This document shows positions 1 through 60,327 of a DNA stretch of 60,327 nucleotides, one piece after another. Position 1 is the first letter of the stretch; the number at the start of each line of letters is the position of its first letter. Source of the stretch: Deltaproteobacteria bacterium (GTDB lineage: Bacteria; Desulfobacterota; Binatia; UBA1149; CAITLU01); the NCBI GenBank assembly GCA_016218925.1, contig JACRCR010000072.1, positions 1-60,327 on the forward strand, given 5' to 3'. The notes beneath the pieces are model-generated. The model searched no databases. It was given only the letters and a program-made list of their open reading frames with translations, and was not told where the DNA came from. The position numbers were made by a program, and so were the translations under genes.

Positions 1-1778
<1,778 letters not shown>

Positions 1779-1916
1779 TCACTAACACGGCGCCGACGTC
1801 AAGGCATCACATCCCTGTCGTTGCCTGCACGCCGCGACCTCGTCCATGGTGGGTTCCGCAGCCGAGGCCCGGCGGGGCACGGCTCGAAACGAAACAACGC
1901 ACAAGGAGGTCACACC

Positions 1917-2234
1917 ATGAACACGGAACAGACGAAGTCGCCACGCGCCCGGCGCGTGGTCACGATCCTCACGCAGGCGACGGTCGCGATGGCGATGGTT
2001 CTGGCGCTGGCGGGCAGCGCCGCCGCGGCCGATGCCCCCAAGATCAACGTCAACAGCGCGTCGGTCGAAGAACTGGCGTCCCTGCCCGGCATCGGCGCAT
2101 CCAAGGCCGCAGCGATCGTTGCCGAGCGCGAGAAGAAGCCCTTCGCCTCGGTCGCCGATCTCGAACGCGTACGCGGCATCGGCCTCAAGACCGTCGAAGA
2201 CCTCCAAGACAAGGTCACCATCGGCGGCCGCTGA
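1917..2234 (+). CDS. ComEA-like secreted helix-hairpin-helix protein
   Basis: A small (105 aa) exported protein with a DNA-binding helix-hairpin-helix pair, as in the DNA-uptake protein ComEA. A strong AAGGAGGT ribosome-binding site 6 bases upstream fixes the ATG at 1917; the reading frame itself is open further upstream. Residues 1-38 form a signal peptide (basic start, hydrophobic VAMAMVLALAGS, cleavage after AAA). The rest is the family core INVNSASVEELASLPGIG followed by a second hairpin RVRGIGLKTVEDL. The SLBB or membrane anchor of full-length ComEA is absent, as in the short Gram-negative forms. No other competence genes are nearby, so a role in transformation is only inferred. Confidence 0.9.
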   Translation: MNTEQTKSPRARRVVTILTQATVAMAMVLALAGSAAAADAPKINVNSASVEELASLPGIGASKAAAIVAEREKKPFASVADLERVRGIGLKTVEDLQDKVTIGGR

Positions 2235-2288
2235 GCGCGGCGAACCGACCCCGCGACGGGCAACGAGGACGCTCTTCGGCGCCCCTCA

Positions 2289-2514
2289 ACGCGGCAGTCG
2301 GTCCAGAAGGGTCCAGCTGCGAGGCGGAGGTGGGTTCTGAGCGCGCAGGCGTAGCGCAGCTACGTCGTAGCGATCAGGGCCCACCTCCAGGGCTCGGTAG
2401 GCGCAATCGCTCGACGCGGCAGTCGGTCCAGAAGGGTCCAGCTGCGAGGCGGAGGTGGGTTCTGAGCGCGCAGGCGTAGCGTAGCTACGTCGTAGCGATC
2501 AGGGCCCACCTCCA
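2289..2514. repeat. Two direct copies of a 101-bp palindromic repeat
   Basis: Copies at 2289-2389 and 2414-2514 are the same length and differ at one base, with a 24-bp spacer. Each begins ACGCGGCAGTCGGTCC and holds an inner inverted repeat GGAGGTGGG ... CCCACCTCC around a GTAGC/GCTAC-rich core. The arrangement resembles REP/BIME or MITE-type intergenic elements. No coding frame in it looks real. Confidence 0.85.
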
Positions 2515-2548
2515 ACGAAGCAGATGGGCCCTTATGGACCGACTGCCG
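2417..2548. repeat. Long imperfect palindrome formed by the second repeat copy
   Basis: The 28 bases at 2417-2444 and at 2521-2548 are inverted copies matching at 25 positions (CGGCAGTCGGTCCA ... TGGACCGACTGCCG). Together with the inner GGAGGTGGG stem, the whole 132-bp stretch could fold into one long hairpin. The right arm runs into the 3' end of the response-regulator gene and supplies its last codons and stop. The first repeat copy lacks this right arm. Confidence 0.8.
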
Positions 2549-2951
2549 TGACTGCCAACATGGCGGCGACGGTGGAGAGTAGCTGCTGCGGCCGAAACGG
2601 CTTAGCCAGCACCGGGCAGCCGTAGGCTTCGGCCTCGTGCTGGCCGGGGATGCTCAGGACGTCGCCGGTGACGACGGCGCTACGGCGCAGCAATTCGGGG
2701 TTGTGGTCGCGCAGGCGCGCGAGCAGTGCGCCGCCGGTATCGCCCGCGAGGTTCCAATCGAGTACGACGGCGTCGAAGTGGCCGCTGTCCAGGCAGCCGA
2801 TCGCCTCGGCGGCACTGGAGGCTCCCGCTACCGAGGCGCCGGCGCGCTCCAGAATCGAGATCGTGAGCGAGCGGATATCCGGATCGTCCTCGACCACCAG
2901 GATCGAACCGCACAGCTTCGGGCTCTTCAGGGATTTTGCGCCGTTCTGCAT
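2532..2951 (-). CDS. Single-domain response regulator (receiver only)
   Basis: A 139-residue CheY-like receiver without an output domain, likely acting by protein-protein contact in a phosphorelay. It shows ILVVEDDPDIRSL (acidic pair), VLDWNLAGDTGG (phospho-acceptor Asp near residue 60), AVVTGD (Thr switch) and LAKPFRPQQLL (conserved Lys). No kinase gene adjoins it. The last residues, VTAVGP, and the TAA stop are encoded inside the right arm of the palindromic repeat, so the C-terminus may have been trimmed or rewritten by repeat insertion. The fold is clear; the partner is unknown. Confidence 0.9.
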   Translation of the reverse strand: MQNGAKSLKSPKLCGSILVVEDDPDIRSLTISILERAGASVAGASSAAEAIGCLDSGHFDAVVLDWNLAGDTGGALLARLRDHNPELLRRSAVVTGDVLSIPGQHEAEAYGCPVLAKPFRPQQLLSTVAAMLAVTAVGP

Positions 2952-3141
2952 CGTTGTACCGGCGAGCCCGCCGGGGCTCGTGCCGGATCACTATAAGTTG
3001 CGTTTGGGCGACTAGCCATAGCCAGCGCGAGATCGTTTGCCGCGGCGGTGCCTTTGCCAGGCCGCCCGCGCTCGGGCATAAGTTCGGCGCTGCGGCCTCT
3101 CGCTCCGCGAGAGTGGAGAGGGCGCGGCGTTCGCCTTCAGG

Positions 3142-4191
3142 ATGCCGGTGGATTTTCAGGCCCAGCTTCAGAGCTTTCTCACCCGGGTTACCGGCGACCG
3201 AGCTGCCTCGGTAGAGGAACTGCGCCGTCACACCCAGGGCTTCTCGATGGAGACGATGTCTTTCGTCGGGTGTTGGCGGGATCACGAACGCTCGCACCGA
3301 CGACGTCTGGTCCTGCGACGCCAGCCCGAAGCCGGCCTGCTGGAACCCTACGACCTGCGCCCTCAGGTGGCGGCAATGCGCGCTCTTCAAGGGGTGATGC
3401 AGGTTCCGCCGCTGCTGTGGTTCGAAGAGGATCCTGCCGTTCTCGGCGCTCCGTTCTATGTCATGGAGTTCGTCGAGGGAGACGTCCCGTTGCCGATGAT
3501 GGCACCGGGCGCGGAGCTTCCGATCCCCGATGCCGCCACGCGCGAGAGGCTGGCCGGCGATCTGGCTTCCAATCTGGTGGCCCTGCACCGCTTCGACTGG
3601 CGCGGTCCTGCCTTCGAGATATTCGCTGCGCCCGCCGGGCTTCGCGAAGCGGCGCAGATGCAAGTCGAGGTGTGGCGAGGCTACTACCAGAGGTCGCGTC
3701 CCGATCCCTCGCCGATGCTCGAGAGGGCGCTGCGCGAACTCGACCGCCGTGCGCGCGAGATGACCGAACGCGGGCCGGTTTCGATCGTCCACGGCGACTT
3801 CCGCACCGGCAACTTCCTCCGCCAGGGCACGCGCGTCACTGCGGTGCTGGACTGGGAACTGGTGCACCTCGGCGATCCGATGGAAGACCTGGCGTGGGCG
3901 TGCAGCCGGCTGTGGCGAGGGCAGACCGATCTGGCCGGCCTGCTGGTGCCGCGAGCGCGCTTCGTGGAGATGTACCGGGAGGCAGGCGGCGGCGAGCTCG
4001 ACAGCGCGCGACTGGCGTTCTACGACCTGCTCGGCGCGGTCAAAATGGCGGCGATAATGCTCACCGGGATTCGCGCTTTCGCCGACGAGCGCACCGACGA
4101 CGCGCGCATGGCGATCTTCGCGCACCAACTGGACGGCCTGGGCATGGTGATCGGCGAATCGCTGGGACTGGTCCCGTCGCTCAGCAGTTGA
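3142..4191 (+). CDS. APH-family phosphotransferase (kinase fold)
   Basis: A 349-residue aminoglycoside-phosphotransferase-like (choline-kinase fold) protein of the type found next to acyl-CoA dehydrogenases, where it is thought to act on hydroxyacyl-CoA or a related small substrate rather than on antibiotics. The catalytic loop HGDFRTGNFL (near residue 217) and the metal-binding VLDWELVHLGDPMEDLAW (near residue 236) are intact. The N-terminal lobe has the QGFSMETMSF nucleotide-binding strand and LVLRRQ. It is followed after 11 bases by a small gene and then by a secreted-protein gene, apparently one operon. The substrate is not readable from sequence. Confidence 0.88.
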   Translation: MPVDFQAQLQSFLTRVTGDRAASVEELRRHTQGFSMETMSFVGCWRDHERSHRRRLVLRRQPEAGLLEPYDLRPQVAAMRALQGVMQVPPLLWFEEDPAVLGAPFYVMEFVEGDVPLPMMAPGAELPIPDAATRERLAGDLASNLVALHRFDWRGPAFEIFAAPAGLREAAQMQVEVWRGYYQRSRPDPSPMLERALRELDRRAREMTERGPVSIVHGDFRTGNFLRQGTRVTAVLDWELVHLGDPMEDLAWACSRLWRGQTDLAGLLVPRARFVEMYREAGGGELDSARLAFYDLLGAVKMAAIMLTGIRAFADERTDDARMAIFAHQLDGLGMVIGESLGLVPSLSS

Positions 4192-4202
4192 GGCGTGAGA
4201 AG

Positions 4203-4649
4203 ATGCTCGAGCTCGACCGCATCCTTTCCGGCATGATTCGCGTGCTCGAAGACCGGGTGCTGCCCGAGTTGTCGTCCGGCTACGCGCGCGGCCAGTTGCA
4301 CGCGGTGCTCGAACTGCTCGAGAACCTGCAGGGGCGCACGGTGTGGGGAGGCCCGCTGCTGGAAGGCGAAACCGCGATGCTCGAGTCGCTTGCCGCCGAG
4401 GCAGTCGGGAAGCTGACCGACCCGCGCGGGTCGCTTGCTGCGCGGCTGCGCGACTACGTCGCTGCGCCGCCATCGTCGCTCGGCGAGCGGATTCACGTTG
4501 GGCGCGCTCTGGTGTGCGAACTGGTCGCCGGCGGGCATGCTGACCAGGGCGCGCTGGCGACTCTGGTCGACGGCTATCTGACCAACGACGCCGTGATGAA
4601 GGCGCTGGGTCTCAAACCCTCGCGCCTCAGCGAGATCTCACGGGGATGA
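4203..4649 (+). CDS. Conserved small protein linked to the APH-family gene
   Basis: A 148-residue, mostly helical, soluble protein starting MLELDRILSGMIRVLEDRVL. A much longer open frame extends upstream, but only this part is likely translated, because the upstream stretch overlaps the APH gene out of frame. It starts 11 bases after the APH stop and overlaps the next gene by ATGA, so translational coupling is likely. I recognise no catalytic motif. Small helical genes downstream of APH-type genes are a familiar arrangement, which suggests a shared function, but none can be assigned. Confidence 0.72.
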   Translation: MLELDRILSGMIRVLEDRVLPELSSGYARGQLHAVLELLENLQGRTVWGGPLLEGETAMLESLAAEAVGKLTDPRGSLAARLRDYVAAPPSSLGERIHVGRALVCELVAGGHADQGALATLVDGYLTNDAVMKALGLKPSRLSEISRG

Positions 4650-5254
4650 GACACGTGAGGATGCGCGTTGCGTGCGCGGCACTGCTCGCGTTGTCGGTGG
4701 CGACGGCGGCGACTGCGCAGGAGGAAGAGCCCGACGTAGCCGGTGACGACTCCGCGCAGGCGGTCGAGCAAGACGTCGCCGCCCAGCCCGATGCAGCGGC
4801 GTCCGCTCCGGATGTGCCGCAAAGCGCGGAAGAGGCGCGCGACTGGAGCGCGCGCTCCAAAGTCAAAGCGCTCGGCGAAGGCACAGAGCAACTCTACGCT
4901 GTCGAGCATCCCGGCTCGTGGTCGTTGCACGTCGAGAACGTTCCGGCGGCGGCGATTTTCGCGCTCTGGCACGGGGTGGGCGGACCTACCGTGGCCTCCA
5001 AGCAGGCTCTGGATTTCCCCTTCACGATGTCGGTTCACCAGACGACGGTCGAACGTGTCGTCGCCCGCATCCTGGACGGCTACAACTACACGCTACACTA
5101 CGAGAATGGACGCCTGGCGGAAGTCCGGGTAGTCGGGGCGATCCCGTCGCGCTCGTACAAGACCCCGCGTCTGGTCGAATCGCGTGCGCAGTGGACCGAT
5201 TCCGAGGTCACGCTGCTCACCGCCGGTGAGCCGGCGCCGGCCGACAAACCCTGA
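4646..5254 (+). CDS. Secreted protein with an STN-like domain
   Basis: A 202-residue exported protein. Residues 1-25 form a signal peptide (MRMRVACAALLALSVATAATA) followed by an acidic, alanine-rich stretch. Residues about 85-165 (WSLHVENVPAAAIFALWHG, LDFPFTMSVHQTTVERVVAR, YNYTLHYENGRLAEVRVVG) resemble the secretin/TonB short N-terminal domain used by proteins that polymerise or signal in the periplasm. It overlaps the preceding gene by ATGA. A second ATG at 4661 would also leave a good signal peptide. The domain match is from memory of the pattern and is moderate. Confidence 0.7.
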   Translation: MRHVRMRVACAALLALSVATAATAQEEEPDVAGDDSAQAVEQDVAAQPDAAASAPDVPQSAEEARDWSARSKVKALGEGTEQLYAVEHPGSWSLHVENVPAAAIFALWHGVGGPTVASKQALDFPFTMSVHQTTVERVVARILDGYNYTLHYENGRLAEVRVVGAIPSRSYKTPRLVESRAQWTDSEVTLLTAGEPAPADKP

Positions 5255-5286
5255 CGCGCGCGGCCGGCTGGCGCGGCGCGGATTCC

Positions 5287-6417
5287 TCAGTTCAATTCGT
5301 AGGCGACGATGTCGCTCGGGAACGAATCGCCGGGTGCGAGCACCGTGCTGCTCGACGGATATTCGGGCGGCAACTTGTCGGGCCCGATCACGTAGGCGTC
5401 GACGCGGTCGAGTCCGGCCTGCGCGACGTAGAGGATGCCGCCGCGTAGCACCATGCGTGCGGGGTATGACGACGGATCGTCTTTGGTACTGGCGAAGGGC
5501 GGTTCTTCCGGCAGCATGCCGTCGTCGGCGACCGTGAACAGATCGATGCGCCCGGCGTTGTAGGCCGAGGCGTACAGCGTGGTGCCGTCGAGCACGATGC
5601 TCGAATAGTACTGCGCCGCCTTGGTTCTGGAGTCCTGCTCCGCAGGCAGGGTACCGTCAGCAAGGATGCGGTAGGCGCGGATCGCGCGATCGCCGGCCGA
5701 AGTCACGTACAGAATGTTGTCGCGGATCTCCATGTCGTCGGGCAACGAGATCGCGTCGATCGGATCCTGGGCCTCCGCATCGTCGGGGACGTTGCCGTCG
5801 GCATCGAGCAGGAATACGTCGATGAGCTGGGAGCGCCGCGAGCCGGCGTACAGATAGCCGCCGCTGAGCTCGAGCGAAACGTAGTCGGCCGGGTACTGGC
5901 CGGTTCCGACCCCGGTCGGATCGGCGGGTACCATACCGTCCTGCAACTCGAAGGACTCGACGAGTCCGTAGCCGGTGATCGCAGCGTATAGAATCCCGTT
6001 GCGTACGATCAGATCCAGCGGCACCGAGTCCTCGCGAACGTCGGTTTGGGCGTCGGGGCCGACCGGTAGCGCACCGTCCTGGCCAAGCCTTGCCGAAACG
6101 ATGCGATCTTCGGTGGCGACGTACAGGATGCCATCGTTGATGGTCAGGCGCCGCGGGTTGGTCAGGTGCATGGTCGAGAACGGCGCGGCTGGCAGCAGGC
6201 CATCGGTGCCGAGCCGGTAGGCATCGACGCGGTCGCCCTGGGCCATCGTGACGTAGAGCACGATGTTGCCGGGCGGCGCGGTGGTGGTGGGCCCGGGCGG
6301 AAGATCGGACGAGGTCCCACTTCCTGCGCCGCACGAGGCGGTGGCCATCACGCAAAGGGCGAGGAGGAGGGCGCGGGGGCCGCAGAGGCGCCGCAGCTTC
6401 GATGCAGGCTCAGGCAT
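5287..6417 (-). CDS. Beta-propeller lipoprotein
   Basis: A 376-residue lipoprotein: signal peptide with lipobox-like TASC at about residues 26-29, then a Thr/Pro-rich linker. The body is repeated strands of the form GILYVATEDRIVSARLGQDG, NILYVTSAGDRAIRAYRIL and TTLYASAYNAGRIDLFTV, spaced about 45-50 residues, as in six- or seven-bladed lactonase/YncE propellers. It is convergent with the STN-like gene and divergent from the THUMP gene across about 150 bases. No catalytic residues are recognisable, so binding or a structural role in the cell envelope is as likely as an enzyme activity. Confidence 0.78.
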   Translation of the reverse strand: MPEPASKLRRLCGPRALLLALCVMATASCGAGSGTSSDLPPGPTTTAPPGNIVLYVTMAQGDRVDAYRLGTDGLLPAAPFSTMHLTNPRRLTINDGILYVATEDRIVSARLGQDGALPVGPDAQTDVREDSVPLDLIVRNGILYAAITGYGLVESFELQDGMVPADPTGVGTGQYPADYVSLELSGGYLYAGSRRSQLIDVFLLDADGNVPDDAEAQDPIDAISLPDDMEIRDNILYVTSAGDRAIRAYRILADGTLPAEQDSRTKAAQYYSSIVLDGTTLYASAYNAGRIDLFTVADDGMLPEEPPFASTKDDPSSYPARMVLRGGILYVAQAGLDRVDAYVIGPDKLPPEYPSSSTVLAPGDSFPSDIVAYELN

Positions 6418-6567
6418 GCGCGACCATTAGCCAAGGCTCGGGCTGCTGTCCAGCCGGCGCCGCGCCGCCGGCGCCTTCGCGCAGGTTGACGCGACATCGC
6501 GCCCGACACAGGGCGCAGTGTGTGCGGATTCGTTGCCGCACCTCGGCGCGGCAACGATAATCGGCCG

Positions 6568-7143
6568 ATGGCCCATGCTCGAAACGATGCAGAGGAGTGG
6601 AATGTACTGGTGGTGTGCCGCCAAGGGCCCGGCGTGACGGGCCGGACTCTGGCAGCCCTTGGCCGCCTGGGGCGTTTTCGTACCGGCGGCTACCCGCAGG
6701 TTCTGCTCGGCGTGGTGGGTCGCACTCGCGCCACCTCTGCGCCATCGCTGGCGGCCGGCATCGAAGAACTGGTGGCCGGCGCGGCGCCCTTCGACGAACT
6801 GGTGGAAAGAGTGCTCCCGGTGGAGAAGGCGATCCTGTTTCGCCGCGATGACGTGACCGAGACACTGTGCGAGGAACTCGAAGGGACAGGTCCAAGGCTG
6901 GCCGGCAGGAGCTTTCATGTGCGCAGCCACCTGCGAGGTCTCAAGGGCCGGGTCGAGCACCCCGCGCTCGAGCGCGCGCTTGGGGCGTTCCTGGCCGAGA
7001 GGGCGGAAGCCGCCGGCGCGCCGGCGCGCGTCACCTTCGACGACCCCGACTTCATCGTCGCGGTCGAGGTTGCCGGCCAGAGGGTAGGCTACGCGTTCCT
7101 GGATCGGGAGCTGCGCGCATCGTCGCGCGTGCGCGCCAAGTAG
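6568..7143 (+). CDS. Stand-alone THUMP-domain protein
   Basis: A 191-residue protein with an RNA-binding THUMP domain in its C-terminal half (GRSFHVRSHLRGLKGRVEHP, then DDPDFIVAVEVAGQRVGYAF). The N-terminal part starts VLVVCRQGPGVTGRTLAALG. Archaeal and eukaryotic Tan1/THUMPD1 proteins of this form assist tRNA acetylation; in bacteria THUMP is normally fused to a methyltransferase, thiouridylase or ThiI. No catalytic domain is attached here. The ATG at 6568 is chosen because the part of the open frame before it has no family character. The partner enzyme is unknown. Confidence 0.75.
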   Translation: MAHARNDAEEWNVLVVCRQGPGVTGRTLAALGRLGRFRTGGYPQVLLGVVGRTRATSAPSLAAGIEELVAGAAPFDELVERVLPVEKAILFRRDDVTETLCEELEGTGPRLAGRSFHVRSHLRGLKGRVEHPALERALGAFLAERAEAAGAPARVTFDDPDFIVAVEVAGQRVGYAFLDRELRASSRVRAK

Positions 7144-7171
7144 GCGCTCTCCGGCGCGCGTCGCCAGCGCC

Positions 7172-8191
7172 TCAGCCGTTCGGAGCCAGCAGAACCTTGA
7201 CGGCGCCGCTGTGTTTGTCGGACGCGGTCTCGAAGCCTTTCTGGATGTCCTCGAGGTCGAACGTGTGGGTGATCAGACGGCGCAGCACCTGTGCTCTGGA
7301 GGAGAGCAACTCGAGCGCGACCTCGAAATCGGCGCCGGCGCCGCGCGGCCGGTTGTAGACCATCGAGCCGACCAGACGCAGTTCCTTGATCAGCATGATC
7401 AGCGGCTCGAAAGCCGGGGTTTTCTCGAACAGCCCGACGATCACTACGCTGCCGCCGCGGGCGGCCGCGTAGACCGCGTCCGAGACCGTGGTGGCCTCGC
7501 CGCCGACGGTTTCGATCACCGTCTGCGGCGGCTCGCCGAGCGAGCCGACCTCGTCGGGGTGCAGCACCTGATCGACGCCGATCGCCTCGGCCAAAGCGCG
7601 TTGATGCGGATGGCGGGCGGTGATCGCGACGAAGCCCGCGCCGGCGTGGCCACACGCCGCGGCTGCCAGCAGTCCGATGGTGCCGGCACCGAGCACCAGT
7701 ACGCGGCTGCCTTTGGTGACGCCGCCGAGGCGCGCGGCGTGTACCGCGACGGCGGTGGGTTCGGCGAGCGCGCCGAGCTCGAAATCCACCTCGCGCGGAA
7801 GCGCGAACGTAGTGTAGTCGGGCGCCAGCACATGGGTAGCCATACCGCCGGCCAATCCGAGTCCCACGAACTCGAGCCCCGGGCACAGATGGTAGTCGCC
7901 GGCCAGGCAGTAAGCGCACTTCCCGCAGCGCGACAGAGGCTCGATCGTCACGCGGTCGCCTTCGCGCACGCCGCGAGCGCGGGCGCCCACTGCGTCGATG
8001 ATTCCGCTCATCTCGTGCCCCGGGCACGAGGGCGGCAGCATGCCGCGACCGCGAAACGCGTGCAGATCGCTGCCGCAGATGCCGCAGCGCTGCACGCGCA
8101 GGCGAACCTGACCGAGGCCGGGCACCGGCGTCGCAGCCTCGACGACGCCGATGCGCCCCGGTCCCTGGTAGCGGGCCTGTCTTTCCATCAC
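7172..8191 (-). CDS. Zinc-dependent alcohol dehydrogenase (MDR family)
   Basis: A 339-residue medium-chain dehydrogenase. Catalytic zinc ligands are CGICGSDLHAF and PGHEMSG; the structural zinc loop CGKCAYCLAGDYHLC has all four Cys. The nucleotide-binding strand is VLVLGAGTIGLLAAAAC. Members oxidise secondary alcohols, sugar alcohols or threonine with NAD(P)+. It follows the first acyl-CoA dehydrogenase gene by 4 bases, so it is probably the last gene of the TetR-led leftward operon and may feed carbon into, or drain it from, beta-oxidation. The substrate is not determined. Confidence 0.9.
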   Translation of the reverse strand: MMERQARYQGPGRIGVVEAATPVPGLGQVRLRVQRCGICGSDLHAFRGRGMLPPSCPGHEMSGIIDAVGARARGVREGDRVTIEPLSRCGKCAYCLAGDYHLCPGLEFVGLGLAGGMATHVLAPDYTTFALPREVDFELGALAEPTAVAVHAARLGGVTKGSRVLVLGAGTIGLLAAAACGHAGAGFVAITARHPHQRALAEAIGVDQVLHPDEVGSLGEPPQTVIETVGGEATTVSDAVYAAARGGSVVIVGLFEKTPAFEPLIMLIKELRLVGSMVYNRPRGAGADFEVALELLSSRAQVLRRLITHTFDLEDIQKGFETASDKHSGAVKVLLAPNG

Positions 8192-8195
8192 GCGA

Positions 8196-9422
8196 TCAAT
8201 TCAGCTCGCCGCTGCTGTAGCCGAGAATGCTGCGCGCGATGATGAGCTGGTTGATCTGCTGGGTGCCCTCGTAGATGTCGGTGATCTTGGCGTCGCGCAT
8301 CCACTTCTCGAGCATCATCTTGCGCGAGTAGCCGAGAGCGCCGGCCAGTTCGACGCACTTTTGGGTGACTCGGGTGACGACGGTTCCGGCCTTGGCCTTG
8401 GCCATCGACGCCTCGCGCGAGTTGCGCTGCCCGCGGTCCATCATGTTGCAGGCCTTCCAGGTCAGCAGCCGCGCCGCCTGGAGCTGGGCCTCCATGTTCA
8501 TCACTTCGCGTTCGAGCACGGTCTGCTCGGACGGTCCCGCTTCGTAGCGGATCGCGATGCCCTGCTCGGCGAGAACTTGCGTGAGGACCTCGAGCGCCGC
8601 GCGCGCCACGCCGATGCCGCTGGCCGCGACGATCGGGCGCGTGCTGTCGAAGGTCGCCATCACGCCGCCGAAGCTGCCGGTGGAGCCCTTCTCGACGATC
8701 TCGGCGGTGCCGAGGATGTTGTCGGCGGGGATGCGCGCGTTGTCGAGTGTGATAGTCACCGTGTCGGATGCGCGGATGCCCATCTTGTCTTCGAGTCTGG
8801 TGACGGTGACCCCCGGCGTTCCGGCCGGCACGATGAACGACTTGATGGCGGCGCGGCCCTTGCTGCGATCCAGAGTGGCCCACACCACGACGAAACCGTC
8901 GGACTCGTTGAGGGCGCGGTGCCCGGCGGTGCAGAATATCTTGGTGCCGTTGAGCACCCACTCGTCTCCTTCACGCACCGCGGTGGTCGCGACCTGCTTG
9001 GAGTCGGAGCCGAAGTGCGGCTCGGTGATCGCCATCGCGCCCCACTTGGGCTTGCCCTTGTAGAAGCTGCCGAGGAAGCGCTGCTTCTGCTCGGGCGTTC
9101 CCACCGCCTGAACAGCCGCGCCGCCCAGGCCGGGGTTGGGGATCGACAGGTACAGACCGGCGTCGCCCCAGGCCAGTTCCTCGATCTGCATACACGCCAG
9201 CAGCGTGTTTTCGGAGACCTTCTTGTCGCCGCTCTTCTTGCCGCCGAGCGAAGTGGCCTCGGCGTTGGCTTTGCTGGCCTCCCACATCGTGTTGAAGAAA
9301 TCCCACGGGTCGGTGTGTTCCTCTTCGTCGTACTGGCGAGAGATCGGCCGCATCAGACTCTCGGCCGCCATGCGTGCCATCGCGATCCTTCCCTGGGCTG
9401 CCTTTGAAAGACTGAAATCCAT
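8196..9422 (-). CDS. Acyl-CoA dehydrogenase
   Basis: A 408-residue FAD-dependent acyl-CoA dehydrogenase that introduces the alpha-beta double bond in an acyl-CoA and passes electrons to ETF. Recognisable blocks are AMAITEPHFGSDSKQVATTA (substrate/FAD contact), WVLNGTKIFCTAGHRA and the C-terminal DIYEGTQQINQLIIAR, whose Glu (about residue 386) is at the catalytic-base position of the short/medium-chain enzymes. It lies 62 bases downstream of a second acyl-CoA dehydrogenase gene in the same operon. Chain-length specificity cannot be read from the sequence. Confidence 0.93.
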   Translation of the reverse strand: MDFSLSKAAQGRIAMARMAAESLMRPISRQYDEEEHTDPWDFFNTMWEASKANAEATSLGGKKSGDKKVSENTLLACMQIEELAWGDAGLYLSIPNPGLGGAAVQAVGTPEQKQRFLGSFYKGKPKWGAMAITEPHFGSDSKQVATTAVREGDEWVLNGTKIFCTAGHRALNESDGFVVVWATLDRSKGRAAIKSFIVPAGTPGVTVTRLEDKMGIRASDTVTITLDNARIPADNILGTAEIVEKGSTGSFGGVMATFDSTRPIVAASGIGVARAALEVLTQVLAEQGIAIRYEAGPSEQTVLEREVMNMEAQLQAARLLTWKACNMMDRGQRNSREASMAKAKAGTVVTRVTQKCVELAGALGYSRKMMLEKWMRDAKITDIYEGTQQINQLIIARSILGYSSGELN

Positions 9423-9484
9423 GATGTCGTACTCCTGTCTGTCCTGTCCCCTGACTCTCTATCGCACCTCGTCGCGGGTCGCGC

Positions 9485-10573
9485 TCAGATGCTGGCGATG
9501 CCCTCGAAGGTCGCGAAGCCGCGGCCGTTGCGCACCCACATCTCGCTCGGATGATCGCGAATGAAGCCGTGTCCGCCGAGCACCTGCAGGCCGTTGTCGG
9601 TCACCGTCATCACCATGTCCGCGCAGTAGCGGTGGGCGAGCGCGACTTCGCGCGCCGCCTCGTTTCCCTGGTCGAGGTTCCACGCCGCCTCCCAGTTGAG
9701 CAGGCGCGCAGCGTCGGTCTCGGTTGCCATGTCGGCGAGCATGAACGCGATCGCCTGCTTCTGGCCGACCTTGACGCCGAACACGTCGCGTTCCTTGGCG
9801 TAGCCGATGGCGTAGTCGAGAGTGGCCTTGGCCACGCCCACCGCCATCGCCGACTGCGCCACGCGCGCACGCCGCAGCAGTTTGGCGGCGTCGCCGGGCA
9901 GCCGCGCCGAATCCGGCACGCGGCAGCCGCGCAGCGCGATCGAGTACAACTCCAGCGCATGCAGCCCGAGCATCTTCTCGCGCTCGCCAATCTCGAGTCC
10001 CGGCGTTCCGGAGGGAACCACGAACGCTGCCAGCGCCCCGCTGTCATCGGCCGCGTAGACGACGATCCAAGGCGCCGCCTTGGCCAGCGGCACCATGCAC
10101 TTGTCGCCGTCGAGCACCCAGCCGCCGCCATCGCGGCGCGCTGTGGTGCGCATCCGGGTGAAGTGGAAATTGATGTGCGGCTCGAGCACCGCGGCGCTGC
10201 CCGGGACGAAGCGTTCGCCGAGGTAGGCCGGTAGCAGGTCCTGCTTCTGCTGCTCGGTTCCCAGCACCAGTACCGGGTCGACCACCAGCCGCGGCGACAG
10301 CAGGTGCAGCGCGATGGCGAGGTCTCCCTCGGCAAGTCCTTCGGCGATCAGCGCGCCGGTTACCGCCGAAGGCGCCTGGCTGGCATAGCCGCCGTAGGCC
10401 TCGGGGACCGATCCCTGGATGAGACCGAGTTCCCACGCGGCGTCGACCAGGCTTTCCGCAACTGTCGCGGTCTCGTCGGCTTCACGGGCGGCCGGCCGCA
10501 CGCGCTCGGCCGCGAACGACGTCACGGTCTCGCGGATCAGTTGCTGTTCTTCGTCGAACTCGAAATCAATCAC
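9485..10573 (-). CDS. Acyl-CoA dehydrogenase, shorter paralogue
   Basis: A 362-residue acyl-CoA dehydrogenase. The GTG at 10573 is chosen because it has a GGAGG site 8 bases upstream and begins IDFEFDEEQQLIRETVTSFA, the usual family N-terminus. Blocks WVLDGDKCMVPLAKAAPWIV and LQVLGGHGFIRDHPSEMWVR are present. The protein ends at FEGIASI, so the Glu is kept but the usual final helix is very short. The start overlaps the end of the TetR gene by 8 bases, so the two are translationally coupled. Paired divergent paralogues like this can work as heteromers, for example in sterol side-chain degradation; that is inference here. Confidence 0.92.
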   Translation of the reverse strand: MIDFEFDEEQQLIRETVTSFAAERVRPAAREADETATVAESLVDAAWELGLIQGSVPEAYGGYASQAPSAVTGALIAEGLAEGDLAIALHLLSPRLVVDPVLVLGTEQQKQDLLPAYLGERFVPGSAAVLEPHINFHFTRMRTTARRDGGGWVLDGDKCMVPLAKAAPWIVVYAADDSGALAAFVVPSGTPGLEIGEREKMLGLHALELYSIALRGCRVPDSARLPGDAAKLLRRARVAQSAMAVGVAKATLDYAIGYAKERDVFGVKVGQKQAIAFMLADMATETDAARLLNWEAAWNLDQGNEAAREVALAHRYCADMVMTVTDNGLQVLGGHGFIRDHPSEMWVRNGRGFATFEGIASI

Positions 10574-11210
10574 GGATCGCTCCTCCCTCACGTGCTTGCG
10601 CCGCTCCAGCCAGGCGCAGGTTGTCGAGCATCTGGTCAACGAAGGTCTCGAGCGTGTGCTCGAGGCTGAAACGCTTCGGGTCCAGGTAGAATTGGGTTTC
10701 GGCGCCGATCACGGCGCTGGTGAAGAGCGCAGCCAGGGCGTCGGCATCAGCGTCGGCGCGGAACAGCGCGCCGTCCTGGCCGGCTCGGATGATGTTGCGA
10801 AGGAAGGCGCGAAAGCGGCGCATCATTCCGCGCATTTCTTCGACTACCGGGTCGTTGGTCTCGATCGATTCGACCATCAGTTTGATGGCGAAGCGCGGGC
10901 GGTCCTCGGAGGTGGCGTGCTGGGCGCATACCTCGGCGATGCGCCGCAGGCTCTCGTCCGGCGCCGCGGCGCGGCAGGCGCTTTGCACTCGCGTTTCGAA
11001 CTCGCCGATGCGGTCCATGACGGCCGCGGCCAGCAGGTCCTCCTTGCTGCGAAAATGGTGGTAGATGGCGCCCTTGGTGACGCCGGCTTCGCGCGCGATG
11101 CGGTCGATCGAGGTGCCCTGGTAGCCGTAGCGGGCAAAGCAACTGATCGCGATCGCGGTCAGGTCTCGCCGGCCGTCGCCGCTACGCCTGGAGCGTCCCT
11201 CGGGGAGCAT
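10566..11210 (-). CDS. TetR-family transcriptional regulator
   Basis: A 214-residue repressor. The DNA-binding domain is at residues about 14-60 (AISCFARYGYQGTSIDRIAR, then EAGVTKGAIYHHFRSKEDLL), followed by a helical ligand domain. It is the first gene of the leftward acyl-CoA dehydrogenase / alcohol dehydrogenase cluster and overlaps the next gene by 8 bases, so it probably controls that operon and itself in response to an acyl-CoA or alcohol ligand. A candidate dyad overlaps its start codon. Confidence 0.92.
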   Translation of the reverse strand: MLPEGRSRRSGDGRRDLTAIAISCFARYGYQGTSIDRIAREAGVTKGAIYHHFRSKEDLLAAAVMDRIGEFETRVQSACRAAAPDESLRRIAEVCAQHATSEDRPRFAIKLMVESIETNDPVVEEMRGMMRRFRAFLRNIIRAGQDGALFRADADADALAALFTSAVIGAETQFYLDPKRFSLEHTLETFVDQMLDNLRLAGAAQAREGGAIRD

Positions 11211-11227
11211 ACCGACCGTTTAGTATG
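11208..11227. promoter_or_regulatory. Candidate TetR operator
   Basis: CATAC-N10-GTATG dyad with perfect 5-bp arms, overlapping the TetR start codon and facing the divergent AhpD-like gene. It contains ACCGACCGTTTA, reminiscent of half-sites bound by fatty-acid TetR repressors. Only one copy is seen, so support is weak. Confidence 0.35.
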
Positions 11228-11334
11228 CCGCGTTAGGCTAGTCAAGGCTGTTTACGCACCTGTAAGAAGGACGCGGGAGCCTCGGCACCCGTTTGACTGC
11301 CCTGGCGGCGCCGACGATTCTGGCCGCGCTTTTC

Positions 11335-12462
11335 GTGGCCTACATCCGGCACATCGCCCCCGCCCAAGCCGGCGGGAGGCTCGCTCAGGTATACCGGGAG
11401 ATCCGTGGGGAAGTGCCGCGGGTGCCCAACCTGATGCAGGTCTTCAGCCTGCGGCCGGAGACCATGGAGGGCGTCTACCGCCTCTGGATAGCCATCATGT
11501 GGAGCGGTCGCACGCCGCGTCAGCTCAAGGAACTGCTGGCGGTGGTGATCGCCAAGGCGGCGCGCTGTGACTACTGCGCCGAGGCCCACATGATCTATCT
11601 GCTGGCCGCCGGGATGGATACCGACAGCGCGTGGGACGCCTGTACCCGGCTCGCCGAATCCGATGGACTTTCTCCCCGCGAGCGCGCAGCGCTGCGCTTT
11701 GCCGTGCGCCTGACCGCCGAACCCCGCGCAGTGCGCGCCAGCGACCGCGCCAGCCTGGCTGAGCTGTGGCCGTCGGTGGAGGAGAGGGTCGAACTGGTGG
11801 CGACAATCTCGGCCTTCAACAGCGTTACCCGGGTCGCCAACGCCCTCGGTGTGGTTTCGGAGATCCCGCGTGCGCTGCGCCGCTTCGAGAGCGGGCGTCG
11901 TGGCGTGATCGCGCTGCTGGCGAAGGTCTCGGCCCTCAGTCTGGACCTGGGCGAAAAGACCGTGCTCGGAGATCCCCCCGAGCAGAACCGCGCCGCGCTT
12001 CGCCTGCTGTTTCTCGACCAACTGGGGTTTGGCGCGCTGCCGCCCGGCTTCGAGCTTCTCGAGGCCTGCCCCGAGGTGTTCGACGGCCAGCTACGCGTCG
12101 TCAAGAAGTCGGTTGCGGTCATGCCGCGCGACCGCTGGATGCGCATCGGTCTGGTGGTGGGACGCCTGACCGGCTGCGAGTTCTTCGCGACCAACTGTGC
12201 GGACTGGCTCACGCAGCGAGGGGAGAGCGCCGACGACGTCATCGCGGCGAGCGAGGGGTCGCCGTCGAGTCTTCCCGACGGCGAGCACGCGTGTCTGCGC
12301 TTTGCCCGCGACTTCACCCTGCACTCGCACACGATCGACGAAGACCGCATCGTCGAGTTGCGGCGCCTGGGTCTGTCCGACGGTGCGATTCTCGATCTCG
12401 CTTACGTGACCGGCACCTTCAACGGCATGGTGTGTCTGGTCCTGGGGTTGGCGCCGTTCTAG
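11335..12462 (+). CDS. AhpD-like / carboxymuconolactone decarboxylase-family protein, duplicated domain
   Basis: A protein of about 375 residues with two AhpD-like all-helical halves. The first carries the peroxidase motif CDYCAEAH preceded by LKELLAVVIAKAAR; the second has VGRLTGCEFFATNCADW at the matching place, where the CxxC has become C-x6-C, and it may be inactive. Such proteins reduce peroxides or act as carboxymuconolactone decarboxylase homologues. The GTG at 11335 gives the typical start (AYIRHIAPAQAGGRLAQVYR); the frame also allows a TTG at 11293. It is divergent from the TetR operon and may share its control region. Confidence 0.78.
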   Translation: MAYIRHIAPAQAGGRLAQVYREIRGEVPRVPNLMQVFSLRPETMEGVYRLWIAIMWSGRTPRQLKELLAVVIAKAARCDYCAEAHMIYLLAAGMDTDSAWDACTRLAESDGLSPRERAALRFAVRLTAEPRAVRASDRASLAELWPSVEERVELVATISAFNSVTRVANALGVVSEIPRALRRFESGRRGVIALLAKVSALSLDLGEKTVLGDPPEQNRAALRLLFLDQLGFGALPPGFELLEACPEVFDGQLRVVKKSVAVMPRDRWMRIGLVVGRLTGCEFFATNCADWLTQRGESADDVIAASEGSPSSLPDGEHACLRFARDFTLHSHTIDEDRIVELRRLGLSDGAILDLAYVTGTFNGMVCLVLGLAPF

Positions 12463-12496
12463 AATCGGCTGCCGGCTTTTCGTGACAAGGAGAGAG

Positions 12497-13507
12497 ATGG
12501 TGGAATCGGCGCAAGTTTCCGGGAAGGTCTTCCGCTTTCTGTCGACGATGCACCCGTCGTTGTCGAAGGCGGAGCGCAAACGCTACGCCGAGTACGATCC
12601 CGACAAGTGGTATCCGTGGACCGGCGACATTGCCGCCGAGTTCACCGACCTGGTGCGGCGCTCGCCGCGCGACACCAGTTTCGCGCGCGGCTTCGCCTAT
12701 GCCGCGCAAAAAGGTCTTCCCGAAGACGTCAAGATGAGCGCCGGCGAATTGGTGCGCGATCTTGCCACACTGCCGGGCGTGTACACCGACGGAACCGGCA
12801 GCGGTTTCGATGTGCGGATCGAGGGACCCGGTCGTGCGCTGGTCAGCTTCGGCGGGATGCCGGGCTTCACCAACGCGTGCATCGTCGTGCTCGGCGAACT
12901 GACCCAGCGCCTGCAGGCGGCCGGAGCCAAGGGGCTCGACGTCAAGCATGCAGAAGGCTGCCGGCTTCAGGGCGCCGAGGCGTGCAACTTCCAGGTGCAG
13001 TGGTCCGCGCACGGCGATCCTGCAGGCCTCGGTAGCGGCGGCGAGGCGCGACCGGCTGCTGCGCGGCCTGCGCCGTCGCCTCAGGCCGTGCCCGCCGCTG
13101 CGCCGCGCGAGCCGGCTGCGCCGGCTTCGCGTCCTGCGCCGCCGCCGCAGGTTTCCGTCGCGCCCGCGAGCGCGACGACGCTGCGGCCGCCGCCGCCATC
13201 GCGTTCCGACGCTGCGGCTGCACGCGCCGTTCGCCCGAGCGCACCTGCAACGCCGCGACCTTCCGTCAGCAGCGACCCGGCCGCCGGCGGCGGCTCCGCG
13301 CAGGATCTTTTCGAGCAACTGCGCGTACGCCTTCTGGACGCGGAGCAGAACGCCGCCCGCCACGTCGAACTCGAAGCGCGCATCGCCGAGCTCGAGGATG
13401 AACTGGCCGCCGCCGGCGACGATCTCGACGCCGCGCGCGCCGAGGCCCAGGCGGCGCGCGACGCCCTCGACGAGTTGCGCCGCCGCATCCGCGAACTTGT
13501 CGGGTAG
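12497..13507 (+). CDS. V4R/HNOB-like sensor domain with Pro/Ala linker and coiled coil
   Basis: A 336-residue protein. An AAGGAG site fixes the ATG at 12497. Residues about 1-170 form a compact domain (VSGKVFRFLSTMHPSLSKAE, WYPWTGDIAAEFTDLVRR) ending HAEGCRLQGAEACNFQVQW, a C-x6-C ending like that of 4-vinyl-reductase and haem-NO-binding-type sensors. A 90-residue Pro/Ala/Ser linker follows, then a coiled coil (LFEQLRVRLLDAEQNAARHV to the end). The gene's last bases overlap the trmJ start. It probably senses a small ligand or acts as a scaffold; the domain assignment is tentative. Confidence 0.6.
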   Translation: MVESAQVSGKVFRFLSTMHPSLSKAERKRYAEYDPDKWYPWTGDIAAEFTDLVRRSPRDTSFARGFAYAAQKGLPEDVKMSAGELVRDLATLPGVYTDGTGSGFDVRIEGPGRALVSFGGMPGFTNACIVVLGELTQRLQAAGAKGLDVKHAEGCRLQGAEACNFQVQWSAHGDPAGLGSGGEARPAAARPAPSPQAVPAAAPREPAAPASRPAPPPQVSVAPASATTLRPPPPSRSDAAAARAVRPSAPATPRPSVSSDPAAGGGSAQDLFEQLRVRLLDAEQNAARHVELEARIAELEDELAAAGDDLDAARAEAQAARDALDELRRRIRELVG

Positions 13508-14384
13508 CCGCACTCTCCCGGCGCCGCGCGTCGTGCTGCTCGAGCCGCGGCGCGGCACCAACGTCGGAGCCGTGTGCCGCGCCGTCAAGAACATGGGGGC
13601 GTCGGGCCTGGCGGTAGTCGGCGGTGAGTTCGACGCCGTCGAAGCCGAGCGCACCTCGGTACACGCGCGCGACGTCTTCGCTTCGCGACTGGAAGTCTCC
13701 TCTTTCGAGGAGGCGGTTGCAGGCTGCGGTCTGATCATCGGGACCACATCGCGCTCTACGCCGTGGCGGATGCCGGTGGCGCCGATCGGTCAGGTCGCGC
13801 GCGAAGCGATCCGCGCAGCACGGCGAGCCGGCATCGAAGAGGCGCCGGCGGCGGCCGCTGTTGCGCTCGGACCGCGGCGCGCAGTAGACGCGCCGGCGCT
13901 GCTACCCTGCGCGCTGGTGTTCGGTCGCGAGGACCGCGGGCTCTCCAACGAGGAACTGTCGCGCTGCCACCGGCTGGCCTACGTTCCGACCGCCGACGAG
14001 TACGCGTCGCTCAATCTCGCACAGGCGGCGGTGGTGTGTCTGTACGAGTGGTTCGTCGCCGGCCAGGAAGAGGAGCAGCAGTCCGCGCCTGCGCCCGGGC
14101 CGGCGCCGCAGCCGCCGGCGGCCGGCCACGCGCGCCAGGCCGAGGCAGCCTCGGTGTCGGCTGCCCTCGGCGATCTTCGCGGCGCGCTGATCGACATCGG
14201 TTTCCTGCCCGCCGACCAGCCCGAGCGTGTGATGGCCGCTATTGCGTCGTTGCTCACCCGTGCCGGCCTCGACGACCGCGAGGTTCGCATCGTGCGGGGC
14301 ATCGCCCGGCAGATGCGCTGGTTCGCCTCGGGCGGCGCCGGCGTTGCCGAGCGCAAGCGCGCCGAGGGCCGCAAGCTTCGTTGA
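13497..14384 (+). CDS. trmJ: SpoU-family tRNA (Nm32) 2'-O-methyltransferase TrmJ
   Basis: A protein of about 295 residues. It transfers a methyl group from SAM to the 2'-OH of tRNA residue 32. The knotted SPOUT domain shows VVLLEPRRGTNVGAVCRAVK, GTTSRS, LVFGREDRGLSNEELSRC and YASLNLAQAAVVCLYEWF, all typical of the TrmJ/LasT group. A C-terminal helical extension (about residues 190-295) is also typical. The TTG at 13497 is chosen because it keeps the first beta strand; a GTG at 13533 would cut into it. It overlaps the preceding gene by 11 bases. Confident as to family, less so as to start. Confidence 0.88.
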   Translation: MSGSRTLPAPRVVLLEPRRGTNVGAVCRAVKNMGASGLAVVGGEFDAVEAERTSVHARDVFASRLEVSSFEEAVAGCGLIIGTTSRSTPWRMPVAPIGQVAREAIRAARRAGIEEAPAAAAVALGPRRAVDAPALLPCALVFGREDRGLSNEELSRCHRLAYVPTADEYASLNLAQAAVVCLYEWFVAGQEEEQQSAPAPGPAPQPPAAGHARQAEAASVSAALGDLRGALIDIGFLPADQPERVMAAIASLLTRAGLDDREVRIVRGIARQMRWFASGGAGVAERKRAEGRKLR

Positions 14385-14487
14385 CCGCGCGCCGGCCTGC
14401 GGGCTGTTGCATGGAGCCGGGGCGGGCAGTACGGTTGCCGGACTTTTTTCGGGGGCGTTCGCCGAGGGTGCCCGAGCTGGAGGTTCG

Positions 14488-14787
14488 ATGGTCGTCGTTA
14501 TTGCCAAGATCAAGGCGAAAGCGGAGCACGCGCAGGAAGTCGCGGGTCTGTTTCAAGAGATGGTAGCGTGGGTTTGCGCCAACGAGGACGGCACCGCCAC
14601 CTACAGTTGCAACCGCTCCAAGAGCGACCCGAGCGAATTCGTGTTCTTCGAGCGCTACCGCGACGAAGCGGCTTTCCAAGCCCACTCGCGCACCCCGCGC
14701 TTCGGCGAATTGATCGGCAAGCTGGCCGGTAAGCTCGACGGCGGCATGGAACTGACGCTGCTCGACGAAGTCGCAGCGAAGATCTGA
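14488..14787 (+). CDS. Antibiotic-biosynthesis-monooxygenase (ABM) domain protein
   Basis: A 99-residue dimeric alpha-beta barrel protein. A GGAGG site lies 4 bases before the ATG at 14488. The pattern VVIAKIKAKAEHAQEVAGLF, GTATYSCNRSKSDPSEFVFF and YRDEAAFQAHSRTPRF is the ABM/YgiN fold, which includes quinol monooxygenases and haem-degrading enzymes. The position-specific His of many members is seen as AHSRTPRF. It lies just upstream of the RND/MMPL transporter gene. The substrate is unknown. Confidence 0.85.
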   Translation: MVVVIAKIKAKAEHAQEVAGLFQEMVAWVCANEDGTATYSCNRSKSDPSEFVFFERYRDEAAFQAHSRTPRFGELIGKLAGKLDGGMELTLLDEVAAKI

Positions 14788-14833
14788 CCGCGGCCAGCCA
14801 GCCGGGAAGGGCGGCCGCGAGAATCGAGGTCTC

Positions 14834-17602
14834 TTGAAGCGCTGGATCGTCTCGTTGGCGCGGCGTCCGCGCCTCTCCGTCGCCGTCCTGCTGGCGGTGA
14901 CGGCGGTCGCTCTGGGCGGCCTCACCCGAATTCGCTTCGACGGCTCGCTGGCTTCGCTGAGCGTTCCCGACGATCCCGCCCGCGTCTTCAACGAAGAGAT
15001 CGCAAGGCAGTTCGGCGACGAGGAGATCGGCATCGTTCTGCTCGAAGCGGACGATGTCTACGCGCCGGAGGTGATCGAGACCCTGGCGGGGCTCACTCGC
15101 GATCTCGGCGCCATTCCCGGCGTGAGCCGCACGCTGAGTCTGGCCAACGCTTCCGACGCCACGCAGGACGTCTTCAGCCCGCCGCCGCTGCTGCCCGACG
15201 GCCCGATCGATGCCGGCGCCGTCGCGCATCTGCGCGAGCGGGTGAAGGCCAATCCGATCTACATTCCGCATCTGGTGGCCGTGGACGGCAAGGCACTGGC
15301 GATCACGGTGTTCTTCAAGGGCGCGGTGACCACCGCCGATGAAGCCGCGGTGGACGCGTCGGTGCTGGGCGTACTGGAAACATACAAGAGCCGCGCGCCG
15401 CTGTCCTACACCGGGATGTCGCACATTCGCGTGCAGGCGGTGGAGCGGATGCGCGGCGATCTGCTCGGATTCCTGCCGATCAGCCTCGCACTGATGGCGG
15501 TGGTTCTGTGGTTCATGTTCCGTTCGGTGCGCGCGGTGGTGCTGCCGCTGGTCGCCCTGGGTATGGGAGTCGGCTGTCTGGTCGGCATGATGGGCTGGTT
15601 CGACGAGCCGATCACGCTCGCCACGCTGGTGCTGCCGTCGTTGCTGCTGGTGATCGGCGGCTCCTACGCGATCCACATCGTCGACGCGTATCTCGAGCAT
15701 CTGCGCGACGCCGGCGCTCGAGGCATCGCCCCCGAGGTCCTGTTCGCGCGCACTTTGCAATCGGTCGCGCTTCCGGTGCTGGTCTCGGCCGTGACCAACG
15801 CGATCGGTTTCGGATCGCTGGTGATCCATCCGATCCCTGCCATTGCCGGGCTCGGCAAGTTCGCGGTGCTCGGCACCGCGATCGTCACGGTCGGGTGTCT
15901 GCTCGGCATTCCGCTGGTGTTTCTGTGCCTGCCCACGACCCGGCGCACCGCTCCCGGGACCGCCGCCGATCATGCCGCGGGCGAGATGCCGCGTCTGGAT
16001 CGCGCGGTGCGCTGGGCCGGAGCGCTGGTGATCGACCACCGCGGCCGGGTGCTCGCCTGCGCTGCTTTGCTCACGATCGCCGGAGGCTGGGCCGCCGGTC
16101 GTGTCACGGTCGATACCGATTTCCTCAAAGCGTTCCGCGAAAGTTCGCCGGTGCGGCGCAGCTTCGCCTCGATCAGCGACAAGCTCGCCGGCCCCAATCC
16201 GATCGCCGTCGTCCTCACCGGTCCCACCCCGGGCTACTTCCGCGACATCGCCTCCTTGAGGCGGGTGAACGACTTCCAGGAGTTTTGCGAGGAACTCGAC
16301 GGCGTCGACAAGAGCATTTCGCTGATCGACTACATGGAGGAACTCGACCTCGGCCTGCAGAGCATCGCCGGCGAGGTATCGGTCGACGAGTCCGGCAACG
16401 TCGTCGAGCAGCCGCCTGCGAAGAGTTTCTGGCTGGCGCCGGCCGAGCAGCTTCCGCAGATCTTCCAGCTCGTCGCGGCCAGCCCGCGCACTTTTTCGGG
16501 GCTCGTCGATCGCGACTTCCAGCGCCTGCATCTGACACTGCGCACCTCGCTCACCGGTTCTCGCGAAACCGCCGAACTGGTCGAACAGATCAAGCGATAC
16601 GGGTCGGTGGTGTTCCCGCACGCGGTAGACGTCCAGCTCACCGGCACGCTGGTGGTGATGAGCGCGATTTCCGATCGCATCCTGCAAGGGCAGGTCGAGA
16701 GTACCGCTTTGGCGTTCGCCATCATCTTCGTGCTGCTGTCGCTGATGTTCCTGTCGTTGCGCGTGGGCATCGTCGCGATGATCCCCAACATCGTTCCCAA
16801 CGTGTTGTTCTTCGGCGTGATGGGACTGGGCGGCATCGAACTCAACCTGGCCACCAGCATCATCGCCGCGGTCGCGCTCGGCGTCTCGGTGGACGATACC
16901 GTCCACTACATGGCGCGCCTGAACCGTCTGGTGAAGACCACCGCGAGCCAGCGCGAGGCGCTCCTGGAGACCCTCGGTTTCATCGGCCGGCCGGTGGTGG
17001 CCACCACATTGACGCTGGCGGCGGGCTTCATGGTCATGCTGACGTCGAACTTCGTCATCATCAGCGCCTTCGGCTGGCTGACCGCGATGACGATGCTGAT
17101 CGCGATGGTCTGCAACCTGCTGCTGCTGCCGGCCATCCTGGCCACCGTGCCGGTGGTTAGCGTCTGGGATCTGGCTTCTTCGCGGCTGGGTCCGCGCCCG
17201 CACGTGACGATTCCGCTGTTTCACGGCCTCGGCCGCTTCGGCGTGCGCCTGGTGGTTCTGCTCGGGCGCCTGCGCACTTTCGCACGCGGAGATTACCTGG
17301 CCCGCAAGGGAGAGGAAGGGCACGAGATGTACCTGCTGATGGCCGGCAACGCCGAGGTACAACTGGACGGCGGCACGCACATCCCGCTCGGGCGCGGCGG
17401 CATCGTCGGTGAAATGGCGGTGCTGCGCCGCTCTCTGCGCGGAGCCGACGTGATCGCGACCTCCGACGTATATGCGCTGGTCATCGACAAGGATTTCCTG
17501 CGCCGCCTGCGTATCCGCTATCCGCGGCTGGCCGCCAAGTTCTTTCTCAACGTGGCGCGTATCCTCAGCGATCGCCTGGAAGAGTCCAACCGGCGCAGGT
17601 AG
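14834..17602 (+). CDS. RND/MMPL-family transporter fused to a cyclic-nucleotide-binding domain
   Basis: A 922-residue inner-membrane protein of the RND/MMPL superfamily. Each half has one N-terminal helix, a large periplasmic loop and a bundle of helices (about residues 211-365 and 620-760). The proton-relay region reads SIIAAVALGVSVDDTVHYMA. Residues about 813-922 form a CRP-type cyclic-nucleotide-binding domain: FARGDYLARKGEEGHEMYLL, then GRGGIVGEMAVLRRSLRGAD, then a closing helix. Transporters of this class move lipids, hopanoids or drugs. The cytoplasmic tail suggests gating or localisation by a nucleotide, and is unusual. The TTG at 14834 is the only plausible start. Confidence 0.9.
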   Translation: MKRWIVSLARRPRLSVAVLLAVTAVALGGLTRIRFDGSLASLSVPDDPARVFNEEIARQFGDEEIGIVLLEADDVYAPEVIETLAGLTRDLGAIPGVSRTLSLANASDATQDVFSPPPLLPDGPIDAGAVAHLRERVKANPIYIPHLVAVDGKALAITVFFKGAVTTADEAAVDASVLGVLETYKSRAPLSYTGMSHIRVQAVERMRGDLLGFLPISLALMAVVLWFMFRSVRAVVLPLVALGMGVGCLVGMMGWFDEPITLATLVLPSLLLVIGGSYAIHIVDAYLEHLRDAGARGIAPEVLFARTLQSVALPVLVSAVTNAIGFGSLVIHPIPAIAGLGKFAVLGTAIVTVGCLLGIPLVFLCLPTTRRTAPGTAADHAAGEMPRLDRAVRWAGALVIDHRGRVLACAALLTIAGGWAAGRVTVDTDFLKAFRESSPVRRSFASISDKLAGPNPIAVVLTGPTPGYFRDIASLRRVNDFQEFCEELDGVDKSISLIDYMEELDLGLQSIAGEVSVDESGNVVEQPPAKSFWLAPAEQLPQIFQLVAASPRTFSGLVDRDFQRLHLTLRTSLTGSRETAELVEQIKRYGSVVFPHAVDVQLTGTLVVMSAISDRILQGQVESTALAFAIIFVLLSLMFLSLRVGIVAMIPNIVPNVLFFGVMGLGGIELNLATSIIAAVALGVSVDDTVHYMARLNRLVKTTASQREALLETLGFIGRPVVATTLTLAAGFMVMLTSNFVIISAFGWLTAMTMLIAMVCNLLLLPAILATVPVVSVWDLASSRLGPRPHVTIPLFHGLGRFGVRLVVLLGRLRTFARGDYLARKGEEGHEMYLLMAGNAEVQLDGGTHIPLGRGGIVGEMAVLRRSLRGADVIATSDVYALVIDKDFLRRLRIRYPRLAAKFFLNVARILSDRLEESNRRR

Positions 17603-17667
17603 CATCCCGGCTCCGAGTAGCCCAAGCCCGCGGGCAACCCCGCGCCAGACCGACAAGGAGTCAGCAA

Positions 17668-18759
17668 GTGCCCAGAGCCGCCGTCGTCTATCGAAAAGAC
17701 CAGCCCATGAAGATCGAGGAGATCTCGCTGCGCCCCGTTGGCGAACACGAGGTGCTGGTGCAGATCGCGGCCTGCGGGGTCTGTCACAGCGATCTGTCGG
17801 CGCTCAACGAATTCTTCGCGTGTCCGACTCCGGTGATCCTGGGCCACGAGGCTGCCGGGATCGTCCAGAGCGTGGGCTCGGCCGTCAGTGCCTTTGCGCC
17901 CGGCGATGCGGTGCTGGCCGCGTGGTCGCCGGCCTGCGGGCACTGCCGGTTTTGCAAGCGCGGCCGTCCTCAGCTCTGCAATCTGGCCGACGATCCCGGT
18001 TCGCGGGCGAATGACCGCGTAAGTGCCGGCGGGCAAACGGTGACGCAATTCCTTGGCGTGGGCGGGTTTTGCGAGCAGACCATCCTGGCCGACAACGCGC
18101 TGGTCAAGATCGATCCGACGATGCCGCTCGACCGCGCGGCTCTGCTCGGCTGCGCGGTGATCACCGGCTACGGAGCGGTCCGCTACGCCGCCCAGGTGCG
18201 CGCCGGCGACGAAGTGGGGGTGTTCGGTTGCGGAGGCATCGGGCTCAACATCATCCAGGGAGCGCGGCTGCAGGGCGCGTCGCTGATCGTCGCGATCGAT
18301 CTCGACGACACCAAGCTCGAGATGGCGCGTCGCATCGGAGCCACCCACACGCTGCGCGGCGACGCGCCGGATCTGCACAAGACGCTGCGCGGAATGACGC
18401 GCGAGCGCGCCGGTCTGGACTTCGCGTTCGACGCGGTCGGCAGCGTCGAGATCGCACGGGTCGGATTCCTCGCCATCGCCAAGGGCGGCGAAGTGATCCT
18501 GGTCGGGCTCGCGCATCAGAAGGACAAGCTGTCGATCTCGCAGATCGCAGCGGTGACGCAGGAGAAGGTCGTGCGCGGCACCACCAACGGCTCGACCGAT
18601 ACCTGGAAGACCGTGCCTGAACTGATCCGCCTCTATCAGGACCACAAGCTGATGCTCGACGAACTGGTCAGCCGTACCTACGCGCTCGATGACGTCAACC
18701 AGGCGATGGACGATCTGCGCAGCGGCCGCAACGCACGCGGCGTGGTCGTGATGGGATGA
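17668..18759 (+). CDS. Zinc-dependent alcohol dehydrogenase, class III / NDMA-dependent-like
   Basis: A 363-residue medium-chain dehydrogenase. The GTG start has an AAGGAG site. Zinc ligands: CGVCHSDLSALN, GHEAAG and the structural CGHCRFCKRGRPQLC; nucleotide binding: VGVFGCGGIGLNIIQGA, followed by the acidic VAIDLDDTKLEMA that favours NAD(H). The overall pattern is nearest to the class III / nicotinoprotein-type enzymes that oxidise primary alcohols or aldehyde adducts. It overlaps the next gene by ATGA. The sequence is clearly different from the alcohol dehydrogenase at 7172-8191. Confidence 0.9.
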   Translation: MPRAAVVYRKDQPMKIEEISLRPVGEHEVLVQIAACGVCHSDLSALNEFFACPTPVILGHEAAGIVQSVGSAVSAFAPGDAVLAAWSPACGHCRFCKRGRPQLCNLADDPGSRANDRVSAGGQTVTQFLGVGGFCEQTILADNALVKIDPTMPLDRAALLGCAVITGYGAVRYAAQVRAGDEVGVFGCGGIGLNIIQGARLQGASLIVAIDLDDTKLEMARRIGATHTLRGDAPDLHKTLRGMTRERAGLDFAFDAVGSVEIARVGFLAIAKGGEVILVGLAHQKDKLSISQIAAVTQEKVVRGTTNGSTDTWKTVPELIRLYQDHKLMLDELVSRTYALDDVNQAMDDLRSGRNARGVVVMG

Positions 18760-19499
18760 GCGAAGCGGTGCACGACCAGGCGGCGGTCGATCTGCGACGG
18801 GCCCGCCGCCGGTGTAGAGAGGCGGCGGCAGCGGTGTCCGCGATCGCGCTGTTGTGCCACCTCGCGTGCGCCGCGAGTGCGGCTTCGGCGGACGAGCCCG
18901 GCAAGCCGCAGCTTCCTCCCTCGATGCTGCTGTTTGGCGATGAGCACGATCCGGAGCGGCCCGTCGCGCCGGTGCCGCAGCCAACCGGCAGGGGCATCGT
19001 CGCCGCGAAGCTGGTGGTGGCGGGTGACGCGCAGGTTCTCGAATACGACGGCGATGCGAAGGACACGACGGCGATCGTCGTCGACGTACGGCTGGAGCCG
19101 GGCTCGACGACGCCTGATTTCACCGCGGCTTCGGTGCATGCACGGCGCGGCGGCGCCCAGGCCGCAGGTCCCGCCGAGGTCGCGCTGCTCGCCGCGTGTG
19201 TGCTGTCCAAGGATGCCGCGGTCACGGTCACGGTAGCGGCCGGCACACGTCGCGCGACCTGGACCGTGCACATCGGCGACTCGGAGTTCCTTTGCGCGGA
19301 GTCTTCCACGCGGCTTGCTCTGCTGGCGGCGAGCGGCAGCTTTCGTCTCAGCGCCAAGACCACCGGCGACGCCGGTGCGCGGTTGCTGCTGCTGTTTGCC
19401 GCGCCGGCGGCCGAACTGTCGGCGGTCGAGTTTCCCGGAGCCACGATCCCTGTGGAGGCCGTGTCTCAGCCGCGAGCGGCTCGCGCTGAGGCCGATTGA
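18756..19499 (+). CDS. Hypothetical exported protein
   Basis: A 247-residue protein with a long basic start and a hydrophobic signal segment (AAAVSAIALLCHLACAASAA, ending about residue 45). The mature part is beta-rich, with a Pro stretch PERPVAPVPQPTGRG and strands such as DTTAIVVDVRLEPGSTTPDF. It overlaps the alcohol dehydrogenase gene by ATGA and may be co-translated with it. I do not recognise the family. An internal start near residue 20 is possible. Confidence 0.6.
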   Translation: MSEAVHDQAAVDLRRARRRCREAAAAVSAIALLCHLACAASAASADEPGKPQLPPSMLLFGDEHDPERPVAPVPQPTGRGIVAAKLVVAGDAQVLEYDGDAKDTTAIVVDVRLEPGSTTPDFTAASVHARRGGAQAAGPAEVALLAACVLSKDAAVTVTVAAGTRRATWTVHIGDSEFLCAESSTRLALLAASGSFRLSAKTTGDAGARLLLLFAAPAAELSAVEFPGATIPVEAVSQPRAARAEAD

Positions 19500-19556
19500 G
19501 TTACGCGGCAGACCGGGCGATATTCCGCCACCATTTGCGCGCAGGAGTTCAGCTTC

Positions 19557-20627
19557 GTGGCAGTCATCCGCAAGAAAACCGGTAATTTTCTCGAAGATTT
19601 CCGCGTCGGTCAGGTCTTTCGCCACAAGGGCGGCAAGACAGTGACCGACGGGCTGTTCAACGCCTTCACCGAATTCAACATGACCACCAACCCGCTGCAC
19701 AAGAACCGCGAAGCGGCGCGCCTGTACGGCTACGCGGACATGATCTGCCCGCCCGGCCTGGTGATGAACGTGGTGTTTTCGCAGACGGTGGAGGACATTT
19801 CGGAGAACGCCCGCGCCAATCTCGAATACATCAACATGCGTTTTGGCGCGCCGGTCTATCCCGGCGACACTCTGGAGTCCGAGACCACGATTCTGGGCGT
19901 CACGCCGTCGTCGAAGGATCCCGATCGCGGCGTCGTGCACGTGGCTACGGTGGGGCGCAAGCAGACCGGCGACGTGGTGATCGCGTTCGAGCGCAAGGTG
20001 CAGGTGTGGAAGAGTGACCTTTCGGCGAAGGTCGAGGCCGCCGAGTTGGGCGACCAACCGCAGGTCGCCTGCACGCCGTGGCTGCCGCCTTTCGATGCCG
20101 CGCGCGGGTACGAGCACAAGGCCCACCTGTCCAATCGCGACACCTACTTCGAGGATTTCCACGCCGGCGACCTCTACGAGCACTCGCGCGGTCGCATGGT
20201 GACCGACGAACACATCGCGCTGACCGCGCAGCTCGACAACACCTCGCAGGTGCACTGCAACCAGCACATGATCGACCAGAACCCCGACAAGTACATCGGC
20301 GGGCGGCTGATCATCTACGGCGGGATTCCCTTCAACCTGTGTCTGGGCATTTCGTGCCCGGACATCGCCGACAACGCGCTTGCCGATGTCGTTTACACTA
20401 CCGGACGTCACGTCGGACCGCTGTTCGCCGGCGACACCGTTTTCGCGGCCACCGAGATCCGCGCTACGCGCGACTATCCCGGACGCGAGGATCTGGGCGT
20501 GCTGGCGGTGACGCTTCGCGGCCACAAGTTCCGCAAGCCCAAGGAAGGCGAGCAGGGGCCGCAGAAGGTCGACATCTTCGTGCTCGAGCGCGAACTGGCG
20601 GTCAAGCGCCGCAGCCACTACGCCTGA
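19557..20627 (+). CDS. MaoC-family (double hot-dog) enoyl-CoA hydratase
   Basis: A 356-residue protein of two MaoC-type hot-dog domains (about residues 12-150 and 195-345), each beginning with the characteristic FLEDFRVGQVFRHKGGKTVT and YFEDFHAGDLYEHSRGRMVT. It hydrates an unsaturated acyl-CoA such as an enoyl-, mesaconyl- or methylmalyl-type substrate. The GTG at 19557 follows a GGAG site about 10 bases upstream. It fits with the acyl-CoA dehydrogenases and alcohol dehydrogenases elsewhere in the window as part of fatty- or branched-acid metabolism. Confidence 0.9.
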   Translation: MAVIRKKTGNFLEDFRVGQVFRHKGGKTVTDGLFNAFTEFNMTTNPLHKNREAARLYGYADMICPPGLVMNVVFSQTVEDISENARANLEYINMRFGAPVYPGDTLESETTILGVTPSSKDPDRGVVHVATVGRKQTGDVVIAFERKVQVWKSDLSAKVEAAELGDQPQVACTPWLPPFDAARGYEHKAHLSNRDTYFEDFHAGDLYEHSRGRMVTDEHIALTAQLDNTSQVHCNQHMIDQNPDKYIGGRLIIYGGIPFNLCLGISCPDIADNALADVVYTTGRHVGPLFAGDTVFAATEIRATRDYPGREDLGVLAVTLRGHKFRKPKEGEQGPQKVDIFVLERELAVKRRSHYA

Positions 20628-20684
20628 GCGCGGTCGCAGGCCGGCGCCGGTTGCCGGCGTCCGAGTCGAGGAGGGCAGAGTCTC

Positions 20685-21788
20685 ATGTCGGGCCCGCTGG
20701 CAAGACTTCTACGTGAACGCGCCGTGCGGCGTGGCATGTGGTGCGGCGCCGACGCTGCACTGGCTTTCACGGATACCGCCGATGAGTGGCGGGCGCTCGA
20801 CAGCGGCGCCGGGCTCGTCGACGCGACGTGGCGCCGCACGCTGATCGCCACCGGCGACGAACGCGCGCTGTTCCTGCACGGGCAGACCACCAACGACATT
20901 CGCTCGCTCGGCGCCGGCCTGGGCTGCGCCGCGATAGTACTTACTGCGCAGGGCAGGCCGCTGGCGCTGACCGCGCTCTACAACGACGGCGACCGGATGT
21001 TGCTCGTCAGCAGCGCGGCCGAAGTCGCGGCGACACGCGCGGCGCTCGAGCGTTTTCTGGTTGCCGACGATTGCGAGTTCGAAGAGGAACCCGAGGCCGA
21101 AACGCTGATGCTGGTCGGCGCTGAGGCCGGGAAGCTGCTGAGCGCGGTCGGTGTCGAAGGCGCGGCCACGCTTGCGGCCGGCGACCGCTGGGGCTTGGCG
21201 CGCGCAGTCGTCGGCGGCCAGGAAGTGCTGGTGCTGTCGCGCGGCGATCTTCGCGTGCCGTGCTACGAACTCCACGCGGTGGACACTGCCGGCACCGCCA
21301 CCGATGCGGCGCAGGTCTGGAAAGTCTTGCAGGAGGCCGGCGCGCGTCCGTGCGGCCTGGAGGCCTACGACATCCTTCGGGTGGAGAGCGGCACCGCAAG
21401 CTACGGCGTCGATGTCGACGAATCTCGTATAGCGGTAGAAGCGCGGCTGGAGTGGGCGATCCACTTCGCCAAGGGCTGCTACGTCGGCCAGGAAGTGATC
21501 GAGAGGGCGGTGAGCCGCGGGCGCATCAACCATCAACTCACGCTGCTCGCCTGCGCGCAGCCGCTGCCGGTCGGCGCGCGCGCCACCGCGGGCGGCCAAG
21601 ACGACGTGGTGACGTCCTGCGTGGTGTCGCCACGCCTGGGGCCGATCGCGCTTGGCTATCTGCCGCGAGAACTCGCCGGCGAACTTGGCGAGGCCGGAGC
21701 CGAAGTGGAGTTCGAACGCGACGGCCGCCGCTTCGCCGCACGCGTGCTGGAATGGCCGCGCGCGGTGGTACTGGCCGGACGCGGCTGA
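20685..21788 (+). CDS. ygfZ: YgfZ/GcvT-type folate-binding protein
   Basis: A 367-residue protein of the aminomethyltransferase fold that uses tetrahydrofolate to help maintain iron-sulphur enzymes such as MiaB. The signature K-G-C-Y-x-G-Q-E is present (FAKGCYVGQEVIERAV, near residue 263), as is the early LFLHGQTTNDIRSL block. The start has a GGAGG-like site 9 bases upstream. It stands 58 bases after the MaoC gene, on the same strand. Confidence 0.93.
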   Translation: MSGPLARLLRERAVRRGMWCGADAALAFTDTADEWRALDSGAGLVDATWRRTLIATGDERALFLHGQTTNDIRSLGAGLGCAAIVLTAQGRPLALTALYNDGDRMLLVSSAAEVAATRAALERFLVADDCEFEEEPEAETLMLVGAEAGKLLSAVGVEGAATLAAGDRWGLARAVVGGQEVLVLSRGDLRVPCYELHAVDTAGTATDAAQVWKVLQEAGARPCGLEAYDILRVESGTASYGVDVDESRIAVEARLEWAIHFAKGCYVGQEVIERAVSRGRINHQLTLLACAQPLPVGARATAGGQDDVVTSCVVSPRLGPIALGYLPRELAGELGEAGAEVEFERDGRRFAARVLEWPRAVVLAGRG

Positions 21789-21945
21789 GGCCTTGCATGT
21801 GGTCGCGGCGGCGGGGAAAGTTCCACGGCTGGAGATCGAGGACGAGGGGACGCGCAGACACGGACGCGGTTGAGGACCCAGCGCGCGCGACCGCGGCAGC
21901 GGCGCCGCCACCTGCGAGCAACGCTACAACAGGGAGGCGCAACGG

Positions 21946-23550
21946 ATGACGCCTGAGGGCAGACCACGCTGGTTCGTGCGCGGAGACATCGACGGCTTCT
22001 TCGGCTTGGCGATCGACAACCTGGTTCAGTTGCTGGTGATCCTGGCGCTGTGCCGGGCCGTGCTCGGCTTCAGCGACGAGTTGCTGTTCGAGCGCATCCT
22101 TCCGGGCGCCGCGGTGTCGGTGCTGGTCGGCAACCTGTTCTACTCGTGGCAGGCCTATCGGCTGGCCGCGCGGCTGGGCCGCAGCGACGTGGCCGCGCTG
22201 CCGTACGGCATCAATACCGTCAGTCTGTTCGCCTACGTATTCCTGGTGATGCTGCCGGCCAAGCTCGCCGCCGAGAGCGCCGGCGCCTGCGCCGATGAAG
22301 CCGCGCAGGTGGCGTGGCGCGCAGGACTGGCGGCGTGCCTGGGCAGCGGCCTGATCGAGTGCGGCGGAGCCTTCATCGCGCAGTGGATTCGCCGCCAGAC
22401 CCCGCGCGCGGCGCTGCTTTCGTCGCTGGCCGGGATCGCGGTGTCGTTCATCGCGCTCGGCTTCTTCTTCAAGGCATTCGCCGCGCCGCTGGTCGGCATC
22501 GTGACGCTGACCATCGTGCTGGTGAGCTATTTCGGCCGCGTGCGGTTTGCCGGCGGGCTTCCGGGCGGGATGATCGCCGTCCTGGTCGGCACCTTGCTGT
22601 GTCACGCCACCGGTCTGGGCGGTGCCAGCGACGAAGCCTGGCATTCGGCCTCTGCCAATCTAGGCTTTCGACTTCCCACACCGGTGCTCGGCGATCTGTG
22701 GCGCGCCACCGGCGCCGGCGATCTGGTGCGCTACCTGTCGATCATCGTGCCGATGGGCGTGGTCAACGTGATCGGCTCGCTGCAGAACATCGAGAGCGCC
22801 GAAGCCGCCGGCGACTCGTTCGAGACGCGCCCCTCGCTGCTGGCCAACGGCATCGGCACGCTGGCCGCCTGCGCGTTCGGGAGTTGTTTCCCCACCACCA
22901 TCTACATCGGCCACCCCGGATGGAAGGCGATGGGTGCGCGGATCGGCTATTCGATCCTCGGCGGTTCGTTCCTGACCGTCGTGTGTCTGACCGGCGCGGT
23001 CGGCTTGATCGCGCTCGCGGTTCCGATCGAGGCCGGCATGGCGATCGTGCTGTGGATCGGCATCGTGATTGTCGCGCAAGCTTTCGAGACCACGCCGCGT
23101 CATCACGCGCCGGCGGTGGCGGTCGGGCTGCTTCCCGGCATCGCGGCGTGGGGCGCGTTGATGATGAAGACCGGGATGCGCGCGGGCGGAGTCGGTTCCC
23201 CCTCAGGTCCGCCGTTCTCGGTGGATCTCGAACGTGCGCTATCCGGCTTCGATGTCGCCGGGCGCGGCGCTTTCGCGCTCGAGCAGGGCTTCATTTTCAC
23301 CGCGATGATCCTGGCGGCGGTCACCGCCGAGATCATCGAGCAGCGATTCGTGCGCGCGGCCGTCTGGTGCCTGGCGGGCGCAGCACTGTCGTGGGTGGGG
23401 CTGATGCACGCGTACATCTGGACGCCCGGCGACACGGTGGTCGCGCTCGGCTGGGGCAGCGGCGCGCCGTGGGCGGTGGCCTACCTCGGTGCCGCGATCG
23501 TGCTGGCGGCGGTGCCCAAACTCGGGAAGCCAGGTGCCGGCGGGCATTGA
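21946..23550 (+). CDS. NCS2-like nucleobase/purine permease
   Basis: A 534-residue polytopic protein with about 12-14 hydrophobic segments. It resembles nucleobase:cation symporters (xanthine/uracil, AzgA-type): PYGINTVSLFAYVFLVMLP near the start, ESAEAAGDSFETRPSLLANG and FGSCFPTTIYIGHPGWKAMG in the substrate-binding region. It imports a purine or a related heterocycle by ion symport. The 157 bases upstream, after ygfZ, hold no gene. Family assignment is good; substrate unknown. Confidence 0.82.
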   Translation: MTPEGRPRWFVRGDIDGFFGLAIDNLVQLLVILALCRAVLGFSDELLFERILPGAAVSVLVGNLFYSWQAYRLAARLGRSDVAALPYGINTVSLFAYVFLVMLPAKLAAESAGACADEAAQVAWRAGLAACLGSGLIECGGAFIAQWIRRQTPRAALLSSLAGIAVSFIALGFFFKAFAAPLVGIVTLTIVLVSYFGRVRFAGGLPGGMIAVLVGTLLCHATGLGGASDEAWHSASANLGFRLPTPVLGDLWRATGAGDLVRYLSIIVPMGVVNVIGSLQNIESAEAAGDSFETRPSLLANGIGTLAACAFGSCFPTTIYIGHPGWKAMGARIGYSILGGSFLTVVCLTGAVGLIALAVPIEAGMAIVLWIGIVIVAQAFETTPRHHAPAVAVGLLPGIAAWGALMMKTGMRAGGVGSPSGPPFSVDLERALSGFDVAGRGAFALEQGFIFTAMILAAVTAEIIEQRFVRAAVWCLAGAALSWVGLMHAYIWTPGDTVVALGWGSGAPWAVAYLGAAIVLAAVPKLGKPGAGGH

Positions 23551-23642
23551 GCGGTGCGCCGGCAAGCGGATGCGAGCCGTGTGCGGGCAAGCGGATGCGA
23601 GCGGTGCGCCGGCAAGCGTATGCGCGCCGTGTGCGGGCGCGG
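23551..23642. repeat. Tandem 25-bp repeat, about 3.7 copies
   Basis: Begins one base after the permease stop codon. Two alternating variants of a 25-bp unit, one starting GCGGTGCGCCGGCAAGCG and one starting GCCGTGTGCGGGCAAGCG, give a 50-bp super-period. It lies in the space between two convergent genes and is probably a slippage-prone minisatellite. Confidence 0.8.
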
Positions 23643-23687
23643 TCTGCGGGTCGAAGACGACCGCGCAGACCGCGCCTGCCGCGTGGC

Positions 23688-26600
23688 CTACTTGGCCTTG
23701 GCTCGGAACAGGGTCGGCACGTTCAGCAGCGTATCGGCCGGCGTGAAGGAACTGGTCCAGCACATGCCGGCGCTGTTGACGAATTGGACCGTCACCGCCG
23801 GATCCTGGTCGAACAGCGTCGCTTCGTCGAACGCGGTGGGCATCGGGAGCTCAACCCCGACCGCGGTTACACTCGCCCTTGCCCGTCCGACAGTTCCGGT
23901 GCGCAGTCGCACCTTGGACACGCCGTCCTGGGACCTGGCAGTGTCGTCGTACCAGTAGCCCATGGGATCCCTGTTGGTCCACAACGGGCCGGGCGCCAAC
24001 TGCACGGAGACCGCCAAGGTCGGCTGCCCCGCCGTCTGGTCGTAGACGCACAGCGCGTAGCTGGTAGTGGAGTCTGGCTCACCCAAGTCGAGTTGCGCGA
24101 CCTCGTCGCCCCGCAACCAGGTCCATTTCAGCAGGTCCTTGAGGTCGGTGGTCTTGTCCTTGATGCGCACTGCGGTCACCAGCGCGGCGCTGCAGTTCGC
24201 TTCGGGCACCGGCAGCGCCACGTTGTCGCATCCGGTGCCGGAGTCGCACGAATCGGTCGTGCAAAGGTCACCGTCGTCACAGTCGGTAGCGCCGCCTCCC
24301 ACGCACACTCCGCCGCTGCATGCGTCGGCGCTGGTGCAGGCGTTGCCGTCGCTGCACGCGACCGTGTTGTCGGGATGGCCGCAAGCCCCCGATCCGTCGC
24401 ACTGGTCGTCGGTGCAGAGGTTGCCGTCGCCGGTGCACGCGGTCGGTGCCGGATCGGTGCAGTCGCCTTCGGCTTCCTGGCAGGTATTGCACTCGGTTCC
24501 CGGGCATGGGTCGCCCGCGTGCGTCGAACAGGTCCCACCGGCGCAGGTGTCGGCGCCGTTGCAGAATACGGCGTCGTCGCACGGCGCGGTGTTGTTCGGG
24601 TGATCGCACACGCCCGAACCGTCGCACTGGTCGTCGGTGCAGAGGTTGCCGTCGCCGGTGCACGCGGTCGGTGCCGGATCGGTGCAGTCGTCTTCGGCCT
24701 CCTGGCAGCTATTGCAGTCGGTGCCGGGGCACGGATCGCCTGCGTGCGCCGAGCAGGTCCCGCCGGCGCAGGTGTCGGAGCCGTTGCAGAACACCCCATC
24801 GTCGCAGGAAGCGGTGTTGTTCGGGTGCGTGCAAGTTCCCGAACCGTCGCACTGGTCGTCGGTGCAGAGGTTGCCGTCGCCGGTGCACGCGGTCGGTGAC
24901 GGGTCGGTGCAGTCGCCTTCGGCCTCCTGGCAGGTGTTGCACTCGGTGCCTGCGCAGGGATCGCCGGCATGCGAGGAGCAGGCTCCGCCCGAGCAGGTGT
25001 CGCCGCCGTTGCAGAACGTGCCGTCGTCGCACGCGGCGGTGTTGTTCGGGTGGTTGCAGGTTCCCGTACCGTCGCAGTAGTCGTCGGTGCAAACGTTGCC
25101 GTCATCGGCGCACGGCGCGAGCGCCGGGTCGCTACAGGTGTCTGTGGCCTCCTGGCAGGTATTGCACTGCGTTGCCGGGCATGGATCGCCCGTGTGCGTA
25201 CAAGTGCCGCCGGCGCAGGTGTCGGTCCCGTTGCAGAACAGGCCGTCGTCGCAACCGCCGCTGTTGCTCGCATGCACGCAGCCGGTGCCGGTGTCGCAAC
25301 TGTCGTCCGTGCAGGGGTTCGCGTCGTTGCAGTCGAGCGCTATGCCGGTCCCGCAAGTCCCGCCCGAGCACATCTCGACGCCGTTGCAGGCGTTGCCGTC
25401 GCTGCACGGAGCGATGTTGTTGGTGTGCGTGCACCCGCTACCGGTGTCGCAACCGTCGTCGGTGCACGGATCGCCGTCGTCGCAGGCGGGCGGTAGCCCG
25501 GACCCGCAGGTTCCGCCCGAGCACGTCTCGGCGCCGTTGCAGGCGTCGCCGTCACTGCACGGGGCGCTGTTGTTGGTGTGCTCGCAGCCGGTAACGGTGT
25601 TGCAGGAGTCGTCAGTGCACAGGTTCGCGTCGTTGCAGTCGAGCGCGATGCCAGCCCCGCAGACGCCACCCGAGCACATCTCGATGCCGTTGCAGGCGTC
25701 GCCGTCGCTGCACGGAGCGGCATTGTCCGGGTGCACGCAGGCTCCCGAGCCGTCGCAGTAGTCGTCGGTGCAAGGGTTGCCGTCGTCGGTGCACGCCTCC
25801 TGCGCCGGGTTCGTGCAGTCCTGTTCGGCCTCCTGGCAGGCGTTGCACTGCGAGGCGGGGCAGGGATCGCCCGCGTGCGTGCAGACCCCGCCCGAGCAGG
25901 TGTCGGCGCCGTTGCAGAACACCCCATCGTCGCAGGAAGCGGTGTTGTTCGGGTGCGTGCAAGTTCCCGAACCGTCGCAGTAGTCGTTGCTGCACACGTT
26001 GCCGTCGTCGGGGCAAGGCGTCAGCGGCGGGGCGGTACAGTCGTTGCCAGCCTCGTCGCAGGTCAGACACGTCGTACCCGGACACGGATCGCCACCGTGC
26101 GCCGAACAGGTTCCGCCCGAGCAGGTGTCGGCGCCGTTGCAGAACAGGCCGTCGTCGCAGGCGGCGCCGTCGTCGGGCGTGCACACCGACGGTTCGCCGG
26201 TGCACACGTAGCATTCGGCGACGCCGCAGTTGGCGTCGCAGCCCGGGCCGCCGCCGGTGTCGCAAGTCTCGTTGGCGTCTAGGAAGCCGTCACCGCACTG
26301 GTGCCAGACGCCGATGTAGACCGAGACGTAGCCGCCGGCTTTCACGAAGGAGCCGCCGGCGTACAGATCCGAGCCGGACAGGGCAAGTGCCGAAACCGAA
26401 CTGCTGGAAGCGCCGGTATTCTCGGCGCCGGAATTCAGCGCTGCCCACGCGGTGCCGTCCCAGCGGGCGATGCGGTTCCCCGGTCCTCCACCGGCGAGGG
26501 TGAAGCTGCCGCCGGCGTACAGGTCGGTGCCGCTGGCCAGCAGGGCTTCGACGGTGCTGCCGACGTCGGCGATGCCGCTGCCGAGCGCCGACCAGGTCGT

Positions 26601-28595
26601 GCCGTCCCATCTGCCGACGTGGTTCAGAGTCGTGAGCGAGTCGAACGTGTTGGTGAAGGAACCGCCCACATAGAGGTCCGTCCCGATGACGGCCATCGAC
26701 TCGACCGCACTGTCGAGGCCGCTGCCGACCGTCTCCCAAGTGGTGCCGTTCCATTTCGCGACACGGTGGATCGTGTCGTAGCTGAACGTCCCTCCGGCGT
26801 ATAGATCGGTGCCGACGACGGCCAGCGCGTTGACGCTTCCACTGGCGATCCCGGAGCCGAGGGCGGACCAATTGGTCCCATCCCACTTGGCGACCCGGTC
26901 GGCAGCGACTCCGCCGGCGCTCAGGAAAGTGCCTCCGGCGTAGACGTCGGTGCCGATGACCGCCAGCGCGCTGACGCTCCCGCTCGGCATTCCGGTGCCG
27001 AGCGCCGACCAGGTCGTGCCGTCCCACTTGGCGATCCGGTTGACGGTGACACCGCCGGCCTGGGCGAAGCTGCCGCCGACGTAGAGATCGGTGCCGATGA
27101 CCGCCAGCGCGTTGACGGTGCCGATGGTTACTCCGCTGCCGAGCGCCGACCAGCTCGTACCGTTCCACTTCGCGATCCGACTGGCTGAGGTGACGCCTGC
27201 GGTGGGGAATGTGCCGCTGCCCGCGTAGACGTCGCTGCCGATGGTGGCGAGGCAAGTCACGGTGCCTCCCATGCCGTCGCCGCCGGTGGTGCCCACCGCG
27301 GCCCAGCTCGCTCCGTTCCAGCTCGCGACCTGAGACGCGGCGTTGCTGCCCGCCGTCTTGAAGTCGCCGCCGGCGTACAGCGTCGAGCCCGAAGCGGCCA
27401 TCGCGAGCACGCCGGCGTCGGTCCCGCTTCCCAGCGCCGACCAAGCCAGACCGCTCCAGCTTGCCACTCGATTGGCCGTGGAACCCCCCGCGGTGGTGAA
27501 GGAACCGCCGACGTACAAGGTGGTTCCGATCACCGTCAGGTTTTCGACTGTGGCATTGAGTCCCGAGCCCAGAGCCGACCACGCCGAGCCATTCCACTTG
27601 GCCACGCGGGCGGCCGGCGAGCCGTCGGCGTTGGTGAAAGCTCCGCCCGCGTAGAGGTCGGTGCCGATCACCGCCAGCGCGTGGACCGATGCCGTCATGC
27701 CGGTACCCACCGCCGACCATGCGCTGCCGTCCCACTTCGCTACGCGGTTCAGTGTCGTCAGCGTGTCTCCGGTAGTGAGGAAATCGCCGCCCGCGTACAA
27801 ATCGCTGCCAAGGAAAACCAGCGCGCGCACGGTACTGTCCATGCCGGCTCCCAGCGCGGACCACGCGGTCCCGTTCCATTTCGCGACCTTGGCGGCGGGG
27901 GAGCCGCCAGCCGAGGTAAACACGCCGCCGACGTAGAGATTGCCGCCCGACTCGATGATGACGTCGACTTCGTTGTTCAGGCCGGAGCCGAGCGCCGACC
28001 AGGCCGCGCCATCCCATTTGGCGATGCGGTTGGCACTGGCGCCGCCCGCGTTGGTGAAAGCCCCACCGACGTAGAGGTCGCTGCCGACGACCGCGAGCGC
28101 ACGCACCGAGCCGTCCAGGCCGCTGCCCAGCGCCGACCAATTGGTGCCGTCCCACTTGGCGATGCGGCTGACGACGACGTTGCCGGCAGTGGTGAAATCA
28201 CCACCGACGAAGAGATTGCTCCCGTCAACGGCAATTGCCCGCACGGTGTCGGTGACGCCGGAGACGTAGAAGCCGGTCGACCAGTTGTTGGGAAACGGCG
28301 GGGCGGCTACGGGACTTGCGCCCGCGGGCTTGGCGGCGACAAAACGCGGGGTGCCCTGTGCATCGGCCAGCATCACGTAGCCGTCCAGATCGAGAGCGCC
28401 GCGATAGCCGGTGCCGAGGTTCAGCGAGCCGTCGCTGCGAAGGAGGGTCTCGACCGACGGCGCGACGCCGGCCGGCAACGCCGCCGCCGCGATCGCCGGT
28501 TGCATCGCCAACAGTCCCACGAGGACGCCGGCCACCAAAACGCTCGAGAGCAGAAGGCGCGGCGCGCGCCCCCGCGGTGAAGTCCATTCGGTCAT
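23688..28595 (-). CDS. Giant secreted protein: propeller-like repeats plus Cys-rich repeats
   Basis: A 1635-residue exported protein. A GAGGAGGGG site precedes the ATG at 28595; the open frame extends 50 codons further but without support. A signal peptide (SVLVAGVLVGLLAMQPAIAA) is followed by 14 repeats of about 45 residues, such as SALGSGLDGSVRALAVVGSD, LYVGGAFTNAGG and RIAKWDG, likely forming two seven-bladed propellers. From about residue 765 to 1465 come Cys-rich repeats (CDDGVFCNGADTC, CSDGDACNGAETC, CQEAEGDCTDP) after CGDGFLDANETCDTGGGPGC. A non-repetitive C-terminal domain of about 165 residues closes the protein. Probably cell-surface or adhesive; no enzyme motif is seen. Confidence 0.88.
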   Translation of the reverse strand: MTEWTSPRGRAPRLLLSSVLVAGVLVGLLAMQPAIAAAALPAGVAPSVETLLRSDGSLNLGTGYRGALDLDGYVMLADAQGTPRFVAAKPAGASPVAAPPFPNNWSTGFYVSGVTDTVRAIAVDGSNLFVGGDFTTAGNVVVSRIAKWDGTNWSALGSGLDGSVRALAVVGSDLYVGGAFTNAGGASANRIAKWDGAAWSALGSGLNNEVDVIIESGGNLYVGGVFTSAGGSPAAKVAKWNGTAWSALGAGMDSTVRALVFLGSDLYAGGDFLTTGDTLTTLNRVAKWDGSAWSAVGTGMTASVHALAVIGTDLYAGGAFTNADGSPAARVAKWNGSAWSALGSGLNATVENLTVIGTTLYVGGSFTTAGGSTANRVASWSGLAWSALGSGTDAGVLAMAASGSTLYAGGDFKTAGSNAASQVASWNGASWAAVGTTGGDGMGGTVTCLATIGSDVYAGSGTFPTAGVTSASRIAKWNGTSWSALGSGVTIGTVNALAVIGTDLYVGGSFAQAGGVTVNRIAKWDGTTWSALGTGMPSGSVSALAVIGTDVYAGGTFLSAGGVAADRVAKWDGTNWSALGSGIASGSVNALAVVGTDLYAGGTFSYDTIHRVAKWNGTTWETVGSGLDSAVESMAVIGTDLYVGGSFTNTFDSLTTLNHVGRWDGTTWSALGSGIADVGSTVEALLASGTDLYAGGSFTLAGGGPGNRIARWDGTAWAALNSGAENTGASSSSVSALALSGSDLYAGGSFVKAGGYVSVYIGVWHQCGDGFLDANETCDTGGGPGCDANCGVAECYVCTGEPSVCTPDDGAACDDGLFCNGADTCSGGTCSAHGGDPCPGTTCLTCDEAGNDCTAPPLTPCPDDGNVCSNDYCDGSGTCTHPNNTASCDDGVFCNGADTCSGGVCTHAGDPCPASQCNACQEAEQDCTNPAQEACTDDGNPCTDDYCDGSGACVHPDNAAPCSDGDACNGIEMCSGGVCGAGIALDCNDANLCTDDSCNTVTGCEHTNNSAPCSDGDACNGAETCSGGTCGSGLPPACDDGDPCTDDGCDTGSGCTHTNNIAPCSDGNACNGVEMCSGGTCGTGIALDCNDANPCTDDSCDTGTGCVHASNSGGCDDGLFCNGTDTCAGGTCTHTGDPCPATQCNTCQEATDTCSDPALAPCADDGNVCTDDYCDGTGTCNHPNNTAACDDGTFCNGGDTCSGGACSSHAGDPCAGTECNTCQEAEGDCTDPSPTACTGDGNLCTDDQCDGSGTCTHPNNTASCDDGVFCNGSDTCAGGTCSAHAGDPCPGTDCNSCQEAEDDCTDPAPTACTGDGNLCTDDQCDGSGVCDHPNNTAPCDDAVFCNGADTCAGGTCSTHAGDPCPGTECNTCQEAEGDCTDPAPTACTGDGNLCTDDQCDGSGACGHPDNTVACSDGNACTSADACSGGVCVGGGATDCDDGDLCTTDSCDSGTGCDNVALPVPEANCSAALVTAVRIKDKTTDLKDLLKWTWLRGDEVAQLDLGEPDSTTSYALCVYDQTAGQPTLAVSVQLAPGPLWTNRDPMGYWYDDTARSQDGVSKVRLRTGTVGRARASVTAVGVELPMPTAFDEATLFDQDPAVTVQFVNSAGMCWTSSFTPADTLLNVPTLFRAKAK
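24396..25070. repeat. In-frame 225-bp tandem repeat, three copies
   Basis: The element beginning GTCGCACTGGTCGTCGGTGC starts at 24396, 24621 and 24846, an exact 225-bp (75-codon) period, with near identity at the DNA level. It encodes the Cys-rich unit CTDDQCDGSG ... CNGxDTC ... CQEAE. The other Cys-rich units in the gene are more diverged. This indicates recent expansion by unequal recombination or slippage. Confidence 0.85.
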
Positions 28596-29049
28596 GTAAG
28601 TCCCCTCCTCAGTGCGACAGTTGCCGCTCGCGACGGCGCTGCGCGGCAAACCCGAAATCTGCAACGCCGGCCTCAGAGTGTTCCAAGACGCGGCCGGCGG
28701 AAAGCTCGAATCACGCCGCGGTCTCGTTCGCGCTGTGTGGCGCAACGGCCGCGGGCTACCGCCGATGGTGGCGCGAACTTACGCTGGCGTCCGTGTCGAC
28801 GCCATACCCAAAATGCGTCCTCGCGGCGATGGCCGGCTGGGCGACCGCCGGCGGATGGATGGATGTCACGGCGGCGCGCGACGGCAACCGGGAAATGACG
28901 CTAGACGGGAATCGGAGATCGGGATCTCTGCCTCCACGGCGCTTGGTCGGGCCAGCGGCGGTGGCGTGCATCCGGCCGGGGCAGGGCTCAGCACCTGGCC
29001 TGGTGCCGACGTATTGACTGGCTCTTCAACTACGGTCTCGCCTCGACCC
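28596..29049. other. Intergenic space upstream of the giant secreted-protein gene
   Basis: These 454 bases should hold the leftward promoter of the giant gene and lie downstream of mutS2. Several overlapping frames are open, but none has a good start, ribosome-binding site or recognisable product. I see no strong hairpin with a T run and no repeat shared with the rest of the window. Confidence 0.5.
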
Positions 29050-31500
29050 TCACCCTCGAAGCCGCGCCACGCTGAAGGCGTCGCCTCCCTGGTCCTCAGA
29101 CGCGGGGGCCGACTCGCTGACGTAATGCGACTCGGCCAGAGCTCTGCGGATCGCACTGCGCATCGCGCCGGTGCCGTGGCCGTGCAGGACGAACACGACG
29201 TCGCGATTGCGCACCAGCGATTCGTCGAGGAAGGTTTCGAGCATCGCCAGGCCCTGTTCGACGCGCACCCCGCGCAGGTCGAGCGTGTTGTCGGGGATGC
29301 GCAGCGCCGTTTCCAGTGACGCTGCGGCCTCGCGATCGAACGCGACGCTCGCGGTAGGCTCTCCGCGGGTGCTGCCCGCACTGCCGCGGCTGCCCGGCTG
29401 CTCGCCGCGCGGCCACGAGTGGCGGCTCTTGGCTTCGCCGCCGCCGGTGCCAGTGATCACTTGGACTTCATCGGGCCTGGCGCGAACCGTCATCGCGCCG
29501 GCACGCACCTCGACTTCGCCGGCGCGCAGCGCGACCACCTCTCCGATAGTGCCGAGCCCCGACAGCCGCACGCGATCACCGACTCGCGGCGCCGGCCCCG
29601 GCGATGGCTCGGGGGCTCGCGCCGCGGTGGCCAGCGCCCGCGCTTCGTCGATCGCGGAGCGTGCGCGCGCGGCCTGCTCGCGGCTCGCGCTGGCGCCGAG
29701 CCCGGTGACAGCGCGGCGCACTTCGTCCTCGGCGCTGCGCAGGCGCTCGATGAGCCCCTGCGCGTACTGCTGCTCGAGTTCGCGCGCGCGCCCTTTGATC
29801 TTCCGCTCGCGCTCGGCAAGGGCGCTCTCTCGCTCGGCCACTTCGCGCTCTCTGGCCGCGAGCACGGCGGCTGCCGCACCCGCCCGCGCCGAGGCTTCGC
29901 GCGCTGCCTCCCGCTCGACCTCGAGCGAGGCCAACGCTTCGTGCAACGCGCGCTCGCCCTGGTCCATGAGGGTTCGCGCTCGCTCCACCAGCACGTCGTC
30001 GATGCCGACACGCGCCGCCGCCGCCAGCGCGTGACTCTCGCCCGCCGTGCCCGGCACCACGCGGTAGGTCGGCTTGCCGCCCCGGTACTCGAGCGCCGAG
30101 ACCTCGACGCGAGAGTCCTGCGCGCTCATCGCTTTGATCTGGCCGTAATGCGTCGTCACCACTACGCGGGCACCGACGTCGGCCAGGCGTTCGATCACTG
30201 CGCGCGCCAGCGCACCGCCTTGGGCCGGGTCGGTTCCGGCGGCAATCTCGTCGAGCAGCAGCAGCACGCCCGGGCCGGCGCGCTCGAGCATCGAGCGCAG
30301 CGTGGTCAGGTGCGCCGAGAAGCTCGACAGTCCCTCGTGCACGGTCTGCATGTCGCCGATGTCGGCGAAGATTTCGTCGAATACGTCTACGCGCGACCCG
30401 GGTCCGGCAGGCACGAAGCAGCCGGCGCGCACCAGCAGCGCGCACAAACCGATGGTCTTCATCGCCACCGTCTTGCCGCCGGCGTTGGGCCCGGTCAGCA
30501 CCAGCACCGGCCTGGTCGGCGTCAGCGAGAGGTCGTTCGGTACCACGCTTTCCTGGGTGAGCGCGAGCACCGGATGGCGTGCGATGCGAAGATCCACGAT
30601 CGCGTCGCGGCCGACGACCGGACGGCTGGCGTCCAGCCGCGCGGCAAAGTCGGCACGCGCGCACGCCAGGTCCAGCTCGGTGGCGGCCGCCAGCGCCGCG
30701 TGCAGAGCGTCGGCGTGACGCCCGAGTAGCGCCGACAGATCGGCGCGGATGCGACGCTCTTCGTCGCGCAGCTCGGCTTCGGCAATGCGCTTGTCGTTGC
30801 CGAGCGGGACCAGTTGCAGCGGCTCGACGAACACGGTCTGTCCCGATCGCGACACGTCGTGGACGATGCCGAGTCCGAGTCCCTTGGCGTGCACCTTGAT
30901 CGGCAGCACGAAGCGATCGTCGCGGATCGTGATGTAACGGTCTTGCAGCACGTCGGCGAGTTCGAGCGAATCGAGCAGGCCCTCGAGGATCGAGCGCACG
31001 CGCCGCTCCAGCGACGCGATCCGCTCGCGCAACTGCCCGAGCACGGGATAGGTTCTCTCCGCAAGCTCGCCGCGTTCGTCGAGCGCGCAGTCGAAGACGG
31101 CGCACAGCTTGCGGTCGAGGTCGATCGGTTCGGCCAGGCCCGCCAGCGTCGGCGCCGCGGCCTGGTTGCGCAGCATGAAACGGTTGACTTCTCCCAGCGC
31201 TCCCAGCGTGCAGCGTGCAGCGCGAAGGTCGATCAGTTCGAGAACTTCGCCGCGCGCGGCGCGCTCGAGTGCCTCCGAGATCTCCTCGACGCCGCCGAGC
31301 GGCGGCGTGCCGACGCGCTTGTCGAGCAGCGCGAGCACCTCGTCGATGGCGTCGAACGAGTCGGCGATCGCTGCCGAGTCATCGAGCAGCGCGACGTTCT
31401 CGGCCGTACGCCGCCCGGCCGCCGTGCGCGCGTGGCTCGCGAGCTCGGTGGTGACGAACGGCCAGTCGAGGGCCTCCAGCGTGCGCGCGAACAATTCCAC
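29050..31500 (-). CDS. mutS2: Endonuclease/ribosome-rescue MutS2 (RqcU)
   Basis: An 816-residue MutS2. The ATPase core has Walker A LTGPNAGGKTVAMKTIG (about residues 336-350), the FVPAGPGSRVDVFDEIFADI block, Walker B LLLLDEIAAGTDP (about 417) and VVTTHYGQIKAMS. A long coiled coil follows, then the C-terminal Smr nuclease-like domain (LDLRGVRVEQGLAMLETFLD and VVFVLHGHGTGAMRSAIR). Family members suppress recombination or split collided ribosomes. Length is normal (about 780-820). A membrane-protein gene lies 51 bases upstream of its divergent end. Confidence 0.96.
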   Translation of the reverse strand: MELFARTLEALDWPFVTTELASHARTAAGRRTAENVALLDDSAAIADSFDAIDEVLALLDKRVGTPPLGGVEEISEALERAARGEVLELIDLRAARCTLGALGEVNRFMLRNQAAAPTLAGLAEPIDLDRKLCAVFDCALDERGELAERTYPVLGQLRERIASLERRVRSILEGLLDSLELADVLQDRYITIRDDRFVLPIKVHAKGLGLGIVHDVSRSGQTVFVEPLQLVPLGNDKRIAEAELRDEERRIRADLSALLGRHADALHAALAAATELDLACARADFAARLDASRPVVGRDAIVDLRIARHPVLALTQESVVPNDLSLTPTRPVLVLTGPNAGGKTVAMKTIGLCALLVRAGCFVPAGPGSRVDVFDEIFADIGDMQTVHEGLSSFSAHLTTLRSMLERAGPGVLLLLDEIAAGTDPAQGGALARAVIERLADVGARVVVTTHYGQIKAMSAQDSRVEVSALEYRGGKPTYRVVPGTAGESHALAAAARVGIDDVLVERARTLMDQGERALHEALASLEVEREAAREASARAGAAAAVLAAREREVAERESALAERERKIKGRARELEQQYAQGLIERLRSAEDEVRRAVTGLGASASREQAARARSAIDEARALATAARAPEPSPGPAPRVGDRVRLSGLGTIGEVVALRAGEVEVRAGAMTVRARPDEVQVITGTGGGEAKSRHSWPRGEQPGSRGSAGSTRGEPTASVAFDREAAASLETALRIPDNTLDLRGVRVEQGLAMLETFLDESLVRNRDVVFVLHGHGTGAMRSAIRRALAESHYVSESAPASEDQGGDAFSVARLRG

Positions 31501-31551
31501 CGCGTCCCCGTAGGGTGCGCGGCCGGTTCGGTCAACCGGTGCGCCGGCGGC

Positions 31552-32832
31552 TCATCGCGACGCAGGCGCCTTGCCCGCGCGCAGCGCTTGCCAAAGCGCC
31601 ATCTCCAGGTGGGCGCCGGTCAGCAACAGTCCGGCGCCGAATACGCGCCAGGCAATGTCCTGTGCGAGCAGTGCGGCGACTACTCCTGCCAGCGCCGTGC
31701 CCAGGTGCAGCCAGAAGCCGCGGGCCGTGCGCACATCGGGGAGCAACTCGCGCGTCGAAGGCACCGGCGCGGTTCCGACGCGCGGAGCGCAATGATGCAG
31801 CCACACCAGGAACGGCACGATGCGCGTGAGCATGCCGTGCACCAACGCGGCGCCAAAACCCCACAGCACGCACAGCCCGTACAGCAACGGCAGGGCGGGC
31901 TCGGGTCTCAGCAACGCGGCGGCGCCCAGACACGGACACAGCAACGCCGAACCGATCGACAGCCACCAGAACCACAGGCTCGGATCCTTGCGTTTTCGCT
32001 TCCGGCCGCGCAGCGCCCACAGCGCCCACGCCGGCTGCACGATCCACACGGCCAGCGCCGCAGGCGCGCACGCCCACGCAACCTGGCTCGATGGCAGTTT
32101 GGCCAGAGTCACGCCTGTCAGCGCGAGCAATGAGATGGCCACACCGGCCAGCACGGCCCACGGGAGCGCCTTGGGCGCAGCGGGCGTCAGAAAGAACATC
32201 GGCACCACCTGCCACGATACCGCGGCGATCAGCGCTCCGATCCAGCCGAGGAATCCCACGTGCGCGTGTGCCCAGCGCAGCGTCAGCCATTCGCCATGAA
32301 ACGCAGCGCCGGCGCGCGCCGAGGCCATCCACAGTCCCCCCGACACCACGATCGTGAGCGCGAGCAGCGACAGGCGCATGCCCCACGCAGTCGGGCCGGT
32401 CACCCGTGTACGCACCACCGCCGCGCCCGCCGGTATCACGAAAAGCGCCAGCGCGGCGGTGATCAACACGATGGCCGAAGTGAACGTCGCTGCGTTACCC
32501 GTCGCCTGCGCGGTGACCAGCGCTGCGCAGCCGGTCACCAGCAACGCGTGGACGGCGTGCGCCAGGCGCACCATCGGAACCACCGCACCCGCCACCACCG
32601 GCAGCATCTGGTAAAGCGCCCCGACCATCACCAGCATCAGGAAACCGACTACGCCCAGGTGCACCACCGCTACGTTGGTGGGACCCCACACGCTGCCCAT
32701 TTCATCGCCGCCACGCCCGAGCAGCAGTGCGCCGGCGGCGCACAGCGCCAGCGGCGCCGTCAGGAAGAAGCTCATCGGTATGGATAGCGGTGGCCCCTGT
32801 TCGGCGCGGATCCCGCTGATCGAAAAGCTCAT
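31552..32832 (-). CDS. Polytopic membrane protein, haem-copper oxidase subunit I-like / NnrS-like
   Basis: A 426-residue protein with about 12 membrane segments. Conserved-looking histidines sit in helices: NVAVVHLGVVGFLMLVMVGA, WAHAHVGFLGWIGALIAAVS and VHGMLTRIVPFLVWLHH. This layout recalls haem-copper oxidase / nitric oxide reductase subunit I or the haem-copper NnrS protein. The ATG at 32832 overlaps the DUF2249 gene stop by ATGA, so the two are co-translated. With the divergent hemerythrin gene this suggests nitric-oxide stress or oxygen handling. Not a full oxidase subunit: the usual Cu-ligand His-His pair within helix VI is not obvious. Confidence 0.65.
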   Translation of the reverse strand: MSFSISGIRAEQGPPLSIPMSFFLTAPLALCAAGALLLGRGGDEMGSVWGPTNVAVVHLGVVGFLMLVMVGALYQMLPVVAGAVVPMVRLAHAVHALLVTGCAALVTAQATGNAATFTSAIVLITAALALFVIPAGAAVVRTRVTGPTAWGMRLSLLALTIVVSGGLWMASARAGAAFHGEWLTLRWAHAHVGFLGWIGALIAAVSWQVVPMFFLTPAAPKALPWAVLAGVAISLLALTGVTLAKLPSSQVAWACAPAALAVWIVQPAWALWALRGRKRKRKDPSLWFWWLSIGSALLCPCLGAAALLRPEPALPLLYGLCVLWGFGAALVHGMLTRIVPFLVWLHHCAPRVGTAPVPSTRELLPDVRTARGFWLHLGTALAGVVAALLAQDIAWRVFGAGLLLTGAHLEMALWQALRAGKAPASR

Positions 32833-33305
32833 GGCTTTCTCACCCACAGAGTCGCGCTGCCGTCGGGGTGATCCTCGGCCCGCCACTCGAGCGCGCGCGC
32901 GTCGAGGTGCGCAAAGAGCAGCATCGGGCGCCTGGGCAACCACGCGGTGTACACGGCGCCGCGGGTCAGCGCCGCGCACGCCAGCAGCACGCGCTCCAAT
33001 GGGAGGGGCGGTTCCAGTACGGTGAGGTCCTCGAAGGGCGGCAACCGGCCTCGCGAAACTCTCGCGACCCAGGTTCCGTCATCGGACCTCAGTGCCTGCG
33101 CCGCATATCCCGCGGCGCGCAGTTCGTCCATCAGCGGCTGCGGCTCCAACGATGCGACGATCTCCATGACGCCGTCGGGATCGAGCGCCGCGGCAGTGCT
33201 CATGGCTAGGTCGACCGGCGCGAGCCCGCTCGCCGCGGCGGGCCCCACATCGAGCACGCACAGCAGCGACGCTGCCTGCGCGGTTGGTCTTGCTTCATTT
33301 CCCAC
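32829..33305 (-). CDS. Double DUF2249 protein
   Basis: About 158 residues with two DUF2249-like units: LCVLDVGPAAASGLAPVDLA with ASLEPQPLMDELRAAGYAAQ, then LTVLEPPLPLERVLLACAAL with PMLLFAHLDARALEWRAEDH. DUF2249 proteins are commonly encoded with hemerythrin and NO-reductase-related genes. A GTG at 33305 is taken as start because it leaves a short leader before the first strand; the frame stays open further upstream over the hemerythrin promoter. Overlaps the downstream membrane-protein gene. Confidence 0.7.
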   Translation of the reverse strand: MGNEARPTAQAASLLCVLDVGPAAASGLAPVDLAMSTAAALDPDGVMEIVASLEPQPLMDELRAAGYAAQALRSDDGTWVARVSRGRLPPFEDLTVLEPPLPLERVLLACAALTRGAVYTAWLPRRPMLLFAHLDARALEWRAEDHPDGSATLWVRKP

Positions 33306-33348
33306 GTAAGTGTTCCCGCAGATCGATGCTGTCAGCTCGGAGCCGAAT

Positions 33349-33813
33349 ATGACCACGCCGGATGTCGGAGTATACCCGTTTTTCAGCCAGGACCACCGCG
33401 ACTGTGACGGTGCGTGGGTCGCGCTGGAGGAAGCCGCGAGCGGCGCAAGAGCGGACGAAACGCGCAAGCTGTGGAAGGACTTCGCCGCTCGCATGGAGCG
33501 TCACTTTCGGATGGAGGAAGAGGTGCTGTTCCCCGCGTTCGAAGATGCCACGGGGATGCACGGCGCGGGTCCCACCGAAGTGATGCGCATTGAACACAAC
33601 CAGATGCGCGCGTTGCTGGCGCAGATCGGCCAGCGGGTCGACGCGGGCGATCTCGACGGCGTGCTCGATCACGGCGACACGCTGATGATGCTGGTCGCAC
33701 AGCACAACGCCAAAGAAGAGAACATGCTCTACCCGATGGCGGACAACGCGCTGCACGCCGTGTGGGACTCCCTCGCCGCGCGACTACACACCTACATCGA
33801 TCCTTCGCACTGA
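33349..33813 (+). CDS. Hemerythrin-like di-iron protein
   Basis: A 154-residue hemerythrin-domain protein. The iron-ligand pattern is present: FFSQDHRDCDGAW, ARMERHFRMEEEVLFPAF, MRIEHNQMRALL and VAQHNAKEENMLYPMADN. Members bind O2 or NO, or repair iron centres (as in RIC/YtfE). The ATG at 33349 is chosen because of a GGAG site 6 bases upstream. Divergent from the DUF2249/oxidase-like operon, with only about 43 bases between starts, so both promoters must overlap the coding ends. Confidence 0.92.
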   Translation: MTTPDVGVYPFFSQDHRDCDGAWVALEEAASGARADETRKLWKDFAARMERHFRMEEEVLFPAFEDATGMHGAGPTEVMRIEHNQMRALLAQIGQRVDAGDLDGVLDHGDTLMMLVAQHNAKEENMLYPMADNALHAVWDSLAARLHTYIDPSH

Positions 33814-33962
33814 TCTCGAGGCGTGCGTCGGCGGCGGTGCCGCGCGCGCACGCGACCGACACCGACGCGAAGTGCCGGCGGCGAAGTCCGCCGGGCCGCG
33901 ACGGCCGGCGCGCGGCCGACCGCCGCGCAGCCGGTTGCGGGTCGATCCTCTCAACCCTCACG

Positions 33963-33976
33963 GCGTAGTTCTACGC
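33963..33976. promoter_or_regulatory. CGTAG-N2-CTACG dyad upstream of the LuxR gene
   Basis: GCGTAGTTCTACGC, a perfect dyad apart from its 2-base centre, lies 86 bases upstream of the LuxR-type GTG. The same 12-bp dyad in the other orientation occurs at 36434-36445, after the FixJ gene. Size and symmetry fit a LuxR/NarL-type response-regulator site. Confidence 0.6.
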
Positions 33977-34061
33977 GCGTAGTAATTCGATCTTGTCGGC
34001 GCGCGCACGAACGCTACAGTCCCACTTGCGCCACGTCGCCGCGGCGAAAAAAGGAGTTGTC

Positions 34062-34379
34062 GTGAAACTCGAAACAAACCCACTCCCGTCGCAGAATTCC
34101 TCGATTCCGCCCAGCGGTCTCCAGCCGAGGCCGTTTGCTCCACTAGCCCGGCCGACGGCCCCCGCGCGCAGCACGGGGCGTCCTCGCCGCCACCTGACCG
34201 ACAAGGAGAAGCAGATCCTGCGCCTGATCTGCGACGGTCTGACGAATCCGGCCATCGCGGCTTCGCTGAGCGTTTCCCGCGAGACCGTGAAATCCGAACT
34301 GAAGCGGATCTTTCGTAAGATCAACGTCAGCAACCGCACCCAGGCGGCGGTCTTGCTCGTAAAGCAGGGCTGGCTGTAG
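34062..34379 (+). CDS. Small LuxR-type HTH regulator
   Basis: A 105-residue protein. An AAGGAG site 5 bases before the GTG at 34062 decides the start. The N-terminal 45 residues are Pro/Ser-rich and look disordered. Residues about 48-105 are a GerE/LuxR-type DNA-binding domain (LTDKEKQILRLICDGLTNPA, then ASLSVSRETVKSELKRIF). No receiver or ligand domain is present, so it probably acts with, or competes against, the nearby FixJ-like regulator. It lies 37 bases upstream of a histidine kinase gene. Confidence 0.85.
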   Translation: MKLETNPLPSQNSSIPPSGLQPRPFAPLARPTAPARSTGRPRRHLTDKEKQILRLICDGLTNPAIAASLSVSRETVKSELKRIFRKINVSNRTQAAVLLVKQGWL

Positions 34380-34416
34380 CAGGCCGCAGGCAGACGCCGT
34401 CGGGGAGCGATCCTGG

Positions 34417-35799
34417 GTGGCGTTTGCCGAAGACGTCGTCCGGGAACGGACGGCGGTCTCGACAGCGGATGACTGCCGGGAGAGAGAGTCTCGGCGAGAC
34501 GAACAATTTGCGACTAGCATGAAGGGCGGGACCAAGTCGGTATCCTCAGGGCAACCTGAGCGAACCACGCTGGCGCGGCCGTCCCGCGCGCCACGTGGCA
34601 AAGTGGTCGGGGATGGTGCGCCGCCGCAGGAGTTGCGGCCCTACGCCGACTCGATTCTGGACGCGATGCACGAGCCCGCGGTGGTGATCGACGACGACCT
34701 CCGCATCCGTTGGGCCAATCAGCCCTTCTGCACTCTGTTTCAGCTACCCGACCAGGAAGTCCGCGGACGCCCGTTAGGGGACGTCGGCGCCGATGTGTGG
34801 ATGCTGCCGACGCTGCGCCGGCGCTTGAAGCGGGTGTTGAGGAGCGGTGCCGCGATGGAATCCTTCGAGGTTCCGTATCGATCCGACGCGCTCGGCCAGC
34901 GGGCGTTGCTGGTGAGCGCGCGCACGCTGCCGCACGACGGCGCAAGTCCGGACAGCGTTGTGGTGGCCATCGACGACGTCACCGAGCGACGGCGGATGGG
35001 CGATCTGCTGCGCCAGGAAGACGTGCGCCGCCGCGAAGAGGCGCAAATTCGGCAACGGCAGCTCGAGCTGACCAACGCGATGCGGGCGAGCACCGTCGGC
35101 GAATTGGCCACCGGGCTCGCACACGAACTCAACCAGCCGCTCGCATCGATTTCCAACGTGGTGGAAGCCTGTGCCCAGTATCTGCGGGCGGGGACCGTCG
35201 ATCCGCCCAAGCTGCTCGAGCTTCTGTCGCAAGCCGCCACCGATTCGATGCGGGCTGCCGCGGTGGTTGCGCGCCTGCGTAGTTGCGTGGACAAGGGGCA
35301 GACCCAGCGCGAGCCGGTCGAACTCGGCGAGATCGTCGGGAATCTGCCGCGGCTGTTGCTGTGGGAGCTGGATCGCCAGCGGATCGTGCTGAGAGTGAGG
35401 CTTCCGGCCGGGCGCTTGCACGTTGACGCCGATCGGATTCAGATCGAGCAGGTGATCGTGAACCTGATCCAGAACGCGATCGACAGCATCCAAGAGGCCG
35501 ACGGCCCGCAGCGGCTCATCGAACTCAGCGTACGCTCGGCCCACGGCATGGGTGAAGTCAGCGTGCGGGATACCGGCACGGGGGTTTCCGAACCGGCGGC
35601 CGAACGCATGTTCGAGGCTTTCTTCACGACCAGGACACGCGGACTCGGAATCGGGCTGGCGCTCAGCCGGTCGATCCTGGAAGCACACCGGGGTCGCATC
35701 TGGATGGAAGCCCCGCCCGGCGGCGGCCCGGGAACCGTCGTGCGCTTCTCGATCCCCACCAAGTCGCCGCAGCGGCGACGTAAGGATCGGACGGTATGA
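34417..35799 (+). CDS. PAS-domain sensor histidine kinase, FixL-like
   Basis: A 460-residue soluble kinase without membrane segments. A PAS domain spans about residues 79-190 (DSILDAMHEPAVVIDDDLRI) and is followed by a helical linker. The dimerisation/phosphorylation box is GLAHELNQPLASISN with His236. The ATP-binding domain has NLIQNAID, VRDTGTGV and GLGIGLALSRSILEAHRG. This is the FixL/DctB-type HisKA class. It overlaps the FixJ-like gene by ATGA, so the two form one phosphorelay. The GTG at 34417 has a GGGGAG about 10 bases upstream; an ATG at 34519 is an alternative. The signal is unknown. Confidence 0.93.
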   Translation: MAFAEDVVRERTAVSTADDCRERESRRDEQFATSMKGGTKSVSSGQPERTTLARPSRAPRGKVVGDGAPPQELRPYADSILDAMHEPAVVIDDDLRIRWANQPFCTLFQLPDQEVRGRPLGDVGADVWMLPTLRRRLKRVLRSGAAMESFEVPYRSDALGQRALLVSARTLPHDGASPDSVVVAIDDVTERRRMGDLLRQEDVRRREEAQIRQRQLELTNAMRASTVGELATGLAHELNQPLASISNVVEACAQYLRAGTVDPPKLLELLSQAATDSMRAAAVVARLRSCVDKGQTQREPVELGEIVGNLPRLLLWELDRQRIVLRVRLPAGRLHVDADRIQIEQVIVNLIQNAIDSIQEADGPQRLIELSVRSAHGMGEVSVRDTGTGVSEPAAERMFEAFFTTRTRGLGIGLALSRSILEAHRGRIWMEAPPGGGPGTVVRFSIPTKSPQRRRKDRTV

Positions 35800-36422
35800 G
35801 CAAAGCACCCGCTACGGTCTTCGTGGTCGACGACAACGCCGGCGTGCGCAGTTCGTTGCGCGAGTTGTTGACCTCGGTTTCGCTGCCGGTCGAGACCTTC
35901 GCTTCCGGCAAGGAATTTCTCGACACGTTCGATCCCGACCGCGCGGGATGCCTGATCCTGGATGTGCGGCTCAAGGAAGGCAGCGGGCTGGACCTCCAGG
36001 ACGAACTGCGCCGGCGCGCCGTGACGATCCCGATCATCGTGCTGACCGGGCACGGCGACGTGCCGAACTCGGTGCGAGCGCTCAAGGCCGGAGCCTTCGA
36101 CTTCCTGCAGAAACCGCCGCCACCGGCGGTGCTGCTGGAGAGGATTCACGCCGCCCTGGAGAGTGATCGGGCGGCCCGTGAGACAGCGTCGGAGCGCGCC
36201 GTCGCGCTGCGACGGCTCGCGTCGCTGACGCCTCGCGAGCGCGAGGTGATGTCGTTGCTGGTTGCCGGAGCGACCTCCAAGGAGATCGCATCCGACCTGA
36301 AACTCAGCGTGAGAACGGTCGAAGGGCACCGGCGCAGGGTTCTGTCCAAACTGAGGGTCGCCTCGGCCGCGCAGCTCGTGCGGGTCGTCCTGACCAGTCG
36401 CGGCCCGGACCTCCAGGCCTGA
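35796..36422 (+). CDS. FixJ-family response regulator (receiver plus LuxR HTH)
   Basis: A 208-residue partner of the preceding kinase. The receiver has the acidic pair Asp12-Asp13 (VVDDNAGVRSS), phospho-acceptor Asp56 (LILDVRLKEGSG), Thr in VLTGHGD and Lys in FDFLQKP. The C-terminal HTH shows LTPREREVMSLLVAGATSKE and LKLSVRTVEGHRRRVLSKLR. The gene is translationally coupled to the kinase. It is the best candidate to bind the two CGTAG-N2-CTACG dyads that flank this three-gene cluster. Confidence 0.94.
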   Translation: MSKAPATVFVVDDNAGVRSSLRELLTSVSLPVETFASGKEFLDTFDPDRAGCLILDVRLKEGSGLDLQDELRRRAVTIPIIVLTGHGDVPNSVRALKAGAFDFLQKPPPPAVLLERIHAALESDRAARETASERAVALRRLASLTPREREVMSLLVAGATSKEIASDLKLSVRTVEGHRRRVLSKLRVASAAQLVRVVLTSRGPDLQA

Positions 36423-36433
36423 ACGACCGCAAG

Positions 36434-36445
36434 CGTAGAACTACG
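36434..36445. promoter_or_regulatory. CGTAG-N2-CTACG dyad after the FixJ-like gene
   Basis: CGTAGAACTACG, preceded by GC and followed by TACGC. It is the exact reverse complement of the dyad core at 33964-33975 and lies 66 bases upstream of the next rightward gene. Confidence 0.6.
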
Positions 36446-36511
36446 TACGCATTCCCACTCGCGTACTTTCCCGATCTTACGCGACGTCCGCCCATTTCGT
36501 AGAAACGCATC

Positions 36512-36976
36512 GTGGCCACGACGAGCATACGCAATCATCTCGCCGCGGATCCATACCTGCCCGACATGTCCTGTGACGGAATCGAACCGACGATGCTGCT
36601 GCGCGGCGGGCAGTTCGCTGCGCATTGCGAACTCCCACCGGAGCACCGGCTGATGATCGCGCTGGTGATGGACGCGGTCCAATGCGTGGAGAAGTATCGT
36701 CACGCGACCGACTCTCGCGGCAAGCGATGTTTCGACAGAGAAGCCGAGTGGATTCTCTCGGATGACACCAAGCGGCTCTACGCCTTCGCGCGGATCTGCG
36801 AAACCCTGGACCTGGATCCGGCCGCTGTCCGTCGCTCCCTCGGGCTCGTGGCCTCGCGTCGTGATCGCAGACCACGTTCTGCGCGGCGGCGTATTTCGAG
36901 TCGGCCCTTTGAGAGCCGACTGAGCGATGGTGCCGGTCGCCGGCCGCGGGGTATCTCGGCGACGGTACCATCGTGA
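36512..36976 (+). CDS. Conserved hypothetical protein downstream of a regulator dyad
   Basis: A 154-residue protein from a GTG. Residues about 30-120 carry LPPEHRLMIALVMDAVQCVE, KRCFDREAEWILSDDTKRLY and FARICETLDLDPAAVRRSLG, a pattern I have seen in small uncharacterised proteins of Deltaproteobacteria-type genomes. The C-terminus is basic. Starts at 36566 or 36593 would still keep this core. The upstream dyad suggests control by the FixJ-like regulator. No function can be assigned. Confidence 0.65.
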   Translation: MATTSIRNHLAADPYLPDMSCDGIEPTMLLRGGQFAAHCELPPEHRLMIALVMDAVQCVEKYRHATDSRGKRCFDREAEWILSDDTKRLYAFARICETLDLDPAAVRRSLGLVASRRDRRPRSARRRISSRPFESRLSDGAGRRPRGISATVPS

Positions 36977-37116
36977 CCGCCGCGCACACGCGATCATCCC
37001 AGGCACCGCGGTCTCGCCGAAGTCTCACCATCTGAGCGCCGGCAGCTGAACGTTCGCGCGCGGTTGCCTTCGCGCCCTTTCCCGGTGCACAAACATCGCG
37101 GCTGGATCGCTGCCTC

Positions 37117-37716
37117 ATGTCCGTGCTGGTTTTCGCCTACGGTTCCAACCTCTGTCTGGAGAGGCTTCGCGCCCGTACCCCCAGTGCGCGTGCGCTGACC
37201 GCCGGAATGCTGCGCCGGCACGCGCTGCGCTGGCACAAGCGCAGCCTCGACGGCTCAGGCAAGTGCGACGCTCTGGCGACCGGCGACAGCGCCGATCTGG
37301 TGTGGGGGGCCGTCTATGAACTGAGCGCGACCGACAAGCTTGTACTCGACCGCTTCGAGGGGCTCGGCGATGACTACTTCGAGCGCGAAGTCGTGATCGA
37401 GACGCCCGGCGCAAGCATGGCCGGCGTCGTAGTCTACCTGGCCAACCCGCGCTGGATCGACGCCGCGGTCAGGCCGTACTCCTGGTACAAGGATTTCGTC
37501 GTGCGTGGCGCGGCTCAGCACCGGCTTCCCGGCAACTACCGCGCCGCGATCGAGGCGATCGACGCGCTGGAAGACCCGGATCGGTCGCGTCATCGTCGCG
37601 AGGTGGCGGTGCTGGCGGCGCCCCCTCCCGCTATGTCGGCTGCCGGCGGTGCCGGCGCAGCCGATCCCGGGGCTATTCCCGGGCGACGGCCTCGCCGTCC
37701 AGATACCGGACGATGA
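37117..37716 (+). CDS. Gamma-glutamylcyclotransferase-like protein
   Basis: A 199-residue protein with a GGCT/AIG2 fold. The substrate loop FAYGSNL is at residues 6-12 and the likely catalytic Glu lies in DRFEGLGDDYFEREV. Such enzymes release 5-oxoproline from gamma-glutamyl compounds. The last 40 residues are low-complexity Ala/Pro/Gly. The 3' end overlaps the convergent cofC gene by 44 bases, which suggests a recent loss of the original stop or a shared tail. Confidence 0.88.
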   Translation: MSVLVFAYGSNLCLERLRARTPSARALTAGMLRRHALRWHKRSLDGSGKCDALATGDSADLVWGAVYELSATDKLVLDRFEGLGDDYFEREVVIETPGASMAGVVVYLANPRWIDAAVRPYSWYKDFVVRGAAQHRLPGNYRAAIEAIDALEDPDRSRHRREVAVLAAPPPAMSAAGGAGAADPGAIPGRRPRRPDTGR

Positions 37717-38347
37717 GCCCTCGCCACTGCTCCACCAGCGCGCAGGTGCGATGGCCGCTCAGCCCCGGCAGCGCCGCCAGATCGGCCGGCGTGTCGACGT
37801 CGATCGCGAAGCTCTGGAGCGGCAGCAGCAGCATTTCGAGCCCTTTGCGGCGGCACTGGCGGCGGTAAGCGTCCAGGCTCTCGCCTTCGAAGCAGAAGTC
37901 GATGACGGCAGGCGGACTCGTCAGCAGGCCGTTGGTGCCGGTTACCGAAGCCGACGGTGCCAGTACCACCGGGTAGCGACGGCGATCGGTGTCGAACAGG
38001 GCGTCTATCTCGTCGGGGTCGAGCAGCGGCACATCGCCGGGGACTGTCAGTAGCCGGGCCACCCCTTCGGCTTCCAGGCGCGCGGCGGCCATCGCCACGG
38101 CCGCGTTCAGACCGCGCGGCGGACCCTCATCCAGTGCCTCGGCGCCGCAGCGGCGGGCGTGATCGAGCAACGCGGCGTCGGAACTGACCACGACGATGCG
38201 GTCGAGGCGGCTCGAGGCCGCCAGTGCCGCCAGCATGTCTTCGAGCATCGCCAGGGCCAGCGCCTCGCGCCGGTCGCGGTCCAGGCACGACGCAAGGCGT
38301 TTCTTGGCACTCGCGATCGAGCGAACCGGCACCAGCGCGGCATTCAC
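37673..38347 (-). CDS. cofC: 2-phospho-L-lactate/phosphoenolpyruvate guanylyltransferase CofC
   Basis: A 224-residue nucleotidyltransferase that makes the activated lactyl- or enolpyruvyl-diphosphoguanosine used to build coenzyme F420. Motifs: VPVRSIASAKKRLASCL at the N-terminus, LTVPGDVPLLDPDEIDALF and SVTGTNGLLTSPPAVIDF. The GTG at 38347 is used because it starts one residue before the family's first strand; the frame remains open upstream. The F420 pathway occurs in Actinobacteria, Archaea and some uncultured proteobacterial-type lineages. No other F420 gene is in this window. Confidence 0.87.
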   Translation of the reverse strand: MNAALVPVRSIASAKKRLASCLDRDRREALALAMLEDMLAALAASSRLDRIVVVSSDAALLDHARRCGAEALDEGPPRGLNAAVAMAAARLEAEGVARLLTVPGDVPLLDPDEIDALFDTDRRRYPVVLAPSASVTGTNGLLTSPPAVIDFCFEGESLDAYRRQCRRKGLEMLLLPLQSFAIDVDTPADLAALPGLSGHRTCALVEQWRGLIVRYLDGEAVARE

Positions 38348-38502
38348 GCGCGCGACCGTAGAGCACGCGAGCGGTGCAGTAAAGGTGCGACGCACTTCTA
38401 CTTTTGCCCGCTGCCGGGGCATCGGCTATAACCCGGCCGGCCCGCGGCCCTGCCGGCTCGCCCGCGACCGTGCTGGAGTGGCGGCGCGCGGGACTGAGCC
38501 AA

Positions 38503-39159
38503 GTGAGAGTGATCGGAGGCAGGCTCGGCGGACGGCGGTTGGTAACGGCCCAGGGGACGACGACGAGACCAACTGCCGACCGGGTGCGCGAGGCGCTCTT
38601 CAGCCGTCTGGAGAGTCGCTACGGGTTGTCGGATGCAACGGTGCTCGACATTTTTGCCGGTACCGGTGCGCTGGCGATCGAAGCGATCAGCCGAGGCGCT
38701 GCCGGTGCGCTGTGCATCGAGAACGAGAAGTCCGCGCTGGCGGTTCTTCGTCGCAACGTTTCGGCACTCGAACTCGCAGGCAGCTTGAGGATCGCAGCGG
38801 AAGATTTTCGCACTGTGCTGCGGGCGCAGGCGAGGGCAGGTGCGGAGTTCGACGGTGTGTTCGTGGATGCGCCCTACGCGAAGGGCCTGACCGAAGAAGC
38901 GCTCGAGTTGCTCGACACCGGCGGTCTGGTGGCGGCGAGGGGCTGGGTTGCGGTAGAGACGGCCAGGCGCGAGAAAGCGCAGCGACGCGTGGGTGGCCTG
39001 GTGCTGCAACGCGAGGACGAGTACGGCGACACCAAGCTGCTTCTTTACGAGCGGCCCGGTGACGCGGCCGGCGAGGCCCGGCGCGGTTGTGATCGAGAGC
39101 AGACGGGCCAGATGCAGCCGCAGCGAGCAGACGAGCCAGGGCCGGAGGAGAAGCTATGA
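38503..39159 (+). CDS. rsmD: 16S rRNA (guanine966-N2)-methyltransferase RsmD
   Basis: A 218-residue SAM-dependent methyltransferase modifying G966 in 16S rRNA. Motifs: RPTADRVREALFSRLESRYG, SAM-binding ATVLDIFAGTGALAIEAISR and FDGVFVDAPYAKG. The catalytic motif is DAPY rather than the usual DPPY/F. The GTG at 38503 (VRVIGGRLGGRRL) matches the family start. It overlaps coaD by ATGA, the common rsmD-coaD arrangement. Confidence 0.93.
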   Translation: MRVIGGRLGGRRLVTAQGTTTRPTADRVREALFSRLESRYGLSDATVLDIFAGTGALAIEAISRGAAGALCIENEKSALAVLRRNVSALELAGSLRIAAEDFRTVLRAQARAGAEFDGVFVDAPYAKGLTEEALELLDTGGLVAARGWVAVETARREKAQRRVGGLVLQREDEYGDTKLLLYERPGDAAGEARRGCDREQTGQMQPQRADEPGPEEKL

Positions 39160-39650
39160 ACCCGCGATTTGCCGTCTACCCCGGATCCTTTGATCCGGTT
39201 ACCAACGGCCACCTCGATATCCTTCGCCGCGGGCTCGTAGTGTTCGACGAAGTGCGCGTGGCGGTGGCGTACAACCAGGAGAAACCTTCGGGGTTGTTCA
39301 CGCCGGCCGAGCGCGTGGCACTGCTCGAGGAAGTGACGGCGCAGTTCGGCGGCCGCGTTTCGATCGATTCGTTCCACGGCCTGCTGATCGACTACTGCCG
39401 CCGCAGCGGGGCCGGATCGATCATTCGCGGCCTGCGCGCGGTGGCCGACTTCGAGTACGAATTTCAGATGACGATGATGAACCGCCACCTGGCTCCCGAC
39501 ATCGAGACCGTGTTCTTGATGGCCGACGAGCAGCACTTCTATACGAGCTCGCGGCTCGTCAAGGAGGTGGCAGCCTTGGGTGGAAACGTGCACGGCCTGG
39601 TGCCGTCGCCGTTGGAGCAACGCCTTCTTGCGAAGGTGGGGAGAGGATAA
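39156..39650 (+). CDS. coaD: Phosphopantetheine adenylyltransferase CoaD
   Basis: A 164-residue enzyme of coenzyme A synthesis that transfers AMP from ATP to 4'-phosphopantetheine. The nucleotide-binding PGSFDPVTNGHLDILRRGL and the later IRGLRAVADFEYEFQMTMM and YTSSRLVKEVAALGG are complete. Length is normal. It is coupled to rsmD by an ATGA overlap and followed closely by an aminotransferase gene. Confidence 0.97.
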   Translation: MNPRFAVYPGSFDPVTNGHLDILRRGLVVFDEVRVAVAYNQEKPSGLFTPAERVALLEEVTAQFGGRVSIDSFHGLLIDYCRRSGAGSIIRGLRAVADFEYEFQMTMMNRHLAPDIETVFLMADEQHFYTSSRLVKEVAALGGNVHGLVPSPLEQRLLAKVGRG

Positions 39651-39656
39651 ACGGTC

Positions 39657-40838
39657 ATGCCGAGCCTTTCGAAGCGTTTAGGGCGCGTCAAGCCATCTTC
39701 GACGATGGCGATGAATGCGAAGGTCCTGGAGATGCAGCGCCAGGGTGTCAAGGTCATCGGATTCGCCGCCGGCGAGCCGGATTTCCCGACTTGGTGGCAC
39801 GTGTGCGAGAGCGCCCACGATTCGATCCGTCGCGGCGAGTTCCGCTATACGGCGGTGGGCGGCACGCCTGAGCTCAAGCAGGCGATCCGCACCAAGCTCG
39901 AGCGCGACAACGGGCTCGTCTATTCGGACGCCGAAGTGATCGCGAGCTGCGGCGGCAAGCACTCGCTGTACAACGCCATGCAGGCGATCCTCGACGAAGG
40001 CGACGAGGTGGTCATTCCCGGGCCGTACTGGGTGAGCTATCCCGATATGGCGGCGCTGTCGGGCGGAGTCGCCAAGATCGTTCCGGCCAGTGAGCAGAAC
40101 GGTTTCCTGCTGCGCCCCGAAGAACTACGCGCGGCTCTGACCGAGCGCACCAAGCTGGTGATCCTGAACAGCCCGTCCAACCCGACCGGCGCGACCTACT
40201 CGGAAGCTCAGATCGCCGCGCTCGGCAAGGTCCTGGCAGAACACTCGTGCTGGGTGATCGTCGACGACGTCTACGAATTCATCCGCTACGATGGCGTGAA
40301 GCCGAAGCATCTGGTGGCGATGGAACCGTCGCTGCGCGAGCGCGCGATCATCTGCAACTCGGTGTCGAAGACCTACGCGATGACCGGGTGGCGCATCGGC
40401 TACACCGCCGGACCGGCGGCCCTCGTCAAGGCGATGACCACGTTGCAGAGTCAGTCGACGTCCAATCCGACCTCGATCGCGCAGGCCGCGGCGGCCACCG
40501 CGCTGTCGGGGCGCCAGGACGAGATCGAGCCGATGGTGGCGGAATTCATGAAGCGCCGCGACTACATCTGCGACCGCGTCGATGCGATTCCGGGCCTGCA
40601 CGTCAGCAAGCCCGGCGGCGCGTTCTACGTCTTCATCAACGGCAGCGGTGTGTTCGAGAAGACCAAGGTCAGCGACGGCGACGGGCTCGCACTGAAGCTG
40701 CTCGAAGGCGCGCGGGTGGGAGTGGTCGGCGGGAACGACTTCGGCTCCAAGGAGCACTTCCGAATTTCCTATGCGACCTCGATGGAAAATATCGAGCTCG
40801 GAATGAACAACCTGGAGAACTATCTCAAGGGGTTGTAG
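39657..40838 (+). CDS. PLP-dependent aminotransferase, aspartate aminotransferase class
   Basis: A 393-residue class I/II aminotransferase. The PLP-binding lysine lies in NSVSKTYAMTGWRIGY. NSPSNPTGATYSEAQ, VIVDDVYEFIRYDG and the closing FRISYAT (carboxylate Arg) are present, with YTAVGGTPELKQAI near the start. It probably exchanges amino groups between aspartate or an aromatic amino acid and 2-oxoglutarate. A GAGG site lies upstream of the ATG at 39657. Ends before a hairpin shared with the convergent cytochrome gene. Confidence 0.94.
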   Translation: MPSLSKRLGRVKPSSTMAMNAKVLEMQRQGVKVIGFAAGEPDFPTWWHVCESAHDSIRRGEFRYTAVGGTPELKQAIRTKLERDNGLVYSDAEVIASCGGKHSLYNAMQAILDEGDEVVIPGPYWVSYPDMAALSGGVAKIVPASEQNGFLLRPEELRAALTERTKLVILNSPSNPTGATYSEAQIAALGKVLAEHSCWVIVDDVYEFIRYDGVKPKHLVAMEPSLRERAIICNSVSKTYAMTGWRIGYTAGPAALVKAMTTLQSQSTSNPTSIAQAAAATALSGRQDEIEPMVAEFMKRRDYICDRVDAIPGLHVSKPGGAFYVFINGSGVFEKTKVSDGDGLALKLLEGARVGVVGGNDFGSKEHFRISYATSMENIELGMNNLENYLKGL

Positions 40839-40845
40839 GCCGGAA

Positions 40846-40874
40846 GGGCGTGCGGCGGCCGGTGCCGCACGCCC
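40846..40874. terminator. Bidirectional GC-rich hairpin between convergent genes
   Basis: GGGCGTGCGGC at 40846-40856 pairs perfectly with GCCGCACGCCC at 40864-40874 across a 7-base loop. It lies between the aminotransferase stop (40838) and the cytochrome stop (40881). No T run follows, so it may work as a transcription block or mRNA end-protector rather than a classic intrinsic terminator. Confidence 0.7.
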
Positions 40875-40880
40875 GCCTCG

Positions 40881-42893
40881 CTACTTCTCCTTGGGCGTCC
40901 TGGCGGGTTCCTCACGCGCCGGCCCGTGGCGCTGGGCGTCGATCTTGCGGGTTACGTCGAAGCGGAAGCCGGGGTCGTTGGCGTCGTCGTGGCACCCGCC
41001 GCAGATCTGCAGGATCACGCAGGAGTCGCACTTGTCGCCGAGCTTTACGATGTTGCCGAGGTGCTTGCCGTCGCCCTTGACGTGCTCGGCGCCGGGGCCG
41101 TGACACGACTCGCACCCGACGCGTGCCAGATCCTCATCGGAGCTCACCCGCCCACCGTCGGGGAAGCCGCCGGGGCGCCCGTAGCCGGTGACGTGGCAGC
41201 GCAGGCACTCGGCCCGCGTCTCCTTGCGCTCTTTTCGAAGGCTCTCGACCGACCGCGCGTGGGCGCTGCGCGACCAGACGGCGTACTCGCGCTCGTGGCA
41301 GCGCTTGCATGTCGAAGAGCCGGCGATCGCGGAGTTCGCCGGCAGCAGGTCACGCGGCTTGCCGCGCCCGGTGACGAGCTTCTCCCGGTCCGCATCGCCG
41401 AGCGCGGCGATCGCCGCGTGCGAGATCTTCGGCAAGAAACTCTCGTACTCGAAGCCGAGCGAGTGCTCGGCGTCGTGGCAGCGCTTGCAGGCGAGTCGAT
41501 AGTCGGTGGGTCCCGCCGCGGCAGCGGGTTTCGAGCGGGCTGCCAGATGCCCGCCACTCGGCCCGTGGCAACTCTCGCAGCCGACGTTCTCGAGGTACTC
41601 TTGGCGCGCCGCTTCGGAGTAGCCGCCGCGCTCGCCGAAGCCGACGACGTGGCAGCTCACGCACTTCGGATCGTGGTCCGCCGCGCGAGTCACCAGGCTG
41701 TCGAAGGCGATCGAGTGATCGGTAAACATCCAAGTCGCGGTCTGCGTCGGGTGGCACACCGCGCACGCGTCGCTGCCGCTGAAGCCGTCGCGTTCGAGCA
41801 GCATCGGCACCTCGGTGCCGGTCAGGAGGGCAAGGCGCATCCGCATCAGCTTGGGGTCGCGCTGCTCGGCCCAGCCCAATCCTCGGTAGAAGATCCGCCC
41901 GCCCGCATCGATCAACAGGATGTCGGGGACTCCCGCGAACGCGCCGTAAGCCGCGGCGATCTCGCGCTCGGGGTCGTTCAACACCGGGAAGAAGTCGAGT
42001 TTCTCGTTCTCGAGCGTGGCTTGGACCGCGTAGGCTCGGCTGTCGATCGACACCCCCACCAACATCGGACGGATCTTCTCGGGAATGCGTGCGAGCTCGC
42101 TCTTGAAGAAGCGCAGCGCGTCGCGGCAGTGAGGACAGGTGGGCAGGAAGAACGCCAGCACCACCGGCTTGCCGGACAGATCGGAAAGTCGCAGCCGATC
42201 GCCTCCGCCCACTCGCTCGGCTTCGAACGGCGGCGCCTTCGGCCGTTGATCGAGTTCGCCGTTCGCCACGGCGCCGACCCGAGGAAGCCGCAGGTACTCG
42301 CGCACGCTGGCTTCGATGGCGGCCGCCGGTATGGCGGGCTCGTGTTCGAAACCGATCCTGGCCAGCCCGACGCGGCCTTCGCCGTCGATGCCCAGCAGTG
42401 CCAGCGGCGATTGGAGACCGAGCCGCTGCGCGATGTACGCGTCCGAGTCGTCGAATACAGGGAAGTCGAGCCCGAGCCTGGCGACGAACGCGCGCGCGTT
42501 GGCCGGGTCGAGGCCCATCGCTACTGCGGCGATCTGGAAGTTGTACCGGCTTCGCTCCGCCGCGACGTTGGCCAGCGCCTGCGCGTACGCCGTTGCCTGC
42601 TCGATGCCCGGATTGAAGCACAGCAGGATCAGCCGCTTGCCGGAGAACGAAACGCTCGACAGTGACTTGCCGTCGAGCGTGCGCCCCTGAAAGCTCGGGA
42701 GGCGGTGCTCCTGGCGATGGTCCGATGCTTTCGCATCGGTCGGGCTCGCAGGCGCGGACGTCTCTGCGGCGTTGGCGAGGAGGCCGCCGGTGCAGAGCAC
42801 GAGCAGCAGCCCGACGACGAACGTGGCGCCCGCGGCCGAGGCCCGAGAGCGCGCGGGAACCGGCCGGATGTCCACCTGTTCGATGGTTGTCAT
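40881..42893 (-). CDS. Octahaem cytochrome c with two N-terminal thioredoxin-like domains
   Basis: A 670-residue periplasmic or outer-surface protein. A membrane anchor/signal (ATFVVGLLLVLCTGGLLANA) is followed by two thioredoxin-fold domains. The first (about 55-200) keeps RLILLCFNPGIEQATAYAQ without a CxxC; the second (about 210-370) has PTCPHCRDALRFF (CPHC near residue 253). The C-terminal half carries eight CxxCH haem sites (CAVCH, CVSCH, CESCH, CKRCH twice, CLRCH, CESCH, CGGCH) plus a CDSCV relic. Probably moves electrons between thiols and haems. The ATG at 42893 is supported by the signal peptide; the frame runs 88 codons further upstream. Confidence 0.88.
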   Translation of the reverse strand: MTTIEQVDIRPVPARSRASAAGATFVVGLLLVLCTGGLLANAAETSAPASPTDAKASDHRQEHRLPSFQGRTLDGKSLSSVSFSGKRLILLCFNPGIEQATAYAQALANVAAERSRYNFQIAAVAMGLDPANARAFVARLGLDFPVFDDSDAYIAQRLGLQSPLALLGIDGEGRVGLARIGFEHEPAIPAAAIEASVREYLRLPRVGAVANGELDQRPKAPPFEAERVGGGDRLRLSDLSGKPVVLAFFLPTCPHCRDALRFFKSELARIPEKIRPMLVGVSIDSRAYAVQATLENEKLDFFPVLNDPEREIAAAYGAFAGVPDILLIDAGGRIFYRGLGWAEQRDPKLMRMRLALLTGTEVPMLLERDGFSGSDACAVCHPTQTATWMFTDHSIAFDSLVTRAADHDPKCVSCHVVGFGERGGYSEAARQEYLENVGCESCHGPSGGHLAARSKPAAAAGPTDYRLACKRCHDAEHSLGFEYESFLPKISHAAIAALGDADREKLVTGRGKPRDLLPANSAIAGSSTCKRCHEREYAVWSRSAHARSVESLRKERKETRAECLRCHVTGYGRPGGFPDGGRVSSDEDLARVGCESCHGPGAEHVKGDGKHLGNIVKLGDKCDSCVILQICGGCHDDANDPGFRFDVTRKIDAQRHGPAREEPARTPKEK

Positions 42894-43262
42894 GACCACA
42901 CAACCTACAGGGCTTCGAATCCGGCCTGAAGCGAAGGCGCCCGCGCCGCCGTGCGCTCGGAAAGAGTTGGTCGCGCAAATAGCTGGCTCGAGGGGCGTAC
43001 ACTGCATGCGCGAGTCGTAGCCGACCGCACGTTGTTTGGAGGCTCCGAGCATTCCTCTGTCCTCACGGGTCGGCCTCGGGCGGCTCCCGTGCTTCGCGAA
43101 AACCGCTGTTAACCGAGATCCCCGAAAGTTCGCCTGGTGGAGCGAATGCCGCGCCATTATTCCGCTGCACCCGTTCTCTGGTTAAGGGAACGGATTCGAG
43201 CCGCGACTTGCCGGGCGCGGCTATGCGCTTGTCGAGGCTGCGCCATTGGCGTACCCTGCGTT
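42894..43262. other. Intergenic space between cytochrome and higB genes
   Basis: 369 bases that should hold the leftward cytochrome promoter. The right half is occupied by repeat R1 (43108-43191). Otherwise I see nothing. Confidence 0.5.
43108..43191 (+). repeat. Island repeat R1 (foldable)
   Basis: 84 bases starting GTTAACCGAGATCCCC. It folds into two stems: TTAACCGAGA (43109-43118) with TCTCTGGTTAA (43175-43185), one base bulged, and GGTGGAGCGAAT (43136-43147) with ATTCCGCTGCACC (43159-43171). It is homologous to R2 at 44033-44119 and its left half to R3 at 47202. Unequal spacers between the stems recall, but do not prove, an integron attC site. Confidence 0.6.
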
Positions 43263-43580
43263 GTGCGCTTCGTTGAGACCCCGATCTTCACACGGCGCCC
43301 GCCCGAGTATCTCGACGACGAGGGGTATCGCGCATTGCAGATCGCTCTCCTACTTCGGCCGGAGCAAGGTCCCCTGATCCAGAGGTCGGGCGGCCTGCGC
43401 AAGATCCGGTGGGCCGTAGCGGGTCGCGGAAAGCGCGGCGGGATTCGCGTGATCTACTACTGGGCTCCTGCCGAGGCGGTCTTCTATATGTTGTATCTGT
43501 ACGCGAAGAACGAGCAGGGCGATCTTACTGCGGAGCAGGTCAGGCTCCTCGGTCGACTTGTCCGGGAGGAATTCAAATGA
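43263..43580 (+). CDS. higB: HigB/RelE-family toxin
   Basis: A 105-residue RelE-fold mRNA interferase of the HigB-2 type: FVETPIFTRRPPEYLDDEGY, QRSGGLRKIRWAVAGRGKRG, GIRVIYYWAPAEAVFYMLYL and YAKNEQGDLTAEQVRLL. It would cleave mRNA on the ribosome unless bound by its antitoxin. Toxin-first order with an ATGA overlap into the antitoxin gene is the usual higBA arrangement. The GTG at 43263 is chosen because it starts one residue before the family strand; the upstream part of the frame belongs to the repeat region. Confidence 0.88.
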   Translation: MRFVETPIFTRRPPEYLDDEGYRALQIALLLRPEQGPLIQRSGGLRKIRWAVAGRGKRGGIRVIYYWAPAEAVFYMLYLYAKNEQGDLTAEQVRLLGRLVREEFK

Positions 43581-43888
43581 AAGATGGTGCGTTTGCCGAA
43601 CTGGTCGAGAGTGTCCGGCAGGCGGGGCGGATTCGTCGCGGCCGCGCCAAGCCCGGACGGGTAACTGTGTTCGAGCCCGACGACGTCCGCGCGGTGCGTG
43701 CCAAGCTTGGGCAGTCGCAACCGGAGTTTGCCTTGCTGATCGGGGTCAGTGTTGCCACGCTCCGCAACTGGGAGCAGGGGCGGCGCACGCCGGAGGGTCC
43801 TGCTTTGGCGTTGCTCCGCGTGGCGGCACGCAACCCCCGGGCCGTGATCGAAGCACTCCACGGTGAGCGTCGCCGCGGTGCGGCCTGA
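43577..43888 (+). CDS. higA: HigA-type XRE antitoxin
   Basis: A 103-residue antitoxin overlapping the toxin gene by ATGA. It has a flexible N-terminal part (FAELVESVRQAGRIRRGRAK) and a helix-turn-helix RAKLGQSQPEFALLIGVSVA with TLRNWEQGRRTPEGPALALL. It should neutralise HigB and repress the operon. Stops about 145 bases before repeat R2. Confidence 0.9.
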   Translation: MKDGAFAELVESVRQAGRIRRGRAKPGRVTVFEPDDVRAVRAKLGQSQPEFALLIGVSVATLRNWEQGRRTPEGPALALLRVAARNPRAVIEALHGERRRGAA

Positions 43889-44032
43889 CGCCCCGCGAGT
43901 AGCTGCGACGTCCCCGTATCGACGAAACGCCGTCGCCTGACGTCACGGCGAACTCGTGGGTGCCAACCTCAGGCCGTTCCTCCGCTGGCACCACGACGGG
44001 CGTGGCCGCGGATCGGATGGAGACGTCATCGT

Positions 44033-44119
44033 GTTGAACGAAACCGCGGCAGAGTGTTCGCCGGGTGGAACGAATGCCACCCCGTTCGTCCGTTGTACCC
44101 ATTCTCTGGTCAAGGGAAC
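44033..44119 (+). repeat. Island repeat R2
   Basis: 87 bases starting GTTGAACG, homologous to R1 (shared GTTCGCC, GGTGGA, CGAATGCC, TTCTCTGGT and AAGGGAAC blocks in the same order). GTTGAAC fits the 7-bp GTTRRRY integron core. It lies between higA and the DUF1566 gene. Confidence 0.6.
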
Positions 44120-44161
44120 TCCGGATCGAAGTGGGCCTGCGTGTCGAGTACCCGACGGATT

Positions 44162-44182
44162 TTGCCCGTTCACGTTGGCAAT
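44162..44182. repeat. 21-bp inverted repeat, first copy
   Basis: TTGCC-N10-GGCAA with flanking AT; 20 of 21 bases are shared with 53906-53926. The similarity is weaker but continues for about 20 bases on the left. Could be an operator or the end of a repeat element. Confidence 0.5.
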
Positions 44183-44409
44183 TGGCTGCGTAGGCACTCT
44201 TGGCGATCCGAAGACGATCCCGCGACGGCTCCGACTGCACTGACCCCGTCGGATGAGGTTTTGACGAGGCACACGCGGCTGACGTAGCATCAACCCAAGC
44301 GGGGGAAGGACACGTCCCCTTCCTTCCTATCGGGTGCCTGAAATGCATGGGGCACTCGGGTGCAGCGGCAGAACGGGTGCCCTGCCGATCACCATGCACC
44401 GAGGCAACC

Positions 44410-45378
44410 ATGCGAAAGACGATGATGGCAGTGGCGGTCGCCGGGCTGGTACTCACGGCGGTCTCGGCGCTGGCGGCAGCGCCGCCAGCGGACAAGTGCG
44501 AGGCGAGCAAGAACAAGACCGCCGGGGCGTACTACTCGTGTCGGGAAAAGGCCGAAGCAACCGCGATCACCAAGGCCGCCACTCCCGACTACAGCAAGTG
44601 CAGCACCAAGTTCGATAGCAGCTGGGACAAGGCAGAAACCGCTGGCGCTGGGGCGTGCCCCGACACCGTTCTGACCGCGCCGGTGAACACGTATATCGCC
44701 GCCCAGGCGGCGGAGGCTGCATCGGTGGTCGCGGGAGCGCCCATTCCAGACTGCGCGGGGGATCTTTCCGCCTGTGAGGGCAACCTTGCCGCGTGCGTCG
44801 CTTCTTCGACGGGCGGGCTGCCAGTGACGGGGCAGACGACGGGTTACGGCACGGGTTCGGACGGCGACGTGGAGGCCGGTGTGGCGCGGTCGTTCACGGA
44901 CAACGGTGACGGCACGATCACGGACAACGTGACGGGTCTGATGTGGGAGAAGAAGGACGACAGCGATCTCGGCGGGGCCGCCGGCATCCACGACAAGGAC
45001 AACACGTACACGTGGGGAATATCCACCAGTCCATACCCAATGGACGGCACGATCGTGACGACCTTTCTGGCGACACTGAACGCCGGCGGCGGCTTCGCGG
45101 GTCACACGGACTGGCGAGTGCCGAACCAGTTCGAATTATTCTCCCTCGTGAACCTGGGGGTGGTGGCTCCCTCGACCTACTCGGCGTTCAACACGGGTTG
45201 CGCGGCGCCGTGCACGGTGACGACGTGTAGCTGCACGCAGTCGGACGGCTACTGGTCGTCCTCGACGGCCCAGGGCATTCCGTCGTCCGCGTGGTTCGTG
45301 GACTTCTACCGCGGGGACGCGGTCAACAACTTCAAGACGGATAGCATGGACGTTCGCGCCGTTCGTGCCGGCTCTTGA
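44410..45378 (+). CDS. DUF1566-domain protein, likely DGR variable (target) protein
   Basis: A 322-residue exported protein. A GAGG site precedes the ATG at 44410. Signal peptide MAVAVAGLVLTAVSALAAA; then a Cys-containing segment (KCEASKNKTAGAYYSCREKA). The C-terminal domain is DUF1566/C-type-lectin-like: SFTDNGDGTITDNVTGLMWE, GGFAGHTDWRVPNQFELFSL, DGYWSSSTAQGIPSSAWFVD and the end VNNFKTDSMDVRAVRAGS. This ending is typical of variable proteins diversified by retroelements. A perfect hairpin and an avd remnant follow directly. The variable region would be the last 100-140 bases. Confidence 0.82.
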   Translation: MRKTMMAVAVAGLVLTAVSALAAAPPADKCEASKNKTAGAYYSCREKAEATAITKAATPDYSKCSTKFDSSWDKAETAGAGACPDTVLTAPVNTYIAAQAAEAASVVAGAPIPDCAGDLSACEGNLAACVASSTGGLPVTGQTTGYGTGSDGDVEAGVARSFTDNGDGTITDNVTGLMWEKKDDSDLGGAAGIHDKDNTYTWGISTSPYPMDGTIVTTFLATLNAGGGFAGHTDWRVPNQFELFSLVNLGVVAPSTYSAFNTGCAAPCTVTTCSCTQSDGYWSSSTAQGIPSSAWFVDFYRGDAVNNFKTDSMDVRAVRAGS

Positions 45379-45412
45379 TCACTTGGATATTCGGAACTTG
45401 ACCATTGGCGGT

Positions 45413-45431
45413 TCGGGGGCGTAGCCCCCGA
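45413..45431. other. 8-bp stem, 3-base loop hairpin after the variable region
   Basis: TCGGGGGC-GTA-GCCCCCGA, perfectly paired, 34 bases after the DUF1566 stop. Known diversity-generating retroelements carry a similar short GC-rich cruciform just downstream of the variable region that aids retrohoming. No T run follows, so a terminator is less likely. Confidence 0.65.
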
Positions 45432-45454
45432 TGCTCCCAAGAAGAGGTGGCGCG

Positions 45455-45589
45455 ATGCCTCGGACGGAACATCTGCCGATCTACAAGTCTGCGTACGACC
45501 TGTGCCTGTGGCTGGAACAGGTCGTGCGCGGCTTCTCGCGCTACCACGAGTATGCGATCGGGAGCGACCTCTGCGACGGCGCGCGGTAA
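45455..45589 (+). pseudogene. avd: Truncated avd (DGR accessory variability protein)
   Basis: A 44-codon frame with a GAAGAGG site upstream, encoding PRTEHLPIYKSAYDLCLWLE then QVVRGFSRYHEYAIGSDL. This is the first helix and a half of Avd, the four-helix partner of the retroelement reverse transcriptase, normally about 115-125 residues. It stops at TAA after CDGAR, and no continuation is found in any frame downstream. The position, 76 bases after the DUF1566 gene, is the usual avd position. The reverse transcriptase and template repeat are missing from the window. Confidence 0.75.
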
Positions 45590-46001
45590 GCACGTGCGGC
45601 CCTCCGTCTCCGCTACCCGCCGCGCATTGCCGAAGCGCACGGCAGCTGTGGGTCTGTGGTGTTCGGCGCCCGCGGGTGCACTCGTGGTTAATTGCGCGGC
45701 TCGACAAGCACGACGCCACCACTCGCAAACCCCTGCGAACAAAGCGCGAGATAGCGCCCCGTCCGCGAGGGGGGAGGGCGCCGCCGCGCCGAGAGAGAAA
45801 GTTGGTGTGCGAAGAATTTGCCTCCGCACTTTTTCGGCACCCGAATCTCTCTGTCTCTGCAATCGAGCTCGCCGCGAGCGAGAGAGTTTTGTCACCAAAA
45901 GCCGCGGGGAGTTTTGTCACCCAAGACCGGGGGGTGCCGAGAAAATCGGTCATGCTTGCGGGCAGGTAGAAAACGAGTTCCGGGGAAATTCCCGCCGACC
46001 C
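45590..46001. repeat. Repeat-rich spacer with R5, between avd remnant and RelE-like gene
   Basis: 412 bases. The block at 45786-45807 (GCGCCGAGAGAGAAAGTTGG and two more bases) is identical to 49850-49871, and weaker similarity continues on both sides (GGTTAA, GCAAACCC, GAAGAA, GCCTCC). Two direct copies of GAGTTTTGTCACC lie at 45884 and 45909. Open frames here show no recognisable product. The region seems to have replaced the rest of the avd/reverse-transcriptase genes. Confidence 0.6.
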
Positions 46002-46292
46002 TTGCTCCTCCTCGCGCCGCAGGCGCAGAGCGATTTCGCTGCGCTGGAGAACGATAGCGGGCTCGCCAAGCGGCTGAAGGCGGCCCGCAAGACGCTCGGG
46101 CTGCTCCAGCTCCACGGCCCGCGCTATCCCGGTCTGCAATCTCACAAGTACGACAGTCTCGAAGGCGCTCACGGAGAAGATGTTCGGGAATCCTACGTCG
46201 TGCAGCGGACGCCGGCCGTGTATCGCATCTTTTGGCACTACGGACCTGGCCAGCGTGAGATCACGATTCTGGCGATCACGGCCCATCCGTAG
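46002..46292 (+). CDS. RelE/ParE-like toxin-type protein, possibly 5'-truncated
   Basis: About 96 residues: APQAQSDFAALENDSGLAKR, LKAARKTLGLLQLHGPRYPG, LQSHKYDSLEGAHGEDVRES and TPAVYRIFWHYGPGQREITI. It looks like a small RelE/ParE-fold protein of the kind often found as orphan toxins. No good ATG or GTG fits the expected N-terminus; a TTG at 46002 without a ribosome-binding site is the only nearby choice. The sequence just before it belongs to the repeat spacer, so the original start may have been lost. No antitoxin gene adjoins it directly. Confidence 0.6.
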   Translation: MLLLAPQAQSDFAALENDSGLAKRLKAARKTLGLLQLHGPRYPGLQSHKYDSLEGAHGEDVRESYVVQRTPAVYRIFWHYGPGQREITILAITAHP

Positions 46293-46426
46293 GCCTGTCG
46301 TCCCGTTAGGCGAACCCCCCACGGGTCGGCAAGCTTGCCGGAACCGGGCCAAAACCAGCGGAGCGGTATAGAGACTGCCATCTAATCAGGCTTGACCGGC
46401 GTGATGGCAAAGGCCAGTCTAGCCGC

Positions 46427-46699
46427 ATGAAAACCGCCCCCGTCACTGACCTCAAGAACCGTCTGAGCCACTATCTGCGGCTGGTCGCGCGCGGTGAAAG
46501 CGTCACGATCACCGATCACGGTCAGCCCGTAGCCCGCCTGAGCCGGGTGGAGGCCAGTTCGGCCGATACGGCTTCGTTGGTTGCCGCCGGGCTCGCAAGG
46601 GCGCCGCTTGCCCCGCTGCCGCCGGATTTCCTCGAGCGGCCGCTGCCCGTCGGCGACGTCCGGCAGGCGCTTCTCGAGGATCGCGAGGACCGGTTCTGA
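46427..46699 (+). CDS. vapB: Phd/YefM-type antitoxin (VapB role)
   Basis: A 90-residue antitoxin. The N-terminal Phd fold is clear: TAPVTDLKNRLSHYLRLVAR, GESVTITDHGQPVARLSRVE. The C-terminal part, PPDFLERPLPVGDVRQALLE, would wrap the toxin. It stops 2 bases before the PIN-domain gene. Confidence 0.9.
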   Translation: MKTAPVTDLKNRLSHYLRLVARGESVTITDHGQPVARLSRVEASSADTASLVAAGLARAPLAPLPPDFLERPLPVGDVRQALLEDREDRF

Positions 46700-46701
46700 G
46701 C

Positions 46702-47124
46702 ATGCTGTACTGGGATGCTTCGGCGCTGGTTTCGCTCTGCGTGGAGGAGCAGGAGACGGCGCTGCTTCGCCGCTTGGTCGAGGGTGGCATCGTTACCTGG
46801 GCCGTCTCGCGGGTCGAGATTGCTTCCGCCATCGAGCGGCGCAGCCGCGAGGGTCGTCTCGTGCCCGAAGCGCGACTCCGGGCGATTGCGGCACTTGGTG
46901 AACTGGCCGACGCATGGACCGAAATCCAGCCCATTGCGCCGGTGTGCGAACGCGCGCTGCGACTGCTGGCGATCCACCCGCTGCGGGCCGCCGACGCGAT
47001 GCAACTTGCTGCCGCGCTGGTCGCGGTGTCGGATCAGCCGCGCGGCCACGGCTTTGTCTGCACGGACCGGCGGCTTCGCGAGGCGGCTTCGCGCGAAGGA
47101 TTCCGTATCGTTCCGGAGATGTGA
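46702..47124 (+). CDS. vapC: PIN-domain ribonuclease toxin VapC
   Basis: A 140-residue PIN nuclease. Acidic metal ligands: Asp5 in MLYWDASALVSLCVEE, Glu in SRVEIASAIERRS, Asp in LRAADAMQLAAALVAV and Asp in FVCTDRRLREAASRE. VapC toxins cut initiator tRNA or rRNA. Two bases separate it from its antitoxin gene. Repeat R3 begins 77 bases after its stop. Confidence 0.92.
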   Translation: MLYWDASALVSLCVEEQETALLRRLVEGGIVTWAVSRVEIASAIERRSREGRLVPEARLRAIAALGELADAWTEIQPIAPVCERALRLLAIHPLRAADAMQLAAALVAVSDQPRGHGFVCTDRRLREAASREGFRIVPEM

Positions 47125-47681
47125 AGTCGCAGGCGCGCATCCCGTGTGCCTCCCAAGAAGCCCATCCAACCTGTATCAAGCGGATCCTTCTGGAGAACGG
47201 TGTTGAACGAGATCCCCGAAAGTTCGCCTGGGGGAGCGAATGGCTCCGCAGCCGGTCGCTCAGGCGAGCGAGTTTTCAGAGAAAAACAGAGAATCCAAAC
47301 TCGCCGGGACCTGAGAAAGGCTTCGGATTCAGAGTGTTGCGAGACGAGGTCGTTCGCGAGCGAATACTGGGCCCCCATTCTTCGGCTGAACCATCACCGG
47401 TGTGCGGCGGGGGCTCTCTCGCCGCCGCCGATTGGTGCCTTGATCTTGAGAACTTTGATGCGGCGGGCTGTCGCCGAGCGGAAAGCGTCGGGCTTTCGGT
47501 CGAGGCGAGGAGGCGGCAACCAGTCGATAGACGAGCTCGACGATCACCCCCTGGGCAGCACGGCTATTCCCGCCCACCCACTGGTCGAGACGCTCCTCGG
47601 TGACGATTCTGTTGCTCATCAGGTTAGGCGAGTATCTTGACACCGAGCTGTCGACGGCTCGATGGTGCTACTTCGCGGCTG
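47125..47681. other. Intergenic space between vapC and the PIN gene (convergent)
   Basis: 557 bases between convergent genes. Repeat R3 fills 47202-47330. Beyond it the stretch to about 47396 (GGGCCCCCATTCTTCGGCTG) is weakly similar to the right arm of R2 in the same order, so the original element may have been longer. No gene is supported here. Confidence 0.55.
47202..47330 (+). repeat. Island repeat R3 (composite, foldable)
   Basis: The left 41 bases match R1 at 38 positions (GTTGAACGAGATCCCC start). The right 77 bases (47254-47330) match R4 (49896-49972) at 67 positions without gaps. The right part folds: CTCAGG with CCTGAG outside, GCGAGTTT with AAACTCGC inside. R3 thus joins the R1/R2 and R4 families into one. 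Confidence 0.65.
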
Positions 47682-48194
47682 TTACTTTCCCAATAGGTCA
47701 CGAAAGGATGCGAACGCCATCTTGAAGCGTCTCCGTTCGAGAACAGCCTTGTCAGCGTCGGCGCCTTCGATCGAGTGTAGCCCCGCACGAATAGCGAGAA
47801 TGAAGAGATCCGGCGTGCCGATAAGTCGCTCCTTGCCGAGGCGACTCTCGGCTTCGCGCCTGAATCGCTTCCGCTCGTCGGAGGCCAGAATCCAACCGTG
47901 TTCGAGCGCCAGCGCGAGGCAAGCCGCCTCGCCGCGACCGACATGCTCGATCAGTTGAGTGAACAGGGCGATGGAGTCGAGGTTGGTGAGCGACGCGATG
48001 GTTAGCGCGTCGCCTGCGACGGCGGCATCGAGAACTTCGCGCTGCTCGGCGACGGTGATTTCTTCGCGGACATGATCTGGAACTACGAGCCGATATCCGG
48101 GTATCCTCGCAAACATCTCGAGCCGCCCAACGTGGATCACGTTGATCAACACGTTGGCGTCGGTGACGACGATGTGGCGAGGCGGAGTTGTCAC
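47682..48194 (-). CDS. PIN-like nuclease (DUF3368-type toxin)
   Basis: A 170-residue PIN-like protein. Acidic positions: Asp in VVTDANVLINVIHVGRLEMF, Glu in PDHVREEITVAEQ, Glu in HVGRGEAACLALALEHGW and Asp in ILASDERKRFRREAE. Such proteins are usually toxins or RNases. The start overlaps the upstream XRE-ImmA gene by ATGA, so the pair is a likely toxin-antitoxin module: the metalloprotease/regulator first, nuclease second. Confidence 0.85.
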   Translation of the reverse strand: MTTPPRHIVVTDANVLINVIHVGRLEMFARIPGYRLVVPDHVREEITVAEQREVLDAAVAGDALTIASLTNLDSIALFTQLIEHVGRGEAACLALALEHGWILASDERKRFRREAESRLGKERLIGTPDLFILAIRAGLHSIEGADADKAVLERRRFKMAFASFRDLLGK

Positions 48195-49450
48195 TGAGCC
48201 GCGCTCGCACCCACAGGCTCGTCGTCGCCGAGACCGGCTTCATCGACCAACTGATCGACCGCTTCGCCGGGCAGGCCCACCATTCGACCGAGTTCGTCCA
48301 GTTTGCCTCGGGAAATGTCCTCCCGCCGATAAGCTTCCAGTGCGAGGCCGAGGAAGCGATGCTGAAACTCGTTCCGCGTCTCCTCGTGGTCCGGTTCGGA
48401 TAGTCCAAGCAGCTTGGATAGCTGCTTCCCCTTGCCGGCGGTGTCCAACGCTCTGAGACTCTCAAACTCGGCTTCGCTCACGATCCGCAAATTGCGAAGC
48501 CGATAGAGGGCGGTAAGACGGCTCACCTCGAAGCTATGCGCGAGCAGCACAACGTCGTACATCTGGACGGTCTGGCTACCCGCTTCCGTGCGCCCTTCGA
48601 CGTCGACGCTGCCTACCTCGTCGAAAACCTCTGCGTAAACGCGGCTTGCTTTGCCTTTCCCAAGACCGGCGATTACCTGGCGCACGCCGTCTTCCGGCAT
48701 CAGGAAGTTTGCGGCGAATGCGTTGGCGCGGACCTCCAAGAGGTCGTCGCGCTCGGATGCGCGGCTCACTAGGCCGAATCGGTCACGGTCGACCACGACG
48801 TGTGCGTACTCATGGGCGAAGGAGAAACGACGCCGCAGAACGTGATGCGCGCGATTGGCCACTACGAAGAGGCCGATCTTGGCATCACTGAGCGTGAGGC
48901 CGGAGACGTCGTCGGGGAGGTCGACCAGTCCGGTGCGAACTCCCTGGGCTTCCAGCAGGCTCGCGAGATCCGGCAGAGGCGCGCTGCCAAGACCGAGTCG
49001 ACGACGTTCCTCGTCAGCGAGACGTTGCCCCTGCTCGATGGCGTCCCAACGCGTGCGAGGAGTGTGGATCGGGTACGAGGCGACCGCGGTCAGGTCACGA
49101 TCGATACCAAGGATTCGTTCGAGGCTCGTCAGCTCATGTCCAAGCGCGATGCACTGGCGCAGGCTCTCGACGACGCCTGGCTGACCGGCGACGTCACCTT
49201 GCGCCCGGAAGAGCGCAGCGAGCTTGTCTTCCTCCTCGAAGGGTTGTGCGAGGAACTCGCCGATGTTGCGGCCAAAGAGGTGGGCGAGTTTGTCGAGCTC
49301 AAGGCTCGACACCGTGCGGTTACCTGCCTCGATCTGACCGACGGTCGGGCGGGAGAGGTCGAGGCGCGTGGCCACCTCGTCCTGAGTCATACGACAAGCC
49401 TCTCGTGCGGCTCGAATTCTTGCGCCTAACTCCTGTTGGGTAATCGCCAT
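48191..49450 (-). CDS. XRE regulator fused to ImmA/IrrE-family metallopeptidase
   Basis: A 419-residue protein. A GAGG site supports the ATG at 49450 over a GTG at 49462. An XRE helix-turn-helix spans about residues 8-65 (MTQDEVATRLDLSRPTVGQI). The ImmA/IrrE zinc peptidase motif HEYAH lies in RRRFSFAHEYAHVVVDRDRF with the third ligand Glu in LLEVRANAFAANFLMP. The C-terminal 150 residues are helical. Such proteins sense a signal and degrade a regulator, as in phage ICEBs1 or radiation response; here paired with a PIN nuclease. Confidence 0.88.
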   Translation of the reverse strand: MAITQQELGARIRAAREACRMTQDEVATRLDLSRPTVGQIEAGNRTVSSLELDKLAHLFGRNIGEFLAQPFEEEDKLAALFRAQGDVAGQPGVVESLRQCIALGHELTSLERILGIDRDLTAVASYPIHTPRTRWDAIEQGQRLADEERRRLGLGSAPLPDLASLLEAQGVRTGLVDLPDDVSGLTLSDAKIGLFVVANRAHHVLRRRFSFAHEYAHVVVDRDRFGLVSRASERDDLLEVRANAFAANFLMPEDGVRQVIAGLGKGKASRVYAEVFDEVGSVDVEGRTEAGSQTVQMYDVVLLAHSFEVSRLTALYRLRNLRIVSEAEFESLRALDTAGKGKQLSKLLGLSEPDHEETRNEFQHRFLGLALEAYRREDISRGKLDELGRMVGLPGEAVDQLVDEAGLGDDEPVGASAAQ

Positions 49451-50255
49451 GGGTTTCCTCACGTTCGGGTTGCGCGCGTGGCCGAGGTCGCGACGTTCGG
49501 AGAGAGAACAAGAGAGGGCTCTGGGCGCGGGGCGCTACTACGCCGCGCTGGACCCTCTCCGAGGATCGGACTCGTCATGCGGCGAGGTTAGGCTTTCGGG
49601 CGACAGGCGTCAAACGGGGGAGTATGCGTTCGGTTTCTGCCTGGCGATTGCGGGCGGATTCTGGTCCAGGAATGCTCTCCCCAGACCGCCGCTCAGAGAG
49701 CGCGAGAGCACGAAATCGCGCCTCCCGAAACGCGAACGCGCGCGCTCTTGGTTAAGGAACGGAGCCCACATAGCAGCGCGCTCAGCGCGCAAACCCGCGC
49801 GACATCACGCGTATTTCGCGCACGTCGGCGCCGCGCACAGCAGGCGAGGGCGCCGAGAGAGAAAGTTGGTGGTGGAAGAAACTGGCTCCCCGTTCGGTCG
49901 CTCAGGCGAGCGTGTATTCTGAGAAAAACAGAGAGTCCAAACTCGCGAGGGCCTGAGAAAGCCTTTGGTTTCGAGACCCTGGCGCATCGCTCCGTCCGCG
50001 GCTGACGAATGGGGTGCCCAGTCGGTTGCTGCACCGATTCCCAGATCCCAAGAGACCTCGCATCGAGTTCGACCCGGCGCAAGACCACCTCGGATACCTC
50101 CGAGGCGCGGTAAACGTCGCCCGGTCCGCGTTTGCCGCACATGCGGAGGGATGTCGGCGCCGTTCCGACTCTTCGCGGGCTCACAGCCTTCGCGACGAAC
50201 GACGGTAAGCGTGCCGTCGGGCCTGATGTGGTCTTCGGCATACACAGTGGCCAAG
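49451..50255. other. Long repeat-bearing spacer between XRE-ImmA and STAND genes
   Basis: 805 bases with no supported gene. Left third: leftward promoter region of the XRE-ImmA gene. Centre: repeat R4 (49850-49972). The part to 50255 is open in several frames but without family character. A GGTTAAGGAACGG block at 49748 recalls the right end of R1. Confidence 0.55.
49850..49972 (+). repeat. Island repeat R4
   Basis: The first 22 bases are identical to 45786-45807 (R5). Bases 49896-49972 match R3 at 67 of 77 positions without gaps (GGTCGCTCAGGCGAGCG start, GAGAAAAACAGAGA and CCTGAGAAAG blocks). The outer stem CTCAGG/CCTGAG is kept; the inner stem has two mismatches compared with R3. Confidence 0.65.
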
Positions 50256-52769
50256 TCACCGATCGCGAGGAGCGGGCGTCAGGTGGCGGACCGCACCACG
50301 AACGGTGTTGAGGGTGAATTCGAAGTCGAGCCAGTCGAAGCGACCAGAAATGGCCGCAATCTCCGTCGGTCGAAGAAGAACCAAGAGCGGTAGACAGCAA
50401 TACTCGTAGACACCTAGATCTGCCGCGAAGCGGATCACCCGGGCCAATGTATCTGTCGCGCTGCGTCTGTCTCCCGATCGTTCTTGCAGCAGGGCTTTCG
50501 CCTGCAGAGCGAACAAGGCACCGGCTTGGTACCCTGTACGTTCCTGAAGCTTCTCCGCTTCGGTTAGCATTCGAAACGCGTCGGCGACCAAACTACCGTC
50601 AATTGCCAGTGCGACCGCATTTGCGACAAGCGTCTTCCCCACTTCGAGTAGATTGCCAGTGTCCTTATGAATGTCGAGCGCCTTATGCGCGTACTCGATG
50701 GCCTTCGTCGGCGAAGACCACGCCAGCGTCTCGGCTAGGTTGGTGAGGGCTTTCCCGTGCATCGCGTCGCCGCCTACCGACGACGCACTCTTAGCCGCAG
50801 CAAGATATGATTGCTCGGCAAGTCCGAGATGAAAATTCCAACGGAAGATGTGGCCAACAAAGCGAGCTTGCTCCGCATCCCACAAAGGATTCATGGCGTC
50901 GCGCGGCAAAGACTTGAAAGCGTGTTCTGCTTCGCGAAATCTTCCTTGCAAGATGAATACGTCTGCTCGTTGCCGCTGTGCGAGCAGTGATGCCGGTGGC
51001 AAAAGCGTGTTTGGGCCATGTGCCATGCGGGGCAGAGTTGTCAACGCTTCGTACACGGCGAGGGCGCGATCGTAGTTGCCGAGAAGGTGGTCTACGTGCG
51101 CTCTGAAAAACAGGAGATGGTCGCGGTGGCGGCCGATATCGGCGGGGTTCACCTGCGCAAGAAGGGACGCCGCCTCAGCAAGGCGACCGAACTTCCTTGC
51201 GCACACGCCGCGCACTAACGCCGCAGCGGCCTCAAGCTCGGGGACGGCTGGTCGTAGCGCGGCAGCAACGCGTGAGAACGATGTAGACGCCGACGCCCAT
51301 AACCCGGAATCTACAAGATCGAGCCCGATAGCGACGATATCCTCAATCTGCGTGACGTTTGGACGAAGGGCATAACGGGACAAGAGCACAAAGAGTTGAT
51401 CGAAAACCCAGGCAGTGCGTCGGATACCGGGGACGCCGAGCGTCTCGATGCAATGCTGAAGAACAGCATCAAAAAGCATGCGTGCGACCTCAAGTTCGAG
51501 TTCGTCGCCCAAATACGCGCGCACGCTATCGTGAATCTTGTAGATTTGGTCGGACGCGCTTACCACATCCGCATAGGAGAACTCTATGAAGTCACGAAAC
51601 AGGATCGCTGAAAAAGGCAGGTTAAGGGCACGGGTGATGGCGAGGAATAGCTGTCTGTCAAAGCGTTCCAGCGCGGCGCAGATTTCCAAAGCACCTGCAT
51701 GATGAGGCTCGAGGTGAGAGACAAAGCGTTCGATAACCTCGCGTTCCGCAATGCGAAAATCGGCTTCCCGGATGACTTCACCATCGGCCTTCCTTCTAAG
51801 ATATGTAGATGCGCAGAGAGAAAGGAACAGAGGATTTCCGTGAGAGCTATTGACGATTGACGACCGAACGGTGGGTTCACTCACTCCTACCTGTTCCAGA
51901 TAGCGCTCGCTATCCTCAACACCCAGGCCAATGAGCATGTGTTGTTCAAGGGGGATGGCCCATTCCGGATTTACGTCGGCCCACCGGATTCTTTCGCGTC
52001 CGGCCAATACCCAGAGTCCTTGTTCTGCCGTTCCGATAAGGTCACGGAGCCACTCGTCGCCGACGCACTTTGTTGTACGGAATCCCGGGCGATCGACGAT
52101 TGCATCGTGGGTATCCACGAAAACGACTAAGCGGCACGACTGAAGCCGCACCGCATCGTCGATGGCGACGCCAAGATACCCCGGCAATCGGACCAACAAC
52201 TCCTCATTGGACAAAGCGTCGATTTCTTCGAAATCGTGTCGCGAGCGGCCGAGCCGCTTCTCGTAGGCGGCACCCCCTCGATCCCATAGTCGTTTCAGCA
52301 GCCGAGCGGGCGCGATTGCGCCGGCTAGGTCACCGGCGGTTTCCACCAAGTCCAGAAGCAGACTGTCCTCTCGAAGCCGCGAGCGCTTGATATCTTCAAG
52401 GGAACGGCCGGCGAGGGACCAGAAACGGACGAGCGCGTACTCGAAGAGAGATGCTGGGATGGGTAGCTGTTGCCGTATGGCGAAAAGCGCGTCGGGCGGT
52501 GAAGTCAGCTCAGGACCCTCAAGATTGAGAGTTACCGTAGTGAACCGATTCTCTGCAGAGTCCGACTTTACGAGCTGGTCCGCAAGCTGATTGAGTAGCG
52601 CGGTCTTTCCGACGCTTCCGACGCCATAGAAGACCAGTACGCTCAGGGCCGCTATGTGTTGACGATGGTGTTCGGCTTTGCCGTCGAACAGTGCACGGGC
52701 ATCATCGCGGTCCGTGAACACGCGAATCGCGCGCAGCGCCGCGGCGGCTTTCAAGCGAGTCAGGGCCAT
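50256..52769 (-). CDS. STAND-type NTPase with TPR-like C-terminus
   Basis: An 837-residue protein. N-terminal RVFTDRDDARALFDG is followed by the nucleotide-binding domain: Walker A FYGVGSVGKTALLNQL (residues 49-56) and Walker B RLVVFVDTHDAIVD (about 214-219), then a winged-helix-like part (EICAALERFDRQLFLAITRA). The C-terminal half (about 480-800) is repeated helices with TPR character (LGNYDRALAVYEAL, GRFREAEHAFKSL, TKAIEYAHKALDIH). STAND ATPases sense a ligand with their repeats and oligomerise. No effector domain is attached, so the effector would be another protein. The block is more AT-rich than its left neighbours. Confidence 0.87.
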   Translation of the reverse strand: MALTRLKAAAALRAIRVFTDRDDARALFDGKAEHHRQHIAALSVLVFYGVGSVGKTALLNQLADQLVKSDSAENRFTTVTLNLEGPELTSPPDALFAIRQQLPIPASLFEYALVRFWSLAGRSLEDIKRSRLREDSLLLDLVETAGDLAGAIAPARLLKRLWDRGGAAYEKRLGRSRHDFEEIDALSNEELLVRLPGYLGVAIDDAVRLQSCRLVVFVDTHDAIVDRPGFRTTKCVGDEWLRDLIGTAEQGLWVLAGRERIRWADVNPEWAIPLEQHMLIGLGVEDSERYLEQVGVSEPTVRSSIVNSSHGNPLFLSLCASTYLRRKADGEVIREADFRIAEREVIERFVSHLEPHHAGALEICAALERFDRQLFLAITRALNLPFSAILFRDFIEFSYADVVSASDQIYKIHDSVRAYLGDELELEVARMLFDAVLQHCIETLGVPGIRRTAWVFDQLFVLLSRYALRPNVTQIEDIVAIGLDLVDSGLWASASTSFSRVAAALRPAVPELEAAAALVRGVCARKFGRLAEAASLLAQVNPADIGRHRDHLLFFRAHVDHLLGNYDRALAVYEALTTLPRMAHGPNTLLPPASLLAQRQRADVFILQGRFREAEHAFKSLPRDAMNPLWDAEQARFVGHIFRWNFHLGLAEQSYLAAAKSASSVGGDAMHGKALTNLAETLAWSSPTKAIEYAHKALDIHKDTGNLLEVGKTLVANAVALAIDGSLVADAFRMLTEAEKLQERTGYQAGALFALQAKALLQERSGDRRSATDTLARVIRFAADLGVYEYCCLPLLVLLRPTEIAAISGRFDWLDFEFTLNTVRGAVRHLTPAPRDR

Positions 52770-52771
52770 GG

Positions 52772-53743
52772 CTACGTGAGGTGCCAGGTCGCGGCGCTGT
52801 AGAGAAGTTTGTGGAGCGGCAGGGCGAGGTCGAGGTTGTTCTCGCTCCTGGCAAAGCGGCTTTTCAGGTCCGCGTACAAGCCGATATAGTGGTTCACGAG
52901 ACGAGGCCGACCTGTGCCCAGCGCGTGGCTTGCGATCTCTCGGTCTCCCTCACGAATGACAACCGTTTCGGCGCTGTGGTTGAGCAGCACCGACATATGC
53001 GATGCCTCGAAGAACAACTGTGTGGTCTTGCGGTTGAGGCCGAGGGTCCAGTTGGTGTCGATGCTTCCTCGGCCTCGATGTCCGCCGGGCAGACGAATGG
53101 CGACGTCGGCAGCCCCTTGTATCTGCGAACATGGCACAGATGGTATGGAGGTCATCCTGCCCTCGGTTACCTCGAGTTGAGATACATCCCAGAAGCGGGC
53201 CACTAGGCTCAGCGCATTTATTCCGCTGTCGTACCAAGATCCGCCGAGTCCTGTCGCGGCAGATGAGAGCGTTCCGTTGCTGAGATATGGGTCGTAGAAG
53301 CCGCAATGGAAGCCCGACGGGGAGCCCAGGTGAAGATCGCCGGAACGGATGCGCTCGAGCAACCAGAGAGCGTCGAGCGCGAACGCGGCGTGGAACGCCA
53401 CGCTCAGGAAGATCCCCTTAGCCTGAGCGGTTGCCACCAGCTGGTCGAGCTCGGCAGCGCTGGTAGCAGCGGGCTTCTCAAGCAGAACGGGCCGCCCGGC
53501 CTCCAGAACGCGACTTGCTACATCGGCATGGGTAGCGTTGGGAGTCGAAACGATGACAAGATCGGCCCGGCTTTTCCGAAGGAAGGAATCGAGAGACTCG
53601 TGGAATGTGATTCCCGGGAGGAGGCGCGCGCTGCGGTCCGGGTTCCTGTCGCAAGCGTCGACGAGAGTGAGTCCGGGAACGCAAGCGATCGCCTCGATCT
53701 GGTATGCTGCAATTTGTCCGATGCCAACTAGGCCGATGTTCAT
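52772..53743 (-). CDS. Gfo/Idh/MocA-family oxidoreductase
   Basis: A 323-residue NAD(P)-dependent oxidoreductase. Nucleotide fold: NIGLVGIGQIAAYQIEAIAC with acidic VDACDRNPDRSARL; the family motif EKPAAT (VLLEKPAATSAAELDQLV) and a C-terminal dimer domain starting SPSGFHCGFYDPYLSN, with GGSWYDSGINALSL around the substrate site. Enzymes of this kind oxidise sugars, inositols or other polyols. It is 2 bases upstream of the STAND gene, so the two are co-transcribed. Its presence between SIR2 and STAND genes is unusual. Confidence 0.9.
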   Translation of the reverse strand: MNIGLVGIGQIAAYQIEAIACVPGLTLVDACDRNPDRSARLLPGITFHESLDSFLRKSRADLVIVSTPNATHADVASRVLEAGRPVLLEKPAATSAAELDQLVATAQAKGIFLSVAFHAAFALDALWLLERIRSGDLHLGSPSGFHCGFYDPYLSNGTLSSAATGLGGSWYDSGINALSLVARFWDVSQLEVTEGRMTSIPSVPCSQIQGAADVAIRLPGGHRGRGSIDTNWTLGLNRKTTQLFFEASHMSVLLNHSAETVVIREGDREIASHALGTGRPRLVNHYIGLYADLKSRFARSENNLDLALPLHKLLYSAATWHLT

Positions 53744-53997
53744 TTCTCTATCCCGTGGTGTGCCAAGATTCGATCGACGAGGAACGCGAGCTACGCCCCC
53801 GTAGTGTACAAGAATCCAGCCGACCGAAACGCGAGCGATGACGCGACCTTGCTTGCGGCGTTAACAAACAGCTACCGGGTCGACGTGTTGAGTCTTCGTC
53901 ATGACTTGCCCGTTCACGATGGCAATCTGCCGCGCTCTTACGCCACGCGGCCTGCTTGCCGCGGTACAGGTTCGCTCTTGCGGTGTCCCCCGATGGT
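53744..53997. other. Spacer between SIR2 and oxidoreductase genes with a 21-bp inverted repeat
   Basis: 254 bases. TTGCC-N10-GGCAA at 53906-53926 matches 44162-44182 at 20 of 21 positions, with weaker similarity for about 20 bases to its left. A short leftward frame here is open but has no good start or family pattern. The spacer may hold a second promoter for the oxidoreductase-STAND pair. Confidence 0.5.
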
Positions 53998-56076
53998 TCA
54001 GAAATAGTAGTCTCGATCGACGTATTCGTCGACATTCTGGACGCCGAGTTTAGTCATTGCTTCTACGGCCTCTGCGCGTTTCGCAGCGCGAATTTCCGCC
54101 GTGCCGTCTCGGCGATTCGCTTCGAAACGATACTCCGCGACCTTCAACCAGGCTAGGCCTGGGACGCGACTCATAATGGATTCGTCGAGCCGTCGTACCT
54201 CAGCAAGCTGAATCTGAGCCTGTGCGGTATCCCCCAGGTCGCTCAAAATGCAGGCAAGATACCACGATTGCACCGATGCCTCGATCAGATCCTTGCTGAC
54301 CTTGGCCTGCTCGAGAGCAGTTTGCACATGCTCTCTCGCCTTGAACAACAGCGCCTTCCTTTCTTCCGTCGTTTTCGTTGTCGCTACGCGTGCGTACGCC
54401 CTTCCCAGCAAAGAATGGGAGAAATGGTCTCGTTCCGTACGGACCGCAGGGCTGCTCACGAACTCGTGGAGATGTTCGCGGTCCATGTAGCGAAGACGCT
54501 CGCGGTAACTAGACTCTCCCTCTTTGTTGTCGATTTCAGGCTCTGCTTCGATCAGAGCTTCGAGGTCGTCGTATCGGCGAGTCCAGAAATAGACCCAAGC
54601 TTTGGAACGTAGCAACATCAGTTGAAGTTCGCGATCGCCCGACACGAGTGATTGCCCAACGTCCGCTATTGCCAACCACTCGCTCCACATGCCTGCCTGG
54701 CGAAAGTACTCATTGATACGCGCCAGCCGCGACCGACCATTTGCGTCGTTAGGTATAAGCGTTGTCCAGCCTTCGGCGGATAGCAGTAGAAACTCTAGGG
54801 TTCGAACATGCTGATCCAGAAAAGCCTTGTGATACACGCTAAAATATCTAGGCGGGCCTCCGAGAGGCATCGAGTCTAGCTCCCTCGTGAGCCACTGCGC
54901 GACTATCTTGCGGTCTTCGACGGTTACAGAAGTCGCCGCGGTTGCGCCTATCCGACCGCAACCAGCGTCGCAACCGAGACTTCTGTAGTGGGCAGGTGTG
55001 AGATCGATGGAGCAGTCTGTGCACAGCGTCGTAAAGAGGGTCAATTCGACGGGTTCGCGAAACACGGACAATAGACTCAGGGCTTTCTGTTCGTGGGCGG
55101 TTAGAGTCGACGGCGGAGTACCCGAAGCTCTCATGGCCACGCCGCGGGTCGCGATGATACGGGTGATATCTGTTGCAACAGCAGAAGAGTCGACACGATG
55201 TATCAGGCAATAGAGGCTCAGTAGAAAACTGCTTAATTCCGCAAACGCGCCGTCATCGGAGATCGGGATGACTCGGACATTGTAACGGCTGGCGTAGATG
55301 GATATCTCGGCCGGGCAAGTCTCCGCATCGCTGAGCACGCAATACATGGGCGGGCAGTCTGATTGGGCGAGCCGTCGCTCTTCCACGAGTGTACGGAACT
55401 GTCGGTCGCGCAGTGAGTATCCAAAGGTGATGATCCCGAAGCGTGAGAATAGAGACGCGATCAAGCGGTAATGTCGGGGGTCGCGTTCGAGATCGGCGTA
55501 GTCACTTGCCCGAAGTACGATTTCGTGCGGGTCCTTGTCGACAGAACCGTGGATCTTGAGTATGCGGCGTGCTCCGTCTTCAGCCCAAGCGCTTGCCTGC
55601 CACGCCTCATGATGCGTAAGCACTACTGGCTTGTGCCAGTCGAATAGCGACACGTACTGTTCGATCAAGGTGTCGAAATTGGTGGTTAGGAACATCTGGA
55701 ACGGCAGCAGTGCGAGTAGGCTGTGATTGAATGAAAAGGGCGTAGAAGGATGGGCTCCGAAGACGTCTCGGAGGACGGCAAAGTACTTGTCAGGGCCCAT
55801 TCCATGGATGACCTCGGCCGCCCACTCGGGCTGGGCATCCGAGATGTGTCTTAACCACTGGGAATTTCTCGGGTCCGGGCTGTACATTGTTGCGGCGACG
55901 CGCTCACAGATTATTGAAATGAGGCGCGACCAGGACGGCAGTCCAAGCGGCATAGATAAGCCGGAACCGACGAAAGCAACTACTTGTCGGCGCCGAAGGC
56001 GTTCGATGAGGTCCAAGGGGATCGCCGCTTCCTTGGCGAGCAGCAGAGGCGTGGGAACAATGGTTGCGGCGTTCAT
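53998..56076 (-). CDS. SIR2-family protein with helical repeat C-terminus
   Basis: A 692-residue protein. Residues about 20-270 form a SIR2-like NAD-binding domain: VAFVGSGLSMPLGLPSW (Gly37-Ser41), FLTTNFDTLIEQ (Asn133, Asp135) and RILKIHGSVDKDP (His176), then FGIITFGYSLRDRQF. Asn and His are the residues needed for NAD hydrolysis in SIR2 defence proteins. The remaining 400 residues are helical, with TPR-like features near the C-terminus (LLGRAYARVATTKTTEERKA). SIR2 proteins deplete NAD to stop phage growth. Transcribed toward the oxidoreductase and STAND genes. No ribosome-binding site is obvious. Confidence 0.88.
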   Translation of the reverse strand: MNAATIVPTPLLLAKEAAIPLDLIERLRRRQVVAFVGSGLSMPLGLPSWSRLISIICERVAATMYSPDPRNSQWLRHISDAQPEWAAEVIHGMGPDKYFAVLRDVFGAHPSTPFSFNHSLLALLPFQMFLTTNFDTLIEQYVSLFDWHKPVVLTHHEAWQASAWAEDGARRILKIHGSVDKDPHEIVLRASDYADLERDPRHYRLIASLFSRFGIITFGYSLRDRQFRTLVEERRLAQSDCPPMYCVLSDAETCPAEISIYASRYNVRVIPISDDGAFAELSSFLLSLYCLIHRVDSSAVATDITRIIATRGVAMRASGTPPSTLTAHEQKALSLLSVFREPVELTLFTTLCTDCSIDLTPAHYRSLGCDAGCGRIGATAATSVTVEDRKIVAQWLTRELDSMPLGGPPRYFSVYHKAFLDQHVRTLEFLLLSAEGWTTLIPNDANGRSRLARINEYFRQAGMWSEWLAIADVGQSLVSGDRELQLMLLRSKAWVYFWTRRYDDLEALIEAEPEIDNKEGESSYRERLRYMDREHLHEFVSSPAVRTERDHFSHSLLGRAYARVATTKTTEERKALLFKAREHVQTALEQAKVSKDLIEASVQSWYLACILSDLGDTAQAQIQLAEVRRLDESIMSRVPGLAWLKVAEYRFEANRRDGTAEIRAAKRAEAVEAMTKLGVQNVDEYVDRDYYF

Positions 56077-56277
56077 GTTCGTCTAGTTTGCCTTTGATGA
56101 TAGTGGCGTGCGACGATGCACGGGCATTTCCGGTACAACCACGCGAGCGCTGCAGACTAAGTGCTGACGACGCTGGTCGGATGGACCGGATCCGTCGTTG
56201 CAGGGCGAATGTGTCGCGCATACGTTCCCATGCTGTCGTTGACGTTGAGAAGCTCCACGGTGTTGCGATGCTCGCAC

Positions 56278-59200
56278 TTAGGGAGCAACCGCCGGCAGTG
56301 GCGACGCGGCATCGGGGACAGCTCCTCCTACCGTGAGCAGTAACTCGCGATCACCTTGGCGCCGGGAGATCGTGAGGTTCACGCTGATGGGTTGGTTCGG
56401 GCTGACACTGATCGTGGCGTCGAACTCGCAGTCGCGTGGATAGACTTGCTCGCCAACCAGCCGGTCTGCTCGGCAGCGTCCCTGAATCTGGGCTATGCCC
56501 GGGCCAAGGTAGCTATACCGGCTGACGTAAATGGCGTCGTAACCCCAGAGCCCGTCGTCATTCGTGACTTCAAAGCGCATGCCGGTGAGGGCTCGAGGAC
56601 ACGCCCCGCGCGTACACTCGTAGGATCCGGTCGCACGGAGTAACTGCCCGCCGTTGGCGGACACGCCGGAGAAACCACCCAGCACGATCTTGATGTCCTC
56701 TGGAGCGACCTCCGTGGCCGATTCGTCGTCGCGGCTGGCGCAGACGGTGGATGGGAGTCGTCGGGGCTTCGGCTCGAGTTCGAGGCGGCATACCGTACTC
56801 GCCGCGCAATGACCGCCATCGCCGCACTGTACGTCTACGAGACAACCGGCACCGAGAGCGAGGCCGTCACTGCAGAAACCGCCGGTCCTTGGCAGACCAA
56901 GATAGACGGCTGCGCGGCGGAGCCGACGAAAACCTTTCGTGACGACTAGACTCGACTGTCCTGCGCCACCCACCGTTGAAAGATCCAGGTGAGGACTGAC
57001 GGGGGCCCGAAGCTCAATCGCATCAATGGCCACGCGCGAGTAGCTGCTGTTCGGGATCTTCTGGACGATGTCACCGGCACGAAGGCCGGTGTCGTTACCG
57101 AGGTCGTCTGTCGCCACCAGACCGTCGATTCCACGAGAGGCTACTGTCCAGCTGCGCCGGGCGGTAACTTTGGCTTTGGCGCGTACGGCGGCGTTCGGCG
57201 AGACAGTTCGGGAATCCGTGATCGCCGCGGATTGCTGCGCAGGGGCCGTGCCCGTCAGAGCCTGACAGACAAGCGCCTGACTTCCCGGGACGCAATCATA
57301 GTTCAGGATGGCGAGGATAGTGCGGCGCACGTCCCAGCGCAGCATCATGTGGCCGTGATCGAGGTTGTCCGCGTCGCTGTGCGAGGCCAGGGCCCAGCGA
57401 TAGACGTTTGCCGCATTGAGCGACGGCCATTTCGCGCTTACGTAAGGAACGGTTCCGTCGCCCGACTGGCCTGGCTCTACGCTCACGTAGTATCGGCTAG
57501 ATGCGTTCCGGCACTCGGCGGAGTAGCCGTCGATGGCCTCGCAGCCGGCGGCCGTGTATTCCCCGGCGTACGGCGCCGGTGGTGCTGTGCTGCGGATCCG
57601 AGTCTTGGAAGGCGTTGGACGATCCACAACGTAGATCAGGTGCAAGGGAATCTCGGCGGGCGGCGTCCAGTTGTCCCAAGCGTCATGGCGCGTCAAAGCC
57701 CATTGTTGGTAGTGCGTGTTGAACTGACTGATTTCGTCAAAGTAGTACCAGGTAGAGTAGCCATTCCTGGAGGGACCGAGCCGGACGCCGTAAGGGAGCA
57801 ACGAATCGGTGAACGTTTGCCAGAAGCGGGTTGCGTCGTAGCTGCCGGCTCCGCCCGGTCCGCTGTATAGACCGCGATACGCTGCCAGCGGGCCGTAGTC
57901 CGTCTGCACGTCGAGGAAGACCCCGGGATAGGCGGGGGAAGGCATCAGTGCGTAACCCGCGGGCCCGTTGTCGGCGAAGCGCTTGATGTAGTTCGCGGTG
58001 ATCCCGACTGGGCCGAAACCTAAGCCGGCGTCTCCCGTGAGAAGGACGTACGGTGCCTGCGGAGCGCCAAGATGCGGCGTGCCGACCATTATCACTTTGC
58101 CGATGCGGCTGACTATGCCCGGACCGCGGCGGCGCAGGTATTCCTTGATCACCAAGCCGCCCATGCTGTGGCCGATGAGGTCGATCTTCGGCGGCGGGCT
58201 CTGCTGACAGTAGCTGGGCGCGGTTGCGGGGGGCTGGCAGCTACCGTTGCACACTTTGCAGTCGAGGTCGGTGAATACCTTGGCATCATCGTCACTTCCG
58301 CCGAGATCAAGGCGCCAGTCGTAGGGAAGCGTTTGATAGTACCCCTGCGGCCAATTGGCCTCCACAAACTTCGAAAATCCGTCGTAGACGGACTTGGACG
58401 GGATGTTGCAGACAGTGTCCAGGATCGGCCCCGCGTGCACAGGAACGATCTGCTGCCCGTAATCGTCGAGCCGCAATTGATCGGCGTCCGCTAGGAAGGA
58501 ATCGGCGAAGCCGCAGACCGGCCACAGTCGTCTATCGTCAGAGGAACGGTGAAGTTCACTGCCGTAGATGCCGGGCACGAACACGACCGGTGGCTGCGCG
58601 TCCAACCCTGGGGTAGGCGTACACGCCGAGGATGGAAGTGTGTAGGTCTTGGTGTTTGGGTGATAGAACACCTTCTTCGGATTGCACTGGTAGCGCGCCG
58701 TGATTTGGACCGCGAGAGCGGCCGCTGGCACCTTCACCTTGGCGTTCCACGCACTCCATGTACCCCAGCCTGCGCCCTGGCGTTCACGATAGGAGTAAAG
58801 CACGGCTTGACCTGCCACATTCGTGGCAGCGCCCGTTACGGAGATCTCCACGTTGCAATCCGCGTCGGGGATCTGTGCTATGCCGATCGTGAAAGTTGGA
58901 TAGACGAGCGGACAGGAAGCCGGTTGAGAGACAATCGACAGGTTCACTCCGGATCGGAAGGTTCGGCCGTCAGCGCGAGTCACATTGTAGTCGACCCGAT
59001 AGTCGCCGGCCGCGAGCTGCTGCGTCCACGTGTTGGCGGCGGTAAGAAAGGTTCCGTTGAGCAGCCACTCGCCGCTTTCGGAGGCAAGGCGCTGGACGCC
59101 GCGGACAGCTTGGGTGGCAGGGGCAGTCGCAGTTCCCGTGAGCTGTGTCCTTTGTTTGTCATCGGGGACCAGTAGGACCACGGAGTTCTCGGCGGGGTTG

Positions 59201-60327
59201 TTGTACGCAGCGGTGGCGACCGGCTGGTTGTTCTCGTCCTTCAGCGTGAACGCGATTCCGGACAGACTTCCGTCGCATCCCGCGTCGTCTTGGTCGATGA
59301 ACCCGTCGCCGTCGTTGTCGAGTCCGTCAGCACAATCGGCTGGGGTCGTCTCGGTATCGCAGGCGTCGCCGATCCCATCGCCGTCGCTGTCGGTTTGGTC
59401 GGGGTTGTAGATCTCAGGGCAGTTATCGAGGCAGCCGGTCCGTCGGCCGGACTGGCATTTGGCGCAGGTTCCGGATGTTACTATTTCATCTACACCGTCG
59501 GAGTCGTTGTCGACCGATGTGGTGCACGAGTTAGTGGAGTCGCACACCGGTACTACGAGCGGACTGTTGCCCCAACACTCCACACTGCCGTTGCCGCGGA
59601 GGCCGCACGTGTGCTCATAGGTGGCGCAGATTTTTGTAAAGGCGCCTGAGGGTGGCCTCTCCCATCCCAAAAGCCGGCCCCAGCACTCGAAACTGCCGTC
59701 GCTGCGGATCCCGCAGGTGTGATACCACCCGGCGGAGATGTCGCTGAAGGCGCCTGCGGGCGGCGACGCCTGCCCGTAAGAGTTGTCGCCCCAACACTCG
59801 ACGCTACCGCTGCTGCGGATCCCGCAGATGTGTTGCCGCCCGGAGGAGATGTCGCTAAAGGCGCCTGCGGGTGGCGACGCCTGCCCGTAAGAGTTGTCGC
59901 CCCAACACTCGACGCTACCGCCGCTGCGGATCCCGCAGATCTGATACCACGCGGTGGAGATGTCGCTAAAGGCGCCTGCGGGTGGCGACGCCTGCCCGAA
60001 AGGGTTTTCGCCCCAACACTCGACACTGCCGTCGCTGCGGATTCCGCAGGTGTGGTTGAGGCTGGCGGAGATGTCGCTCACGGCTCCTGAGGGCGGCCAC
60101 TCCCACCCCAAAAGCCGGCCCCAACACTCGACACTGCCGTCGCTGCGGATTCCGCAGGCGTAATGAGCACCAGCGGCGATGGAGCTGAAGGCTCCTGAGG
60201 ATGGCGACGCCTCCCCGGAAGAGTTGTCGCCCCAACACTCGACGCTGCCGCCGCTGCGGATACCGCAGGTGTGATCAGCGCCAGCGGAGATGACGCTCAA
60301 GGCTCCTGCGGGTGGCGACGCATGCCC
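56278..60327 (-). CDS. Giant RCC1-repeat / thrombospondin type 3 / lipase protein (5' end outside window)
   Basis: The frame is open from the window's right edge; at least 1349 residues are encoded, so the true start is not here. Seven RCC1-like 37-residue repeats (HTCGIRSDGSVECWG) come first, then calcium-binding DxDxDG repeats (NDSDGVDE, DSDGDGIGDACD, DNDGDGFIDQDD). A beta-rich region follows, then an alpha/beta-hydrolase of the LCAT/lipase type: VVFVPGIYGSELHRSSD, nucleophile Ser in DLIGHSMGGLVIKEYL, Asp in SGDGTVPYVSAKW and His in LDHGHMM. The last 250 residues are beta-rich. Likely a surface-bound or secreted lipase. Confidence 0.86.
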   Translation of the reverse strand, partial: GHASPPAGALSVISAGADHTCGIRSGGSVECWGDNSSGEASPSSGAFSSIAAGAHYACGIRSDGSVECWGRLLGWEWPPSGAVSDISASLNHTCGIRSDGSVECWGENPFGQASPPAGAFSDISTAWYQICGIRSGGSVECWGDNSYGQASPPAGAFSDISSGRQHICGIRSSGSVECWGDNSYGQASPPAGAFSDISAGWYHTCGIRSDGSFECWGRLLGWERPPSGAFTKICATYEHTCGLRGNGSVECWGNSPLVVPVCDSTNSCTTSVDNDSDGVDEIVTSGTCAKCQSGRRTGCLDNCPEIYNPDQTDSDGDGIGDACDTETTPADCADGLDNDGDGFIDQDDAGCDGSLSGIAFTLKDENNQPVATAAYNNPAENSVVLLVPDDKQRTQLTGTATAPATQAVRGVQRLASESGEWLLNGTFLTAANTWTQQLAAGDYRVDYNVTRADGRTFRSGVNLSIVSQPASCPLVYPTFTIGIAQIPDADCNVEISVTGAATNVAGQAVLYSYRERQGAGWGTWSAWNAKVKVPAAALAVQITARYQCNPKKVFYHPNTKTYTLPSSACTPTPGLDAQPPVVFVPGIYGSELHRSSDDRRLWPVCGFADSFLADADQLRLDDYGQQIVPVHAGPILDTVCNIPSKSVYDGFSKFVEANWPQGYYQTLPYDWRLDLGGSDDDAKVFTDLDCKVCNGSCQPPATAPSYCQQSPPPKIDLIGHSMGGLVIKEYLRRRGPGIVSRIGKVIMVGTPHLGAPQAPYVLLTGDAGLGFGPVGITANYIKRFADNGPAGYALMPSPAYPGVFLDVQTDYGPLAAYRGLYSGPGGAGSYDATRFWQTFTDSLLPYGVRLGPSRNGYSTWYYFDEISQFNTHYQQWALTRHDAWDNWTPPAEIPLHLIYVVDRPTPSKTRIRSTAPPAPYAGEYTAAGCEAIDGYSAECRNASSRYYVSVEPGQSGDGTVPYVSAKWPSLNAANVYRWALASHSDADNLDHGHMMLRWDVRRTILAILNYDCVPGSQALVCQALTGTAPAQQSAAITDSRTVSPNAAVRAKAKVTARRSWTVASRGIDGLVATDDLGNDTGLRAGDIVQKIPNSSYSRVAIDAIELRAPVSPHLDLSTVGGAGQSSLVVTKGFRRLRRAAVYLGLPRTGGFCSDGLALGAGCLVDVQCGDGGHCAASTVCRLELEPKPRRLPSTVCASRDDESATEVAPEDIKIVLGGFSGVSANGGQLLRATGSYECTRGACPRALTGMRFEVTNDDGLWGYDAIYVSRYSYLGPGIAQIQGRCRADRLVGEQVYPRDCEFDATISVSPNQPISVNLTISRRQGDRELLLTVGGAVPDAASPLPAVAP
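59560..60327. repeat. In-frame 111-bp tandem repeats (RCC1-like units)
   Basis: Seven units of about 111 bp encode the 37-residue motif with CGIRSxGSVECWG. The units at about 59730-60060 are nearly identical at the DNA level (CCCAACACTCGACGCTACCG blocks), showing recent expansion. The array continues beyond the window edge. Confidence 0.85.

Follow-up and report, generated by a model that had tools for sequence, protein, structure and literature searches.

The window analysed here, a stretch of 60,327 nucleotides, is the whole of contig C197 in an assembly (G000) of 4.66 Mb and 245 contigs that is 94% complete. On its forward strand lies a gene that is open in one frame (44410..45378), followed by a short hairpin (45413..45431) and by the start of an avd gene (45455..45589). 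The 322-residue product of the open frame has a signal-peptide-like N-terminus, read directly from the sequence, and matches the Lcl_C/DUF1566 domain (PF07603) over residues 168-319 with an E value of 3.2e-23. DUF1566 has the CLec fold and is a common target of diversity-generating retroelements, or DGRs (PMC6642488). The match predicts for the window protein the C-type-lectin-like domain of a DGR target; searches against PDB sequences gave no useful match. The 3' end of the gene (45244..45378, plus strand), IMH-like end included, is the variable region (VR), as delimited by a gap-free alignment to the template of a related element. A preliminary description of this DNA had proposed the relic of a DGR with a target gene, a hairpin and a truncated avd. 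All three are confirmed, and the order of target, VR, hairpin and avd start is collinear with that of an intact DGR in the one other genome of the same genus, which belongs to a different species. Judged by its sequence, the window gene is an orphaned DGR target.

The intact DGR of the related genome (G001) is found on contig C52, where target, hairpin, avd, template (TR) and reverse transcriptase (RT) follow one another. In the extracted locus (L038), the target spans 5622-7228, Avd is at 7314, and the template and the RT occupy 7890-8031 and 8028-9875, respectively. Both proteins match PHROGs profiles (Avd, 4e-17; reverse transcriptase, 4e-98); with Pfam, RVT_1 is matched and bAvd falls just under the cut-off. 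The RT motifs, LPIGNLTSQ and YVDD, are those that we take to mark the DGR type, as opposed to the QGxxxSP of the group-II type. At its C-terminus the same RT matches MutS domain I (PF01624, E 1.4e-4, above the curated cut-off). Apparent frameshifts in the DGR-adjacent target (L038 6780-6836) and at the end of avd (7620-7660) represent either decay or assembly error. Three more target copies lie near the intact DGR on the same contig (67022, 68966 and 83224); they have no hairpin, their VRs are nearly identical, adenine sites included, and they appear to be frozen duplicates. The preliminary description would have been abandoned had related genomes lacked DGRs, and complete elements with the same gene order occur in both the genus and the class. 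In the DGRs of four genomes of the class (G049, G110, G048 and G029), the template and the adjacent VR have no differences at non-adenine sites.

The reference for the window VR is the G001 template, the only one from the same genus, and not the template of the species itself. Over 135 bases aligned without gaps, 25 of the 43 adenine sites are changed and 9 of the 92 other sites; a local alignment of 134 columns gives 24/42 and 9/92 (Fisher p 1.4e-8). At the level of sequence this adenine bias is a DGR fingerprint, with the VR differing from a same-genus template almost only at adenines. The DUF1566 match and the adenine-specific changes together bear out the earlier recognition of a DUF1566 protein with a variable-protein ending. 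One of the nine non-adenine differences, at VR position 56, is common to all three VRs of the window's own genome, which suggests that it probably reflects the template of that species. The own genome contains target copies outside the window on contigs C188 and C13 and, weakly, on C114. Third-codon sites of the window gene and the C188 copy are alike at 34 of 44 positions in the VR (0.77) and at 134 of 271 upstream of it (0.49; p 6e-4). The corresponding identities with the C13 copy are 0.70 and 0.51 (p 0.03), and the same contrast between the window and G001 is not significant (p 0.19). Greater sharing in the VR than upstream among the paralogs of one genome is as overwriting by one template would give.

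The hairpin (TCGGGGGC-GTA-GCCCCCGA; 45413..45431, plus strand) has a perfect GC stem of 8 bp (45413-45420/45424-45431), as described previously, and a loop of 3 nt, GTA. It begins 34 nt past the target stop and ends 23 nt ahead of the avd ATG. The fold of this stretch alone is no more stable than that of shuffled sequence (z -0.58); what supports the hairpin is homology. In the intact G001 DGR the same stem recurs, with spacings of 36 and 22 nt, and a GC-rich stem is also seen in most intact relatives at the equivalent place just past the VR. In the Bordetella phage BPP-1, the target site likewise includes a hairpin with an 8-bp GC stem past the VR, which is required in cis for efficient homing (PMC3240598); without it, repair is severely impaired though not abolished (PMC12875486). 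The BPP-1 loop is a 4-nt GRNA, whereas the 3-nt GTA loop of the window recurs in several intact relatives.

The frame at 45455 was thought to encode the first 44 residues of Avd, and profile searches agree. It matches phrog_3206, "Avd protein of DGR", at E 0.0025 (profile positions 8-48 of 154), and it is 82% identical over 44 residues to the Avd of G001 (tblastn E 9e-22 to 1e-20). The coding part (45455-45586, plus strand) ends at a TAA stop at 45587, so that 44 codons remain of about 108 that are conserved in the full-length gene. Homology to the intact G001 avd at the DNA level stops at about 45585. Over 43 codons, the stub and the G001 avd differ with a dN of 0.086 and a dS of 0.82, a ratio of 0.10; the ratios of two intact avd pairs are 0.17 and 0.24. 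A long neutral phase would raise dN, and the low ratio argues, within the limits of 43 codons, that the avd break is recent on an evolutionary scale.

Past avd codon 44, the DGR order seen in G001 is replaced by other island DNA. The sequence joined to the break (45587..46300, plus strand) includes a fragment of a toxin-like ORF and matches G001 contig C14 at 45794-45997 (85%) and 46004-46300 (96%). It is followed by a Phd/PIN toxin-antitoxin module (46309..47122, plus strand; PF02604 and PF01850), whose 814 bases are 89.6% identical to L038 4253-3440, an inverted copy near the intact G001 DGR. The sequence past the stub had been called island repeat; its island-like nature holds, but little of it is repeated within the window. 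The toxin-antitoxin island around the target extends over 43137-49462, with a RelE-like/HTH pair, the Phd/PIN pair and, on the minus strand at 48191-49462, a protein that looks HTH-like by eye. Short island repeats pair 43104-43148 with 47198-47242 and 47218-47330 with 49861-49972. Elsewhere in the window, an internally repeated region (24318-26159) has several matches, at 68-71% identity, to one place in G001 (C52:73478-73928).

The absence of the remaining machinery was tested by sequence, profile and pattern searches. Within the window, no DGR RT, no template and no downstream TR or RT fragment was found, in agreement with the preliminary description. Its suggestion to search the whole genome was taken up, and neither a DGR-type RT nor a template repeat was found in the 94%-complete assembly. 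A search of the own genome for RVT_1 gave three loci (C188, C6 and C68), and the same three were matched by phrog_1423, a profile that is not DGR-specific. As candidates for the missing RT, the genes on C188 and C6 were rejected for their group-II-type motifs (QGGVISP and QGSSIGP, respectively), and the C68 hit was dismissed as partial and weak. With the RT of G001 as query, the C188 gene alone was found (E 1e-5). The G001 template, searched as DNA or as the pattern of its non-adenine sites, matched nothing in the own genome except target genes, and no second Avd was found there besides the window stub. Among the own target copies, the one on C188 has kept part of its 3' flank and has lost the hairpin. 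In the C13 copy (L016 852-1000), the VR runs without a gap into the first 15 bases of an RT gene (ATGAACGACGGCCCT), an arrangement that would result from a VR/template deletion.

An assembly artefact at 45586 would join unrelated stretches, with the true avd, TR and RT continuing elsewhere. The assembly is fragmented, and the pieces flanking the junction match different G001 contigs, as such an error would have it. This account is nevertheless improbable: the remaining avd, template and RT are nowhere in the assembly, equivalent stubs are present in many independent assemblies, and the flanking toxin-antitoxin module lies near the DGR in G001 too.

When 148 genomes of the class were scanned with the first 44 Avd residues, matches to the start of Avd were obtained in 21. 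More than ten loci of the class carry an avd stub, whether or not the genome also has a DGR. Behind target genes, the stub lengths in codons include 40 in G002, about 49 in G048 (C183), about 24 in G025, about 19 in G103, about 21 in G056 (C3), about 28 in G001 (C2), 64 in G037 and about 15 in G067. Two further stubs in G049 are each 73 codons long. Six stubs (those of the window, G002, G066, G110:C52, G017 and G048:C183) end at codons 40-50, and the remaining ends fall within codons 15-29 or 55-73. The 40 codons of G002 had prompted the idea of a functional breakpoint common to the stubs, which was rejected, as the breakpoints scatter over codons 15 to 73. At most stub loci the target has an open frame longer than 240 codons; the frames of G048:C183 and G025 are short. 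Searches for a DGR RT found none in G000, G002, G025, G037, G067 and G103, and one is present in G001, G048, G049, G056 and G110. Contig C3 of G056 (L146) carries an avd stub followed by the relic of a template and by a piece of an RT, and on contig C52 of G110 (L150) avd is fused to an RT fragment; from their sequences, both look like dead DGRs.

The two stubs of G049 lie on contig C1 behind tandem DUF1566 targets (L042 5564-5950 and 7127-7513) that are 85% identical upstream. Both targets have a deleted hairpin and an avd break at codon 73, common to the pair. Compared with each other, their VRs differ at 23 of 45 adenine sites and at 6 of 99 other sites (p 2e-9), and they match the template on contig C24 at 98/99 and 94/99 of the non-adenine sites. 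The simplest reading of these sequences is that both targets acquired mutations in trans once they had duplicated, with the hairpin already gone, and with some room left for gene conversion from other copies. Re-mutation of stub-bearing targets after their duplication would make trans service real in this group.

Copy against copy, the G049 stubs have a dN of 0.084 and a dS of 0.081, and one of them contains an internal stop. These values, near-neutral in ratio, bear on whether a stub might be a working mini-protein, such as a short form of Avd that assists the RT or inhibits it. The six stub ends at codons 40-50 and the low dN/dS of the window stub against the G001 avd are in its favor, but further stubs have their ends within codons 15-29 or 55-73, those of G049 are unconstrained, and constraint before truncation explains the low ratio in the window. 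A working mini-protein is very hard to credit. The scattered breakpoints and the G049 dN/dS near 1 argue instead that, as far as sequence can tell, the avd stub itself has no function and is carried along as a passenger.

The reading preferred here, to which we give a probability of about 0.62, is that the window holds a recently orphaned and now probably frozen DGR target, cut off from its own machinery. Recombination in the toxin-antitoxin island, recent on an evolutionary scale, would have deleted the template, the RT and the 3' portion of avd or split them from the target. The exported product of the target gene would live on as a lectin-like binding protein, with a VR that is now most likely frozen. 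The VR and the hairpin, the presumed cis signals that receive cDNA, are kept, and re-mutation would be possible given an RT-template unit in trans. The preliminary description had posed a choice between a dead element and one served in trans. Either is possible for this genome, because the DGR RT is absent from an assembly that is 94% complete, but a frozen VR is the more likely of the two.

Two counterpoints to a frozen VR apply. In a 94%-complete assembly of 245 contigs, about 2.5 kb of RT locus could simply have been missed, and the young break and intact hairpin would also fit a recent satellite of an active DGR. On that view the window gene is a remote target whose diversification in trans continues through an RT-template unit located elsewhere in the genome and missed by the assembly, which is possible but distinctly less probable than the frozen state. 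The intact VR and hairpin, a stub that has not decayed so far, the trans service seen with the stub-bearing targets of G049 and the trans activity reported on incomplete loci in Thiohalocapsa PB-PSB1 (PMC10907252) all speak for such a satellite. Against it are the failure to find an RT, a template or a second Avd in the 94%-complete assembly and the 9/92 non-adenine differences from the G001 template, some of which are perhaps genuine differences between the templates of the two species. A broader and more speculative scheme, which we consider unlikely, extends this to the class: cassettes of VR, 3' flank and avd stub would spread as satellites and be re-diversified in trans, sometimes without a hairpin, by a resident or periodically re-acquired DGR, and the window gene would be dormant and re-activatable instead of dead.

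The closest known systems are the Avd-type DGRs with DUF1566/CLec targets in G001, G049, G110 and G029. They have the same target family, a VR at the 3' end, adenine-specific substitutions, and a GC hairpin past the stop followed by the start of avd, as in the window; unlike them, the window has no remaining avd, template or RT. Treponema denticola isolates without RT and TR have likewise kept VR-bearing target genes after loss of the core; the available text on these remnants describes no avd stub (PMC4891356), whereas in the window the stub and hairpin mark the cut site. Remote variable proteins of cyanobacteria, such as Anabaena all3226 with its remnant TR-VR homology, are likewise dispersed paralogs distant from an RT (PMC7517822). 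They are described as intragenomic paralogs, and the available text of that report mentions no helper-gene stub. In Thiohalocapsa PB-PSB1, incomplete DGR loci were degraded by mobile elements with the target kept, as in the window, but that genome has an RT, and its reads showed variation (PMC10907252); for the window genome, no RT was found and the data are those of the assembly. Remote and remnant DGR targets are already known (PMC4891356, PMC7517822, PMC10907252). The window locus is a clear but fairly ordinary relic, because such leftovers recur across the class.

With these loci, the little-studied class Binatia most likely joins the groups with DGRs; a literature search returned no paper that mentions DGRs together with Binatota. 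Orphaned targets can be told apart from unrelated DUF1566 genes by a simple marker, the avd stub that follows an open target gene. Because the G049 copies were apparently mutated despite the loss of their hairpin, the stub-bearing loci also amount to a natural experiment on the cis requirements of a target.

Follow-up and report, generated by a model that had tools for sequence, protein, structure and literature searches.

The DNA analysed here (the window, 60,327 nucleotides) is the entire contig of a 4.66-Mb draft genome and carries three consecutive genes that are all read leftward on the minus strand, namely a SIR2 protein of 692 aa (53998-56076), a Gfo/Idh dehydrogenase of 323 aa downstream of it (52772-53743), which is the presumed effector or target, and a STAND-type ATPase of 837 aa with a TPR region (50256-52769), the presumed sensor and switch. 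Coordinates, order and direction of the three genes are those given by the initial annotation, and the open reading frame, the strand and the two catalytic residues of the SIR2 protein were likewise confirmed. Between the Gfo/Idh stop and the STAND start lie 2 bp (junction 52767-52774, minus strand), and between the SIR2 and Gfo/Idh genes 254 bp (53744-53997, minus strand). This longer gap holds no convincing gene and no terminator-like or promoter-like match on the minus strand, and a small ORF spanning it (53748-54035) was rejected for its non-coding-looking composition and its overlap with the SIR2 gene.

As had been noticed before, the three-gene block is richer in AT than the left half of the window (GC of 0.56-0.60 versus about 0.68). 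Compared inside the window, the GC3 values of the SIR2, Gfo/Idh and STAND genes are 0.63, 0.71 and 0.62, respectively, versus 0.85-0.87 in the mutS2, permease, aminotransferase and adhesin genes, a contrast that is real, yet not absolute, because the left-hand DUF1566 gene (0.58) and the gene to the right of the block (0.74) are exceptions. Overall, the block is acquired-looking. The toxin-antitoxin neighbourhood described earlier also stands, with a Phd/YefM antitoxin and PIN toxin pair on the plus strand (46427-47124) and, on the minus strand (47682-49462), an Xre-ImmA/IrrE regulator (48191-49462) together with a PIN-like toxin (47682-48194). The Xre-ImmA and PIN genes are flanked on both sides by a dispersed repeat roughly 99 nt long (47232-47330 and 49874-49972, 82% identical), and shorter related copies occur at 43104, 45786, 47198 and 49850. 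Adjoining the SIR2 gene, 56278-60300 encodes a large protein that joins RCC1 repeats to a lipase-like LCAT domain, in a frame that is open past the contig end.

The initial annotation had linked all three genes, and the part of this claim that stood is the linkage of the STAND ATPase with the metabolic dehydrogenase, which recurs at nine archaeal loci, while SIR2 as a third member did not. A scan of 84,980 species, made with a small STAND alignment and just two short peptide patterns, found whole-length STAND relatives in three Thermoplasmata MAGs (28-29% identity, E ~1e-100 to 1e-103), each with a Gfo/Idh relative immediately upstream (E ~1e-42), and in a profile search 8 out of 117 genomes of one Thermoplasmatota order were positive, giving nine loci, with two copies on separate contigs (L061 and L062) in genome G675. 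The L061 contig also holds a gene that resembles an IS256-type transposase by eye. In all nine archaeal loci the Gfo/Idh gene lies directly upstream of a full-length STAND relative in the same order, and the two reading frames share 8-25 bp, where the archaeal start codons are our own assignment and are non-ATG in L033 and a few others. Such near-touching or overlapping genes are arranged as in translational coupling. Furthermore, pairwise identities of the two proteins run in step across the ten loci (r = 0.956, permutation p = 1e-4; 0.972 for the archaea alone), although part of this in-step divergence is species history, because all nine archaeal loci belong to a single order. Together, the sequence comparisons indicate that Gfo/Idh and STAND almost certainly form a conserved two-gene unit.

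In the STAND protein the ATPase core is followed by a TPR superhelix that reaches the C-terminus (TPR_12, E 2.1e-8). The core shows a Walker A motif GVGSVGKT (residues 49-56), a Walker B motif FVDTHD (217-222) and an invariant RE (258-259), and both Walker motifs are kept in ten out of ten STAND proteins of the pair loci, as are other motifs. A Pfam search of seven STAND relatives returned TPR_12 in every one, together with weak matches to nSTAND6, NB-ARC and AAA_16; three to four of the seven matched NB-ARC/nSTAND profiles at E < 0.01 (best 0.0005-0.0009), a threshold at which the window protein itself gave no match. The same database gave no N-terminal effector domain and no DNA-binding domain in the STAND protein, in which NTPase and TPR parts alone were found. 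Its structure model is confident for the TPR part and poor for the ATPase part.

The dehydrogenase (GFO_IDH_MocA, E 3e-22) matches its archaeal counterparts over nearly the full length (E 1e-30 to 1e-45), as against a best value of 2e-17, mostly over the Rossmann part, for sampled Gfo/Idh proteins of its own phylum. In a tree the cassette enzymes, i.e., those encoded beside a STAND gene, group together (92/95), and their neighbours are the L-arabinose/D-galactose 1-dehydrogenases (87/95), to whose aldose 1-dehydrogenase clade they form a sister group outside the clade itself; the tree is small (26 rows, seven of them cassette enzymes, with three found later left out), its supports are moderate and its branches long. 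The structure model has the Gfo/Idh fold at moderate confidence (mean pLDDT of 61.5) and does not separate the subfamily. Although the archaeal enzymes are merely 25-30% identical to that of the window, K90, H118, D172 and N176 are invariant in ten out of ten cassette dehydrogenases (the window and nine archaeal), as is D32, the residue that ends the second strand. An Asp that ends the second strand of a Rossmann enzyme predicts the use of NAD(H), and NAD(H) is therefore the predicted cofactor of the cassette enzymes. The four other residues align with K91, H119, D169 and N173 of the Azospirillum L-arabinose 1-dehydrogenase, which contact the sugar, and of which changes at N173 lowered activity about a thousandfold and H119N stayed active (PMC9795676). 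Judged from these residues, the active site of the cassette enzymes appears aldose-1-dehydrogenase-like, and aldose oxidation is the reaction we infer for them.

Outside the archaea, the window is the single bacterial example of the pair known from the scan of 84,980 species with its two short peptide patterns, and the window's own genome alone was positive among 297 genomes of its phylum and among 148 of its class. Three further bacterial phyla, with 154 genomes each, gave no cassette at E 1e-40 in a search run without a positive control, and plasmid and phage records did not contain the pair at the sensitivity of the searches. Viral contigs gave no match in a STAND alignment scan, nor in single-protein peptide-pattern scans for STAND and SIR2, the latter null results arising because the patterns picked were not conserved ones. 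On the Priestia plasmid pBM-Cp-1-5 a Gfo/Idh and a SIR2 gene lie about 3 kb apart, which we treat as chance, because in the tree this Gfo/Idh sits on a very long branch outside the cassette clade and a repair gene stands between the two. The distribution of the pair is rare and scattered.

The genomic context of the pair might give a hint to its role. On a 1.86-Mb archaeal contig (L060) it has on one side genes for a Csa3-like CARF protein, a second CARF-type protein, a Mokosh-like helicase and a PLD nuclease, and on the other side candidate matches to PDC-S27 and PDC-M11A; this is the sole clear defence island among the pair loci, with PDC-S01 and PDC-S27 taken as weak defence indicators. Weaker candidate defence neighbours occur at two loci (L073 and L074), and at others (L031 and L032/L075) the pair sits among housekeeping genes. 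The only families recurring among the 78 other neighbouring ORFs were one gene kept in synteny by two closely related archaea and a regulator of the ImmA/IrrE type common to the window and L074. Distant STAND relatives were found beside other kinds of genes. In Actinomadura rifamycini (L039:7809-11397) the relative overlaps an APH-family phosphotransferase gene by 14 bp and both sit between DrmA and DrmMI of a DISARM-like locus, possibly another pair of a STAND protein with a metabolic enzyme. On a Priestia megaterium plasmid (L004:4619-8952), in a region that also contains R-M and Dpt genes, a STAND-TPR relative is preceded at a distance of 32 bp by a gene annotated as HEPN, for which Pfam gave no HEPN match at E 0.001. 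Because of the island at L060 and the HEPN and APH/Drm neighbours of the distant relatives, a role of the Gfo/Idh-STAND pair in defence or conflict is favoured, though unproven, and we consider it somewhat probable.

NLR-type immunity is built around STAND ATPases, and most of the effectors known for them cleave nucleic acids, destroy NAD+ or disrupt membranes. The reading that we moderately favour is that the pair consists of a sensor ATPase and a sugar dehydrogenase repurposed under its control, probably for defence against viruses or stress, where both the function and the direction of control are inferred. The TPR region would sense a ligand linked to infection or stress, and an ATP-driven STAND assembly would then bind the dehydrogenase and switch it on (or release it). 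With NAD+ the dehydrogenase might oxidise an aldose or the anomeric sugar of a nucleotide, and the resulting drain of NAD+ or of a key sugar metabolite could stall the infection. That the dehydrogenase is the effector of the pair is an even call, and the full proposal, that archaea and bacteria share an immune or stress module whose effector, an NAD-dependent sugar dehydrogenase, is switched on by a STAND sensor, is put forward tentatively.

A non-defence role has to be weighed against this, in which the pair is a mobile metabolic trait and the STAND protein regulates a sugar dehydrogenase through signalling or in the manner of a chaperone. Here the absence of any recurring sugar catabolism gene beside the pair among the 78 neighbouring ORFs, the lack of a DNA-binding domain in the Pfam search of the STAND protein, the scattered distribution and the island at L060 outweigh the position of the Gfo/Idh next to the aldose 1-dehydrogenases in the tree, its kept active site and the several archaeal copies among housekeeping genes, and we regard such a metabolic trait as rather unlikely. 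The roles within the pair might also be reversed, with the cleft of the Gfo/Idh protein sensing either a sugar nucleotide or the NAD(H) state and the response being executed by the STAND protein. Rossmann proteins can act as NAD(H) sensors, which supports this assignment, and the conserved active-site residues would be equally needed for binding such a ligand; however, nothing recognisable as an effector domain accompanies the NTPase and TPR parts of the STAND protein, and reversed roles are improbable.

The remaining gene encodes a SIR2 domain (Pfam SIR2_2, E 3.3e-21) with the catalytic Asn and His of SIR2 NADase defence effectors, N133 lying within TTNFD and H176 within KIHGS, both intact in the window protein and invariant across 14 aligned SIR2 proteins. 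Over the SIR2 part it matches the PADLOC models LmuA (E 2.5e-21) and ThsA (E 3.8e-17), and its PDB matches are ThsA, DSR2 and KomC. The whole-length Dsr2 model, whose cut-off is 1400 bits, scored 20.4 bits, and none of the neighbouring proteins scanned with Pfam matched TIR, i.e., no ThsB partner as in Thoeris. The C-terminal region of about 400 aa (53998-55218, minus strand) showed no convincing or recognised relative in the searches made and is perhaps a new sensor region. A possible STAND-like region in this C-terminus found no support (hhalign probability of 0.07%, just TPR_12 at E 0.095 and no solved relative).

No SIR2 relative was seen in the flanks of the nine archaeal loci (tblastn, 1e-3), which is firm for the longer contigs only, because those of L033, L061, L072 and L073 are short. 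In addition, none of 21 viral contigs with SIR2 relatives had a Gfo/Idh or STAND relative alongside. SIR2-STAND fusions of the Avs5 type are known, and therefore some support exists for a single three-gene defence system, as proposed in the initial annotation, in which the STAND sensor would activate the SIR2 NADase. Although Avs5 systems are members of the STAND superfamily (PMC12931631) and the three genes are consecutive, on one strand and of similar GC3, the trio was not found together elsewhere in the collections searched, neither at the archaeal nor at the viral SIR2 loci, and the 254-bp gap before Gfo/Idh contrasts with the 2 bp or overlap within the pair, which makes such a system very improbable. 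The SIR2 protein is in all likelihood separate from the Gfo/Idh-STAND unit, and it is probably an independent NADase, which may have been brought into the same island as the pair as a separate NADase-type defence gene.

In conclusion, the pair points to a possible defence module that puts a metabolic enzyme to an unexpected use. The initial annotation did not recognise the three-gene combination, and the linkage of a STAND ATPase with a metabolic dehydrogenase is not among the PADLOC models; a Gfo/Idh-STAND system is described neither there nor in the open-access papers searched (subscription journals and preprints being outside the scope), and we know of no defence system described with a Gfo/Idh-family redox enzyme as effector. 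If true, coupling to a sugar dehydrogenase with intact catalytic residues would suggest that immune ATPases recruit ordinary metabolic enzymes, and the overlap with an APH-type kinase gene in Actinomadura hints at a wider pairing of STAND proteins with such enzymes.

Compared with known systems, the SIR2 protein shares with the SIR2 defence NADases (ThsA, DSR1/DSR2, KomC and LmuA) the SIR2 domain with N133 and H176, whereas its C-terminal part matches none of them. The STAND protein resembles the Avs and bacterial NLR-type STAND ATPases, including Avs5, in its STAND NTPase, its helical-repeat C-terminal sensor and its linked, presumed effector, but differs in that the partner is a separate Gfo/Idh gene and that no Avs model of PADLOC matched at E 0.1. 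With the archaeal STAND-TPR structure 6mfv, which was among the Foldseek matches of the partly unreliable STAND model and was thus found through its fold, it has in common a STAND core followed by a TPR superhelix, while no dehydrogenase partner is named in the title of that entry. The cassette dehydrogenase is similar to the L-arabinose/D-galactose 1-dehydrogenases (6jnj, 7cgq and 4ew6) over most of its length and shares their catalytic K, H, D and N, yet it is set apart from them by the invariant D32 in place of the S or R of the aligned arabinose enzymes, by the additional conserved residues D151, Y153, H256 and H285, and by the location of its genes outside sugar operons.
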